In this document: positions 1-35,123 of the stretch, piece by piece
Layout of the letters: the number at the start of each line of letters is the position of its first letter
Position numbering within the stretch: position 1 is the stretch's first letter
IMG/VR virus record: IMGVR_UViG_3300009169_000048
Span: 1 to 35,123 of that record
Origin: a virus
DNA: 35,123 bases
Direction: 5' to 3' (one strand)
The notes under the pieces: model-generated
What the model was told of the DNA's origin: nothing
The model's input: the letters and a program-made list of their open reading frames with translations, nothing else
Databases searched by the model: none
Made by a program: the position numbers and the translations under genes

Positions 1-66
1 TCCCCTTTCTCCGGCCACTTTGCGCGGGGTAAGTGTTGGCGGAGGGACTTTCAGATAGGGGATAAA

Positions 67-576
67 ATGAAACGAATACTAATTATTATGCTTTTGCTTT
101 TTGCTGGTCAGGCATGGGGTCAGATGTCTCACGTTATAATCTACTCGCCAAACAAAGAAGTTGATGTTTCTACTGATACAAAAGCCGATGCTGTAATGGT
201 GACGGTTCCGGCTATCAAGTGCAGCCTGAAATACCAATGGATAATCAACACATATAAGACTGACACTGTTTGGTACGCTTATGTCAGCCCTGAAGAATCA
301 AAGTGCATACAAGAGGCTGGCGATATTAAGTATTGGATAGGTGCAACAGCTAAAGAGGCATGGATAGCGGCTTATAAGAGCGGGCTACCCGATGCCGTAG
401 CCCTATTCGAGCAGAATGTGAAGTATCCTATCACGGTTGAGGAAGAAGGCAAGCCTGTTGAAAAAATGGTAACGATTGTCGAGGCCAAGGCACTCGGAGT
501 CAAAATCGAACAGACCACGATTGACAAGCAGGGGGACGCGATGCTTCCCCGTAAAGTTTTTGATGGGAGTAAATAA
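67..576 (+). CDS. Secreted protein of unknown function
   Basis: A 169-residue protein begins with a clear secretory signal peptide: a basic start (MKR), a hydrophobic core of about 12 residues, and a likely cleavage site after AWG near residue 18. The mature part has two cysteines (in IKCSL and SKCIQ) that could form a disulfide in the periplasm. I do not recognise the family. It ends two bases before the start of the large adhesin-like gene and is probably co-transcribed with it. A signal peptide next to a virion-type gene is unusual. The start is supported by a purine-rich stretch (ATAGGGGAT) just upstream. Confidence 0.75.
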   Translation: MKRILIIMLLLFAGQAWGQMSHVIIYSPNKEVDVSTDTKADAVMVTVPAIKCSLKYQWIINTYKTDTVWYAYVSPEESKCIQEAGDIKYWIGATAKEAWIAAYKSGLPDAVALFEQNVKYPITVEEEGKPVEKMVTIVEAKALGVKIEQTTIDKQGDAMLPRKVFDGSK

Positions 577-578
577 CT

Positions 579-3500
579 ATGAGAAAGCTACTTGCCGTAA
601 TCCTGATCCTGTTCGCCACGACTGCCCTTGCAGGGCAGCAACTTGTAGATTTGCCGCTGACGAGCAATCTCACCGATACCAGGGGCAACCTCACCGCAGG
701 CAATCTTATCCGCAACAGCGATGCCACCTACGTCAACACGTCCGGTGCGCTGGCGTATAGCAGGGGGACGAGAATTAATTACCTGCTTTATTCTGAGACT
801 CCAACCAATGCCTACTGGCAAAAAGGGCGGGTTGAAACATTCGTTCAAGAGGGGACTCCGCCTTCTGGAGTTTCAACCTCTTGGAGAATGGAAAATACAA
901 ATGAAGTTGGTGCTCATTATATCAGAAAAATTGCATCGGGAATAACAGGCGTAGCCGCTGGTACGACCTACATATTTTCTGTTTATGTGAAAAGAGGAAA
1001 TTACGATTACTTTGCTTTGATAGTTGATGGATACAATGTTTGCTATAACCTGACAACTGGCGCGAGTGTTTATAATCCTGCGGCACGAACTGTATCGTTC
1101 ACTTCTATAGGAGATGGATGGTATAGGTTTTCTGCTGTAAGTACCCTTTCTTCTACTTCAAATTATTATGGATGCTCACTAACAAATTCAAGCGGGAATG
1201 AGACATGGACTCCTACAGGTGATGAGTATTGTTATATCTCCGGCTTCCAACTCGAAGCCTTGCCCAGCGGCATGGTCATTGGGCCGGACCTGATGGATCA
1301 GGAGGCGCTGAATGCAACTGTCCTGACAAACGGGGACTTTTCGGACGCCACTTATACTGACTCAAGTGTTCACACTCTGAACGGTTGGAGCAATGACGGA
1401 ACCCATAATGCAACAAACAAGTGGACTATTTCAGGCGGTGCAGTAAGTTTTACCTCTGACGGAACATCGTGTGCCATCTCCCAACAAAGTGTTTTGACTG
1501 TTGACAAAGTTTACAGAGTAGTAGTTCCTGTTTCAGCAGTAGGTGGTGCAGGAATTAAATTTATTGATAGGTCGAGTGGTAAAGTTTATCAGAACATTAC
1601 AACGGCCACTACATACGACTTTTATATCGTAGCGATTGGAACTGGAATTTCTTTCGATAGAATTTCTGGCGCTGGCTCTACAGCTACAATGGACAATATT
1701 ACTATCCGCGAAGTCACCTCCCCCGCCAAAGGCAGCTTCCACAACATAGCGATGCTGGCGGGCTCGACTGAGCTAACCACAAACGGCGGGTTTGAGACTG
1801 CCGCAGCCGGAGGAGATGCTCCATTCGGGACGTGGGTTGAGACAATCGGCGGAACCGATACTATCACCGACGAGACAGGAGCAGGAGACTTCTACCTCGG
1901 CGCTCATTCTGCAAAGCTGACCTATGTAGATAGCGGAGTTACCCATGTTCAGCAGCCCATCACCACGACTGCGCTAAAGCTATACAAGCTGGAGTTCTAC
2001 ACCAAAGGAGATGTGGCTGGCCGGTATCAGGTGATCGACCTAACCGCTGATCCTGACGTTGATATTGTAGCTGCTACTGCCACAGGCGTCACGGGAACGA
2101 CATGGACTAAAGTTACTAAGTACTTTTACACTCCGACCTCATGCGTTTCGGTTGGTATTAGGCTGCTTGCCCCCGCGAGTGCTGGCTATGCGTTTTATGA
2201 TTACGTCTCCGTCCGCCAGGTGCAGACGGCGTGGACGCGCTACGGCACGAACACGATGGAGATTGACCCTGCGGAGGGCAGCGGCGGGGCGTTGAAGTCG
2301 GTTTATGGAGACACTACACCAGCAATGATTCTTTACTTTGCGAATGCCTCTGATTCGACGGTAGACTTAACCGTAGGAGAAACCTACCAGGTAACGTGTA
2401 AAGTAAAGGTTGCTGCTGGAAATTCAGTTGATTTAAGAATAAGAGATAACAGTGGTGGCACCACATTAGCAACGACTACGGTTACTGAAACATCCTTAAC
2501 CAGCAAGACCCTTTACTTCAAGGCCGTACACGCAACACTTAATGGGGTAGACTTCGCTGGTTTTGCTTCAGGCGAATCAATCTGGATCGACGACCTCACC
2601 ATCAAGTCCGTCCCCGACTTGGCCTATCTCAGCCCCGGCACCTACACAGCGACCGCTGGCAGCACAGCCACCATCCCCGCCGAGCCACGGTTTGAGACGA
2701 ACGGCTTGCTGGTGGAGGGGGAGGGGACGAATTTGCTGAGCTATAGCACAGGATTGTCAACTTCTCCTTGGGTAGGCACAAGGTGTTCGATTGCTAACAC
2801 ATCGGTTGTTGGCCCAGATGGTTCAACATACACCACACTGCATTTGAAAGAAGATAATACTGCCAGTAATACGCATTATCTAAGATACACTCCATCAGAA
2901 ACTCTTGTCGATAGCACAACCTATTCTTTCTCAGTTTTTATAAAACTTCCGTCCACAAATTATAGAAACTGGGTTAGACTGGCTTTGGTGACAAAGGCAG
3001 GAGGGGAAAGGGAGTATAATTTTGACATAAGCACAGCAACAACTGGAACTGGCGACGCTGCTGGAAAAGGCATTAGTCTTGTAGGAAACGGCTGGTACAG
3101 GATTTGGATTTCAGATAACTTATCTACAGGAACTACCGCGCCAATATTTACAGTGTATATTGGAGAAGCGGATAACGATTGGACGTTTTCAGGAGATGCT
3201 GCTTCTGGATTCTATCTTTTCGGCGCCCAACTCGAAGCCACCGCCTACCCCACGTCCTACATCCCCACCAACGGCTGCCCCGTGACAAGGTTGACTGAGC
3301 GTTCATGGTACACCTCGCCCACAGATCAGAACGGTTACTCGTGGACGATGAGCACGGCATTGAAGAATGCGCTGGGGGCCGCGAGTCCAAGCCGGGGGAC
3401 GATGCTGGTGGATTGGATGCCGGGATATGCTGAATCGGCTTTAACACTTAATTATTTAGCGGCAGCAATTAGTGTTTATGATAATGCCACAAGCATCTTA

Positions 3501-3911
3501 CTCCCAAGAGACAGCGGCGGAACAGCTCAGATTAGATCTTATGATGGAACCAATGAGCCAAGAACACCATTTAACTGGGCAGCGAATACAGTTTATCCTC
3601 TGGCCGTAAGATGGGATTCAACCGCCAATGGAGCAGCGGGTTATTTGCAGATTTCAGACAAACAAAGCGGAACTTGGAATGTTACCACAAATGACGAGCG
3701 CACAGCCTATGATGGATCATTTGGTGCGCCTGCTCTCGGCACCTCCCTCCGTCTCGCCTACGGCAACGAGTACCCGTTCTGGATTAAGAACATAAAGTTC
3801 TTCGACGGCTGGGTAGCTGACGGAAGTCTTGACCTACCGGTAATGGAAGACTGTATCTTACCAGGACAACCGTGGAGTTGCGGCGAGCTTGTTAGACCAT
3901 ATACGTATTAG
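579..3911 (+). CDS. Large multi-domain adhesin / tail-fibre-like protein with signal peptide
   Basis: This 1110-residue protein starts with a signal peptide (MRKLLAVILILFATTALA). It then carries beta-rich modules typical of carbohydrate-binding phage adhesins. One module occurs twice, at about residues 65-235 and 725-900. Each copy has NxLxYS, then Y(I/S)FSV(Y/F), GxGWYR, and a closing QLEA motif (SGFQLEA; FGAQLEATAYPTSY). Between them, around residues 250-690, are three carbohydrate-binding-like (CBM_4_9-type) segments starting with NGDF/NGGFE. The C-terminal part, about 930-1100, looks like a LamG/concanavalin-type domain. The role is inferred as surface-glycan binding, either as a virion fibre or as a secreted adhesin. 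Base composition alternates: module ends are GC-rich and interiors AT-rich, which suggests module swapping. Confidence 0.8.
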   Translation: MRKLLAVILILFATTALAGQQLVDLPLTSNLTDTRGNLTAGNLIRNSDATYVNTSGALAYSRGTRINYLLYSETPTNAYWQKGRVETFVQEGTPPSGVSTSWRMENTNEVGAHYIRKIASGITGVAAGTTYIFSVYVKRGNYDYFALIVDGYNVCYNLTTGASVYNPAARTVSFTSIGDGWYRFSAVSTLSSTSNYYGCSLTNSSGNETWTPTGDEYCYISGFQLEALPSGMVIGPDLMDQEALNATVLTNGDFSDATYTDSSVHTLNGWSNDGTHNATNKWTISGGAVSFTSDGTSCAISQQSVLTVDKVYRVVVPVSAVGGAGIKFIDRSSGKVYQNITTATTYDFYIVAIGTGISFDRISGAGSTATMDNITIREVTSPAKGSFHNIAMLAGSTELTTNGGFETAAAGGDAPFGTWVETIGGTDTITDETGAGDFYLGAHSAKLTYVDSGVTHVQQPITTTALKLYKLEFYTKGDVAGRYQVIDLTADPDVDIVAATATGVTGTTWTKVTKYFYTPTSCVSVGIRLLAPASAGYAFYDYVSVRQVQTAWTRYGTNTMEIDPAEGSGGALKSVYGDTTPAMILYFANASDSTVDLTVGETYQVTCKVKVAAGNSVDLRIRDNSGGTTLATTTVTETSLTSKTLYFKAVHATLNGVDFAGFASGESIWIDDLTIKSVPDLAYLSPGTYTATAGSTATIPAEPRFETNGLLVEGEGTNLLSYSTGLSTSPWVGTRCSIANTSVVGPDGSTYTTLHLKEDNTASNTHYLRYTPSETLVDSTTYSFSVFIKLPSTNYRNWVRLALVTKAGGEREYNFDISTATTGTGDAAGKGISLVGNGWYRIWISDNLSTGTTAPIFTVYIGEADNDWTFSGDAASGFYLFGAQLEATAYPTSYIPTNGCPVTRLTERSWYTSPTDQNGYSWTMSTALKNALGAASPSRGTMLVDWMPGYAESALTLNYLAAAISVYDNATSILLPRDSGGTAQIRSYDGTNEPRTPFNWAANTVYPLAVRWDSTANGAAGYLQISDKQSGTWNVTTNDERTAYDGSFGAPALGTSLRLAYGNEYPFWIKNIKFFDGWVADGSLDLPVMEDCILPGQPWSCGELVRPYTY

Positions 3912-3927
3912 ATGGAGGACATTAGAA

Positions 3928-4266
3928 TTGACCTACACCGGAACTGAAAAACGCAGCGGCGACCCTGGACGGCGAAGCTATGACGGAACTTGTGTTTTGC
4001 ACGACCCTACGCTTGCGAATTGTCGAGAGGAACGTCAGCAGACACACGAAGAACTTGCCCTGTTGCGAAGTCAGACCGGCGGGATGGTTTCTTGGAAGGT
4101 TATGACTTTAATTATAACTATGTCGGTTGTAGTTTTGGGTTCAGGATTCGGGTATTTCGGTACTGCGATGAACAAGTTAAGCGACCGGCTTTATGTCCTC
4201 GACGTTCTGGTGTATCGTATGGACCAGCTTGAAAAAGCGGTTCATAAATCACAAATTACGCCTTGA
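3928..4266 (+). CDS. Small membrane protein with coiled-coil flank, holin-like candidate
   Basis: The chosen start is TTG at 3928, which has a GGAGG ribosome-binding site at 3914-3918; the frame is also open upstream to 3889. The 112-residue product has a charged N-terminal half with a short helical stretch (EERQQTHEELALLRS). One membrane segment follows (about residues 56-75, VMTLIITMSVVVLGSGFGYF), then a C-terminal helix rich in Leu and charged residues. A single membrane helix next to a coiled coil, just after the fibre-like gene, recalls phage holin or XhlA-type lysis accessory proteins. That function is inferred from layout only. Confidence 0.6.
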   Translation: MTYTGTEKRSGDPGRRSYDGTCVLHDPTLANCREERQQTHEELALLRSQTGGMVSWKVMTLIITMSVVVLGSGFGYFGTAMNKLSDRLYVLDVLVYRMDQLEKAVHKSQITP

Positions 4267-4291
4267 CAAAATAAACTCAAAATGAGACAAT
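4263..4291 (+). promoter_or_regulatory. Possible promoter inside the end of the membrane-protein gene
   Basis: A perfect -35 hexamer TTGACA (4263-4268) is followed after 17 bases by GACAAT (4286-4291), which matches the -10 consensus at four of six positions. It would start a transcript into the small-gene cluster from 4443. The -35 overlaps the stop codon of the upstream gene. The weak -10 keeps confidence low. Confidence 0.35.
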
Positions 4292-4442
4292 TATCGCATC
4301 CGTGTGTGTCTTATGACGAATCAGGCACCAGGGCCAGCATCCGAACACAGCAGTAGGAGCTCGCTGGCGATATCGCTTCGATCGGCGGCCTCCTGGTGGG
4401 AAACCGCCGACACACGGTAAACCAATGGCCAAGGGTGACGCA
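4292..4442 (+). other. Non-coding leader with hairpin
   Basis: No convincing gene lies here. The segment follows the possible promoter at 4263 and contains a 7-bp perfect stem, TCGGCGG (4382-4388) with CCGCCGA (4404-4410), around a 15-base loop. A GCGATATCGC palindrome lies just before it. It may be a structured 5' leader for the downstream gene cluster; I could not match it to a known riboswitch class. Confidence 0.35.
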
Positions 4443-4700
4443 ATGCCACAGCCGAAAAACTATTTTCACAAGCGGGCGAAATTCGCTCTTTTGCTCCAAA
4501 AACTGATTATCCATCTTCACGGCCTCAGGATCGATATTGACCTGGGGCCGGGCGTGTTTTTAGACTTGCAAAAAACAGGAAAGCCGCTTACTGATGACGA
4601 TATTTTCCACATTGAAAAATATTGGGAGTCTATCGGCGGCACGATAAAAAAGGGGCGCAAGGACAAGAGCCTTTCGTCTTATTATTGGACGGTGGAGTGA
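4443..4700 (+). CDS. Hypothetical protein
   Basis: An 85-residue soluble protein with no family I recognise. The start at 4443 is preferred over ATG 4425 because AAGGGTGA lies just upstream at a suitable distance. The N-terminus is basic and aromatic (NYFHKRAKF), the middle is hydrophobic, and the C-terminus is lysine-rich (KKGRKDK). Its stop overlaps the next start (TGATG), so the two are translationally coupled. Confidence 0.65.
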   Translation: MPQPKNYFHKRAKFALLLQKLIIHLHGLRIDIDLGPGVFLDLQKTGKPLTDDDIFHIEKYWESIGGTIKKGRKDKSLSSYYWTVE

Positions 4701-5038
4701 TGGGAAAGTTATTTATGGATAAATACGAAGAACCGGATGAAGAATCAATCGAAATTCTTCAGAAAGAAGGTCATACGTACCACTGCGCCTGTAGGATAGT
4801 TTGGGGTGATGGAGAGTGTGAATGCGATAAGGCAGACAAAATACCTGGACCTGTTTCGAGCCTTATGTATAACGGGGTTTGTTATATTTGCCTTGCTAAA
4901 GAAGGAAAAATTCATGAGCCGTGGTGCAGGAGCGCCGGTAAGGAGTGCAAATCAATGTATACCCTATGGCAAAAGCTCATGGTAGCAATCAACGTATGTC
5001 TGAAGCTGCGCCGTGAGCGTAAGGACGCGGAGAAGTGA
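4700..5038 (+). CDS. Cys/His-rich small protein, paralogue of the protein at 5504
   Basis: A 112-residue protein starting at ATG 4700, overlapping the previous stop codon; ATG 4715 is an alternative. It carries HTYHCACRIVWGDGECEC near residue 30, which is nearly repeated in the protein at 5504-5695 (HTHHCACRMVWGGGECEC). The Cys and His spacing suggests metal binding, probably zinc. A second Cys-containing half (VCYICLAKEG, WCRSAGKEC) may form another site and is missing in the shorter paralogue. The function is unknown. Its stop overlaps the next gene by four bases (GTGA). Confidence 0.75.
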   Translation: MGKLFMDKYEEPDEESIEILQKEGHTYHCACRIVWGDGECECDKADKIPGPVSSLMYNGVCYICLAKEGKIHEPWCRSAGKECKSMYTLWQKLMVAINVCLKLRRERKDAEK

Positions 5039-5259
5039 CACCTGCTGCAAAGCCACAGCCGGCTCCTGAGCCTGGAAAGCTGGTTGTACTACCGCTGGTG
5101 CTTAACGACCTGAAAGCCCGCGCCGTGAGCGGCTGTATCAAATACGGCACTATGCTCCAATCACATAACGGCCGTGACGCTTTAATGGATGCCTACCAGG
5201 AAGCTCTTGACCTTGCGATGTATCTCCGCCAAGCAATAGCCGAGAGGGACGGCGAGTGA
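5035..5259 (+). CDS. MazG-like small phage protein
   Basis: A 74-residue protein starting at GTG 5035, which overlaps the preceding stop as GTGA. The motif NGRDALMDAYQEALDLAMYLRQ (residues 45-66) resembles the helical metal-binding core of MazG/dUTPase-type NTP pyrophosphohydrolases, with E56 and D59 as candidate metal ligands. Only one helix pair is present, so this may be a minimal or inactive member acting as an oligomer. Such small proteins are common in phage accessory operons. The family link is by eye and moderate. Confidence 0.6.
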   Translation: MTPAAKPQPAPEPGKLVVLPLVLNDLKARAVSGCIKYGTMLQSHNGRDALMDAYQEALDLAMYLRQAIAERDGE

Positions 5260-5507
5260 CCGACCAGCACTATGACGATTACTTTTGTGACCTAATAGGG
5301 GTTACAACGTGCCGTTATAGATTGGTCGGGCAGCAAACCTCTTGCCGGGGCTACGGAGTGACAAGCTACGGTCGCAGGGCGAGCGATAACACTTGCACAT
5401 GGTTCAGGGCGATAGGTGACGGGCAGTGGTTGTGTACTAACCCTGAGGCCACCAGGGACGCTCTGAGGCGCTTTAAAGAGATGGCTTGCATGGAGGTAAA
5501 AGCATGA
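5256..5507 (+). CDS. Cys-rich hypothetical protein
   Basis: An 83-residue protein starting at GTG 5256, which overlaps the upstream stop by four bases. It contains six cysteines (DYFCDL, TTCRYR, TSCRGYG, NTCTWF, WLCTNP, MACMEV) and several aromatic residues, suggesting a disulfide-bonded or metal-binding fold. No family is recognised. It overlaps the next gene by four bases, in line with the tight packing of this cluster. Confidence 0.65.
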   Translation: MTDQHYDDYFCDLIGVTTCRYRLVGQQTSCRGYGVTSYGRRASDNTCTWFRAIGDGQWLCTNPEATRDALRRFKEMACMEVKA

Positions 5508-5695
5508 CAATCGATGCAGAAAGTGAAGAATATATTCAAGTTTTAATTTACCAAGATGAAGGCCACACGCACCATTGCGCTTGTCGGATGGTTTGGGGAG
5601 GTGGTGAATGTGAGTGCAATTTAAATAAGCAAACTCCAGAAATGTTTAAGGCGGTTGAGTGCGAAAATAAGATATACTGGCTGGTTAATAAGTGA
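5504..5695 (+). CDS. Short Cys/His-motif protein, paralogue of the protein at 4700
   Basis: A 63-residue protein; ATG 5504 is chosen because GGAGG lies nine bases upstream. Its core HTHHCACRMVWGGGECEC matches that of the 4700 gene at 15 of 18 positions, so one arose from the other or both from a common source. It lacks the second Cys-rich half of the longer copy. It probably binds a metal; its role is unknown. Confidence 0.7.
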   Translation: MTIDAESEEYIQVLIYQDEGHTHHCACRMVWGGGECECNLNKQTPEMFKAVECENKIYWLVNK

Positions 5696-5699
5696 CTGC

Positions 5700-5885
5700 A
5701 TGAAGGTCTACACCTCAGAAACAAAGCGCACCTGTACGCTCTGCGGCAGCCGTAGAACGTATTTGCGTTTCCGCGATGAGGCTAACGATAAAATTTGCGC
5801 TATCTGCGGTAAGTGTCATGAAGAATGGCATAAGGTAAACAATCACAACCACAGAAAGGAAAACTACAATGGCACGAGGGATTAG
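5700..5885 (+). CDS. Small zinc-finger protein
   Basis: A 61-residue protein starting at ATG 5700. It has two CxxC pairs (CTLC at residues 11-14, CAICGKC near 31-37) and a His-rich tail (EEWHKVNNHNHRK), which together could hold one or two zinc ions. The layout is like HNH or zinc-ribbon phage proteins, but no catalytic motif is evident. It overlaps the following gene by 17 bases. Confidence 0.6.
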   Translation: MKVYTSETKRTCTLCGSRRTYLRFRDEANDKICAICGKCHEEWHKVNNHNHRKENYNGTRD

Positions 5886-6126
5886 CAAGAATTTCATGGC
5901 GCGTATGCTGTTCGGGCTGTCTTTTGCTGCGGCCCTGCTGGATGCTTTCAGCGACAACAAATTGACCCCGCAGGAACTTACGTCGATGTTCAATCAGGCG
6001 TTCGGGTTTATCCTGGGGGCCGGGTCGGTAACTGCTGCTGACTTGCAATTCGTTTTCAACCCGGACGGTAGCGCCAGCCTTAACTTTTCAAAGGCGCTGG
6101 TGGACAAGCTGAATCTGGAACTGTAA
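5869..6126 (+). CDS. Hypothetical protein
   Basis: An 85-residue protein with an AGAAAGGA ribosome-binding site before ATG 5869. The N-terminal third is hydrophobic and helical (ARMLFGLSFAAALLDAF). A segment DNKLTPQELTSMF resembles an EF-hand-like helix entry but lacks a full calcium loop. The C-terminus has FNPDGSASLNFS. I do not recognise the family. The position before the lysis-type genes suggests a late or lysis-linked role. Confidence 0.65.
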   Translation: MARGISKNFMARMLFGLSFAAALLDAFSDNKLTPQELTSMFNQAFGFILGAGSVTAADLQFVFNPDGSASLNFSKALVDKLNLEL

Positions 6127-6131
6127 AAGAG

Positions 6132-6151
6132 GGGGCTGCTTCGGCGGCCCC
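6132..6151 (+). other. Strong UUCG-capped hairpin between genes
   Basis: GGGGCTGC (6132-6139) pairs with GCGGCCCC (6144-6151) around a TTCG tetraloop, giving an 8-bp stem with one G-U pair. No T-run follows, so it is unlikely to terminate efficiently. It may protect the mRNA 3' end or set expression of the next gene. Confidence 0.5.
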
Positions 6152-6169
6152 TAACCACTTGGAGGTTAA

Positions 6170-6373
6170 ATGATCTCAGGTTGGAAAACACTCTCCGCTG
6201 GTGCAACGCTAATACTAACTGGACTTGTTGAAATAATCTCCGGACTTTCAGGTTTGCCGGAAACTATTGATTGGGAAGCTATCAAGGAAGGCGCTACGCT
6301 GTTTGGATCAGGACTCGCGGCTATTGGAATTGGTCACAAAGTCGATAAGAGCGGGATTGTGAACGTCAAATGA
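6170..6373 (+). CDS. Small membrane protein, holin-like candidate
   Basis: A 67-residue protein with a GGAGG site seven bases before ATG 6170. It has two short hydrophobic stretches (about residues 9-27 and 42-57) separated by an acidic segment (LPETIDWEAIKEG), and a basic tail. This shape matches small phage membrane proteins of the holin type. It overlaps the papain-fold enzyme gene by four bases (ATGA), which supports a joint lysis role by position only. Confidence 0.65.
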   Translation: MISGWKTLSAGATLILTGLVEIISGLSGLPETIDWEAIKEGATLFGSGLAAIGIGHKVDKSGIVNVK

Positions 6374-6903
6374 AAAAAAACAGACTGACAATATACAATT
6401 GCCTTGCACCACAGATGGACACCGGAGATCTAATTGAGTGGCGGTCAAAGAGTGCTATCGGAGCCGCTATCAGGTTTTTCACCGGGGAGAATGTGAACCA
6501 CTCAAGCCTTGTCGTGCGATTGCCGTATGACGGTTGCTCCCGCAGATTCGTGGTCGAGGCTATCGGAAGCGGACTTGAATTTAGGTTACTGTCAAACCAG
6601 ATCGAAAGATACCACGGCGCAGCATGGTGGTATAGCCTGAAAAAAGAGCCTAAAAAGCCGCTTGATAAAATGGGCGAATGGGCTTTGACTGAAGTCTCTA
6701 AGGGGATCAAATACGATTTCGCAGACCTGATAAAACAAGCTTTTGGCCGAGTCAGTCTTGATGCTAAAAGGTGGTTTTGCTCCGAAGTTGTTGACGCTTG
6801 CTATATTGAACATGGTATTATACAACCCGATCCAGACGGAGCAAGGCGGCCAGGGGAATTTTCCAATCTCGGTATTTTCGAATCTAAAGCGAGATTGATA
6901 TGA
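6370..6903 (+). CDS. NlpC/P60-like (YiiX-type, permuted papain-fold) enzyme, candidate lysis or cell-wall hydrolase
   Basis: A 177-residue protein with features of the permuted NlpC/P60 group: an early MDTGDLIEW strand, NHSSLVVR with a candidate catalytic His at residue 44, VVEA at 62-65, and RWFCSEVVDACY with a candidate catalytic Cys at 137. Known members cleave amide or ester bonds in peptidoglycan or lipid-linked substrates. No other endolysin is visible in the window, and it follows a small membrane protein directly, so a lysis role is a reasonable inference. It could instead be a virion-associated hydrolase. Confidence 0.75.
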   Translation: MKKNRLTIYNCLAPQMDTGDLIEWRSKSAIGAAIRFFTGENVNHSSLVVRLPYDGCSRRFVVEAIGSGLEFRLLSNQIERYHGAAWWYSLKKEPKKPLDKMGEWALTEVSKGIKYDFADLIKQAFGRVSLDAKRWFCSEVVDACYIEHGIIQPDPDGARRPGEFSNLGIFESKARLI

Positions 6904-7058
6904 AATTCATCGTCCATCGCAGTGGTAAAAAAATAACAATAAAAATGAAAACCCCAATATCTGAAAGACTTTGCATTATCGCAACACCTAAAAAAATAAA
7001 AGAATTATATAATCAACTCGCTGATGTATTATCTGAAGATTCTAACGACGATGCTTAA
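6900..7058 (+). CDS. Small basic hypothetical protein
   Basis: A 52-residue protein whose ATG overlaps the stop of the enzyme gene (ATGA). It is rich in Lys and Ile at the N-terminus (SGKKITIKMK) and acidic at the C-terminus (EDSNDD). It is the last plus-strand gene before the oppositely directed early operon; 31 bases without an obvious terminator separate them. Confidence 0.55.
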   Translation: MKFIVHRSGKKITIKMKTPISERLCIIATPKKIKELYNQLADVLSEDSNDDA

Positions 7059-7089
7059 GTGCTCTTGTAAAATTATATAGCGTTGTAGT

Positions 7090-7296
7090 TTACAGTTTAA
7101 TTTGTGATATTTCTTTGATTAATTTTATGGCGTCTTCTGCTATACTTTCTGCTTTGTCATATGCGCGCTCAAATACGCCTAAAAGTTCTTCATGACTACC
7201 ATCAGTTCTAAAAGTTCCATCTTCATCTGGATCATCAGGTAAACAATACGACAACCTTTTCTGTAGATCATTTATTTTTTCTTCTAAATTTTGCAT
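7090..7296 (-). CDS. Small acidic hypothetical protein
   Basis: A 68-residue protein starting at the ATG at 7296, preceded by AAGGATG. It is the distal gene of the minus-strand operon. It is highly acidic in the middle (DDPDEDG) with a helical C-terminal half (FERAYDKAESIAEDAIKL), suggesting a short coiled coil. No family is recognised. Confidence 0.6.
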   Translation of the reverse strand: MQNLEEKINDLQKRLSYCLPDDPDEDGTFRTDGSHEELLGVFERAYDKAESIAEDAIKLIKEISQIKL

Positions 7297-7326
7297 ATCA
7301 TCATCCTTGTTTAATGGTGAGGTAAA

Positions 7327-7506
7327 ATGAATGAGTGCCCAAAGTGCCAAGGAAAAATTGAGCCAGTGCTTTCTACGCCCGATGAGGAGCGCTATCTGTT
7401 CCAGCAATGCGGACTGAATTGGGCTGTTGCTTCTTGGGCCGCGTGCTGGCCGCAAGATCCGCCTTGTGCTTCTCAACTACGGCCCATCCTTTTAGAGCGC
7501 GGTTAG
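7327..7506 (+). CDS. Possible remnant zinc-ribbon gene, antisense within the early operon
   Basis: A 59-codon plus-strand frame with a good GGTGAGG site before ATG 7327 begins MNECPKCQGKIEPVL, a typical zinc-ribbon opening. The second knuckle reads YLFQQCG, where a Cys would be expected at the Phe. The rest runs antisense to the 7373-7675 gene. It may be a decayed or truncated gene, or chance. The ribosome site and CPKC start argue for a real origin; the missing Cys and antisense tail argue against function. Confidence 0.3.
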   Translation: MNECPKCQGKIEPVLSTPDEERYLFQQCGLNWAVASWAACWPQDPPCASQLRPILLERG

Positions 7507-7675
7507 ATCGTCTGAGCTTGGATAGTTCCTCCTGCAATGCTCGCACGTCTCCGGAGTAACGTGTTTTTTCGAAGTCTATTTGGCGCTGCATGTCCTCACA
7601 TTTCCCGCCAGCTATTAAAGCCATTGCCAACGCGCCAACTACTGCTCCTACGATCAAGCAGATTGCGTACCACAT
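7373..7675 (-). CDS. Membrane-anchored coiled-coil protein
   Basis: A 100-residue protein with an N-terminal membrane helix (AICLIVGAVVGALAMALI) and then a coiled coil (residues about 27-62, CEDMQRQIDFEKTRY onward). The tail is basic. The layout resembles inner-membrane spanin subunits, but it sits in an early-type operon far from the lysis genes, so I treat it as a membrane protein of unknown role. Confidence 0.6.
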   Translation of the reverse strand: MWYAICLIVGAVVGALAMALIAGGKCEDMQRQIDFEKTRYSGDVRALQEELSKLRRSNRALKGWAVVEKHKADLAASTRPKKQQPNSVRIAGTDSAPHRA

Positions 7676-7854
7676 TTAGTCCTCCGTTTTTTCCCATTTG
7701 CGTAGTCCTGTTGCCGTTGCACAATCTCAAACGCTGCGAGTTGCGACCATCTTCGCCCGTTACCAGTTACCGCGTGAATCACTTCGGAATATGGCCTATT
7801 GCACTCACGGCAATAATAGACCAGGACTGCGTGTGAGATTTCAGGAATTGGCAC
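7654..7854 (-). CDS. Small hypothetical protein with CxxC
   Basis: A 66-residue protein. GTG at 7854 is the best start because GGAGG lies seven bases upstream and the start overlaps the previous gene's stop by 14 bases. Longer versions would use an unsupported upstream ATG. It contains YYCRECNRPY, a single CxxC pair, and a polar helical middle (RRWSQLAAFEIVQRQQDYA). It may be a half zinc finger; the family is unknown. Confidence 0.6.
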   Translation of the reverse strand: MPIPEISHAVLVYYCRECNRPYSEVIHAVTGNGRRWSQLAAFEIVQRQQDYANGKKRRTKCGTQSA

Positions 7855-8359
7855 CTTGGGCCTCCTTCTCGAACGGCGCGAGGGCTTCTTTAGCTTGGTC
7901 GTAAACATCCCCACAGTTGCCAAATTTTGAGACATACCGATTTAGCGCCTCCACCAGTCGCGCAACGTCGGATCGCAGATTGGCGTTCTCTTCTTGCATT
8001 TTCCTTATGTATGGTTCTATGTCCTTCCTGATAGACGATCCCCATTTCACACCTATTAATTTGGCAATAGTCTGGATATCCCACTCGCGTTCGACTGCAA
8101 GAGCCGACTCTTTCCAGTCTCGCAGCTTGGCGTTTTCGGCTTCGATTCTATTTATCCTTCCAGTAACACCTTCCTTCATAGCCTTGTAGCACGCTATTTC
8201 ATGCTCAAGCTCCGCGATGTGCTTCTGTTCCTCGTCGGAAACTTCAGCCTCGGCTTGATCTATGAACTCAAACACCATGGACACCAATCCCCAAGTATCG
8301 TATTCACCTTTTGAAACGTCTCTAATTTTTTGTTTAATCTTATCACCCAATAGACTCAT
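7841..8359 (-). CDS. Coiled-coil phage protein (Ea22-like layout)
   Basis: A 172-residue protein. The ATG at 8359 follows AGGAGG, which decides against the longer frame. Residues about 40-75 and 115-150 form coiled coils (EEQKHIAELEHEIACYKA; KMQEENANLRSDVARLVEAL). The overall style, with repeated Glu-Asn-Ala-Leu heptads, resembles Ea22-like accessory proteins of lambdoid phages, but sequence identity cannot be judged here. No enzyme motif is seen. Confidence 0.65.
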   Translation of the reverse strand: MSLLGDKIKQKIRDVSKGEYDTWGLVSMVFEFIDQAEAEVSDEEQKHIAELEHEIACYKAMKEGVTGRINRIEAENAKLRDWKESALAVEREWDIQTIAKLIGVKWGSSIRKDIEPYIRKMQEENANLRSDVARLVEALNRYVSKFGNCGDVYDQAKEALAPFEKEAQGANS

Positions 8360-8363
8360 CGCC

Positions 8364-8627
8364 TCAATCCTCCTTCTTGAACAGCTTAGCGAGAAGCCGC
8401 GCATTTTCTTTCCTGATGGTGGAAAGTTCGGCTTCAAGCTCTTGTGAATGCAGCGATAGCTCATTTACGCTTTCGCGCTCACGCCCAAGCTCATCCTCAA
8501 GCTCCGCGATGCGCTTATCTACGGACTCAGCCTCATAATAAAATCCTTCGTAGTTTTTACCAGGAATAGGTTTAGTTATAATATAAGTAACATTCCCAGC
8601 TCTTTCGAATTTTGCTTTTTTAAGCAT
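8364..8627 (-). CDS. Coiled-coil hypothetical protein
   Basis: An 87-residue protein starting at the ATG at 8627. The ATG at 8639 is possible, but GAAGG sits too close to it, and the layout matches the next gene's AGGAGGATTGAGGCG-ATG. The C-terminal two thirds form a coiled coil (RIAELEDELGRERESV onward). It shares style with the 7841-8359 protein, including KENARLL. The role is unknown. Confidence 0.6.
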   Translation of the reverse strand: MLKKAKFERAGNVTYIITKPIPGKNYEGFYYEAESVDKRIAELEDELGRERESVNELSLHSQELEAELSTIRKENARLLAKLFKKED

Positions 8628-8631
8628 AGCC

Positions 8632-8724
8632 TCAATCATCCTTCTTACCTACCCACCTCATAAATATCCAGTGGATAAAAATAGCTGCCAGTATGCAAGT
8701 ATAGATTATCAGCACGACTTTCAT
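8632..8724 (-). CDS. Tiny membrane protein
   Basis: A 30-residue protein consisting almost wholly of one membrane helix (VVLIIYTCILAAIFIHWIFM) with a short charged tail (RWVGKKDD). A GGAG site lies eight bases before the ATG, and its stop overlaps the downstream gene region. It fits exactly between two neighbours, which supports it despite its size. Confidence 0.5.
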   Translation of the reverse strand: MKVVLIIYTCILAAIFIHWIFMRWVGKKDD

Positions 8725-9000
8725 TTATATGCTCCATATTCCATATTTTTTGTCTATTTTTTCTATTTCTTTTTTGAATAAAACTATTCTGTTTTCAACC
8801 TTACTCATGGGCCACATTTCTTGAATTGAGATTTCTTTGTCTATTTCAAGCCGACGTATTGCAGCGTTATATTCTGCCGTATATTGTTTTATATATTTTA
8901 TTTCTGGATGCTCTTTACAAGCCCTTGAACCGTTTTTTATCGCCATGCTTTTTCTTTTTGATACCTCTTTACCGCATATGAAGCACTTGGCTATTTTCAT
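8725..9000 (-). CDS. Small zinc-finger hypothetical protein
   Basis: A 91-residue lysine-rich protein. It has CFICGK at residues 6-11 and CKEH near residue 28, a CxxC...CxxH arrangement typical of small zinc fingers. The rest is helical. Its ATG overlaps the previous stop (ATGA). The AGAGGGGCA stretch ahead of it serves as the ribosome-binding site. Confidence 0.65.
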   Translation of the reverse strand: MKIAKCFICGKEVSKRKSMAIKNGSRACKEHPEIKYIKQYTAEYNAAIRRLEIDKEISIQEMWPMSKVENRIVLFKKEIEKIDKKYGIWSI

Positions 9001-9248
9001 TTGCCCCTCTCATGCCTACGAAGATAGTACCCATGCCCCGAACTTGTATCAGGCCCTGTGACGTAGAACCCTGAACGCTCGTTTCTCTCAATCGCAGTGT
9101 GCCTATCGAATCCGGCGAGCAACAGATGGTAGAAAAAATACGCAGCAGCTATACCGCAGACGATTAGAGTTATCCAGGTCCAGGCTGACCGCCGCGGCTT
9201 GATTTCTTCGCACTCAACGCTTAAATGTCCGTTTTCGCAGCGGATCAT
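8997..9248 (-). CDS. Small membrane protein
   Basis: An 83-residue protein with one central membrane helix (WITLIVCGIAAAYFFYHLLLA region, residues about 24-45) between a Cys-containing N-terminus (IRCENGHLSVECEE) and a polar C-terminus. AGGAGG precedes the ATG, and the start overlaps the upstream gene's stop. It could be a superinfection or accessory membrane factor; nothing in the sequence decides. Confidence 0.6.
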   Translation of the reverse strand: MIRCENGHLSVECEEIKPRRSAWTWITLIVCGIAAAYFFYHLLLAGFDRHTAIERNERSGFYVTGPDTSSGHGYYLRRHERGK

Positions 9249-9577
9249 TTCATCCTCCTAAGCCGTTTGCAGACAAGATCAAGTCTCCTGAATGCGTCTT
9301 GGCCTAATCTTCCGCATGGGCAACCTGTTTCTAATTCAAATTCCTTAAATAGAGTGCACATACACCATGAATTGTTATCATTATTAAAATATACTTTAGT
9401 ATGTATAACAATACTTACAATTGGAAAATAGTTTTCTTGCTCTTTAGTATAAAAATCGTCCCAATCCATAGGACATTTAAGCGAGCACTGGTTTTCTTCT
9501 TTTGCAAACCGCAAATATTGCGACTTGATATGCCGGAACTCTTTTTCAGTGAAGTTTACTCCGCCTATGGTTTTCAA
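9245..9577 (-). CDS. Cys-rich protein, paralogue of the protein at 13167
   Basis: A 110-residue protein. TTG at 9577 is chosen because AGGAGG lies nine bases upstream and the start then lines up with the paralogue. The shared block TEKEFRH(I/V)K(S/A)QYLRFAKEEN is followed by QCxxKCPM and, near the end, GCPC...DAFRRL...VxKRL+RM. Cysteines QC/KC, WCMC and CPC could form a zinc or disulfide core. The function is unknown, but two diverged copies in one operon suggest useful duplication. Confidence 0.75.
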   Translation of the reverse strand: MKTIGGVNFTEKEFRHIKSQYLRFAKEENQCSLKCPMDWDDFYTKEQENYFPIVSIVIHTKVYFNNDNNSWCMCTLFKEFELETGCPCGRLGQDAFRRLDLVCKRLRRMK

Positions 9578-9713
9578 TTTAGTCCTCCTGGAGCATCGCC
9601 CCTTGCCGACCCTCAAGGGGCTGTCTACCTGTCGTCCTGACCCTATGCTCCGGTTTTGCCTTGCCGTTGACGCGGCGTATTGCGGCGGTTAGTTTGCTTG
9701 GGCCGGGTGGATA

Positions 9714-10715
9714 CTAAAGCTCCTGGGCCGCTTTGATGATATAATGTTCGAGTGTTGAGACTCTTTTTTTTATTTCCTTCATAAATTCTTTGGCAGCTTG
9801 GGTTGAAACGTCAGGCAATGGGACTGTCAATATTTTTGAAGCGTATGCTATGATTTTTTCTTTATCAGGCCGCAGAGCCTCTTGCCGGGCCGCCTCTTCT
9901 TTTGCCAACCGTTCAGCTTCGGCTTTTTCGCGGGCTTCACGTTCGGCTTGTTCCTTGGCTTCGCGGATCGCTTTCTCAGCGGCTTCTTTTTTGGCGGCCT
10001 CAACAGCGGCCTTATGTTCCTGTTCATGACGGGCATTTTCGACAGCGCGGCGCTCAGCTTCGATCTTTTCACGCTCGGCGCGTAGCTTGGCTTCTTCCTC
10101 CTTCTGTATGCGGTCCTGTTCTGCCCGCAACTTCTCAATCTCGGCGCGTTCTTCTGCCAGCTTCGCGGCTTCAGCTTCGCGGGATTTCCGCTCGGTTTCG
10201 ATCCGCTCTTGCTCCAATCGCTTTTCTTCGGCAATGAGGGCTTGCTCTGCATCGTAGCGGGCCAGGGCATCAGCCAAGATAGGGGCAAAGTCATCTTCTG
10301 TCATGGTTAGAGATTGCGCGTAAGACAATGCAACTCCTATCCTTGCCATTGTGTCACAGCGGGCTTGCGCGGCCTCCTGGAGCTTGCGTTCTTTCTCTGC
10401 GCGTATGCGCTCTTGTTCCTTGGTGATAACTTCTTCCTGTTTTGTCAAATGTGTTTCAATCGGTTCAATCCGGTTGAAGATCCGCTTGGCTTCTGAATCT
10501 ACTTTTTTGCCCCATTCCAGGGCATCAGCCTTGAGAGCTTTGCGGCGCTTTTCAACGTCAATACGAATACCCTTGACGACCATCCGGGCCTTGTGGACGG
10601 CCTTAAAACCTTCTTCATCGTCAAGACCCTTGACCGTCAATGCCATGTAGTCATTTTCCATCTTGGCGATTGCTGCTTCTTCGACGTTGTAATTCACGAC
10701 TTGCGTTTCAGACAT
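9714..10715 (-). CDS. Long coiled-coil protein of the recombination cluster (DUF1351-like)
   Basis: A 333-residue protein. The first about 100 residues form a conserved helical domain (VKGLDDEEGFKAVHKAR, KGIRIDVEKRRKALKADA). A long charged coiled coil follows (about 160-290, rich in Glu, Ala, Lys and Arg), then a C-terminal helical domain (FMKEIKKRVSTLEHYII). Proteins of this kind often sit beside phage annealing proteins and exonucleases. It is probably an accessory to recombination, but its activity is unknown. AGGAAAGAG precedes the ATG, and the start overlaps the upstream gene by eight bases. Confidence 0.75.
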   Translation of the reverse strand: MSETQVVNYNVEEAAIAKMENDYMALTVKGLDDEEGFKAVHKARMVVKGIRIDVEKRRKALKADALEWGKKVDSEAKRIFNRIEPIETHLTKQEEVITKEQERIRAEKERKLQEAAQARCDTMARIGVALSYAQSLTMTEDDFAPILADALARYDAEQALIAEEKRLEQERIETERKSREAEAAKLAEERAEIEKLRAEQDRIQKEEEAKLRAEREKIEAERRAVENARHEQEHKAAVEAAKKEAAEKAIREAKEQAEREAREKAEAERLAKEEAARQEALRPDKEKIIAYASKILTVPLPDVSTQAAKEFMKEIKKRVSTLEHYIIKAAQEL

Positions 10716-10986
10716 TTTCTCTTTCCTCCAAAAACCGCGTTAAAAGTTTGATGATTTCCATTTTAACGTCAATGTTTGCATAGCTTTCCCAAAACGTTTT
10801 TTGACCAGCGGCATGTTCTAATTGGTGGCATTCGAAGCAGAGCGGGACGGTATACGAATCGGGCTGCTTCTTCCCCATTGCGCGGTAGCCTAACCCCTGG
10901 TGCGCTGCTTGGCTTGGCACTCTCCCGCAGCGGAGGCAGGGCTGGCGGCGTATCCATTCGAGGTATTTGGTTGAGCGGTAGGTCAT
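10708..10986 (-). CDS. HNH-like (DUF968/Ref-type) nuclease-fold protein
   Basis: A 92-residue protein with CLRCGR (residues 17-22), AAHQGLGYRAMGKKQPD (28-44), and VPLCFECHQLEH (48-59). This order, CxxC, then AH...G, then LCxxCHxxxH, is that of small beta-beta-alpha-metal proteins related to DUF968 and Ref-type HNH nucleases found next to phage recombination genes. The His residues would bind the metal. Nuclease activity is an inference. It overlaps both neighbours by a few bases. Confidence 0.75.
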   Translation of the reverse strand: MTYRSTKYLEWIRRQPCLRCGRVPSQAAHQGLGYRAMGKKQPDSYTVPLCFECHQLEHAAGQKTFWESYANIDVKMEIIKLLTRFLEERENV

Positions 10987-11441
10987 ACGAACTCCAAATA
11001 TTTTTCAACCAGTCTACGAATTTCGTCCTCAGTCATATCCGGCCCGTAGACGTGCTTGATTAGGACCGTGATTGTAGCGCTGTAAAGTCGCTCAAAGTCT
11101 TCTTCGCTCATTTTGGAGAAGCTAATGCTTTTAGGCTCTATCCGCACGGACCCGTCAAGGCGTATCGTGCTTTCGTAGTATCCCGCTAAAATTGTGAGAT
11201 CTGCGCGGAAGCGGTCAAAGTTCTTCTCTGGACGGCCAAATTTCGAGTTGACTTCGCCAGGCTCCCATTGATCGAAAGCTAAGTTCAGTAGCGCAAAGTA
11301 TTTTTTTAGGAATCGGTAGTTCCTAACCCGCTTAAAATCAGCATGGACAGCTTCGCCAAGCTTCAACTTCTGAAACCATGTTCTGGACCGCTCATCGGCT
11401 GGAATTAATCCCATCATTGTCGTGGTGAAATATACGTCCAT
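10983..11441 (-). CDS. DUF1367 family phage protein
   Basis: A 152-residue protein matching the DUF1367 pattern: GLIPADERSR near the start, then GEAVHADFKRVRNYRFLKK and FALLNLAFDQWEPGE. A conserved middle follows (LTILAGYYESTIRLDGSVR) and a helical C-terminus. The family is common in phage recombination and replication regions, but its activity is not established. It overlaps the exonuclease gene by one base and the HNH-like gene by four. Confidence 0.85.
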   Translation of the reverse strand: MDVYFTTTMMGLIPADERSRTWFQKLKLGEAVHADFKRVRNYRFLKKYFALLNLAFDQWEPGEVNSKFGRPEKNFDRFRADLTILAGYYESTIRLDGSVRIEPKSISFSKMSEEDFERLYSATITVLIKHVYGPDMTEDEIRRLVEKYLEFV

Positions 11442-12043
11442 TATGTCCTCATCCGCTCAACCATTTTCAACATGTCTTCTATAAACTCATCCGCACCGGA
11501 TTCCAGTTCTGCAATCTCTTTCTCGTCGCGGTAAACTCTGATAACTGATAGCGGATCAATGTCTATTACATACGGGCAGTAGACCACATAATCACACCAC
11601 TGGCGGCCAGACCGAGCCATGCCCCATTGCATCTGCTTCCGGTATCCAGTTGGTATTTTTTTGGTCAACTTGGCTTCGACAAATACCGACGGAGTAACCG
11701 TTTTTATCTCAATCATTCCGTCATCACTGACTACACCATCCGGCATGGCGTGCTTATGGGGATGATCTCGAAACATAAAAATCTCTTGTACTTCAACGTC
11801 ATACCTAAATGCGTACAAATTGCGTGCTTCCGATTCATACTCAATACCGGCGTCCATGTTTTTGTCGTGGTAGCTCTCTTTCCGTTTGCCGCTCAGGATT
11901 TCGCCAACCATATCATAAAGCAGTTGCTTCCGCGTTTTCCCTTCGCCTTTGGCTACAGCTTTGGCAATCGAAGACCCTCCGATTGACCCTCTGCGTAGCT
12001 GGTCCCACGTTTCAGATCCGCGCTCTATGTCAACTGTTATCAT
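11441..12043 (-). CDS. YqaJ / lambda-type exonuclease
   Basis: A 200-residue nuclease of the PD-(D/E)XK superfamily. Seen motifs are SIGGSSIAKAV near residue 20, an acidic helix with E68 and E70 (GIEYESEARNLY), MPDGVV with D102, and IEIKT with E112 and K114, followed by the Gln motif YRKQMQWGMARSG. These match the catalytic set of lambda Exo/YqaJ enzymes, which digest one strand of double-stranded DNA from the 5' end. It overlaps the ERF gene by four bases, the usual exonuclease-annealing pair. Confidence 0.92.
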   Translation of the reverse strand: MITVDIERGSETWDQLRRGSIGGSSIAKAVAKGEGKTRKQLLYDMVGEILSGKRKESYHDKNMDAGIEYESEARNLYAFRYDVEVQEIFMFRDHPHKHAMPDGVVSDDGMIEIKTVTPSVFVEAKLTKKIPTGYRKQMQWGMARSGRQWCDYVVYCPYVIDIDPLSVIRVYRDEKEIAELESGADEFIEDMLKMVERMRT

Positions 12044-12819
12044 TCGTCGTCCTCACCCGGCTGGCGTTCAGGCTGTTTTGCGACTTTATTTTTCTTCCGT
12101 TGGAGTTCTTGCAACGCGGTAATATATTTTGTTGCTGGGAACTTCTCTACTGAATCAGCCCCGAAATGCTTCAGAAATAAATTCAAGTTGGCTTTAGTTT
12201 CAGTGATTAGATTATTCATTTCAGTAATTTGGGCCTCGTTGATGTATTCCGGTTCTCCCTGCGCGTCATCGTCCATCTCATGAGTCGCCAACCCTGTAAG
12301 GGCCAGCAGGGTGTATCTTTCCAAATACGAAATGGTTGACCCTACCGCCTGGATCGCGTTCTTGCTACCGCTATCATCCGGCAAGGCGTGAAGGCTGGTG
12401 CTCTCCGAGTGGCCGAGACGATGCGTGACTGTGCAAGTAACCGTTATTTGCTTTTCGGCCTGGGAGACATTCCAAGCCGCTGAAAGGCCATGGACGCTGA
12501 GTGCCGCGTTTATCTTTCCGGTGACATTGGCGAGGCTCGCGTGACGGTATTCTACGACCTTATTACCAGCGGTATATTTAACCGTCTGATCCTTTTCAAT
12601 TTCAGGAGGGTTAGCCTTAAACGCGGCCATAGCATCGTGGTAGGCTTTCCGGGCTTCGTTGGCCTCATAACGCTGCTGCAATGCCATCGCCTTTTCGACC
12701 TTATCCAGGTCCAGGTTGTTCTGTATCGCCATAATCATCAATGCCGCTGGCGACCGATCAACGTATGTCCCAGGTGTAGGCTCAACATGCTTTACAAGCT
12801 CTTTGGTTTCTTCAGTCAT
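12040..12819 (-). CDS. erf: ERF-family single-strand annealing protein
   Basis: A 259-residue protein with the ERF core. FKANPPEIEKDQTVKY (about 68-83) and EYRHASLANV are followed by AALSVHGLSAAWNV, then the hallmark AVGSTISYLERYTLLALTGLAT (about 166-187) and an acidic DDDAQGE. ERF proteins anneal complementary single strands and work with a 5'-3' exonuclease, here the next gene. The C-terminal part is variable and charged, ending PGEDDE. Its start overlaps the upstream stop by four bases. Confidence 0.93.
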   Translation of the reverse strand: MTEETKELVKHVEPTPGTYVDRSPAALMIMAIQNNLDLDKVEKAMALQQRYEANEARKAYHDAMAAFKANPPEIEKDQTVKYTAGNKVVEYRHASLANVTGKINAALSVHGLSAAWNVSQAEKQITVTCTVTHRLGHSESTSLHALPDDSGSKNAIQAVGSTISYLERYTLLALTGLATHEMDDDAQGEPEYINEAQITEMNNLITETKANLNLFLKHFGADSVEKFPATKYITALQELQRKKNKVAKQPERQPGEDDE

Positions 12820-13004
12820 TTGTTCCCTCTCATTTCTGCCAGTTTTCGGGTAAGGTCAAGGGACGCACGTTGAAGGGCGCCACCCTCTTTTGATGCGCGA
12901 GGACGGGCGTACTTGTCTTCAGCCCACCTTCTTTTAGCTGCCATGGCCGCTTCGATAAACCGGCGCGCCTCAGCGATAGCTTTATCAACTACGTCATTAT
13001 CCAT
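12816..13004 (-). CDS. Small hypothetical protein upstream of erf
   Basis: A 62-residue helical, basic protein (ARRFIEAAMAAKRRWAED, ASLDLTRKLAEMRG). GAGGAAAAAGAC precedes the ATG, and the start lies inside the end of the Lar-like gene. No family is recognised. The position suggests a helper in the recombination group. Confidence 0.6.
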   Translation of the reverse strand: MDNDVVDKAIAEARRFIEAAMAAKRRWAEDKYARPRASKEGGALQRASLDLTRKLAEMRGNK

Positions 13005-13167
13005 TGTCTTTTTCCTCTCCGTCTCTCAGGTTCCAGGCCAGTATCGCAACGGCCTCGTTGCTTCCGAAAGGCCCGTAGTATTCGCAGACATCGCAATACG
13101 GGGCAAATCCGCCATTGTGCGGAACTGGGCCGATAACCTCACATTTGCAGAATGGGCAGGTCTTCAT
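12997..13167 (-). CDS. Lar-like restriction-alleviation zinc-ribbon protein
   Basis: A 56-residue protein with CPFCKCEV at residues 4-11, CDVCEYYGP at 25-33, and a C-terminal EAVAILAWNLRDG. The pattern CPFC...CxxC...GP...EAxxxWNxR is that of the Lar/Rac restriction-alleviation family, whose lambdoid member modulates type I restriction. The GGATGGAATA stretch before the ATG serves as ribosome site; the start touches the upstream stop (TAATG). It overlaps the next gene by eight bases. Antirestriction function is inferred from the family. Confidence 0.7.
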   Translation of the reverse strand: MKTCPFCKCEVIGPVPHNGGFAPYCDVCEYYGPFGSNEAVAILAWNLRDGEEKDNG

Positions 13168-13478
13168 TATTCCATCCTTTTAAGCCGCTTGACTACTATC
13201 GCAAGGCGGCGAAATGCGTCAGATCCATATGATGCACAGGGGCATCCAGGAATTTTAAACTCATGAAAAATATGGCAACAACAAGAAACGTTGTAGGACC
13301 CTCTTGTTTTTGTGTAAACGCTCTTACCTACACGACTGAGCCCTATGCCATTTGTATCTTCCCATCCCATCGGACATTTATGGGTGCATTGGTTTTCTTC
13401 CTTGGCGAATCTCAGGTATTGCGCCTTTACATGCCGAAACTCTTTCTCGGTCAATTTAATCCCGTTTAAAACTCGCAT
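13167..13478 (-). CDS. Cys-rich protein, paralogue of the protein at 9245
   Basis: A 103-residue protein. The ATG at 13478 follows AAGGAGCGGAT, which rules out the longer frame. LTEKEFRHVKAQYLRFAKEE, QCTHKCPMGWED, SCCCHIF and GCPCASYG give six to eight Cys, and the end FRRLAIVVKRLKRM repeats that of the 9245 gene. The middle segments differ most. It probably binds metal; the role is unknown. Confidence 0.75.
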   Translation of the reverse strand: MRVLNGIKLTEKEFRHVKAQYLRFAKEENQCTHKCPMGWEDTNGIGLSRVGKSVYTKTRGSYNVSCCCHIFHEFKIPGCPCASYGSDAFRRLAIVVKRLKRME

Positions 13479-13647
13479 ATCCGCTCCTTTCTTCCTCCTG
13501 GTCCTTCGCGTGGCAGTCCTCGCATAGACCCCACTTGACGTTAGGGCGCTTGCCGCACTCGATGCAAATTCCATCCAGGAACATAGCTCCGAGGCATTGA
13601 TCGCAGACCCCGAGCGGGTCTTTCTGGCAGGCTCTACAGTTTTTCAT
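13456..13647 (-). CDS. Multi-CxxC zinc-finger protein
   Basis: A 63-residue protein with four CxxC pairs (CRAC, CDQC, CIEC, CEDC), enough for two zinc sites. It has no other motif. The start overlaps the previous stop as ATGA-type coupling. Small treble-clef or rubredoxin-like folds are possible; function is not determinable. Confidence 0.65.
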   Translation of the reverse strand: MKNCRACQKDPLGVCDQCLGAMFLDGICIECGKRPNVKWGLCEDCHAKDQEEERSGYASFKRD

Positions 13648-13831
13648 TTTTATCTTCTTTCCATTTTTTTAAGTCAGAATCCCAACTATATTTTTTTAAA
13701 CCATTGTCATAAAAGTCTAATGCACCTACCGCACCACGTCCGTAACCAGCAAGAGAAAACGCTTCAGAAATAGTCTCTCCTGTTATGGTGTTGTGAGTCC
13801 CGTCTAACCAATAGAGGGTAAAAGTTTTCAT
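13634..13831 (-). CDS. Small hypothetical protein
   Basis: A 65-residue protein. The ATG at 13831 is chosen because GGAGGACG lies just upstream. It has a strand-rich first half (TFTLYWLDGTHNTITG) and an aromatic lysine-rich end (YSWDSDLKKWKEDKNEK). The pattern of a short beta hairpin followed by a helix (ISEAFSLAGYG) recurs in many phage early proteins of unknown role. Confidence 0.6.
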   Translation of the reverse strand: MKTFTLYWLDGTHNTITGETISEAFSLAGYGRGAVGALDFYDNGLKKYSWDSDLKKWKEDKNEKL

Positions 13832-14028
13832 TTTTCGTCCTCCAATTCCATCCCGCAAAGGGGGCAATAGTGGAACTTCATCCCGCCGTAGACTCTTAGC
13901 GGCTCCTGATAGTTGACGTACACAAGCGGCCCGTATCCAGGACCGCTGACCTGTGACGGCGTTATCCCTACGATATGGTGGCACACAAGTTGCCTGTCGG
14001 TTGGGATGATTGCGGTTGATGGTGACAT
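13828..14028 (-). CDS. Small zinc-ribbon-like protein
   Basis: A 66-residue protein starting at the ATG at 14028, preceded by AGGAGGGGAA. It has LVCHH in the first third and YCPLCGMELED at the C-terminus; the C/HH and CxxC pairs could together hold one zinc. No known family. It overlaps the next gene by four bases. Confidence 0.6.
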   Translation of the reverse strand: MSPSTAIIPTDRQLVCHHIVGITPSQVSGPGYGPLVYVNYQEPLRVYGGMKFHYCPLCGMELEDEK

Positions 14029-14041
14029 TTCCCCTCCTAAT

Positions 14042-14257
14042 TCAACAACAGCCTGCATCTGGCATGATATACACAGCCGGTTTGCCGCTGGCGACATTGC
14101 GAATGTCATCAGGGGTTTCGTTTTCTGCTATCTCGCATCCTTCTTTTTTAGCAAGAGCACGGGCTTCTACCTCTGATTTTGCGAAGACTACCACTCCACC
14201 TTCAGAGTGATATGAATCGGTACATTTTTCTATTCTATTCCATACGAATACTTTCAT
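14042..14257 (-). CDS. Small hypothetical protein, first confident gene of the early operon
   Basis: A 71-residue protein starting at the ATG at 14257 after a strong AGGAGG site. It has a beta-type start (MKVFVWNRIEKC), then VVVFAKSEVEARALAKKEG, a layout shared by many small phage proteins with a helix that begins SxxEA. It ends with DAGCC. The function is unknown. Confidence 0.65.
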   Translation of the reverse strand: MKVFVWNRIEKCTDSYHSEGGVVVFAKSEVEARALAKKEGCEIAENETPDDIRNVASGKPAVYIMPDAGCC

Positions 14258-14258
14258 T

Positions 14259-14594
14259 TTACCCTCCTGGTTTTTTTGCGCGGCGGCCGGATTCCCCACC
14301 CGGCTCCTCGATCTCTTGAACCACCCTCGTTGTTACCCCACTCCAGTCCCTTAACCCAGCGTATCCCTTGGTCAGCGTCCTCTGGCGGGGCAAATCGAGA
14401 CACCTTGGTCCGTCAGTGGAACACGCCGCACCGCGCAAGTCTAAAAGACCCGTTTCAACTCGCCTGCTCCCCCAGCGTTCGACCCCGCAGGGCTGGTCCT
14501 GGGTTTTGTGGAGGCTGACGGCATCGGCAGATGCACAAACAGGATAGCCGGGGCTGGCCTGCCGTTTTGCCGATTTATGTTTTTTGTTAATCAT
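14259..14594 (-). other. Leaderless gene or long structured leader RNA of the early operon
   Basis: A good promoter ends seven bases before the ATG at 14594, so transcription would start at or next to that codon. The 111-codon frame is open to 14259, but its product (rich in Gly, Arg, Pro) resembles no family I know and codon use is unremarkable. Two readings are possible: a leaderless CDS, or a 5' leader of about 335 bases that regulates the operon whose first confident gene starts at 14257. The segment is GC-rich compared with its surroundings and contains short hairpins such as GTCT-AAA-AGAC. Confidence 0.4.
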
Positions 14595-14601
14595 GGCTCC
14601 A

Positions 14602-14631
14602 ATCTTAGCACGGTTGCTTTACGTTTGTCAA
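14602..14631 (-). promoter_or_regulatory. Promoter of the leftward early operon
   Basis: On the minus strand, TTGACA (14631-14626) and TAAGAT (14607-14602) are separated by 18 bases: a perfect -35 and a -10 with five of six matches. It reads toward the recombination operon. The -35 lies inside the last codons of the nuclease gene upstream. Confidence 0.7.
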
Positions 14632-15431
14632 GCAGATTCTGCGTCTTTATAATTATTTTTTATTTCTAATAAATTCCAAGCGTTTAAAAATTCTCTATAT
14701 CTATGTTTGCTGTTTTTATATGAGGACCATTGAGCGGAAATATATATAATATTGCATTTTGGGTATGCGTATTTAGGAATAATGAAAAATCCTTGATATT
14801 CGTTATGGTAGCAAGCTACAAAATCTGATTTATTTCTTTGGTGTTTTCCTGAAAACCCATATCTGTAATGCCCTATTTTACTACCATCTGTAACCGCTAA
14901 TGAATTAGCAGACTTTATTTCTACATTATATCCATTAACAATTATATCAATACTTTGGCATTGGCTATGCTGTACATTAAGTCCTCTTTTTATACATTCT
15001 TCTAAAAACATTTTTTCTATTTTTGCTCCAATTAGCTGAAGGCCTTTATAGTCTGCTGCTTTTCTTAGTATACATCTTTTTTCTTCAGCGAAATGTTTTG
15101 TAATCTCTTTTTTATTTTCAAGCGCAACTCGATATGGCTCATCATGCACAATATTATATATTTGCCGTGATCTTTCTCTTGAAAATCCATATTTTTCAGC
15201 TATTATTACAAGATCATAATTATATTTGTTTTTGCAGTCGCATAGGTCATCAATTATTTTTCGACCATATTTATTGATAAGATTACTAATAACAGTTTTT
15301 CTTTTTTGAGCATCGGTTTTTCTTTTAGATGTTATTATTTCGCCATCTCTGCGTTTTTTAGTGTAGCATCTAATACATAGGTTATGCTTTAAATTAACAA
15401 TTTTTTCTTTATGACAACAATTGCATTCCAT
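14628..15431 (-). CDS. PD-(D/E)XK-like nuclease with zinc finger and HTH, AT-rich
   Basis: A 267-residue protein. The N-terminus has CNCC and CIRC pairs (residues 3-22), likely a zinc finger. The middle has a helix-turn-helix-like stretch (IIAEKYGFSRERSRQIYNIV, 76-95). The C-terminal half shows a restriction-type core: E144/E145, SIDIIVNGYNVEIKSA with D162, E171 and K173, and KSDFVACYH. This matches the D-x8-ExK pattern of many restriction and homing-type nucleases. The gene is much more AT-rich than its neighbours, suggesting recent transfer. It sits where a repressor would be expected. AAGGAAG precedes the ATG. Confidence 0.65.
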   Translation of the reverse strand: MECNCCHKEKIVNLKHNLCIRCYTKKRRDGEIITSKRKTDAQKRKTVISNLINKYGRKIIDDLCDCKNKYNYDLVIIAEKYGFSRERSRQIYNIVHDEPYRVALENKKEITKHFAEEKRCILRKAADYKGLQLIGAKIEKMFLEECIKRGLNVQHSQCQSIDIIVNGYNVEIKSANSLAVTDGSKIGHYRYGFSGKHQRNKSDFVACYHNEYQGFFIIPKYAYPKCNIIYISAQWSSYKNSKHRYREFLNAWNLLEIKNNYKDAESA

Positions 15432-15452
15432 AAGCTTCCTTCATTTTCCTAT

Positions 15453-15482
15453 ATTATACCCGACGTGCTAAACAAAAGTCAA
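15453..15482 (-). promoter_or_regulatory. Promoter for the nuclease gene
   Basis: On the minus strand, TTGACT (15482-15477) and a perfect TATAAT (15458-15453) are 18 bases apart. It starts a transcript with a leader of about 15 bases containing AAGGAAG before the ATG at 15431. It is divergent from the promoter at 15503. Confidence 0.75.
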
Positions 15483-15523
15483 GCACAATCTTCAGATTAA
15501 GCTTGACATAAATAAAGCTTTTG
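15477..15523. promoter_or_regulatory. Divergent operator region
   Basis: An inverted repeat GTCAAGC (15479-15485) and GCTTGAC (15501-15507) covers both -35 boxes. AAGCTT occurs at 15499-15504 and again at 15515-15520. The small XRE protein encoded at 15539 is the natural candidate to bind here and switch the two promoters; this is inferred. Confidence 0.45.
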
Positions 15524-15532
15524 TGATATTGT
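15503..15532 (+). promoter_or_regulatory. Promoter for the XRE regulator, apparently leaderless
   Basis: TTGACA (15503-15508) and TATTGT (15527-15532) are 18 bases apart. The ATG at 15539 begins six bases after the -10, so the mRNA should start at or beside the first codon, as in lambda cI transcription from PRM. Confidence 0.65.
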
Positions 15533-15538
15533 CAGGCT

Positions 15539-15784
15539 ATGAAAACAATTCACCCACTCAGAAAATGGCTAAGGGACAACGGGCATTCGCACGTTTGGTT
15601 TGCCACAAAAATTGGAATAAGCAAGAGTTATTTTTCGCAACTTTTGCTTGGCAAAAGGTTACCTAACAAGGCGATATGTAAAAAGATTTCTACTTTGACA
15701 GGCCGCAAAATTTTGCCTGACGTTATAAGGGCAGGATCTGAAGCGGAACGTGCGGCAACCGCCAAGCGGTTCCCGGGGGTCTAA
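15539..15784 (+). CDS. XRE/Cro-type DNA-binding regulator
   Basis: An 81-residue protein with a helix-turn-helix spanning about residues 17-55: HVWFATKIGISKSYFSQLLLG is the recognition unit (helix 2 FATKIGIS, helix 3 KSYFSQLL), followed by ISTLTGRKILP. The size is typical of Cro-like proteins; there is no dimerisation or autocleavage domain as in CI. It lies just right of a divergent promoter pair and likely controls the early-gene switch. No ribosome site is seen, consistent with a leaderless transcript. Confidence 0.85.
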   Translation: MKTIHPLRKWLRDNGHSHVWFATKIGISKSYFSQLLLGKRLPNKAICKKISTLTGRKILPDVIRAGSEAERAATAKRFPGV

Positions 15785-15967
15785 GTGTCAACGCGAATCT
15801 ATTTTGTGGCTGCTAAAGCGGATATAGTCAAGGCTATACACGGGAAAATTTTTTACGATAAAGTTGAGGCGGATGAAATGGCATACAGGATTAATGCAGA
15901 CTACCAGGGCCATTATTTTAAAGTCTATTCGGCGCTTGTGGAGGTGGAAGATGGTTTGCAAGGCTAA
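15785..15967 (+). CDS. Small hypothetical protein
   Basis: A 60-residue protein starting at GTG 15785, directly after the regulator's stop; CGGGGG lies just upstream. It is a mixed alpha-beta sequence (RIYFVAAKADIVKAIHG, HYFKVYSALVEVEDG). No family is recognised. It overlaps the next gene by 17 bases. Confidence 0.55.
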   Translation: MSTRIYFVAAKADIVKAIHGKIFYDKVEADEMAYRINADYQGHYFKVYSALVEVEDGLQG

Positions 15968-16247
15968 ACACCTGTATGTGTCCGATTCTTGGGAATGCCC
16001 CCGGTGCGGCTCTTCGGAAGATTTTTACAACGACGGCGGAGACCCAAAGTCGGAGAAGAATTGCGAGGAATTGCACGCCGGAGATTATGTCTACTGCGGG
16101 ATGTGCAATACCAACTGGACAGGGCGGCAAGTATCACACAGGATGCGTGAAAACGATTCCGCAGTTATATGCCCTACGTGCGCTGGGCGAGGATATGTTT
16201 CCCACATGGAGGTTGAAAATGAAAGAGTCGGAAAAAATAAGCGATGA
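15951..16247 (+). CDS. Multi-zinc-finger protein
   Basis: A 98-residue protein; ATG 15951 is supported by GGAGGTGGAAG upstream. It has CPRCGS (residues 16-21), CGMC near 49-52, and CPTCAGRGYV near 74-83, the last a DnaJ-type CxxCxGxG knuckle. It probably binds two zinc ions. Phage proteins of this kind are found near replication genes; no further function can be given. It overlaps the next gene by 29 bases. Confidence 0.6.
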   Translation: MVCKAKHLYVSDSWECPRCGSSEDFYNDGGDPKSEKNCEELHAGDYVYCGMCNTNWTGRQVSHRMRENDSAVICPTCAGRGYVSHMEVENERVGKNKR

Positions 16248-16389
16248 GCAACTAATGGCATTAGTTGATTTTGCCGAGATTGCCCTAAGGGAAGAACCTG
16301 GGCCAGTGAACTGTTGCCGACTGATGGCGCTGCAAGAACTCCAAGAGCGAAGGAGGGCCGACAATGCAAACCGACAAAAAGCGTCTTGA
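16219..16389 (+). CDS. Small helical phage protein
   Basis: A 56-residue protein with GGAGG six bases before ATG 16219. It reads KISDEQLMALVDFAEIAL, then CCRLMALQELQERRRA. It has the same plan as the 16539 protein (KIS...L...ALQEL/LLELKTLR), suggesting the two belong to one family of small helical hairpins. The role is unknown. Confidence 0.6.
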   Translation: MKESEKISDEQLMALVDFAEIALREEPGPVNCCRLMALQELQERRRADNANRQKAS

Positions 16390-16558
16390 TTGGCTTGAGA
16401 AGATGGGAAGCACATCAGAAGGAATATTATTACATAGTCAGGCTGGAACGACTGGGCGCCTTGGGTTGGGGCTAAAGAATACCGGCAGGACATTACGCCA
16501 AGCGATAGATTTTGCTATGGGCTGTGTGGAGGATGGAAATGACCGAGAAGATCAGTAA
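16364..16558 (+). CDS. Small phage protein (DxxRLDWLE type)
   Basis: A 64-residue protein with AGGAGGG before ATG 16364. It begins TDKKRLDWLEKMG and ends with TLRQAIDFAMGC; this RLDWLE...R.AID.A pattern is common in small phage early proteins of unknown function. It overlaps both neighbours by about 20 bases. Confidence 0.65.
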   Translation: MQTDKKRLDWLEKMGSTSEGILLHSQAGTTGRLGLGLKNTGRTLRQAIDFAMGCVEDGNDREDQ

Positions 16559-16718
16559 CGCCCGCATAACCGAGCTTATCGCCTGGTTGGAGTCAACCAA
16601 ATTCGCCACTAAGCGGCTGACCGATCTTGCCGGAGACACGGTAGACTGTCTCTTGGAATTGAAGACGCTGCGGGGAAGGAGTTGCAAAAATGCGGATAGC
16701 AAGAGTATTCCCGCGTAA
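16539..16718 (+). CDS. Small helical phage protein
   Basis: A 59-residue protein; ATG 16539 follows GGAGGATGG. It reads MTEKISNARITELIAWLEST and later DTVDCLLELKTLRG. It resembles the 16219 protein in layout. It overlaps the radical SAM gene by 29 bases, so the two are probably translated together. Confidence 0.6.
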   Translation: MTEKISNARITELIAWLESTKFATKRLTDLAGDTVDCLLELKTLRGRSCKNADSKSIPA

Positions 16719-17529
16719 AACAAAAGCAAGCCCGACAGATGATCTTGCATTTTTTGACGTTCCTGGGCTTTTCCCGCCCGAAGTAGACGAAGTACATGTT
16801 TCTGTTGCGTTTACGTGGGATATAGAACGCGCTGAAAGGCTGGCATACCAATGGGAAATAGTTGCGCCTGTTAAAATTGGTGGACCAGCTTTAGGACAAC
16901 CGAGCAGTGAGTTTACACCTGGAATGTATGTTAAAAGAGGATATGTGATTACTTCTCGCGGTTGCCCTAATAGGTGCTGGTTTTGTTCTGTCTGGAAACG
17001 AGAACATGAGCTTATAGAATTACAGATACATGATGGACATAATTTACTTGATGATAATATCCTTGCTTGTTCTAATGAACATATCCGAAAAGTCTTTTCT
17101 ATGCTTGAAAAACAACATGGCGTAGAATTTACCGGTGGGCTGGAGGCTAAAATTCTTAAACATTGGCATGTTGAGTTGTTGCAAAAAATTAAGCCAAAGC
17201 AAATGTTCTTTGCTTACGATACTGAAGATGATTATGAGCCGCTTGCGGACGCTTCAACCATGCTGCGATCCGCAGGATTTACACGTCATCAAATGAGGTG
17301 CTATGTGTTGATCGGCTACCCTCACGATACAATCCAAGCGGCAGAAAAAAGACTATACGCCACAGTAAGGCTTGGGTTTTTCCCTATGGCTATGCTATGG
17401 CGTGATTCCGTGACAGGTGAAGCAAATTATACCTGGAAAGTTTTCCAAAAGTCATGGGCGCGACCGGCGTCTATAGCGGCAATGGTCAAGACGCTGCGGG
17501 GCCGCGAGGAAAAGGAGTTTATCGCATGA
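16690..17529 (+). CDS. Radical SAM enzyme
   Basis: A 279-residue protein with the radical SAM cluster motif SRGCPNRCWFCSVW: C92, C96 and C99 in CX3CX2C form hold a 4Fe-4S cluster that cleaves S-adenosylmethionine. GGLEAK at about 148-153 and CYVLIGYPHDT at about 213-223 fit the later strands of the TIM-type barrel. The short N-terminal part resembles the divergent leading domain of B12-binding radical SAM proteins but is too short to bind B12. A Mom-like gene lies just downstream with one small gene between, so a role in DNA base modification is proposed. GAAGGAG precedes the ATG. Confidence 0.85.
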   Translation: MRIARVFPRKTKASPTDDLAFFDVPGLFPPEVDEVHVSVAFTWDIERAERLAYQWEIVAPVKIGGPALGQPSSEFTPGMYVKRGYVITSRGCPNRCWFCSVWKREHELIELQIHDGHNLLDDNILACSNEHIRKVFSMLEKQHGVEFTGGLEAKILKHWHVELLQKIKPKQMFFAYDTEDDYEPLADASTMLRSAGFTRHQMRCYVLIGYPHDTIQAAEKRLYATVRLGFFPMAMLWRDSVTGEANYTWKVFQKSWARPASIAAMVKTLRGREEKEFIA

Positions 17530-17759
17530 AAGAATGCCTGAGATGCAGATACGCAAGATGGAAAATGACATCGAATGGTAGGATGCACCCTTCTGGGGAT
17601 GGTAGATGCGGATACAGTTATGTTGTCCCGACTCTGCCAGGGGCTTTTTATTGGATAAGCGGTGTTCCATCGCCATGCGGCGGGTTCATCAATAGGCGCG
17701 AAAAATTAAAAGAAGATTGTGTTTATTTCAAGCAACCTATTAGTGACGAAAATCCTTGA
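17526..17759 (+). CDS. Cys-rich small protein between radical SAM and mom-like genes
   Basis: A 77-residue protein starting at ATG 17526, overlapping the radical SAM stop (ATGA). CLRCRYARW opens it; GRCGYS, PSPCGGF and EDCVYF give five cysteines in all. It could be an iron-sulfur or zinc accessory to the radical SAM enzyme, but this rests on position only. Its last codons lie in the left copy of a 17-bp repeat. Confidence 0.6.
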   Translation: MKECLRCRYARWKMTSNGRMHPSGDGRCGYSYVVPTLPGAFYWISGVPSPCGGFINRREKLKEDCVYFKQPISDENP

Positions 17760-17764
17760 CACTT
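17748..17764 (+). repeat. Left direct repeat flanking the mom-like gene
   Basis: GAAAATCCTTGACACTT, identical to 18325-18341. Including flanking bases the match is 19 of 20 (GACGAAAA versus GATGAAAA). It covers the stop codon of the upstream gene. The pair brackets the mom-like gene exactly. Confidence 0.8.
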
Positions 17765-17780
17765 AGCGGAGGATTTAACA

Positions 17781-18326
17781 ATGAACGGTGATAGCATAAG
17801 GGTAGTGCAGCCACTTTTCCCGGTGGAAGGTGAAGGTGAGATACCAACATCGCCGCTCCATTTAAATTTTAATGTTTGCTCTTTAAGTAAGGCCAAAGAA
17901 TTAAACAAACTATGGCACAGTAGGCTTCCTAAATACCGTCAAACAATATCAAAAATATGTTACTATGCAGAATATAAAAATCGTTTTTTTGCTGTCGCCA
18001 TATGGTCAAATCCAAGTTCAGCTATGGTTGACCAATCATGGTTAGAGTTAAAAAGAATGGCGATTAGTGATGATAGCCCAAAATATACAGCGTCAAGGAT
18101 GCTTTCTTGGATGGTTAAGGACATTAAAAAAAAATACAAGGACGTAAAAAAACTAATATCATATCAAGATCCTAAAGTGCATAGCGGAACAATATATAAA
18201 GCTTCTGGATGGGTTTCAACTGGTGAACGAAAAAGCGGTGGGTTTTCAAATACAAAAGTAAGATTTCGTGAAAAAGACCAAGCGCCAGGGCCTAAAATAA
18301 GATGGGAAAAAAATATAAAACGATGA
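17781..18326 (+). CDS. mom: Mom-like GNAT-fold DNA-modification protein
   Basis: A 181-residue protein resembling the Mom family of phage Mu and relatives. The core reads FAVAIWSNPSSAMVDQSWLE (68-87), LKRMAISDDSPKYTASRML (88-106), then ISYQDPKVHSGTIYKASGW (125-143). This corresponds to GNAT strands with the typical RMAI, S+ML and YQD...H.GTIYKA(S/T)GW signature. Mu Mom converts adenine to an N6-carbamoylmethyl form that blocks many restriction enzymes. The gene is AT-rich and bounded by direct repeats. GGAGG lies ten bases before the ATG. Assignment is by eye but the motif set is strong. Confidence 0.8.
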   Translation: MNGDSIRVVQPLFPVEGEGEIPTSPLHLNFNVCSLSKAKELNKLWHSRLPKYRQTISKICYYAEYKNRFFAVAIWSNPSSAMVDQSWLELKRMAISDDSPKYTASRMLSWMVKDIKKKYKDVKKLISYQDPKVHSGTIYKASGWVSTGERKSGGFSNTKVRFREKDQAPGPKIRWEKNIKR

Positions 18327-18341
18327 AAATCCTTGACACTT
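18325..18341 (+). repeat. Right direct repeat flanking the mom-like gene
   Basis: Second perfect copy of GAAAATCCTTGACACTT. It overlaps the mom-like stop codon and supplies the TTGACA of the promoter that follows. Confidence 0.8.
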
Positions 18342-18361
18342 CCGGCGCTTTTCGATATGGT
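18333..18361 (+). promoter_or_regulatory. Promoter ahead of the primase-helicase gene
   Basis: TTGACA (18333-18338) and TATGGT (18356-18361) are 17 bases apart. The transcript would run about 130 bases through the terminator-like hairpin before the primase-helicase start. Confidence 0.55.
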
Positions 18362-18408
18362 TGTTATGCACACTGAGAATTAACGGGGCTTTTTTATGTT
18401 GACAATTT

Positions 18409-18483
18409 TCCCGCTCGTCATGGTTCCGAAGAAGCTCCGTTGGGGTTCTCGGTGTGCAAGCCATGGCGGGCGGGATTTTTTTT
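18409..18483 (+). terminator. Intrinsic terminator or attenuator before the primase-helicase gene
   Basis: A 15-bp stem, TCCCGCTCGTCATGG (18409-18423) with CCATGGCGGGCGGGA (18461-18475), has only two G-U pairs and is followed by eight T. The loop of 37 bases can fold further. Because it sits between a promoter and the gene that promoter serves, it may act as an attenuator or as a target for antitermination rather than a plain end of transcription. Confidence 0.75.
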
Positions 18484-18500
18484 GTATTTAAAGGCGTAAT

Positions 18501-20231
18501 ATGCCGAAAACAATGCTTGAATATGCACTACGATACCGAAAGCGTGGGTTCTCGGTTATCCCATGCAAACGGGATAAGACCCCACACATAAAATGGGCAC
18601 CATACCAAGTTCAGAAGCCTACAGAGGATGAAATACGGCAATGGTGGGGCAAATGGCCTGATGCTAATATCGGAATCCCTTGCGGTCCTGTGTCCGGTAT
18701 AGACGTGCTTGACGTTGACACCGAAGAAGCCTACGAGCAGCTTTCCGAAAATTATTTGCCAGATTCTTTAGAGACTCCTACCGTAAAAACTCCCAAGGGA
18801 CGTCACTTGTATTTCCAGCATCGGCCTGGACTATCGAATGAGGTTAGGGTGGTTCCTGGGACCGACCTTCGTACTCATGGCGGGTATGTTATAGCGCCTC
18901 CAAGCAGCAACGGTGATGGCACAACGTATTACTGGCTTAGCGGCCTTAATCCAAAAATCATCGAATTTGCGGCATGGCCTGAAGAACTCTTTGCAGTTCT
19001 TTTGCAAGGTAGTAGTAACAATACCTTAAGTAATAATAATAGGGGGGGTTATAGGGGGGGATATGTAGAGGCTGGCGAAAGGGCTTGTCTACAAGTGTCT
19101 ACACTGTCTACAAGTGTCTACAAGATGTTTCAACAGGGGACACGCGATAATGACCTTTTCCATGTTGCCAACTGTTTACTTAAAGGCGGTTGTAAAAAGG
19201 ATGAAGTATCACAAGTTTTAGGAATACTTGCTAAAAATTGCAACCCTCCGTTTGATGAAAAAGAATGCGAATTAAAAATCCAGTCTGCTTTATCAAGAAA
19301 AACCTCCAGAATTAGAAATTTATCAGATGAAGTAAGAGACTTTGTTCTGTCTACAAACGGCAACTTTTTGTCTACAGATGTCTACAAGTGTCTACAACTG
19401 TCTACAAGGGACGAGCACAAGAACCTTTCTGTAATTTTAGCGCGTATCGCAAAAGACGGTATTATTGAAAAAGCCGGTAGTCGAAACGGTGAATGGCGGT
19501 TGATAGACCAGGACTGCAAGCCTATGGACTGGATGAATGCCACATGCGAATATAAAGACTTGTGGCTTCCGCTCGGGTTGGGTGAGGTTTGCGGGGTTCA
19601 GCCTGGTAATATTTTGCTTTTTGCCGGTGCCAAGGACAGCGGAAAGACTGCCTTTCTTATGAATATCGCGAAGGAGAACCGTCACAAGTACAAGATTCAT
19701 TATTTCAATTCGGAAATGGGTGCGGCCGAGTTCAAGATGAGGGCTTCGAAGTTTAAGGATATTCCGATCAGCCAATGGGGAGGTGTTTCGGTATATGAGA
19801 GGTCTGACAACTTTGCCGATGTCATTAAATCAGGAGAAGGAAATTTAAATATAATCGACTTTTTAGAAGTAGTTGACGAGTTCTGGAAAGTGGCGGCGAC
19901 TATTCAGAAGATCCACAAAAAGCTTGACGGTGCGCTTTGTGTGATTGCGCTTCAAAAAAATACCGGAGTTGATCTTGGCCGTGGTGGAGCTTTCAGCTTA
20001 GAGAAGGCGCGGCTTTACGTGGCTCTTGATTATGGAGCTGCTAAGATAGTTTCATGCAAAAACTTCAAAGAAAACACAATCATAGAAGGCAATCCGAGAG
20101 GATATACATGCCGGTACAAGCTTGTTAATGGGTGCGATATTCGACGTGATCAATACGGGTGGACAAGCCCGGTAGAAAAGAAAGATAAGAAAAATGAAAC
20201 TCAAATGCTCCAAGTGCTTGAAAGAAGTTGA
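18501..20231 (+). CDS. Primase-helicase (prim-pol N-terminus, RecA-like C-terminus)
   Basis: A 576-residue replication protein. Residues 1-170 form an archaeo-eukaryotic-type prim-pol domain: VIPCKRDKTPHIKW, GIPCGPVSGIDVLDVD with metal-binding D71 and D73, KGRHLYF with H102, and GGYVIAPPS. A PriCT-type helical segment follows (FHVANCLLKGG, 220-265), then a winged-helix-like part (275-335). The C-terminus is a RecA-type ATPase with Walker A GAKDSGKT (376-383) and IIDFLEV as a likely Walker B. It should prime and unwind phage DNA. Residues 170-215 and 283-303 are low-complexity because the DNA holds iterons there. Confidence 0.88.
   Translation: MPKTMLEYALRYRKRGFSVIPCKRDKTPHIKWAPYQVQKPTEDEIRQWWGKWPDANIGIPCGPVSGIDVLDVDTEEAYEQLSENYLPDSLETPTVKTPKGRHLYFQHRPGLSNEVRVVPGTDLRTHGGYVIAPPSSNGDGTTYYWLSGLNPKIIEFAAWPEELFAVLLQGSSNNTLSNNNRGGYRGGYVEAGERACLQVSTLSTSVYKMFQQGTRDNDLFHVANCLLKGGCKKDEVSQVLGILAKNCNPPFDEKECELKIQSALSRKTSRIRNLSDEVRDFVLSTNGNFLSTDVYKCLQLSTRDEHKNLSVILARIAKDGIIEKAGSRNGEWRLIDQDCKPMDWMNATCEYKDLWLPLGLGEVCGVQPGNILLFAGAKDSGKTAFLMNIAKENRHKYKIHYFNSEMGAAEFKMRASKFKDIPISQWGGVSVYERSDNFADVIKSGEGNLNIIDFLEVVDEFWKVAATIQKIHKKLDGALCVIALQKNTGVDLGRGGAFSLEKARLYVALDYGAAKIVSCKNFKENTIIEGNPRGYTCRYKLVNGCDIRRDQYGWTSPVEKKDKKNETQMLQVLERS
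19016..19060 (+). other. AT-rich tract and twin G7 runs beside the iterons
   Basis: An AT-rich stretch (AACAATACCTTAAGTAATAA) is followed by two runs of seven G (19042-19048 and 19054-19060) separated by TTATA. They encode RGGYRGGY. The AT-rich part could be the unwinding element of the proposed origin. G7 runs also invite slippage. Confidence 0.45.
19086..19122 (+). repeat. Iteron cluster 1 (4 x TGTCTACA)
   Basis: Four exact copies of TGTCTACA start at 19086, 19096, 19105 and 19115, i.e. every 9-10 bases, one turn of the helix. They lie inside the primase-helicase gene, as the lambda origin lies inside O. A replication initiator probably binds them; this is inferred. Confidence 0.8.
19348..19406 (+). 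repeat. Iteron cluster 2 (5 x TGTCTACA)
   Basis: Five exact copies of TGTCTACA start at 19348, 19369, 19379, 19389 and 19399. The last four are spaced exactly ten bases apart. Together with cluster 1 there are nine copies within 321 bases, the strongest origin signal in the window. Confidence 0.8.
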
Positions 20232-20661
20232 TTTAGTTCTATCAGTTTCGGGACCGCACATCAAGGCATCGTGCTTTGAATGCGGGGCATACATAAAATT
20301 CATATCAGAACAAGAACTTACAGGAGAAAACAAAATGGCTGGCGAATTTGAAATTGTGGTCCCGGTTGATGGTAGCGAGTACGGAGATTGCGTGATGATG
20401 CAGAAGTATGGCGATAAATATCAGCTTCTTGCAGGGCAGTTGTCTAAAAAGCCGAATGGAAGCCCCTGGATGCGCTGGGTGTTTCCGCAGGACAAGGACA
20501 AACAGCCACGCGAAAAGGCAATCCCGCTTCAGATCAATCTTGGCAATCTGATTGCGGCCAGGTCAATCTTGGCGCAACTGTTGGCGTCACTGCCGGCGGC
20601 TCCAAGTAGCCAGGTGCCGAAGCAGGCTAAGATTAGCGAAGATCAAGAACCGCCGTTTTGA
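20194..20661 (+). CDS. Zinc-ribbon protein with SSB-like acidic tail
   Basis: A 155-residue protein starting at ATG 20194, overlapping the primase-helicase end by 38 bases. Residues 5-30 form a zinc ribbon (CSKC, CFEC). A beta-rich domain follows (GEFEIVVPVDGSEYGD, YQLLAGQLS, WMRWVFPQDK), then a flexible linker and the tail SEDQEPPF. Bacterial and phage SSB proteins end in a similar acidic -PF motif that recruits replication partners, so this may be the phage's single-strand-binding or replisome-docking protein. A second in-frame start at 20335, with AGGAGA, could give a shorter form without the ribbon. Confidence 0.6.
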   Translation: MKLKCSKCLKEVDLVLSVSGPHIKASCFECGAYIKFISEQELTGENKMAGEFEIVVPVDGSEYGDCVMMQKYGDKYQLLAGQLSKKPNGSPWMRWVFPQDKDKQPREKAIPLQINLGNLIAARSILAQLLASLPAAPSSQVPKQAKISEDQEPPF

Positions 20662-20672
20662 TGGAGCTACGA

Positions 20673-21068
20673 ATGAAAAAGCTACCAGTCCCTACCGAGT
20701 ACCAAGAACAGCGGGCCGTGATAGCCTGGGCGCGAAATATGGCAGAAATGCTTCAGGATGGATGCCTCGCCATGCTCCACGGAGACGCTACGGGCGTGCG
20801 GGTGCCTATTGGCTGCGCTGTGAAGATGCAAGCGGCAGGCGCTTATCGTGGGTTCCCGGACCTATTTTTGCCGGTTGCGCTGGAATCTGCGCCGGGGCAG
20901 TACTATTGCTGCGGGCTGTTTATTGAGCTGAAACGGCGCAAGGGTGGCGTGGTGAGTAACGAACAGCGAGCGGTACACGATTTTTTGAGGCGGCAGGGAT
21001 ACGCGGTCGAGGTTTGCCGTGGAAGTGACGAGGCGATAGACGTAATCAAGGTTTATTTGGGGCTGTAG
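20673..21068 (+). CDS. VRR-NUC domain nuclease
   Basis: A 131-residue protein; ATG 20673 is favoured by GGAG six bases upstream, with 20661 as the alternative. Motifs fit the VRR-NUC branch of PD-(D/E)XK nucleases: EYQEQRAVIAWAR near the start, LHGDATGVRVP, AYRGFPDLFLP with the catalytic Asp, LFIELKRRKGGVVSNEQRAV with E-x-K, and a closing GYAVEVCRGSDEAIDVI. Stand-alone phage members are thought to cut branched DNA and sit next to replication genes as here. Confidence 0.9.
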   Translation: MKKLPVPTEYQEQRAVIAWARNMAEMLQDGCLAMLHGDATGVRVPIGCAVKMQAAGAYRGFPDLFLPVALESAPGQYYCCGLFIELKRRKGGVVSNEQRAVHDFLRRQGYAVEVCRGSDEAIDVIKVYLGL

Positions 21069-21132
21069 CGAACGGAGAGGCGATTTAAGCCTCATAAAAC
21101 CGAAAACCCATAGGTAAGTGAGGGCCGAGACA

Positions 21133-21423
21133 ATGGAGCTTGAAAACGCGATCAGAGAAGCATGTGCCAAACTGGCAGAGTCGCTAATTTCCCAGCAAAC
21201 ATTTATTGCCGAGGGGCTTGCGAACAAGGGGACGAAGTTCTCGTTTAGCTGCAAGTGCACAGTTTCATCGCTTCCGCCTGGAAAACCTAAAAAAGCTACT
21301 GTTGCAGGGTATCAGTCGCCGGTGAATGGGCGTGGTCCGTATGTGTGGTTTGAGGGGTCGGTTTCGCCAATCAGGTCAGAGTTCAGCAGTTTGGACACTC
21401 AAGGCAGGCTTGAAGGTATGTGA
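21133..21423 (+). CDS. Hypothetical protein with LDTQGRLEGM tail
   Basis: A 96-residue protein starting at ATG 21133 after GAGGGCC. An N-terminal helix (LENAIREACAKLAESLI) precedes a strand-rich part (FSFSCKCTVSSLPPG, YVWFEGSVSPIR). It ends with LDTQGRLEGM, the same ten residues that end the YhhQ-like protein at 22504. The tail is specified by a repeated DNA segment at the gene boundary rather than by protein homology. Confidence 0.65.
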   Translation: MELENAIREACAKLAESLISQQTFIAEGLANKGTKFSFSCKCTVSSLPPGKPKKATVAGYQSPVNGRGPYVWFEGSVSPIRSEFSSLDTQGRLEGM

Positions 21424-21424
21424 T
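21391..21424 (+). repeat. Gene-boundary repeat, copy 1
   Basis: A 34-base segment starting TTGGACACTCAAGG and ending ATGTGAT matches 22472-22505 at 28 positions. It carries the final ten codons of the upstream gene, its stop, and the ribosome site of the next gene. Confidence 0.7.
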
Positions 21425-21425
21425 T

Positions 21426-22025
21426 ATGATATTAATGCCGTCAAATAATACTGGCCGGGTAGTGCGTGAGTTGTTCGAGAAGTACCCTGAAAAGATAGGG
21501 CTGTTGATGTCGCCTGACGGTTTCAGAAAATCACCAGGAAAGTATGCGTTAGACAATGGAGCGTTTAAACAGTTCAAAGAATTAAGTTTTTTTAAGATGT
21601 TGGATTCAGTAGACCCGCAAAATCCCCCTATGTTTGTTGTAGCTCCCGATGTCGTAGGATGTCATGATCGGACCCTTGCACTTTGGTATTACTATTACCC
21701 AAGATTAAAAGCATATGGGTATCCGCTTGCTTTCGTGGCGCAGGATGGGTGCTCCCCAGACGCTGTACCTGAAGAAGCTGATTGGATATTTATAGGCGGC
21801 ACTAACGGTTGGAAATCAGCAAACATTGAGCCGTTTATAGGTTCGTGTCTCGGTTTGCGCCCTGTGCATGTGGGCCGTGTAAATTCACTGGGGTTTTTAA
21901 AATATTGCGAATCGGTAGGTGTTGCGTCAATCGACGGAACCGGATGGATGAGGGCAAGAGGAAAACAGTACCATGATTTTATTAATTATTTCAACGGGGA
22001 GAAACAACTATCATGGCTGGAATAG
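21426..22025 (+). CDS. dpdA: DpdA-like DNA 7-deazaguanine transglycosylase (tRNA-guanine transglycosylase fold)
   Basis: A 199-residue protein; ATG 21426 has AAGGT eight bases upstream (GTG 21420 and ATG 21435 are alternatives). It shows the order of the TGT superfamily: ALDNGAFKQF (D43, equivalent to the DSGGF Asp), VVAPDVVG (D75), FVAQDG, IFIGGTNGWK (GG 124-125), VHVGRVNS, and ASIDGTGWMRARG (D170), which recalls the FDCVxPTRxAR active site of TGT. Phage DpdA enzymes swap guanine in DNA for 7-deazaguanine bases. It is shorter than bacterial TGT (about 370 residues), like some phage subfamilies. The precursor transporter gene overlaps its end by 13 bases. Confidence 0.75.
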   Translation: MILMPSNNTGRVVRELFEKYPEKIGLLMSPDGFRKSPGKYALDNGAFKQFKELSFFKMLDSVDPQNPPMFVVAPDVVGCHDRTLALWYYYYPRLKAYGYPLAFVAQDGCSPDAVPEEADWIFIGGTNGWKSANIEPFIGSCLGLRPVHVGRVNSLGFLKYCESVGVASIDGTGWMRARGKQYHDFINYFNGEKQLSWLE

Positions 22026-22504
22026 CGTATCTTTTAAGCATTATATCCGCAAATATTATTGTCAGCATTTTTGGGTTGGTTACTGTTTTAGGGATTACAT
22101 TTCCTGCTGGTGCCCCATTAATCGGGATGACTTTCACATTCAGGGATATGGTGCAGCGCCGCTATGGTCCTGCCCGGTGCTGGTGGTGGATGCTGGCAGC
22201 GATGGTTACAACGGTTTTATTTAATCCGAAACTTGCGCTTGCCTCTGGTGCCGCTTTCATTGTTGCTGAGGGGGTTGATTGGGCAATTTATACCTACACA
22301 AAAGTTACATTCTCTAAAAGGGTTATGCTGTCGAATTTGGTTGGTTTGCCGCTTGATTCTTTTGTTTTTGTGGTAGTTGCTTTTGGGTTTAACTGGCCTG
22401 CGATTATAGGCCAAACACTTGTAAAATTTATGTTTTGTATGGTTCCTATCGCGGTCAATTTAGCATATAAATTGGACACTCAAGGGCGGTTGGAGGGCAT
22501 GTGA
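22013..22504 (+). CDS. yhhQ: YhhQ/VUT-family queuosine-precursor transporter
   Basis: A 163-residue membrane protein with about five or six hydrophobic helices. Family signatures are FPAGAPLIGMTFTFRDMVQRRYG (residues about 28-50, with the RD-x5-RxG loop), LALASGAAFIVAEGVDWAIY (about 73-92), and a late DSF motif. YhhQ proteins import preQ0/preQ1-type 7-deazaguanine precursors across the inner membrane. Coupled to the DpdA-like gene, it would feed the phage's DNA modification by salvage; no queCDEF biosynthesis gene is in the window. The last ten residues come from the boundary repeat. Confidence 0.85.
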   Translation: MAGIAYLLSIISANIIVSIFGLVTVLGITFPAGAPLIGMTFTFRDMVQRRYGPARCWWWMLAAMVTTVLFNPKLALASGAAFIVAEGVDWAIYTYTKVTFSKRVMLSNLVGLPLDSFVFVVVAFGFNWPAIIGQTLVKFMFCMVPIAVNLAYKLDTQGRLEGM

Positions 22505-22505
22505 T
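22472..22505 (+). repeat. Gene-boundary repeat, copy 2
   Basis: Second copy of the 34-base element (28 of 34 identical to copy 1). It encodes LDTQGRLEGM plus stop and supplies TTGGAGGGC as the ribosome site of the 22504 gene. Confidence 0.7.
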
Positions 22506-22929
22506 GGATATTAGATCGTTAGCCAAAGAAATTGACGGTATTGAATATCCGTGTCATGGGCTATACAAATCCGAGATTGTAAAAGAAGCCGCAAGGAACC
22601 GTTTGGTTATCTGCTATGGCGCTTCTGACGATTTGCTTGAATTTGCCGGGGCTATTGATGACGAAGTTGGATGTTACGAAGGATGCACAGCTTTGGTAGA
22701 TACAGCAGGATTGGTATTGTCGGAAGTTGTTAGAGATAAAATGAGCGAAGATGATTTATTGGAATGGCTTACACGTAAGAAATACGCCAAGAAAATTAAG
22801 GCCATATGGAGTCCTCCAAACGGTTCTTCATGGTTGATTGAGTCAGATATTGTATATGAAAATTTTGATATAATGGAGGATGGCGAATTATTCGGGCGCG
22901 GTATAGTGTTTTCGCTTGACAATCTATGA
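22504..22929 (+). CDS. Conserved phage hypothetical protein
   Basis: A 141-residue protein whose ATG overlaps the preceding stop (TGATG). The core RLVICYGASDDLLEFAGAIDDEVG (residues about 33-57) is a pattern I know from many phage hypothetical proteins, with conserved YGxSDD and EFxGAIxDE. A later segment, IKAIWSPPNGSSWLIESD, fits the same family. No activity is assigned to it. Confidence 0.75.
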   Translation: MDIRSLAKEIDGIEYPCHGLYKSEIVKEAARNRLVICYGASDDLLEFAGAIDDEVGCYEGCTALVDTAGLVLSEVVRDKMSEDDLLEWLTRKKYAKKIKAIWSPPNGSSWLIESDIVYENFDIMEDGELFGRGIVFSLDNL

Positions 22930-22942
22930 TTGGAGGGCATGT
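22930..22942 (+). repeat. Gene-boundary repeat, partial third copy
   Basis: TTGGAGGGCATGT is identical to bases 22490-22502 of copy 2. It lies before ATG 22945 and again serves as ribosome-binding site, but here it does not encode the tail. Confidence 0.6.
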
Positions 22943-22944
22943 AG

Positions 22945-23289
22945 ATGAAATCCTGCACACGCTGCAAAACTGAAAAGGAGTTGGATCAATTCAGGAAAAG
23001 TGTAAAGTCGCCAGACGGCTTAATGTCAATCTGTCGAGACTGCGACAGCGAACGCAAAAGAGGATGGTGTCGGCGCTATAAGGAAAAACAAAAAGAAATA
23101 TTCAATCAGGTCTACGGTGGCAAGGTTGACTGTAAATGTCCGAAATGTGGGAAAATACATAAAGTTGAAATGATATGGATAGGTAATGGGATGCCGCGTA
23201 AGTTCTGCGACGGCTGCAAATGGTTTCCTGAAAACTATGTAGAGCAGCATTCGACTCCGCTTAGGGCGGATATGCTTTGGAGGTCGTGA
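22945..23289 (+). CDS. Zinc-finger protein with two Cys4 modules
   Basis: A 114-residue protein with GGAGGG before ATG 22945. The N-terminal module CTRCKTEKELDQF...CRDCDSERKR (residues 4-38) is the one found at the start of many phage HNH nucleases. The second module, CKCPKCGKIH...CDGCKWFPEN (63-96), is a zinc ribbon where the HNH would normally be. It may have lost or never had nuclease activity. It closes the plus-strand early cluster. Confidence 0.7.
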   Translation: MKSCTRCKTEKELDQFRKSVKSPDGLMSICRDCDSERKRGWCRRYKEKQKEIFNQVYGGKVDCKCPKCGKIHKVEMIWIGNGMPRKFCDGCKWFPENYVEQHSTPLRADMLWRS

Positions 23290-23291
23290 CA

Positions 23292-23468
23292 ATGGCCGTG
23301 TCAGACATAGATCCGGCCAGCAGAGCGGCCTCATAACTTGTTTCTGGAATCAGAGTTGCCGCTGAAAGACTGCTGGCCGACTGTGGCGAAGACAGGATTG
23401 ATTTTTTTGTGGCGGCCATAGTTCTCAGGATAAGCACGTTTTTCAATGGCCGATGCCGTGATGTTTGA
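23292..23468 (+). pseudogene. Possible small gene broken by an in-frame TAA
   Basis: GGAGG and ATG 23292 open a frame that stops at codon 15 (TAA 23334-23336). Reading through gives a further 43 codons of plausible helical protein (VAAERLLADCGEDRIDFFVA) up to TGA 23466. This suggests a 58-codon gene interrupted by a nonsense change. No family is known, and a chance open stretch of this size is possible. Confidence 0.3.
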
Positions 23469-23586
23469 AACGTGTCGCAAGGCGATCCTAATTACAAGAT
23501 TGAAATTAGCGGAAGGTGTTAAAGCCTGAAAATATTGCGGATGGCTACTATTCGATCAGCAAAACTGGCGGGAACTAAAGCTAAAA

Positions 23587-23598
23587 TGAGACACTTTT
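23587..23598 (+). repeat. TGAGACACTTTT repeat copy
   Basis: An exact 12-mer shared with 28160-28171 and 28318-28329. All copies are intergenic. Function unknown. Confidence 0.6.
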
Positions 23599-23606
23599 CT
23601 TGATAC

Positions 23607-23624
23607 AATTACAAAGTTGTAATT
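23607..23624. promoter_or_regulatory. Palindromic operator candidate
   Basis: AATTACAAAGTTGTAATT has perfect 8-base arms around AG. The AATTACAA half-site also follows the -10 of the promoters at 27209 and 34467, so the same regulator may bind all three. Confidence 0.5.
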
Positions 23625-23731
23625 GGCTTTTAAGTGTAAGAATTATTATATAAAATTTCGCCTATAAAGTAAAGCTCAAAATGAAACCGGCCCGGAAATA
23701 TACGAGCCGGCTCGTCGTCGTTAATCCATCC

Positions 23732-24052
23732 TCATGCAGTGTATTCATCGCCGTCTCCGGCGCACCAGGACTCCCACGCTGATGACGCCACATAGGATAG
23801 CTCGTCCTCGATGCTCGATTCCAGGCCCGCCTCATCCTCCGTGTCGGAGTCGATACAAACGCTGATCGGTGGGGACCATCCGCATGCTCTCTCAGCGTTG
23901 ACATTGACGATTATCTCTGCGACTGGATACTCGGACCTGATATGCTCCAGGTATTTTTGTTCGACGTATTCCGCATACGCGGCTTGCGCTTCGTCGTTCC
24001 ATCCGTCTCCCATACTATCGGCCATTACCCGGTCAATGATTGTGATTTTCAT
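23732..24052 (-). CDS. Acidic hypothetical protein
   Basis: A 106-residue protein starting at the ATG at 24052, with GGAGGG nine bases upstream. It is strongly acidic in the C-terminal half (DSDTEDEAGLESSIEDE) and ends in AGDGDEYTA. The N-terminus has a short strand (KITIIDRV). Acidic small phage proteins can mimic DNA or bind host enzymes, but nothing specific supports that here. Last gene of the accessory operon. Confidence 0.65.
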   Translation of the reverse strand: MKITIIDRVMADSMGDGWNDEAQAAYAEYVEQKYLEHIRSEYPVAEIIVNVNAERACGWSPPISVCIDSDTEDEAGLESSIEDELSYVASSAWESWCAGDGDEYTA

Positions 24053-24057
24053 TTTTT

Positions 24058-24225
24058 TCAACCCTCCATCCTATCCAGCGCATTGCGCCGTTTTTGCCGG
24101 CCGACCTCATCCTCGATCAGCCAGGATATAAGGACCGCCAGCGGGATACGCTGTTGGTCCGCTGCCGCCTGGACATCCAGCGCCAGGCGCAGCGGGAGTT
24201 CAACCGTGATTTTTTTAGTTTGCAT
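24058..24225 (-). CDS. Ribbon-helix-helix (CopG/Arc-type) DNA-binding protein
   Basis: A 55-residue protein; the ATG at 24225 follows AGGGGACG. It has a strand KKITVELPLRLALDV, then two helices (VQAAADQQRIP, AVLISWLIEDEVGRQ). This is the plan of dimeric ribbon-helix-helix repressors. It may autoregulate the accessory operon or act with a toxin-like partner; none is evident. Confidence 0.7.
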   Translation of the reverse strand: MQTKKITVELPLRLALDVQAAADQQRIPLAVLISWLIEDEVGRQKRRNALDRMEG

Positions 24226-24430
24226 CTTCGTCCCCTGACCACCGGCCGCGTTCTCTGTGTCCGCTGTTTGCGTTTGTTTTCCTGGTAGCTCCACACCTGC
24301 AAATGTCGATAAAGCATACCATACCATGCGCACGCGGGTTTTGTTTGTAGAAACCGGACATTTCGTTGCTTACCGGTCCCGTAAATCCGTGAGTGATCCG
24401 CTTTATTTTTCTATGCTTACAGTGATTCAT
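24215..24430 (-). CDS. Small Cys/His protein
   Basis: A 71-residue protein with AGGTGA before the ATG. MNHCKHRKIKR and FIDICRCGATRKTNANSG give C/H residues that could bind zinc; the ICRCGATRxTN motif is common in small phage proteins. It overlaps the RHH gene by 11 bases. Confidence 0.6.
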   Translation of the reverse strand: MNHCKHRKIKRITHGFTGPVSNEMSGFYKQNPRAHGMVCFIDICRCGATRKTNANSGHRERGRWSGDEDAN

Positions 24431-24433
24431 TGT

Positions 24434-24664
24434 TCACCTCTCATTTTTCCCGGCCTGAAGACGGGTTTTAATCTGATATTCCGCAATCGTCATGGATGCC
24501 AGTTCGAGAATCTGCAAAACCTCCTCTGCCTCATGCCCCATAGAAAAACTGCCATAGGGGAGGATTTCGTTATTGATCTTCGCCCTGACCTCGGACAAAT
24601 TCATCCAAAATTTAGCCAGATTATCCGAGTCCACCGCGTCCCATTGTTTGCATTTTCCGATCAT
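24434..24664 (-). CDS. Small helical hypothetical protein
   Basis: A 76-residue protein; the ATG at 24664 follows AGGAGG. It is mostly helical (SDNLAKFWMNLSEVRAKI, EAEEVLQILELASMTIAEY). No family recognised. It is four bases from its downstream neighbour. Confidence 0.6.
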   Translation of the reverse strand: MIGKCKQWDAVDSDNLAKFWMNLSEVRAKINNEILPYGSFSMGHEAEEVLQILELASMTIAEYQIKTRLQAGKNER

Positions 24665-24668
24665 GGTG

Positions 24669-24818
24669 TTACCTCCTATCAGCCTGTGATTCGATATATG
24701 CCCCGAACGGCGCATAATGTTGTCTCATAGCATCCGCCCCGCTTTTAGCGAGACGGACGCCGCCCCATACCAGCAACCCGGCAAAAAACAGAACCCAAAT
24801 GACATGAGCGAGGCGCAT
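24669..24818 (-). CDS. Tiny membrane protein
   Basis: A 49-residue protein with AGGAG before the ATG at 24818. One membrane helix (HVIWVLFFAGLLVWGGV) is followed by a polar helix (LAKSGADAMRQHYAPFG). Its last codons, AGG AGG TAA, also form the ribosome site of the next gene, a neat coupling. Confidence 0.55.
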   Translation of the reverse strand: MRLAHVIWVLFFAGLLVWGGVRLAKSGADAMRQHYAPFGAYIESQADRR

Positions 24819-24826
24819 TTTTTCTC

Positions 24827-25687
24827 CTATGCGGCCTGAGATTCAGCCGCCGGTTGATAGTTCGAGGCAGTTTCGAGAATCAGATTGACAGCCCCACATA
24901 TTCGGTTGATAAATTTGAAACACAATCCGACCGCTTTTCCCGCGTCGGTGCCGGCATACGATTTGATATAATCCCATGCGCCACCGAGGTCCGCTTCGAC
25001 CGGCTCTCCGATAATTTGCAGGAGAACCGCCCCGCCCAGCTCGGCAACAATCTCATTATCCTGTTTTTGCCCCGGCCCCTTTGTCAGTGCTCCGAGTTTA
25101 TCATCGGCCGCGTGTACCAATTCATGCGCCCAGGTTGACAGGTTTTTGACTCCGATTGCTATGGTAGAACCGGCCTGATAGTATCCCAAATAACCTTTAT
25201 CCCGGCCGCTATAGCTTGTCACATTCAGGCCCCATGATTCAGCCACTTCCCGCAGCGGGAGCGCCTTTAGACGGGATTCTTCGGCCAGATCGACGCCGCC
25301 GGCAGTTTCCCATTTCGCCGGATCGGAAATTTCGGTTGATTCTATCGCAAAAACCGGAATTGACTTGAACCCGTACAAAACAGCGTGCGTCTTTTCTTCG
25401 CCTGATTCGTCTTTTTCAGTTTTTTTGCCGAGGCAGGGACCAAGAATGTGAAATGCTTTTGACCCTTTTTTGACTCGCCGGCCTGCCGCTTCCCACTGCC
25501 TAAAACCACGGGCATCAGCGGTCCCATTGATGGCGCAGACAAACCTATTCATAAAAGACCAGGACCCCGAAGGGACATTGTCTGACCGATTGATAAAAAT
25601 TGGAGCGATGGCAGCGGGCAAGTCACCTTTTTCGAATCGCTCGACTATTGCCTTACAAACTGATTCGCTTTGGCCGTAGTATTTCAC
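24827..25687 (-). CDS. ardC: ArdC-like antirestriction protein (ssDNA-binding domain plus metallopeptidase)
   Basis: A 286-residue protein. The N-terminal domain (about 1-120) matches ArdC: SGSWSFMNRFVCAINGTADARGF, then WEAAGRRVKKGSKAFHILGP and GFKSIPVF. The C-terminal part is an ImmA/SprT-like metallopeptidase: LSTWAHELVHAADDKLG with H188, E189 and H192, and NEIVAELGGAVLL with E216 as third ligand. Plasmid ArdC binds single-stranded DNA and protects incoming DNA from restriction. A phage copy probably does the same at injection or early replication. The start at 25687 has AGGAGG close upstream. Confidence 0.9.
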   Translation of the reverse strand: MKYYGQSESVCKAIVERFEKGDLPAAIAPIFINRSDNVPSGSWSFMNRFVCAINGTADARGFRQWEAAGRRVKKGSKAFHILGPCLGKKTEKDESGEEKTHAVLYGFKSIPVFAIESTEISDPAKWETAGGVDLAEESRLKALPLREVAESWGLNVTSYSGRDKGYLGYYQAGSTIAIGVKNLSTWAHELVHAADDKLGALTKGPGQKQDNEIVAELGGAVLLQIIGEPVEADLGGAWDYIKSYAGTDAGKAVGLCFKFINRICGAVNLILETASNYQPAAESQAA

Positions 25688-25695
25688 AGTTCCTC

Positions 25696-25962
25696 CTACC
25701 AGTTGCCCGAGTTATTGACGATTTCAGACATTATGCTTTCCAGCAAATAGCAGTATTCCAAGCCATTAACATTATTGCCAGTCTCACGATTGAACAATTG
25801 CGCTTTTTTGATAGCTCGGGAAGTGACGTTGAATCGTCCATTAATCGGCCATAGCTGGCTTTCGTCTTGTTCCAGATAAAGTTTATTGATAGCAGCGCGG
25901 CAGGCACTACCGCTCAAATCGTTACAAACTTTCGCTATTTTTTCCGCTGTTAATCTTTCCAT
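25696..25962 (-). CDS. Hypothetical protein
   Basis: An 88-residue helical protein starting at the ATG at 25962 after AGGAGGGG. It has LTAEKIAKVCNDLSGSAC at the start and a polar middle. No family recognised. It is nine bases upstream of the ArdC-like gene and may be co-translated. Confidence 0.6.
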   Translation of the reverse strand: MERLTAEKIAKVCNDLSGSACRAAINKLYLEQDESQLWPINGRFNVTSRAIKKAQLFNRETGNNVNGLEYCYLLESIMSEIVNNSGNW

Positions 25963-25997
25963 TGTCCCCTCCTGGTTTTTTGGTTTTAGCCCTTTAG

Positions 25998-26021
25998 CCT
26001 GCCCACCTCGCAGCGGGCAGG
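25998..26021 (-). other. Intergenic hairpin in the accessory operon
   Basis: CCTGCCC (25998-26004) and GGGCAGG (26015-26021) form a perfect 7-bp stem with a 10-base loop between the 26030 and 25962 genes. No T-run follows on the minus strand, so a processing or stability element is more likely than a terminator. Confidence 0.45.
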
Positions 26022-26029
26022 ATGAAAAG

Positions 26030-26326
26030 CTAAATCCGTTTTAGCGTTTTAGCGTATGCTTTAGCTGCACATACCCCATCTGACAGACTGGCAGAACGTA
26101 ATCCGTTTATTCTGTGATTGACCGCGCACAATTCGGTGAATGCCACTTCAGAAATACGGTCCCACATGACAAGCGGGATGTCGTTGAAGTGCTCATCTTT
26201 CGAGGCATGGATAAGGTTATCAAGACGGGCGACCATCGCCTTGACTGTCGGTGTTGCGAATTGAAGGTAGTAATCCTGAAATAATTCCGAATTTTTCATG
26301 TATTCTTCTCGGGTAATCTTATCCAT
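26030..26326 (-). CDS. Hypothetical protein
   Basis: A 98-residue helical protein; the ATG at 26326 follows AGGAGGATTC. It reads ITREEYMKNSELFQDYYLQF, then TPTVKAMVARLDNLIHAS and ISEVAFTELCAVNHRINGL. No recognised family. Typical of the small helical proteins in ArdC-containing operons. Confidence 0.6.
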   Translation of the reverse strand: MDKITREEYMKNSELFQDYYLQFATPTVKAMVARLDNLIHASKDEHFNDIPLVMWDRISEVAFTELCAVNHRINGLRSASLSDGVCAAKAYAKTLKRI

Positions 26327-26337
26327 TTTGAATCCTC

Positions 26338-26640
26338 CTATTCAAAGTCGATCATTTTACGCACATCTTCAGACCGCAGCGTATGAGAGCACACCGGCAC
26401 GGAATCCTCACGCGGATTGAGGATTGATATAACCTCGGTCCCGCGGTCTATTTCAGACTGCAAACAGCGGGAGAACCGAGACAGGTTATCGTCGGTAGGG
26501 TAATCGATCAGGTATCCGGTGATATGGATGCCGATTCTATTGCCGGTATCCCATTTAATCCGGTAATAATCCCGGCATTCAGCCGCCGCCGCTGTCGCGC
26601 TTGCTACTATTGCAGCGCCTATGATGATTTTTTTGAGCAT
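26338..26640 (-). CDS. Secreted small protein with disulfide potential
   Basis: A 100-residue protein with a signal peptide (MLKKIIIGAAIVASATAAAA, cleavage near residue 20). The mature part has three cysteines (ECRDYY, FSRCLQ, PVCSHT). It should act in the periplasm. Phage-encoded periplasmic proteins sometimes block superinfection, but nothing identifies this one. A GAGGAC site precedes the start. Confidence 0.6.
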   Translation of the reverse strand: MLKKIIIGAAIVASATAAAAECRDYYRIKWDTGNRIGIHITGYLIDYPTDDNLSRFSRCLQSEIDRGTEVISILNPREDSVPVCSHTLRSEDVRKMIDFE

Positions 26641-26656
26641 TAACTGTCCTCCCGCG

Positions 26657-26938
26657 TCAAGAGATATAGGTTGCTATTTTATATCCCTCGCCGTCGTCTG
26701 AAATTTTGATCAAAACGCCACTAAAAAAACTATCGCCATGGTATCCGTCCCAACCATTAAACTCATCACAGGTTTGCGTCATGAAATCAGAGGTATGATA
26801 CCAGCATTTCCGGTACAGAATAAATCCGTCAAGGCATTCGTCCTCAGGCAAGTGCTCGAAATAATCAGCTAAAACATTTTTAGGAACTTCGTTCCTGTAT
26901 TTAAACTGTTTCCATTTGTTGTCTGTGTAAATTTTCAT
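26657..26938 (-). CDS. Hypothetical protein, first gene of the accessory operon
   Basis: A 93-residue protein starting at the ATG at 26938 after GGGAGGACG. It contains ADYFEHLPEDECLDGFILYRK and WDGYHGDSFFSGVLIKISDD, with many aromatic and acidic residues. No family recognised. The sequence just upstream on the minus strand has TTGGCA and a TATCCT-like box, a weak promoter candidate. Confidence 0.6.
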   Translation of the reverse strand: MKIYTDNKWKQFKYRNEVPKNVLADYFEHLPEDECLDGFILYRKCWYHTSDFMTQTCDEFNGWDGYHGDSFFSGVLIKISDDGEGYKIATYIS

Positions 26939-27208
26939 TTCGTCCTCCCTGGTTTGATTGTTTGATAGGATATAATGCAACGCGGGTGCCAAACAGAAAT
27001 AAATTCTAAAATAAAATTGTAAACGGTTGGAATTATGAGAGAATAAAATTTATGCGGTATATTTCGGGAGATGTATTAAATAAGGATTAGGTCCAATACA
27101 GGCTGGAAGTTCAAAATTATAAACCGTCTCTTGAATTTATTGGTAATTCTTGGTTCAAAATTTTAAACTTGGTTTATGGGTTTGAACCGGCCTATATGCG
27201 GAAAATGC
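26939..27208. other. AT-rich divergent intergenic region
   Basis: No gene is supported here. It separates the leftward accessory operon from the rightward packaging genes and should hold both promoters. The plus-strand one begins at 27209; the minus-strand one is uncertain. It carries the direct and inverted repeats at 27109-27188. Confidence 0.5.
27109..27188 (+). repeat. Direct repeat and inverted repeat upstream of the packaging promoter
   Basis: GTTCAAAATTATAAACC (27109-27125) recurs as GTTCAAAATTTTAAACT (27153-27169), 15 of 17 identical. The second copy begins an inverted repeat, GGTTCAAA (27152-27159) with TTTGAACC (27181-27188). These could be activator or repressor sites 20-100 bases upstream of the promoter. 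Confidence 0.5.
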
Positions 27209-27244
27209 TTGACATTACAATAACAAAGTGGTAATGTGAATTAC
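27209..27244 (+). promoter_or_regulatory. Packaging-gene promoter with palindromic operator
   Basis: TTGACA (27209-27214) and TAATGT (27232-27237) are 17 bases apart. The palindrome GTAATGTGAATTAC (27231-27244, GTAAT-N4-ATTAC) covers the -10. The same palindrome with CTGA at the centre overlies the promoter at 34467. A DNA-binding protein there would block RNA polymerase. Confidence 0.7.
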
Positions 27245-27375
27245 AATTGCGTTTTTGGGTTGAGTTGGAGCTATTTTAATGGTAACAGGCCGGCAGTCGC
27301 AGCCCTCAGAATTAAAACCAGGCCGCTTAGCTTGACACAACGGCAGCTTTCTATATTCGAGAGGAAAACCCAGGA

Positions 27376-27564
27376 TTGACCGATAAACCCCGCCAATTAC
27401 GCAATTGTAACTCAAACGCCTCAATGAGAGGCCGCAGGATCGATGATCGCCATCAAGTCTATACCGTAGCATGGGGGGATTCCGGTACCTGTCAGTCTCT
27501 AACCCGCAAAGCAACGGTAACCCATGGCCACCGAACGGAAACCAGGATCGCTCTCGATGGATAA
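27376..27564 (+). CDS. Weak candidate gene before the small terminase
   Basis: A 62-codon frame starting at TTG 27376 with GAGAGGAAA upstream, ending eight bases into the start of the next gene. The product is basic and unlike any family I know. Placement and overlap favour it slightly; composition does not. The 245 bases between the promoter at 27209 and 27524 otherwise show only an 18-codon frame at 27282 with GGAG ahead. Confidence 0.25.
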   Translation: MTDKPRQLRNCNSNASMRGRRIDDRHQVYTVAWGDSGTCQSLTRKATVTHGHRTETRIALDG

Positions 27565-28144
27565 CGCCGAACTCCAAGCTTTAGACGAGCTCCAACCTGG
27601 ACAGCCCAACTCCGCCAACCTGCCAGCAAAACCCGACGACGGTATAAAGCGAGATTCACTCGGAAGAAGACTAAACCGCCCTGCTAAACGTGGTCCCTAC
27701 GCGCACGCAAAACCCCTGCCACAATCCAAGATAGACGTTAATGCCGCGTTTAAGATGCGACTCGTTAAGGGTATGACCTACGAGGAGATAGGTAAACAGT
27801 TCGGCGTGACCGCCGCCGCCGTATGCATGAGGCTCAAAACATTTAAGCACCTACTCGCGGACCCAGAACAAACTGAGGCATACCGAAATCACAAGACAGA
27901 AGTGCTCGACCAGGCCGAAGCAACACTACTGTCTCAAGTTCTAAACCCGAAGAAGCTAAAAGACGCCAGCGCCAACAATGTAGCCTATGCTTTGCGCCAG
28001 GTCCACGACATCGGACGCCTGGAACGTGGCCAAAGTACTGCAAATATCTCCGTCATGGTAGGGCTGAGAGACGAAGACAGAGAATGGCTCTCCGGTATGG
28101 CTGAGCAGCTTGTGAGCCGGATTTTAGATGATCCAGAGGGTTGA
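27557..28144 (+). CDS. terS: Terminase small subunit-like DNA-binding protein
   Basis: A 195-residue protein. ATG 27557 is preferred for AGGA nine bases upstream; ATG 27524 would add 11 residues. A Pro-rich basic N-terminal region precedes a helix-turn-helix (MRLVKGMTYEEIGKQFGVTA, then AVCMRLKTFKHLL). A helical oligomerisation region follows (EVLDQAEATLLSQVLNP, NNVAYALRQVHDIGRLE), then an acidic end. This is the layout of phage small terminases, which recognise the packaging site. It lies upstream of the large subunit but with several small genes between, so the call is by architecture. Confidence 0.65.
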   Translation: MDNAELQALDELQPGQPNSANLPAKPDDGIKRDSLGRRLNRPAKRGPYAHAKPLPQSKIDVNAAFKMRLVKGMTYEEIGKQFGVTAAAVCMRLKTFKHLLADPEQTEAYRNHKTEVLDQAEATLLSQVLNPKKLKDASANNVAYALRQVHDIGRLERGQSTANISVMVGLRDEDREWLSGMAEQLVSRILDDPEG

Positions 28145-28656
28145 TATGCTGTATCTATTTGAGACACTTTTTCTGCATAACTTGAGACACTCAAAAACAG
28201 TTAAGGTGTTGAAATTGTTACAAGTTGACATAATGCAAGTTATACGACCTTGTCGCAACATATAGATTTTACTGCAATATTTTCCCCTGCATTTTGGTCT
28301 ATTCCATCAAAACAATATGAGACACTTTTGAATAGAGACACTTCGGCGGGTGTGCTCCTCTCGTTTTGCGATACCGGCCAATCGGCTTCCACTTCCTGGC
28401 AAGACCAAGCATCCGGGTGGACCGATGCAGTATCCGGACTCTCCCACTGCCAGCAGTCGATCCATTTTCATCCCCGCCCCTCTCGGAATTCTGAACCAGC
28501 ACGCCATGCCCCCCGCGTACCACGCGAGAGGGCACCCCCGGTCGGCCATCGTCCCCTCCCCTTCTCCCTGTACTCTGCACAAAGCGATTTTGCGAATCCC
28601 CCAAAGTTGATTTCCCGAAACCCATTATTTGCGTTAAAAGCCTTAGAATTTTTTTC
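28145..28656. other. Long intergenic region with TGAGACAC repeats and a C-rich tract
   Basis: About 510 bases show no convincing gene. The first 200 bases are AT-rich and hold the TGAGACACTTTT copies. Bases 28345-28620 are GC-rich, with C-runs at 28509-28514, 28535-28539, 28553-28556 and 28558-28561. Open frames here on both strands lack ribosome sites and recognisable products. Confidence 0.5.
28160..28343 (+). repeat. TGAGACACTTTT repeat cluster
   Basis: Exact 12-mers TGAGACACTTTT lie at 28160-28171 and 28318-28329. Related sites are the palindrome TTGAGACACTCAA (28182-28194) and AGAGACACTT (28334-28343). A third exact copy lies at 23587. They may be binding sites or remnants of a mobile-element end. 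Confidence 0.6.
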
Positions 28657-28685
28657 TTGACATACTAATAGCAGTTTGGTAGTTT
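28657..28685 (+). promoter_or_regulatory. Promoter for the second HTH regulator, apparently leaderless
   Basis: TTGACA (28657-28662) and TAGTTT (28680-28685) are 17 bases apart. The ATG at 28692 follows the -10 by six bases, so the mRNA should begin at or beside the start codon. Confidence 0.55.
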
Positions 28686-28691
28686 AGGTTC

Positions 28692-28907
28692 ATGAGGGAC
28701 AGAACCAAATACACGATGCTGGAGTTAAGCCGAGAGTTGGGTGTACATTTGGACACGCTTTACAAGTCGAAGCGTAGGGGCCGGTGCTCGGTGAAGTTGG
28801 CGTTGAAGTTGGACGAGTTGACGGGTATCCCTGCTCGGCATTGGGCTGGTTTCAGGGATGAGGTCACATATCGTGACCCTTGGGGGAGGATTTTGAAGGA
28901 TGGATGA
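28692..28907 (+). CDS. HTH regulator
   Basis: A 71-residue protein with a helix-turn-helix: TMLELSRELGVHLDTLYKSK (residues about 8-27), then RCSVKLALKLDELTGIPARH, as in XRE-type proteins that read a second helix pair ending in LTGIP. It closes with WAGFRDEVTYRDPWGRI. It sits at the head of the terminase-portal region and is a candidate regulator of the shared GTAAT-N4-ATTAC operators. No ribosome site is seen, as expected for a leaderless mRNA. Confidence 0.75.
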   Translation: MRDRTKYTMLELSRELGVHLDTLYKSKRRGRCSVKLALKLDELTGIPARHWAGFRDEVTYRDPWGRILKDG

Positions 28908-29163
28908 GAAGAAGACAGACGATTATGGCAATCGGCCGATTGGGGTTGTTGTTCAAGTGGGTGGCGACGGATTGCAGGAAGCGGTTGAGATGAACAAGGA
29001 CATTCAGGCTGCCGTTTGCAAGTTGAACGATCTTTTTTATGAATCTGCTGGTATGGGGATGGCGTTCAACATCAAGTTTGAGAACGTCCAGGGTTTTCGT
29101 TCTGGTGCTAACGGTCCTTACGTTCATTGCCGGCTGACGGTTGAAACTCTTTTGAAGGTCTGA
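28900..29163 (+). CDS. Hypothetical protein
   Basis: An 87-residue protein starting at ATG 28900, eight bases before the end of the regulator gene, with GGAGGATTTTGAAGG upstream. It has a strand RPIGVVVQVGGDG, a helix (EMNKDIQAAVCKLNDLFYES), and a beta-type end (GPYVHCRLTVETLL). No family recognised. Confidence 0.65.
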   Translation: MDEKKTDDYGNRPIGVVVQVGGDGLQEAVEMNKDIQAAVCKLNDLFYESAGMGMAFNIKFENVQGFRSGANGPYVHCRLTVETLLKV

Positions 29164-29166
29164 CAC

Positions 29167-29195
29167 TTGAAAAATCATTGACATCCTGCTATGAT
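29167..29195 (+). promoter_or_regulatory. Promoter ahead of the terminase block
   Basis: TTGAAA (29167-29172) and TATGAT (29190-29195) are exactly 17 bases apart, five of six matches each. It precedes the 29223 gene and the large terminase. Confidence 0.6.
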
Positions 29196-29222
29196 ACCTT
29201 AAACCGATGGAGGTCTTTTTAG

Positions 29223-29429
29223 ATGAGTCGCACGCACAAGGACGCGAGAAAGCACGTTGAGCGCCTTGCGAGGCGATTTGATTGTCCGGAGTTGATTGAT
29301 CTTTGTTGCGATGAAAAATGCTCCGACAGGCCGAGGATGAGGCGCAGAAAGGTTATTGAGCGCGAAGCAGAACTTTTTGGAATTGAGACACCTATCCCAA
29401 AGCGCCACTTCCAATATTCGTGGGGCTAA
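29223..29429 (+). CDS. Small basic hypothetical protein
   Basis: A 68-residue protein with GGAGG before ATG 29223. It is very basic (RTHKDARKHVERLARRF, RPRMRRRKVIEREAE) with three Cys (FDCPELIDLCCDEKCSD). It might bind nucleic acid or zinc. Unknown family. Confidence 0.6.
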   Translation: MSRTHKDARKHVERLARRFDCPELIDLCCDEKCSDRPRMRRRKVIEREAELFGIETPIPKRHFQYSWG

Positions 29430-29430
29430 C

Positions 29431-29526
29431 ATGCTAACCGAAAAAGAAAAGATGGATTTCGTTATATCGGTTATAGCGATAGTCCTTTTTTTTGTTTTTA
29501 TGTTTTCTTTCGACTGGAAATATTGA
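29431..29526 (+). CDS. Tiny membrane protein before the large terminase
   Basis: A 31-residue protein with a charged start (LTEKEKMD) and one membrane helix (FVISVIAIVLFFVFMFSF). It ends directly at the terminase start (TGAATG). TGGGG lies ahead of the ATG. Size makes it uncertain, but the exact fit supports it. Confidence 0.5.
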   Translation: MLTEKEKMDFVISVIAIVLFFVFMFSFDWKY

Positions 29527-31233
29527 ATGACTGAATACAAACCATCGATCAAGCCTGAAGACGTTCCTAAGTATCTGGCGGCGATGGACCCGTTTATATG
29601 GGCGAAGCTGAACAAGGTTAAACTCGTCGGCGGTGAATTCAGGGTTAAGGGTTTCGAGCCTCAGTCGGCTTACATGCGAAGCCAAGCCAAGAAGAAGTGT
29701 GTCAGAAAGGCGACACAGACCGGATTTACCGAAGCTGAAGTTTTGTGTACCCTCCACGGATTGATTAACAGGACCATCCCCCGTGGCGCTCTTTATTTGT
29801 TTCCTACCGGCGATGAAGTCACCGACTTTTCAGACACACGTTTTAAACCTCTTATATCAGAAAACGCCTGTATTGGCAAGTTCGTTAGAGACAGCGACCG
29901 CGTGAATTTGAAAAGAGTTGGCGGTGGATTTCTCTATTTTCGTGGCGCACGGATGCAGGAGGGAGATGAGGGCGGGGCGGGAAAGGTAAAGAAGTCTGCG
30001 AAGTTGAAGTCGGTCCCTGCCGACAAGGTTGTGTTTGACGAATTCGACGAAATGCCATTTGAGGCAAGGGCGCTTGCGGTAGCCCGTATGGAGGCGAGTG
30101 ACCTCAAAGCCGAATCGTATCTAGCGAACCCGACGCTTCCCGATTGGGGAGTGGATTTCATGTACGAAACCGAATCCGACCGTAGGGTGTGGATGTGGCG
30201 GTGCCTGGATTGCGGAAAAGAAACATGCATGGACCTCGAATTTCCGTCTTGTTTGCGGAGAGGTGCGGGGTTGTATTCATCTCAAGGGGGCGTGATCGAC
30301 TCCGAGAACGCTTTAAAGGTTTTCAGGGTGTGCGTCCTCTGTGGGAAACCGATGACCTTCTCAGGGAAAAACGGCCGTTGGGTAGCACGAACACCTGACC
30401 GTGAAATGGAAGGGTATTGGGTCGGCAGACCTTCGATGTGGCGATCCGACGCCAAGTCATTGCTTGAAAAGTGGGAGAACCCCCGCACCGACAAACAAAA
30501 CTTTCACAATCTCGACCTTGGCGTGGGGTACGTTGCGACCGAAAACAAACTGACCGAGACTGACGTTTTCGCCTGTTGCGGAAAAGACGTTGAACACTCA
30601 GCCCATGACGGCCCTTGCGCCATGGGAATAGACGTTGGCAAGAATTTGAACATGGTTATAGGATGCCGGCCAAACAATTACAGCCTGAAGGTCTTAAAAT
30701 CAGCCGAACTGACCAACCTGAACGATGCCGCCGACCTCGCAAAGCGGTTCAATGTCAGATGCGCGGTCATTGACCTATATCCTGAGACAAGGAAGGTAAG
30801 GGAATTTCAAAGATCGGTCAATTTCGAGGTTTTTTTGTGCGAATACCGCGAAAATCAGCGAAAAGCTGCCGCTTTCGATCAGGACTCGGGGATGGTTCAC
30901 ATCAACAGAACTGAAATTCTCGACGCAACTCATGACTTGGTGACAAAAGGCGGAAGATTGGAACTCCCACGCCGGTCAAGAGAAATCGAACTTTACGCTA
31001 AAGGCATGTGCGCGACTGCCAAAGTCCTTGAAGAAAACAAAAAGACCGGAGAGAAATACTATACTTACAAGAAGTTAGGCGCTGACCACTTCAGACACGC
31101 AACTAACTATTTTCTTTTGGCTTCTCAGCGTATCGGTGTGGCTCGTCCGGTAAAGTGGGTGAAAAAGGTAATCGATCGCTACGCCGACCCTGAAGACAAC
31201 AGTCCGAACAGTGGCGGATGGATGGCAACTTAA
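29527..31233 (+). CDS. terL: Terminase large subunit (packaging ATPase-nuclease) with zinc-binding insertion
   Basis: A 568-residue packaging motor. The ATPase part has a Walker A-like RKATQTGFTE (60-69), a region YLFPTGDEVTDFSDTRF typical of GpA-type terminases, and Walker B VVFDEFDE (168-175). Two Cys pairs, RCLDCG (C226, C229) and CVLCGK (C269, C272), form a zinc ribbon between ATPase and nuclease, as in GpA-type enzymes. The nuclease part has AMGIDVGKN (D369) and CAVIDLYPE, and later HFRHATNYF. It translocates DNA into proheads and cuts it. Length is normal for the family. Confidence 0.93.
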   Translation: MTEYKPSIKPEDVPKYLAAMDPFIWAKLNKVKLVGGEFRVKGFEPQSAYMRSQAKKKCVRKATQTGFTEAEVLCTLHGLINRTIPRGALYLFPTGDEVTDFSDTRFKPLISENACIGKFVRDSDRVNLKRVGGGFLYFRGARMQEGDEGGAGKVKKSAKLKSVPADKVVFDEFDEMPFEARALAVARMEASDLKAESYLANPTLPDWGVDFMYETESDRRVWMWRCLDCGKETCMDLEFPSCLRRGAGLYSSQGGVIDSENALKVFRVCVLCGKPMTFSGKNGRWVARTPDREMEGYWVGRPSMWRSDAKSLLEKWENPRTDKQNFHNLDLGVGYVATENKLTETDVFACCGKDVEHSAHDGPCAMGIDVGKNLNMVIGCRPNNYSLKVLKSAELTNLNDAADLAKRFNVRCAVIDLYPETRKVREFQRSVNFEVFLCEYRENQRKAAAFDQDSGMVHINRTEILDATHDLVTKGGRLELPRRSREIELYAKGMCATAKVLEENKKTGEKYYTYKKLGADHFRHATNYFLLASQRIGVARPVKWVKKVIDRYADPEDNSPNSGGWMAT

Positions 31234-31248
31234 CGAAAGATTTTCATT

Positions 31249-31584
31249 ATGAGAACAGATGGATTCAGGATTGTTGTAAATCCGATAGACTATACCGATT
31301 CTTACGAAATAGTCCCGATTGATGTCGATAACCATAATGGGACACGCACGTTTTTTTCACCGTCAGGGGATCAATGGGTAGGACACACTATCAATTGGAG
31401 AGATTCCATTCCCAAGGACAAAATTAATCCCATGACAATTCCTTCGGAATGGGCGAAAGAATTATATTCGCAGTTGCATAAGGTTTTCGGAGAGAAAAAA
31501 TCACCTGAATTTGAAACAGAAATTAAAGCCGTTCGGTATCACCTTGAGGATATGAGAAAACTTGTCTTTGAAAGCAAAAAGTGA
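31249..31584 (+). CDS. Hypothetical protein between terminase and portal
   Basis: A 111-residue protein starting at ATG 31249; the ribosome site is weak (GAAAGA). The first half is beta-rich (FRIVVNPIDYTDSYEIVPID), the second helical (EFETEIKAVRYHLEDMRKLV). It overlaps the portal frame by four bases only if the longer portal start is used. A structural or assembly accessory role is guessed from position. Confidence 0.6.
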   Translation: MRTDGFRIVVNPIDYTDSYEIVPIDVDNHNGTRTFFSPSGDQWVGHTINWRDSIPKDKINPMTIPSEWAKELYSQLHKVFGEKKSPEFETEIKAVRYHLEDMRKLVFESKK

Positions 31585-31595
31585 GGATCTATGAA

Positions 31596-33533
31596 ATGAC
31601 CGACATGATTGCTCCCGAAGAAAGCATCCAGTATTCTACCACCAACCCGACCCTGAAACGCGCACAGCAGAGATGGGAGTACGTCCGTGAGTGTAAATTC
31701 GAAAAGGACTGGCGCGAACAGATGAAAAAAGACCTCGGGTATTTCACCGGGGATGACCAGGGATGGGATGAGGAAGGTGCAAGGGCCAAACTGAAGGAAC
31801 AGAATAAGCCTGCTGTAAGCCTGAACAACATCGCTCCAATTTTCCGCCTTATCATGGGCAGTCGTCCGACCGCTGACAGCCGATTCATGCCAACTGAGGG
31901 AAACGATACCGAAACCGCCGACATACTGAACGCCTGCAAGGACCATATTTTTCACATCAACCGATGGCAGTTCATGGAAGATGAATGGTTCAAACATGGC
32001 CTCCTGAAAATGCGGTCAGTTGTCTCCATCCTCCCGGACTACAGCATCGACCCCCGCGGCGAACCAAAGATGAAACTAAAGGACGGGACACGAATCTGGT
32101 GCGACCCTAACTCTCAGGAGAAGGACAGAAACGACGGTGAATACCTTTTCGAAATGGCCTCCATGACCCCGGAGCAGTCTAAAAGAACTTGGCCGCGGCA
32201 GGCTGAATACATCGATTCTCTTGTTGGAAGCATCGATTCGGCCGAATCATCCGGAGCTTCAGTACAGCGCCGAAACCCCGATGACTACGACGATAATTTT
32301 TCAGCATCGAAAGCTTCATACTACGACAAAGCCAAGAACCAGTTGAACGTGCTATATTACTGGTACAAGGAACATGGCAGGATAACGAGGATTGTTGATC
32401 TTGCTTCTCCTGGAACGCCTGAGATTTGGGACTCACCAAAGCCCGCAGCTGAAGTCAAGGCAGAACTCGCAGCGATTTCGCCAGGAGCTCTTGAAAGGCT
32501 TCATGTAGTTGAGACTGATTACGTCAGAGTGTTTTATATGGTGTTTTGCCATGACGTAATTTTCGAGCAGGATGTTACGCCGTGGGAACGTAGGGACGGT
32601 CAGAGGACCTTCCTTTCAGACAACTTTCCACTTGTAATCTTTGAGCCTGAGCGCCTTATCGCAGGGTCACACGACGAGCTAACTTCGCTTGTAAAACCAC
32701 TTCATGACCCTCAGAAGTACCACAACAAGCTCGCCTCCGCGATCCTTCATATCATCGGGACCACCGCCAACTCAGGTTGGGAGTACGAGGACGGGGCCAT
32801 TTCACCGGAGGAAGAAGAAAAACTCAAGAAGTGGGGTAGTACCCCCGGAGTAACGCTGAAATGGAACACAGGCGCTATTTCAGGGGCAAAAACGAGAAAA
32901 ATCCAACCGAACGTCCCCCCCCAAGCCCACATGCTCTATGCAAAGGAGATGGCCGACAGCCTTTTGAATATTTCCGGTGTCGAGAGCCTTGTCAACATCG
33001 ATTCTCTTGGCAAGTCCGCTTCCGGCATGGCCGTTGATTTGAAGCAAAGACAGGGAGGGAACATCATCGCATGGGTGTATAAAAGCTTCCGATTCTTTCA
33101 ATACATCCTCGCTGAATACATCCGTGACGCCTGCCAGACTATTTACGATTACGAAAAGGTAATTAACATCAGAGGGAGTCGCCCACGACAGGTAAGGATA
33201 AATGAACAGATTTACGATGAAGTCGGCGGAATAACCCAGGTTTTAAACGACGTCACAACAGGCAGTTTCGACGTTGTGATAGCCGATAAGGACGTTCTTC
33301 CTACAATGAGAATGGAACGGTTCAAGCAGTTCGTTGAACTGGTCAGAAATGGGGCATTGCCGCTACCGCCTCCGGTTCTTTTGAAAGTCATCACGACCCT
33401 TCTGGACGACCCAGAACTAAGAGAAGTGGTCGAATCCGAAATGCAGAACCTTCAACAAATGATGCCCCCGGCTGGTGGTAAAACGCCAGGGGCGCCGCAG
33501 GTCACGCCGCCTGCCGAACCATTGATGGCGTAG
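31596..33533 (+). CDS. P22-type portal protein
   Basis: A 645-residue protein; ATG 31596 is preferred for GAGGATC upstream, with GTG 31581 as alternative. It begins with an amphipathic region and RWEYVRECKFEKDWREQM, then NKPAVSLNNIAPIFRLIMG with SRPTADSRFMP, the hallmark opening of P22 gp1-like portals. Later features are LPDYSIDPRGEPKMK, GTRIWCDPNSQEKDRND, FVPLVIF-like FPLVIFEPERL, KPLHDPQKYHNKLAS, and an ISGVESLVNIDSLGKSASGMA segment. The portal forms the dodecameric DNA gateway at one capsid vertex. It places this phage with P22-like head assembly. Confidence 0.92.
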   Translation: MTDMIAPEESIQYSTTNPTLKRAQQRWEYVRECKFEKDWREQMKKDLGYFTGDDQGWDEEGARAKLKEQNKPAVSLNNIAPIFRLIMGSRPTADSRFMPTEGNDTETADILNACKDHIFHINRWQFMEDEWFKHGLLKMRSVVSILPDYSIDPRGEPKMKLKDGTRIWCDPNSQEKDRNDGEYLFEMASMTPEQSKRTWPRQAEYIDSLVGSIDSAESSGASVQRRNPDDYDDNFSASKASYYDKAKNQLNVLYYWYKEHGRITRIVDLASPGTPEIWDSPKPAAEVKAELAAISPGALERLHVVETDYVRVFYMVFCHDVIFEQDVTPWERRDGQRTFLSDNFPLVIFEPERLIAGSHDELTSLVKPLHDPQKYHNKLASAILHIIGTTANSGWEYEDGAISPEEEEKLKKWGSTPGVTLKWNTGAISGAKTRKIQPNVPPQAHMLYAKEMADSLLNISGVESLVNIDSLGKSASGMAVDLKQRQGGNIIAWVYKSFRFFQYILAEYIRDACQTIYDYEKVINIRGSRPRQVRINEQIYDEVGGITQVLNDVTTGSFDVVIADKDVLPTMRMERFKQFVELVRNGALPLPPPVLLKVITTLLDDPELREVVESEMQNLQQMMPPAGGKTPGAPQVTPPAEPLMA

Positions 33534-33544
33534 AAAGGCACCAA

Positions 33545-33934
33545 ATGGAGCCGATGAAGCATTTTGCGATAGCTGCGATTTCAGGACCGATAGCAAAGAT
33601 CAAGCCTTTGGGGGAACACCTAATGGCAAAGTTCAAAAAAGTTGAGCTTTTCCCGACGCCTAACGATTGCGGAGATTTCCCTAATACCGAGGGATACACC
33701 GCCGCAAATTGGGCGCAGTTCGAATCCGAAAACGAGGACGGCGCATTGTTCCCGTTCATGACCAAGTGCATGGACGCTGTTCTCGATTACACGGACAACA
33801 AGTATGAACGCCAATGCAATCAGTACCCCGGACGAGTCGAGAAGCATATCCATTGGCCGAAGTTCGGAGGGGATGTTTTCGCCGTGACCGGGCATGTATT
33901 GGTATATCCGCACCGGATTATATTGGTGCATTAA
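33545..33934 (+). CDS. Hypothetical protein downstream of the portal
   Basis: A 129-residue protein from ATG 33545 with AAAGGC upstream. A start at 33623 with GGGGGA would make a 103-residue form beginning AKFKKVELFPTP. It contains PNDCGDFPNTEGYTAANWAQF and a His/Trp-rich middle (KHIHWPKFGGDVFAVTGH). No family recognised; a structural accessory is likely by location. Confidence 0.6.
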   Translation: MEPMKHFAIAAISGPIAKIKPLGEHLMAKFKKVELFPTPNDCGDFPNTEGYTAANWAQFESENEDGALFPFMTKCMDAVLDYTDNKYERQCNQYPGRVEKHIHWPKFGGDVFAVTGHVLVYPHRIILVH

Positions 33935-33950
33935 AAAGAGGATAATCAAA

Positions 33951-34352
33951 ATGACAAAAGACACCGAACCGAAAGAAACCAAGGAGCACGCCAACATTAT
34001 TAGTGCGATCAACAGCGACCCGGCCATGAGCCGAAGGGAGAAAAAAGACGCAATCCGCAGCATGAATGAAGATACCGATAACCCCAAATCCGCCGAATCA
34101 CAAGTATTTTTTAGCGGTCAACTTACGCTTGCGTCCCTTGGAAAAGATCATGCCTTTTATGAACTTTCTGAGCCTGTTACTGAAACCGAAATAGGGACAA
34201 TTAAACTCCCGCGCCGGTTGCTTCCCGATGACCCCGATTTCAACTCCGATTTTATGCACCGTAAATTTGACCAAAAGAAAGAAAGAAAACAATACGTTAA
34301 ACAGGCTTTCTTGAAGCGATACCTTAGCCTTAGAATGACCATCCAGATGTAG
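33951..34352 (+). CDS. Hypothetical charged protein
   Basis: A 133-residue protein; ATG 33951 follows AGAGGATAATC. The N-terminal half is highly charged and helical (EPKETKEHANIISAINSDPA, SRREKKDAIRSMNED). A short strand region follows (FFSGQLTLASLG, then IGTIKLPRRLLPDD), then a basic end. It could be an assembly or DNA-binding factor. No family is recognised. A strong terminator follows. Confidence 0.6.
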   Translation: MTKDTEPKETKEHANIISAINSDPAMSRREKKDAIRSMNEDTDNPKSAESQVFFSGQLTLASLGKDHAFYELSEPVTETEIGTIKLPRRLLPDDPDFNSDFMHRKFDQKKERKQYVKQAFLKRYLSLRMTIQM

Positions 34353-34390
34353 CAGCGCGGGTGCATCCTCCCACCCGTAAGCTACTGCCG

Positions 34391-34425
34391 GCCCCCTGGT
34401 GACGCTACCACCAGGGGGCTTTCTT
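34391..34425 (+). terminator. Intrinsic terminator
   Basis: GCCCCCTGGTG (34391-34401) pairs perfectly with CACCAGGGGGC (34409-34419) around a 7-base loop, followed by TTTCTT. It ends the terminase-portal transcript. A second small stem, CGGGTG/CACCCG, lies just before it. Confidence 0.88.
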
Positions 34426-34466
34426 ACTGCATTTTGTGCCTCAATTTTCCCGGTACACAATTCCGC

Positions 34467-34503
34467 TTGACATATCCTATTTCAATGTGGTAATCTGAAT
34501 TAC
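34467..34503 (+). promoter_or_regulatory. Scaffold/head-gene promoter with palindromic operator
   Basis: TTGACA (34467-34472) and TAATCT (34491-34496) are 18 bases apart. GTAATCTGAATTAC (34490-34503) overlies the -10 and matches the operator at 27231. TGTGGTAAT and GAATTACAA are identical or nearly so between the two promoters. Confidence 0.7.
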
Positions 34504-34560
34504 AAAGGTGTCAGACGTTTACGATAAGGAGACTACCAAACGCAAGAAAGGAGCACCAAC

Positions 34561-35123
34561 ATGCGAAACGAGGCAGGCTTGTCAAGGGCAAGCGGGAGCG
34601 CCTTTTTCGGGATCATCCGAAAGGCGCTCAAGTTTTTTTTGAACGAGCGCGGTGAGGTTGGCGACGGAACCGACATCGACCCGAGCGCAGCGGGAACAGG
34701 CGACGGCTCGCAACTGCCGCCCGATGGTGGAACCGCCGATCCAAACATGACGGCAGATCCGTCCGCAGGGACGCAAAACACTGATACAAATCTGCCGCCA
34801 GACGGGACTCAGCCGAACCCGGAAGATCAGAATGTGCCGTGGAACAAAGATCCGCGATTTCAAGCGTTCCTGAGAGAAAGGCAGGAAATTAGCGCGGAAC
34901 GTGAACGGCACAAGGCGGAAGTCGAGCAACATCGAAAGATTGCCGAATTTTACGCCACTCAGTACAACGAGGCCGCAAGACTGCCGCGCCAACAGGCACA
35001 GCGACCTCCGATTCAAGCGGGACAGCAGCACCCCGGAGTTGATCCGGCCACGCAGCTACCGCCGGGGGTAAAGCCACCCGAACAATGGGAAACACGCGAC
35101 GATGAAGCGAAATGGGTGAATCA
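34561..35123 (+). CDS. Scaffold-like head assembly protein, 3' end outside the window
   Basis: An open frame of 187 codons runs from ATG 34561 off the window end. GAAAGGAG precedes the start. The first about 25 residues are hydrophobic-basic (FFGIIRKALKFFLNERG). A long Pro, Gly, Asp and Thr-rich disordered region follows (about 30-95), then a coiled coil with NKDPRFQAFLRERQEISA and HKAEVEQHRKIAEFY. A Gln/Pro-rich linker comes next. This profile, after portal genes, fits a P22-type scaffolding protein, which shapes the prohead and leaves. Sequence support is low, so the call rests on position and composition. Confidence 0.6.
   Translation, partial: MRNEAGLSRASGSAFFGIIRKALKFFLNERGEVGDGTDIDPSAAGTGDGSQLPPDGGTADPNMTADPSAGTQNTDTNLPPDGTQPNPEDQNVPWNKDPRFQAFLRERQEISAERERHKAEVEQHRKIAEFYATQYNEAARLPRQQAQRPPIQAGQQHPGVDPATQLPPGVKPPEQWETRDDEAKWVN

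Follow-up and report, generated by a model that had tools for sequence, protein, structure and literature searches.

A compact TGT-fold gene paired with a YhhQ-like transporter gene in a viral contig: a putative salvage-fed module for DNA modification

Introduction

Phage DpdA enzymes of the 9g/CAjan type (PHROG 887/7068) possess the TGT fold, and their genes are found in the neighbourhood of genes for QueC, QueD, QueE and YhhQ; a group 3 comprises phages with DpdA only, and the supply of the precursor by the host or the environment has been discussed (Hutinet 2019, PMC6884629). Phage CAjan makes dPreQ0, and the DNA of the DpdA-only phage Orion was found to carry no 7-deazaguanine modification (PMC6884629). 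Salmonella phage 7-11 and Pantoea phage MED16 code for DpdA without genes for preQ0 synthesis, and their DNA carries dADG (PMC6884629, PMC8306585). The paper on MED16, which makes no mention of YhhQ, places the DpdA of this phage among proteobacterial TGT homologues (PMC8306585). For Enterobacter phage EC151 and Seuratvirus, it has been suggested that YhhQ increases preQ0 for the modification of DNA (PMC8310023), whereby it accompanies a full folE-queD-queE-queC-dpdA cluster instead of replacing this cluster. In a survey from 2019, phage YhhQ showed no correlation to any phage group (PMC6884629). As for the transported compound, the queuosine precursor transporter (QPTR) of E. coli, YhhQ, carries preQ0/preQ1, and that of Chlamydia carries queuine (summarised in PMC11130926).

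DpdA phages fed by the host or the environment and phage YhhQ as an importer of preQ0 have thus already been published. Further relatives of DpdA are DpdA2 of Vibrio phage nt-1 (YP_008125322), a protein of 464 aa which adjoins preQ0 genes and was found to be TGT-like by its authors' HHpred analysis, and the subfamilies DpdA3 and DpdA4, reportedly distinguished by Cui et al. in 2023. New in the present analysis is the gene context: the window, i.e. the whole linear IMG/VR record of 35,123 bases, appears to represent an independent importer-type case within a compact DpdA-like family with interchangeable precursor supply.

Results and Discussion

Gene layout of the window

The features of the window are summarized in Table 1. 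The open reading frame of the TGT-like protein was listed as 21420..22025 (+) with a GTG start at 21420, while the internal ATG at 21426 leads to a protein of 199 residues. The original prediction had described this protein by the motifs LDNGAF, APDVVG, IGGTNG and SIDGTGWMRAR and had seen it overlapped by a YhhQ/VUT-type gene. All motifs are present, the reading frame lies where it was placed, and the two genes share 13 nt. It was also confirmed that no queCDEF gene is visible: QueC, QueD, QueE and QueF could not be detected in the 35-kb contig, and the same applies to FolE and to a DpdA of full length. Since the linear record may be incomplete, these absences are provisional and preQ0 genes could lie beyond the contig. 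A megablast search of the window against phages gave no match.

Both genes are flanked by the copies of a 34-nt direct repeat, which share 82% identity at a spacing of 1081 (family D3 of the repeat search) and whose core pattern gave two matches in 0/100 shuffles. The first copy codes for ...LDTQGRLEGM, the end of the reading frame upstream of the TGT gene. This arrangement fits the insertion of a cassette, but is also compatible with a duplicated translation-start region.

Table 1. Position of the two-gene module, its flanking repeats and the anti-restriction genes in the window
Feature	Position	Strand	Remarks
Compact TGT/DpdA-like transglycosylase gene	21426..22025	+	199 aa; stop codon 22023-22025
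YhhQ/VUT (QPTR, COG1738-type) putative precursor transporter gene	22013..22504	+	163 aa
34-nt direct repeat, copy 1	21391..21424	+	ends immediately 5' of TGT start codon
34-nt direct repeat, copy 2	22472..22505	+	3' end of YhhQ gene
Mom-like DNA (adenine) modification protein	17781..18326	+	PF25680 Mom 56.2 bits (cut-off 27.1); phrog_1384 E=2.8e-21
ArdC-like anti-restriction protein	24827..25687	-	PF08401 ArdcN 25.2 bits (cut-off 22.6); phrog_7245 anti-restriction protein

Fold and conserved residues of the compact enzyme

Searches of the 199-residue protein against Pfam, NCBIfam and PADLOC gave no match, and the protein was assigned to PHROG 15826 ('unknown function'; phrog_15826, E=4.5e-30). 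Phage relatives with 34-43% identity are annotated as 'DpdA-like tRNA-guanine transglycosylase', and the phages bearing this label include several Mycobacterium and Arthrobacter phages. A relative in Erythrobacter phage ZS04 (L008, 3884-4525) is labelled 'DarB-like antirestriction protein', which is probably a misannotation. Single-sequence searches of viral contigs with either window protein returned no relatives, so that alignments were required.

The AlphaFold2 model of the compact enzyme, calculated with 30 natural sequences as input, reached a pLDDT of 91.7 and a pTM of 0.88. All of the 50 Foldseek matches listed from the PDB were TGTs (E of about 1e-4, probability of 1.00, TMq of 0.49-0.65), and the structure matches in BFVD include phage 'queuine tRNA-ribosyltransferases'. 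The VIA comparison with TGT gave a Z of 13.5 for 185 aligned residues; since an unrelated TIM barrel, ribulose-phosphate epimerase, reached a Z of 13.1, VIA alone is insufficient as proof of a TGT. In the PDB, a sequence search with the profile of the compact TGTs gave no TGT, and structure comparison alone led to this family. Altogether, the model points to a TIM barrel of the TGT type, in line with the predicted fold.

Across 188 aligned relatives, the residues D43 (187/188), D75 (188/188), Q106 (187/188), G125 (187/187), H148 (186/186) and D170 (186/187) are invariant or nearly so, and the same holds true for the pair G124-G125. In their order and context, the motifs follow those of TGT and DpdA: LDNGAF corresponds to LDSGAF and PDVVG to LDGIGD of DpdA, VAQDG to IIQGS of E. 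coli TGT, and IGG to IGG, followed by HVGRVN and by the nucleophile motif SIDGTGW, which resembles SVDSTTW and (C/T)DSSSW of DpdA. Summarized over both families, the aligned motifs are LDxGAF, (P/L)D(V/G)(V/I)G, IGG and (S/T)D-x-(S/T)-x-W. By its motif, H148 resembles the His in HxFG(I/M)T of DpdA; the conserved His of phage DpdA was numbered 196 by Hutinet 2019 (PMC6884629). Based on this residue-to-residue mapping, which combines motifs with partial profile alignments, the compact enzyme appears to comprise the catalytic Asp pair as well as the base-binding Gln and Gly-Gly.

Relation to DpdA and tRNA-guanine transglycosylases

The alignment of the compact family with long DpdA by hhalign (E=1.9e-6, 108 columns) brought LDNGAF to LDSGAF, PDVVG to LDGIGD and IGG to IGG, while the corresponding alignment with only bacterial TGT was not strong enough to stand by itself. 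In hmmsearch, the compact family detected long DpdA with E-values of 1.7e-6 to 3.6e-4, compared to 0.16 for E. coli TGT and 0.49 for DpdA2. Judged by these profiles, the affinity of the compact enzyme is to long DpdA rather than to E. coli TGT. The expected relation to TGT/DpdA could therefore be upheld at the level of family alignments with long DpdA, but not for the standard profiles, since PF01702 matched neither the window protein nor any of 30 relatives and the DpdA profiles PHROG 887 and 7068 gave no match for the window protein. The relatives match phrog_15826 in the profile search, and one of them additionally matches phrog_887 (1.3e-8). Neither the zinc site CxCxxC..H nor the C-terminal subdomain of tRNA-TGT is present in the 199 residues or in the alignment of the relatives.

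Compared to long DpdA with about 300 aa, the compact proteins comprise only about 200 aa and belong to PHROG 15826 instead of PHROG 887. A His-containing segment of long DpdA takes the place of their Gln (VAQDG), and the contig of the window showed no preQ0 genes. A membership in PF01702 was rejected because of the missing profile match. The same holds true for DpdA2, to which no similarity was detectable (0.1% probability by hhalign in addition to the E-value given above). By sequence, the compact family is thus distinct from classical DpdA, DpdA2 and tRNA-TGT, and it may overlap with DpdA3/DpdA4.

The original prediction assumed a small phage-specific subfamily. This does not hold, because the viral relatives number in the hundreds and further relatives are encoded by about 88 stretches of contigs from bacterial genomes.

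The putative transporter

The YhhQ-like protein matches PF02592 (Vut_1) with 39.8 bits, above the cut-off of 27.2, and phrog_4899 with E=3.7e-32. For TIGR00697 (queuosine precursor transporter), however, 40.8 bits stayed under the equivalog cut-off of 50.95, so that the assignment to the VUT family stood and that to the narrower equivalog did not. A profile of phage-type YhhQs matches YhhQ of E. coli (E=2.9e-9), which is a member of the same family (COG1738, PF02592) but longer, with 221 aa compared to 163 aa in the window. The model of the window protein (pLDDT 94) comprises six helices, as in E. coli YhhQ, and forms a complete membrane domain with weak resemblance to the vitamin-binding S components of ECF transporters. 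Since the substrates of the E. coli and Chlamydia QPTRs differ, a substrate of the window transporter can be proposed only by analogy.

Gene linkage across relatives

Neighbouring genes were typed by HMMs for the best 80 viral relatives (L010-L089) and for 80 loci from bacterial genomes (L090-L169). On the same strand as the compact TGT gene, QueD, QueC (together with QueD or QueE) or YhhQ were found. Two more viral scans used TGT alignments alone, so YhhQ played no part in the choice of loci. With related contigs included and a number of contigs occurring in more than one scan, the ReqiPine5-like alignment led to 60/80 loci with YhhQ at a distance of <=1.5 kb (53 of these <=20 bp), while the QueD-linked alignment led to 48/80 loci with QueD, 15 of them also with QueC, and to 0/80 with YhhQ. 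Starting from the other side, 62 of 80 viral YhhQ loci that were fetched independently showed a gene of the TGT/DpdA family at <=5 kb. Among the compact TGTs, one clade shows a tight linkage to YhhQ, and these observations support a functional connection of both gene families. Together with the residue conservation, the gene linkage rules out a chance match or an artefact of the reading frame.

The idea that YhhQ accompanies the compact TGT where the bacterial genome has no QueC gave a negative result, since QueC was present in 5/11 paired and 18/38 unpaired bacterial genomes and no difference was seen. In Paraburkholderia/Caballeronia, a third class of TGT neighbours was observed at L150 (7775-9580) and its relatives, comprising an SMC-like ATPase and a protein of the PP-loop type (PAPS-reductase-like); this pairing adjoins 22-24 TGT genes in bacterial chromosomes and possibly belongs to a different island. 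A PAPS-reductase-like gene follows the YhhQ-compact TGT pair in phage ReqiPine5 (L001, 5658-6575).

Origin of the pair in the window

A tree of 101 non-redundant compact TGT sequences showed two major clades. Clade A (33 rows, SH-aLRT of 94) comprises 19 sequences with Que partners, 13 without partner and a single one with YhhQ, which is that of the window, whereas clade B (59 rows, support of 95) comprises 34 with YhhQ, 24 without partner and one with Que. Two changes between YhhQ and Que are sufficient to explain this distribution. The window TGT is therefore located in the QueD/QueC-linked clade A, yet has a YhhQ partner. In the whole records of its 42 nearest viral relatives, Vut_1 was found in 0/42, and in about 40% of the clade-A loci from the QueD-linked scan neither a Que nor a YhhQ partner is nearby. 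The loci of the ReqiPine5-like scan belong to clade B.

In a tree of the YhhQs, the transporter-like protein of the window pairs with that of locus L171 (support of 97; 53% identity over the BLAST match), whose YhhQ gene overlaps a long DpdA gene. The surrounding branch holds other DpdA-linked YhhQs, and the Seuratvirus YhhQ falls into the same broad branch. Since a clade-A TGT is combined with a YhhQ that groups with those linked to long DpdA, the window pair was probably assembled independently of the clade-B pairs, with precursor synthesis being swapped for salvage. The simplest reading is that the YhhQ gene of the window occupies the downstream slot held by QueD in many clade-A loci.

Proposed function and alternative explanations

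The genes with their folds, the conserved likely catalytic positions and the linkage to QueD/QueC or YhhQ are shown here, and we consider it likely that the two genes form a salvage-fed module for DNA modification. In analogy to E. coli YhhQ, the YhhQ-like protein would import a 7-deazaguanine base (preQ0 or preQ1) through the host membrane, and the compact enzyme would exchange guanines of the phage DNA for the imported base. Assuming a TGT mechanism, D170 would attack the sugar, and D43, D75, Q106 and G124-G125 would hold the base. The exchange would shield the phage genome from restriction, and such an anti-restriction role fits the contig, which also codes for Mom-like and ArdC-like proteins. 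It is inferred that DNA is the substrate, which base is used, that the transporter is active and that the genome is protected. MED16 and 7-11 provide a precedent for this module, as they carry dADG in spite of their missing preQ0 genes. The unmodified DNA of Orion, the TIGR00697 score under the cut-off, the equal QueC content of paired and unpaired bacterial genomes, the relatives without a partner and the phages with both enzymes speak against it.

The same genes could also be explained by a mini-TGT acting on tRNA, with YhhQ feeding queuosine salvage and thereby tuning translation during infection. The TGT fold, the Gln in VAQDG, which is kept as in TGTs, and the role of YhhQ for tRNA queuosine in bacteria are consistent with this explanation. 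Furthermore, some YhhQ-paired actinobacterial genomes comprise neither a PF01702 TGT nor QueC, and since they have no PF01702 TGT, the compact enzyme could be the sole TGT there. Nonetheless, an action on tRNA is unlikely, given the missing PF01702 match, CxCxxC zinc motif and C-terminal tRNA-TGT subdomain, the higher similarity to DpdA than to E. coli TGT in hmmsearch, and the anti-restriction genes as neighbours. That the module is inactive or rarely used, caused by a missing precursor from host or environment or by divergence of the enzyme, seems quite unlikely in view of the intact genes in the window, the near-invariant catalytic positions in 188 sequences and a pairing that recurs in many viral records and appears to have been assembled more than once. 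The unmodified DNA of Orion (PMC6884629) would be in agreement with such an inactive state, as would the compact TGT of phage phiG7, which is split into two ORFs (L005, 5950-6542), and, in a contig of Micromonospora (L157, 5157-6325), a pair of YhhQ and compact TGT whose decay by frameshift indicates that the pair can be lost.

The phages R29Z, Sonali and phiG7 code for the compact protein together with long DpdA and preQ0 genes. This could suggest that the compact family represents an additional transglycosylase, with a DNA sequence preference or a base of its own, which complements long DpdA and, in the case of the window, acts alone or with a DpdA beyond the contig. However, the neighbourhoods fetched for the best 80 viral relatives showed no long DpdA, which renders such a complementing role very unlikely; as the compact protein often adjoins QueD/QueC in these neighbourhoods, it seems to be the only enzyme there that inserts the base. 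On the other hand, the main modifier is not in every case the compact enzyme, since three phages have both enzymes and CAjan makes dPreQ0, even though the examined 50 kb of CAjan showed no compact gene. In Sonali (L003), the compact TGT (4938-5555) and long DpdA (7925-8815) are encoded together with QueC/QueD/QueE, suggesting a coexistence of two transglycosylases. PhiG7 is a Seuratvirus with full-length DpdA and preQ0 genes, and CAjan has no compact gene at the corresponding position.

Coming back to the salvage-fed module, we lean slightly towards the more general view that the compact, zinc-free transglycosylases of about 200 aa form a large, undescribed DpdA-like subfamily with a modular precursor supply, in which QueD/QueC or YhhQ split the tree and the window made the swap independently. 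If this is true, YhhQ would be a marker of 'scavenger' phages that rely on an environmental nutrient for the disguise of their DNA, and the resistance of a phage to restriction could hang on a free base in the environment. PHROG 15826 gains a testable function from the gene context and the fold, and the compact TGTs would, if this reading is right, also be tools of small size by which 7-deazaguanines could be placed in DNA.

Further features of the contig

The presence of a Mom-like gene and a compact TGT in one contig possibly points to two different hypermodified bases per phage. Among 42 other records with compact TGT or YhhQ that were checked, Mom was found in 0/42. The Mom-like gene is flanked by a 20-nt direct repeat (95%) at 17745-17764 and 18322-18341 with TTGACA, which parallels the separate repeat flanking the TGT-YhhQ pair. 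Just upstream, a radical-SAM-like protein with the motif CPNRCWFC is encoded at 16690-17529 (+; phrog_9298). Within the Prim-Pol/helicase gene, tandem decamer repeats TGTCTACAAN were observed at 19086-19123 and 19369-19407, which are iteron-like and could represent a replication origin.
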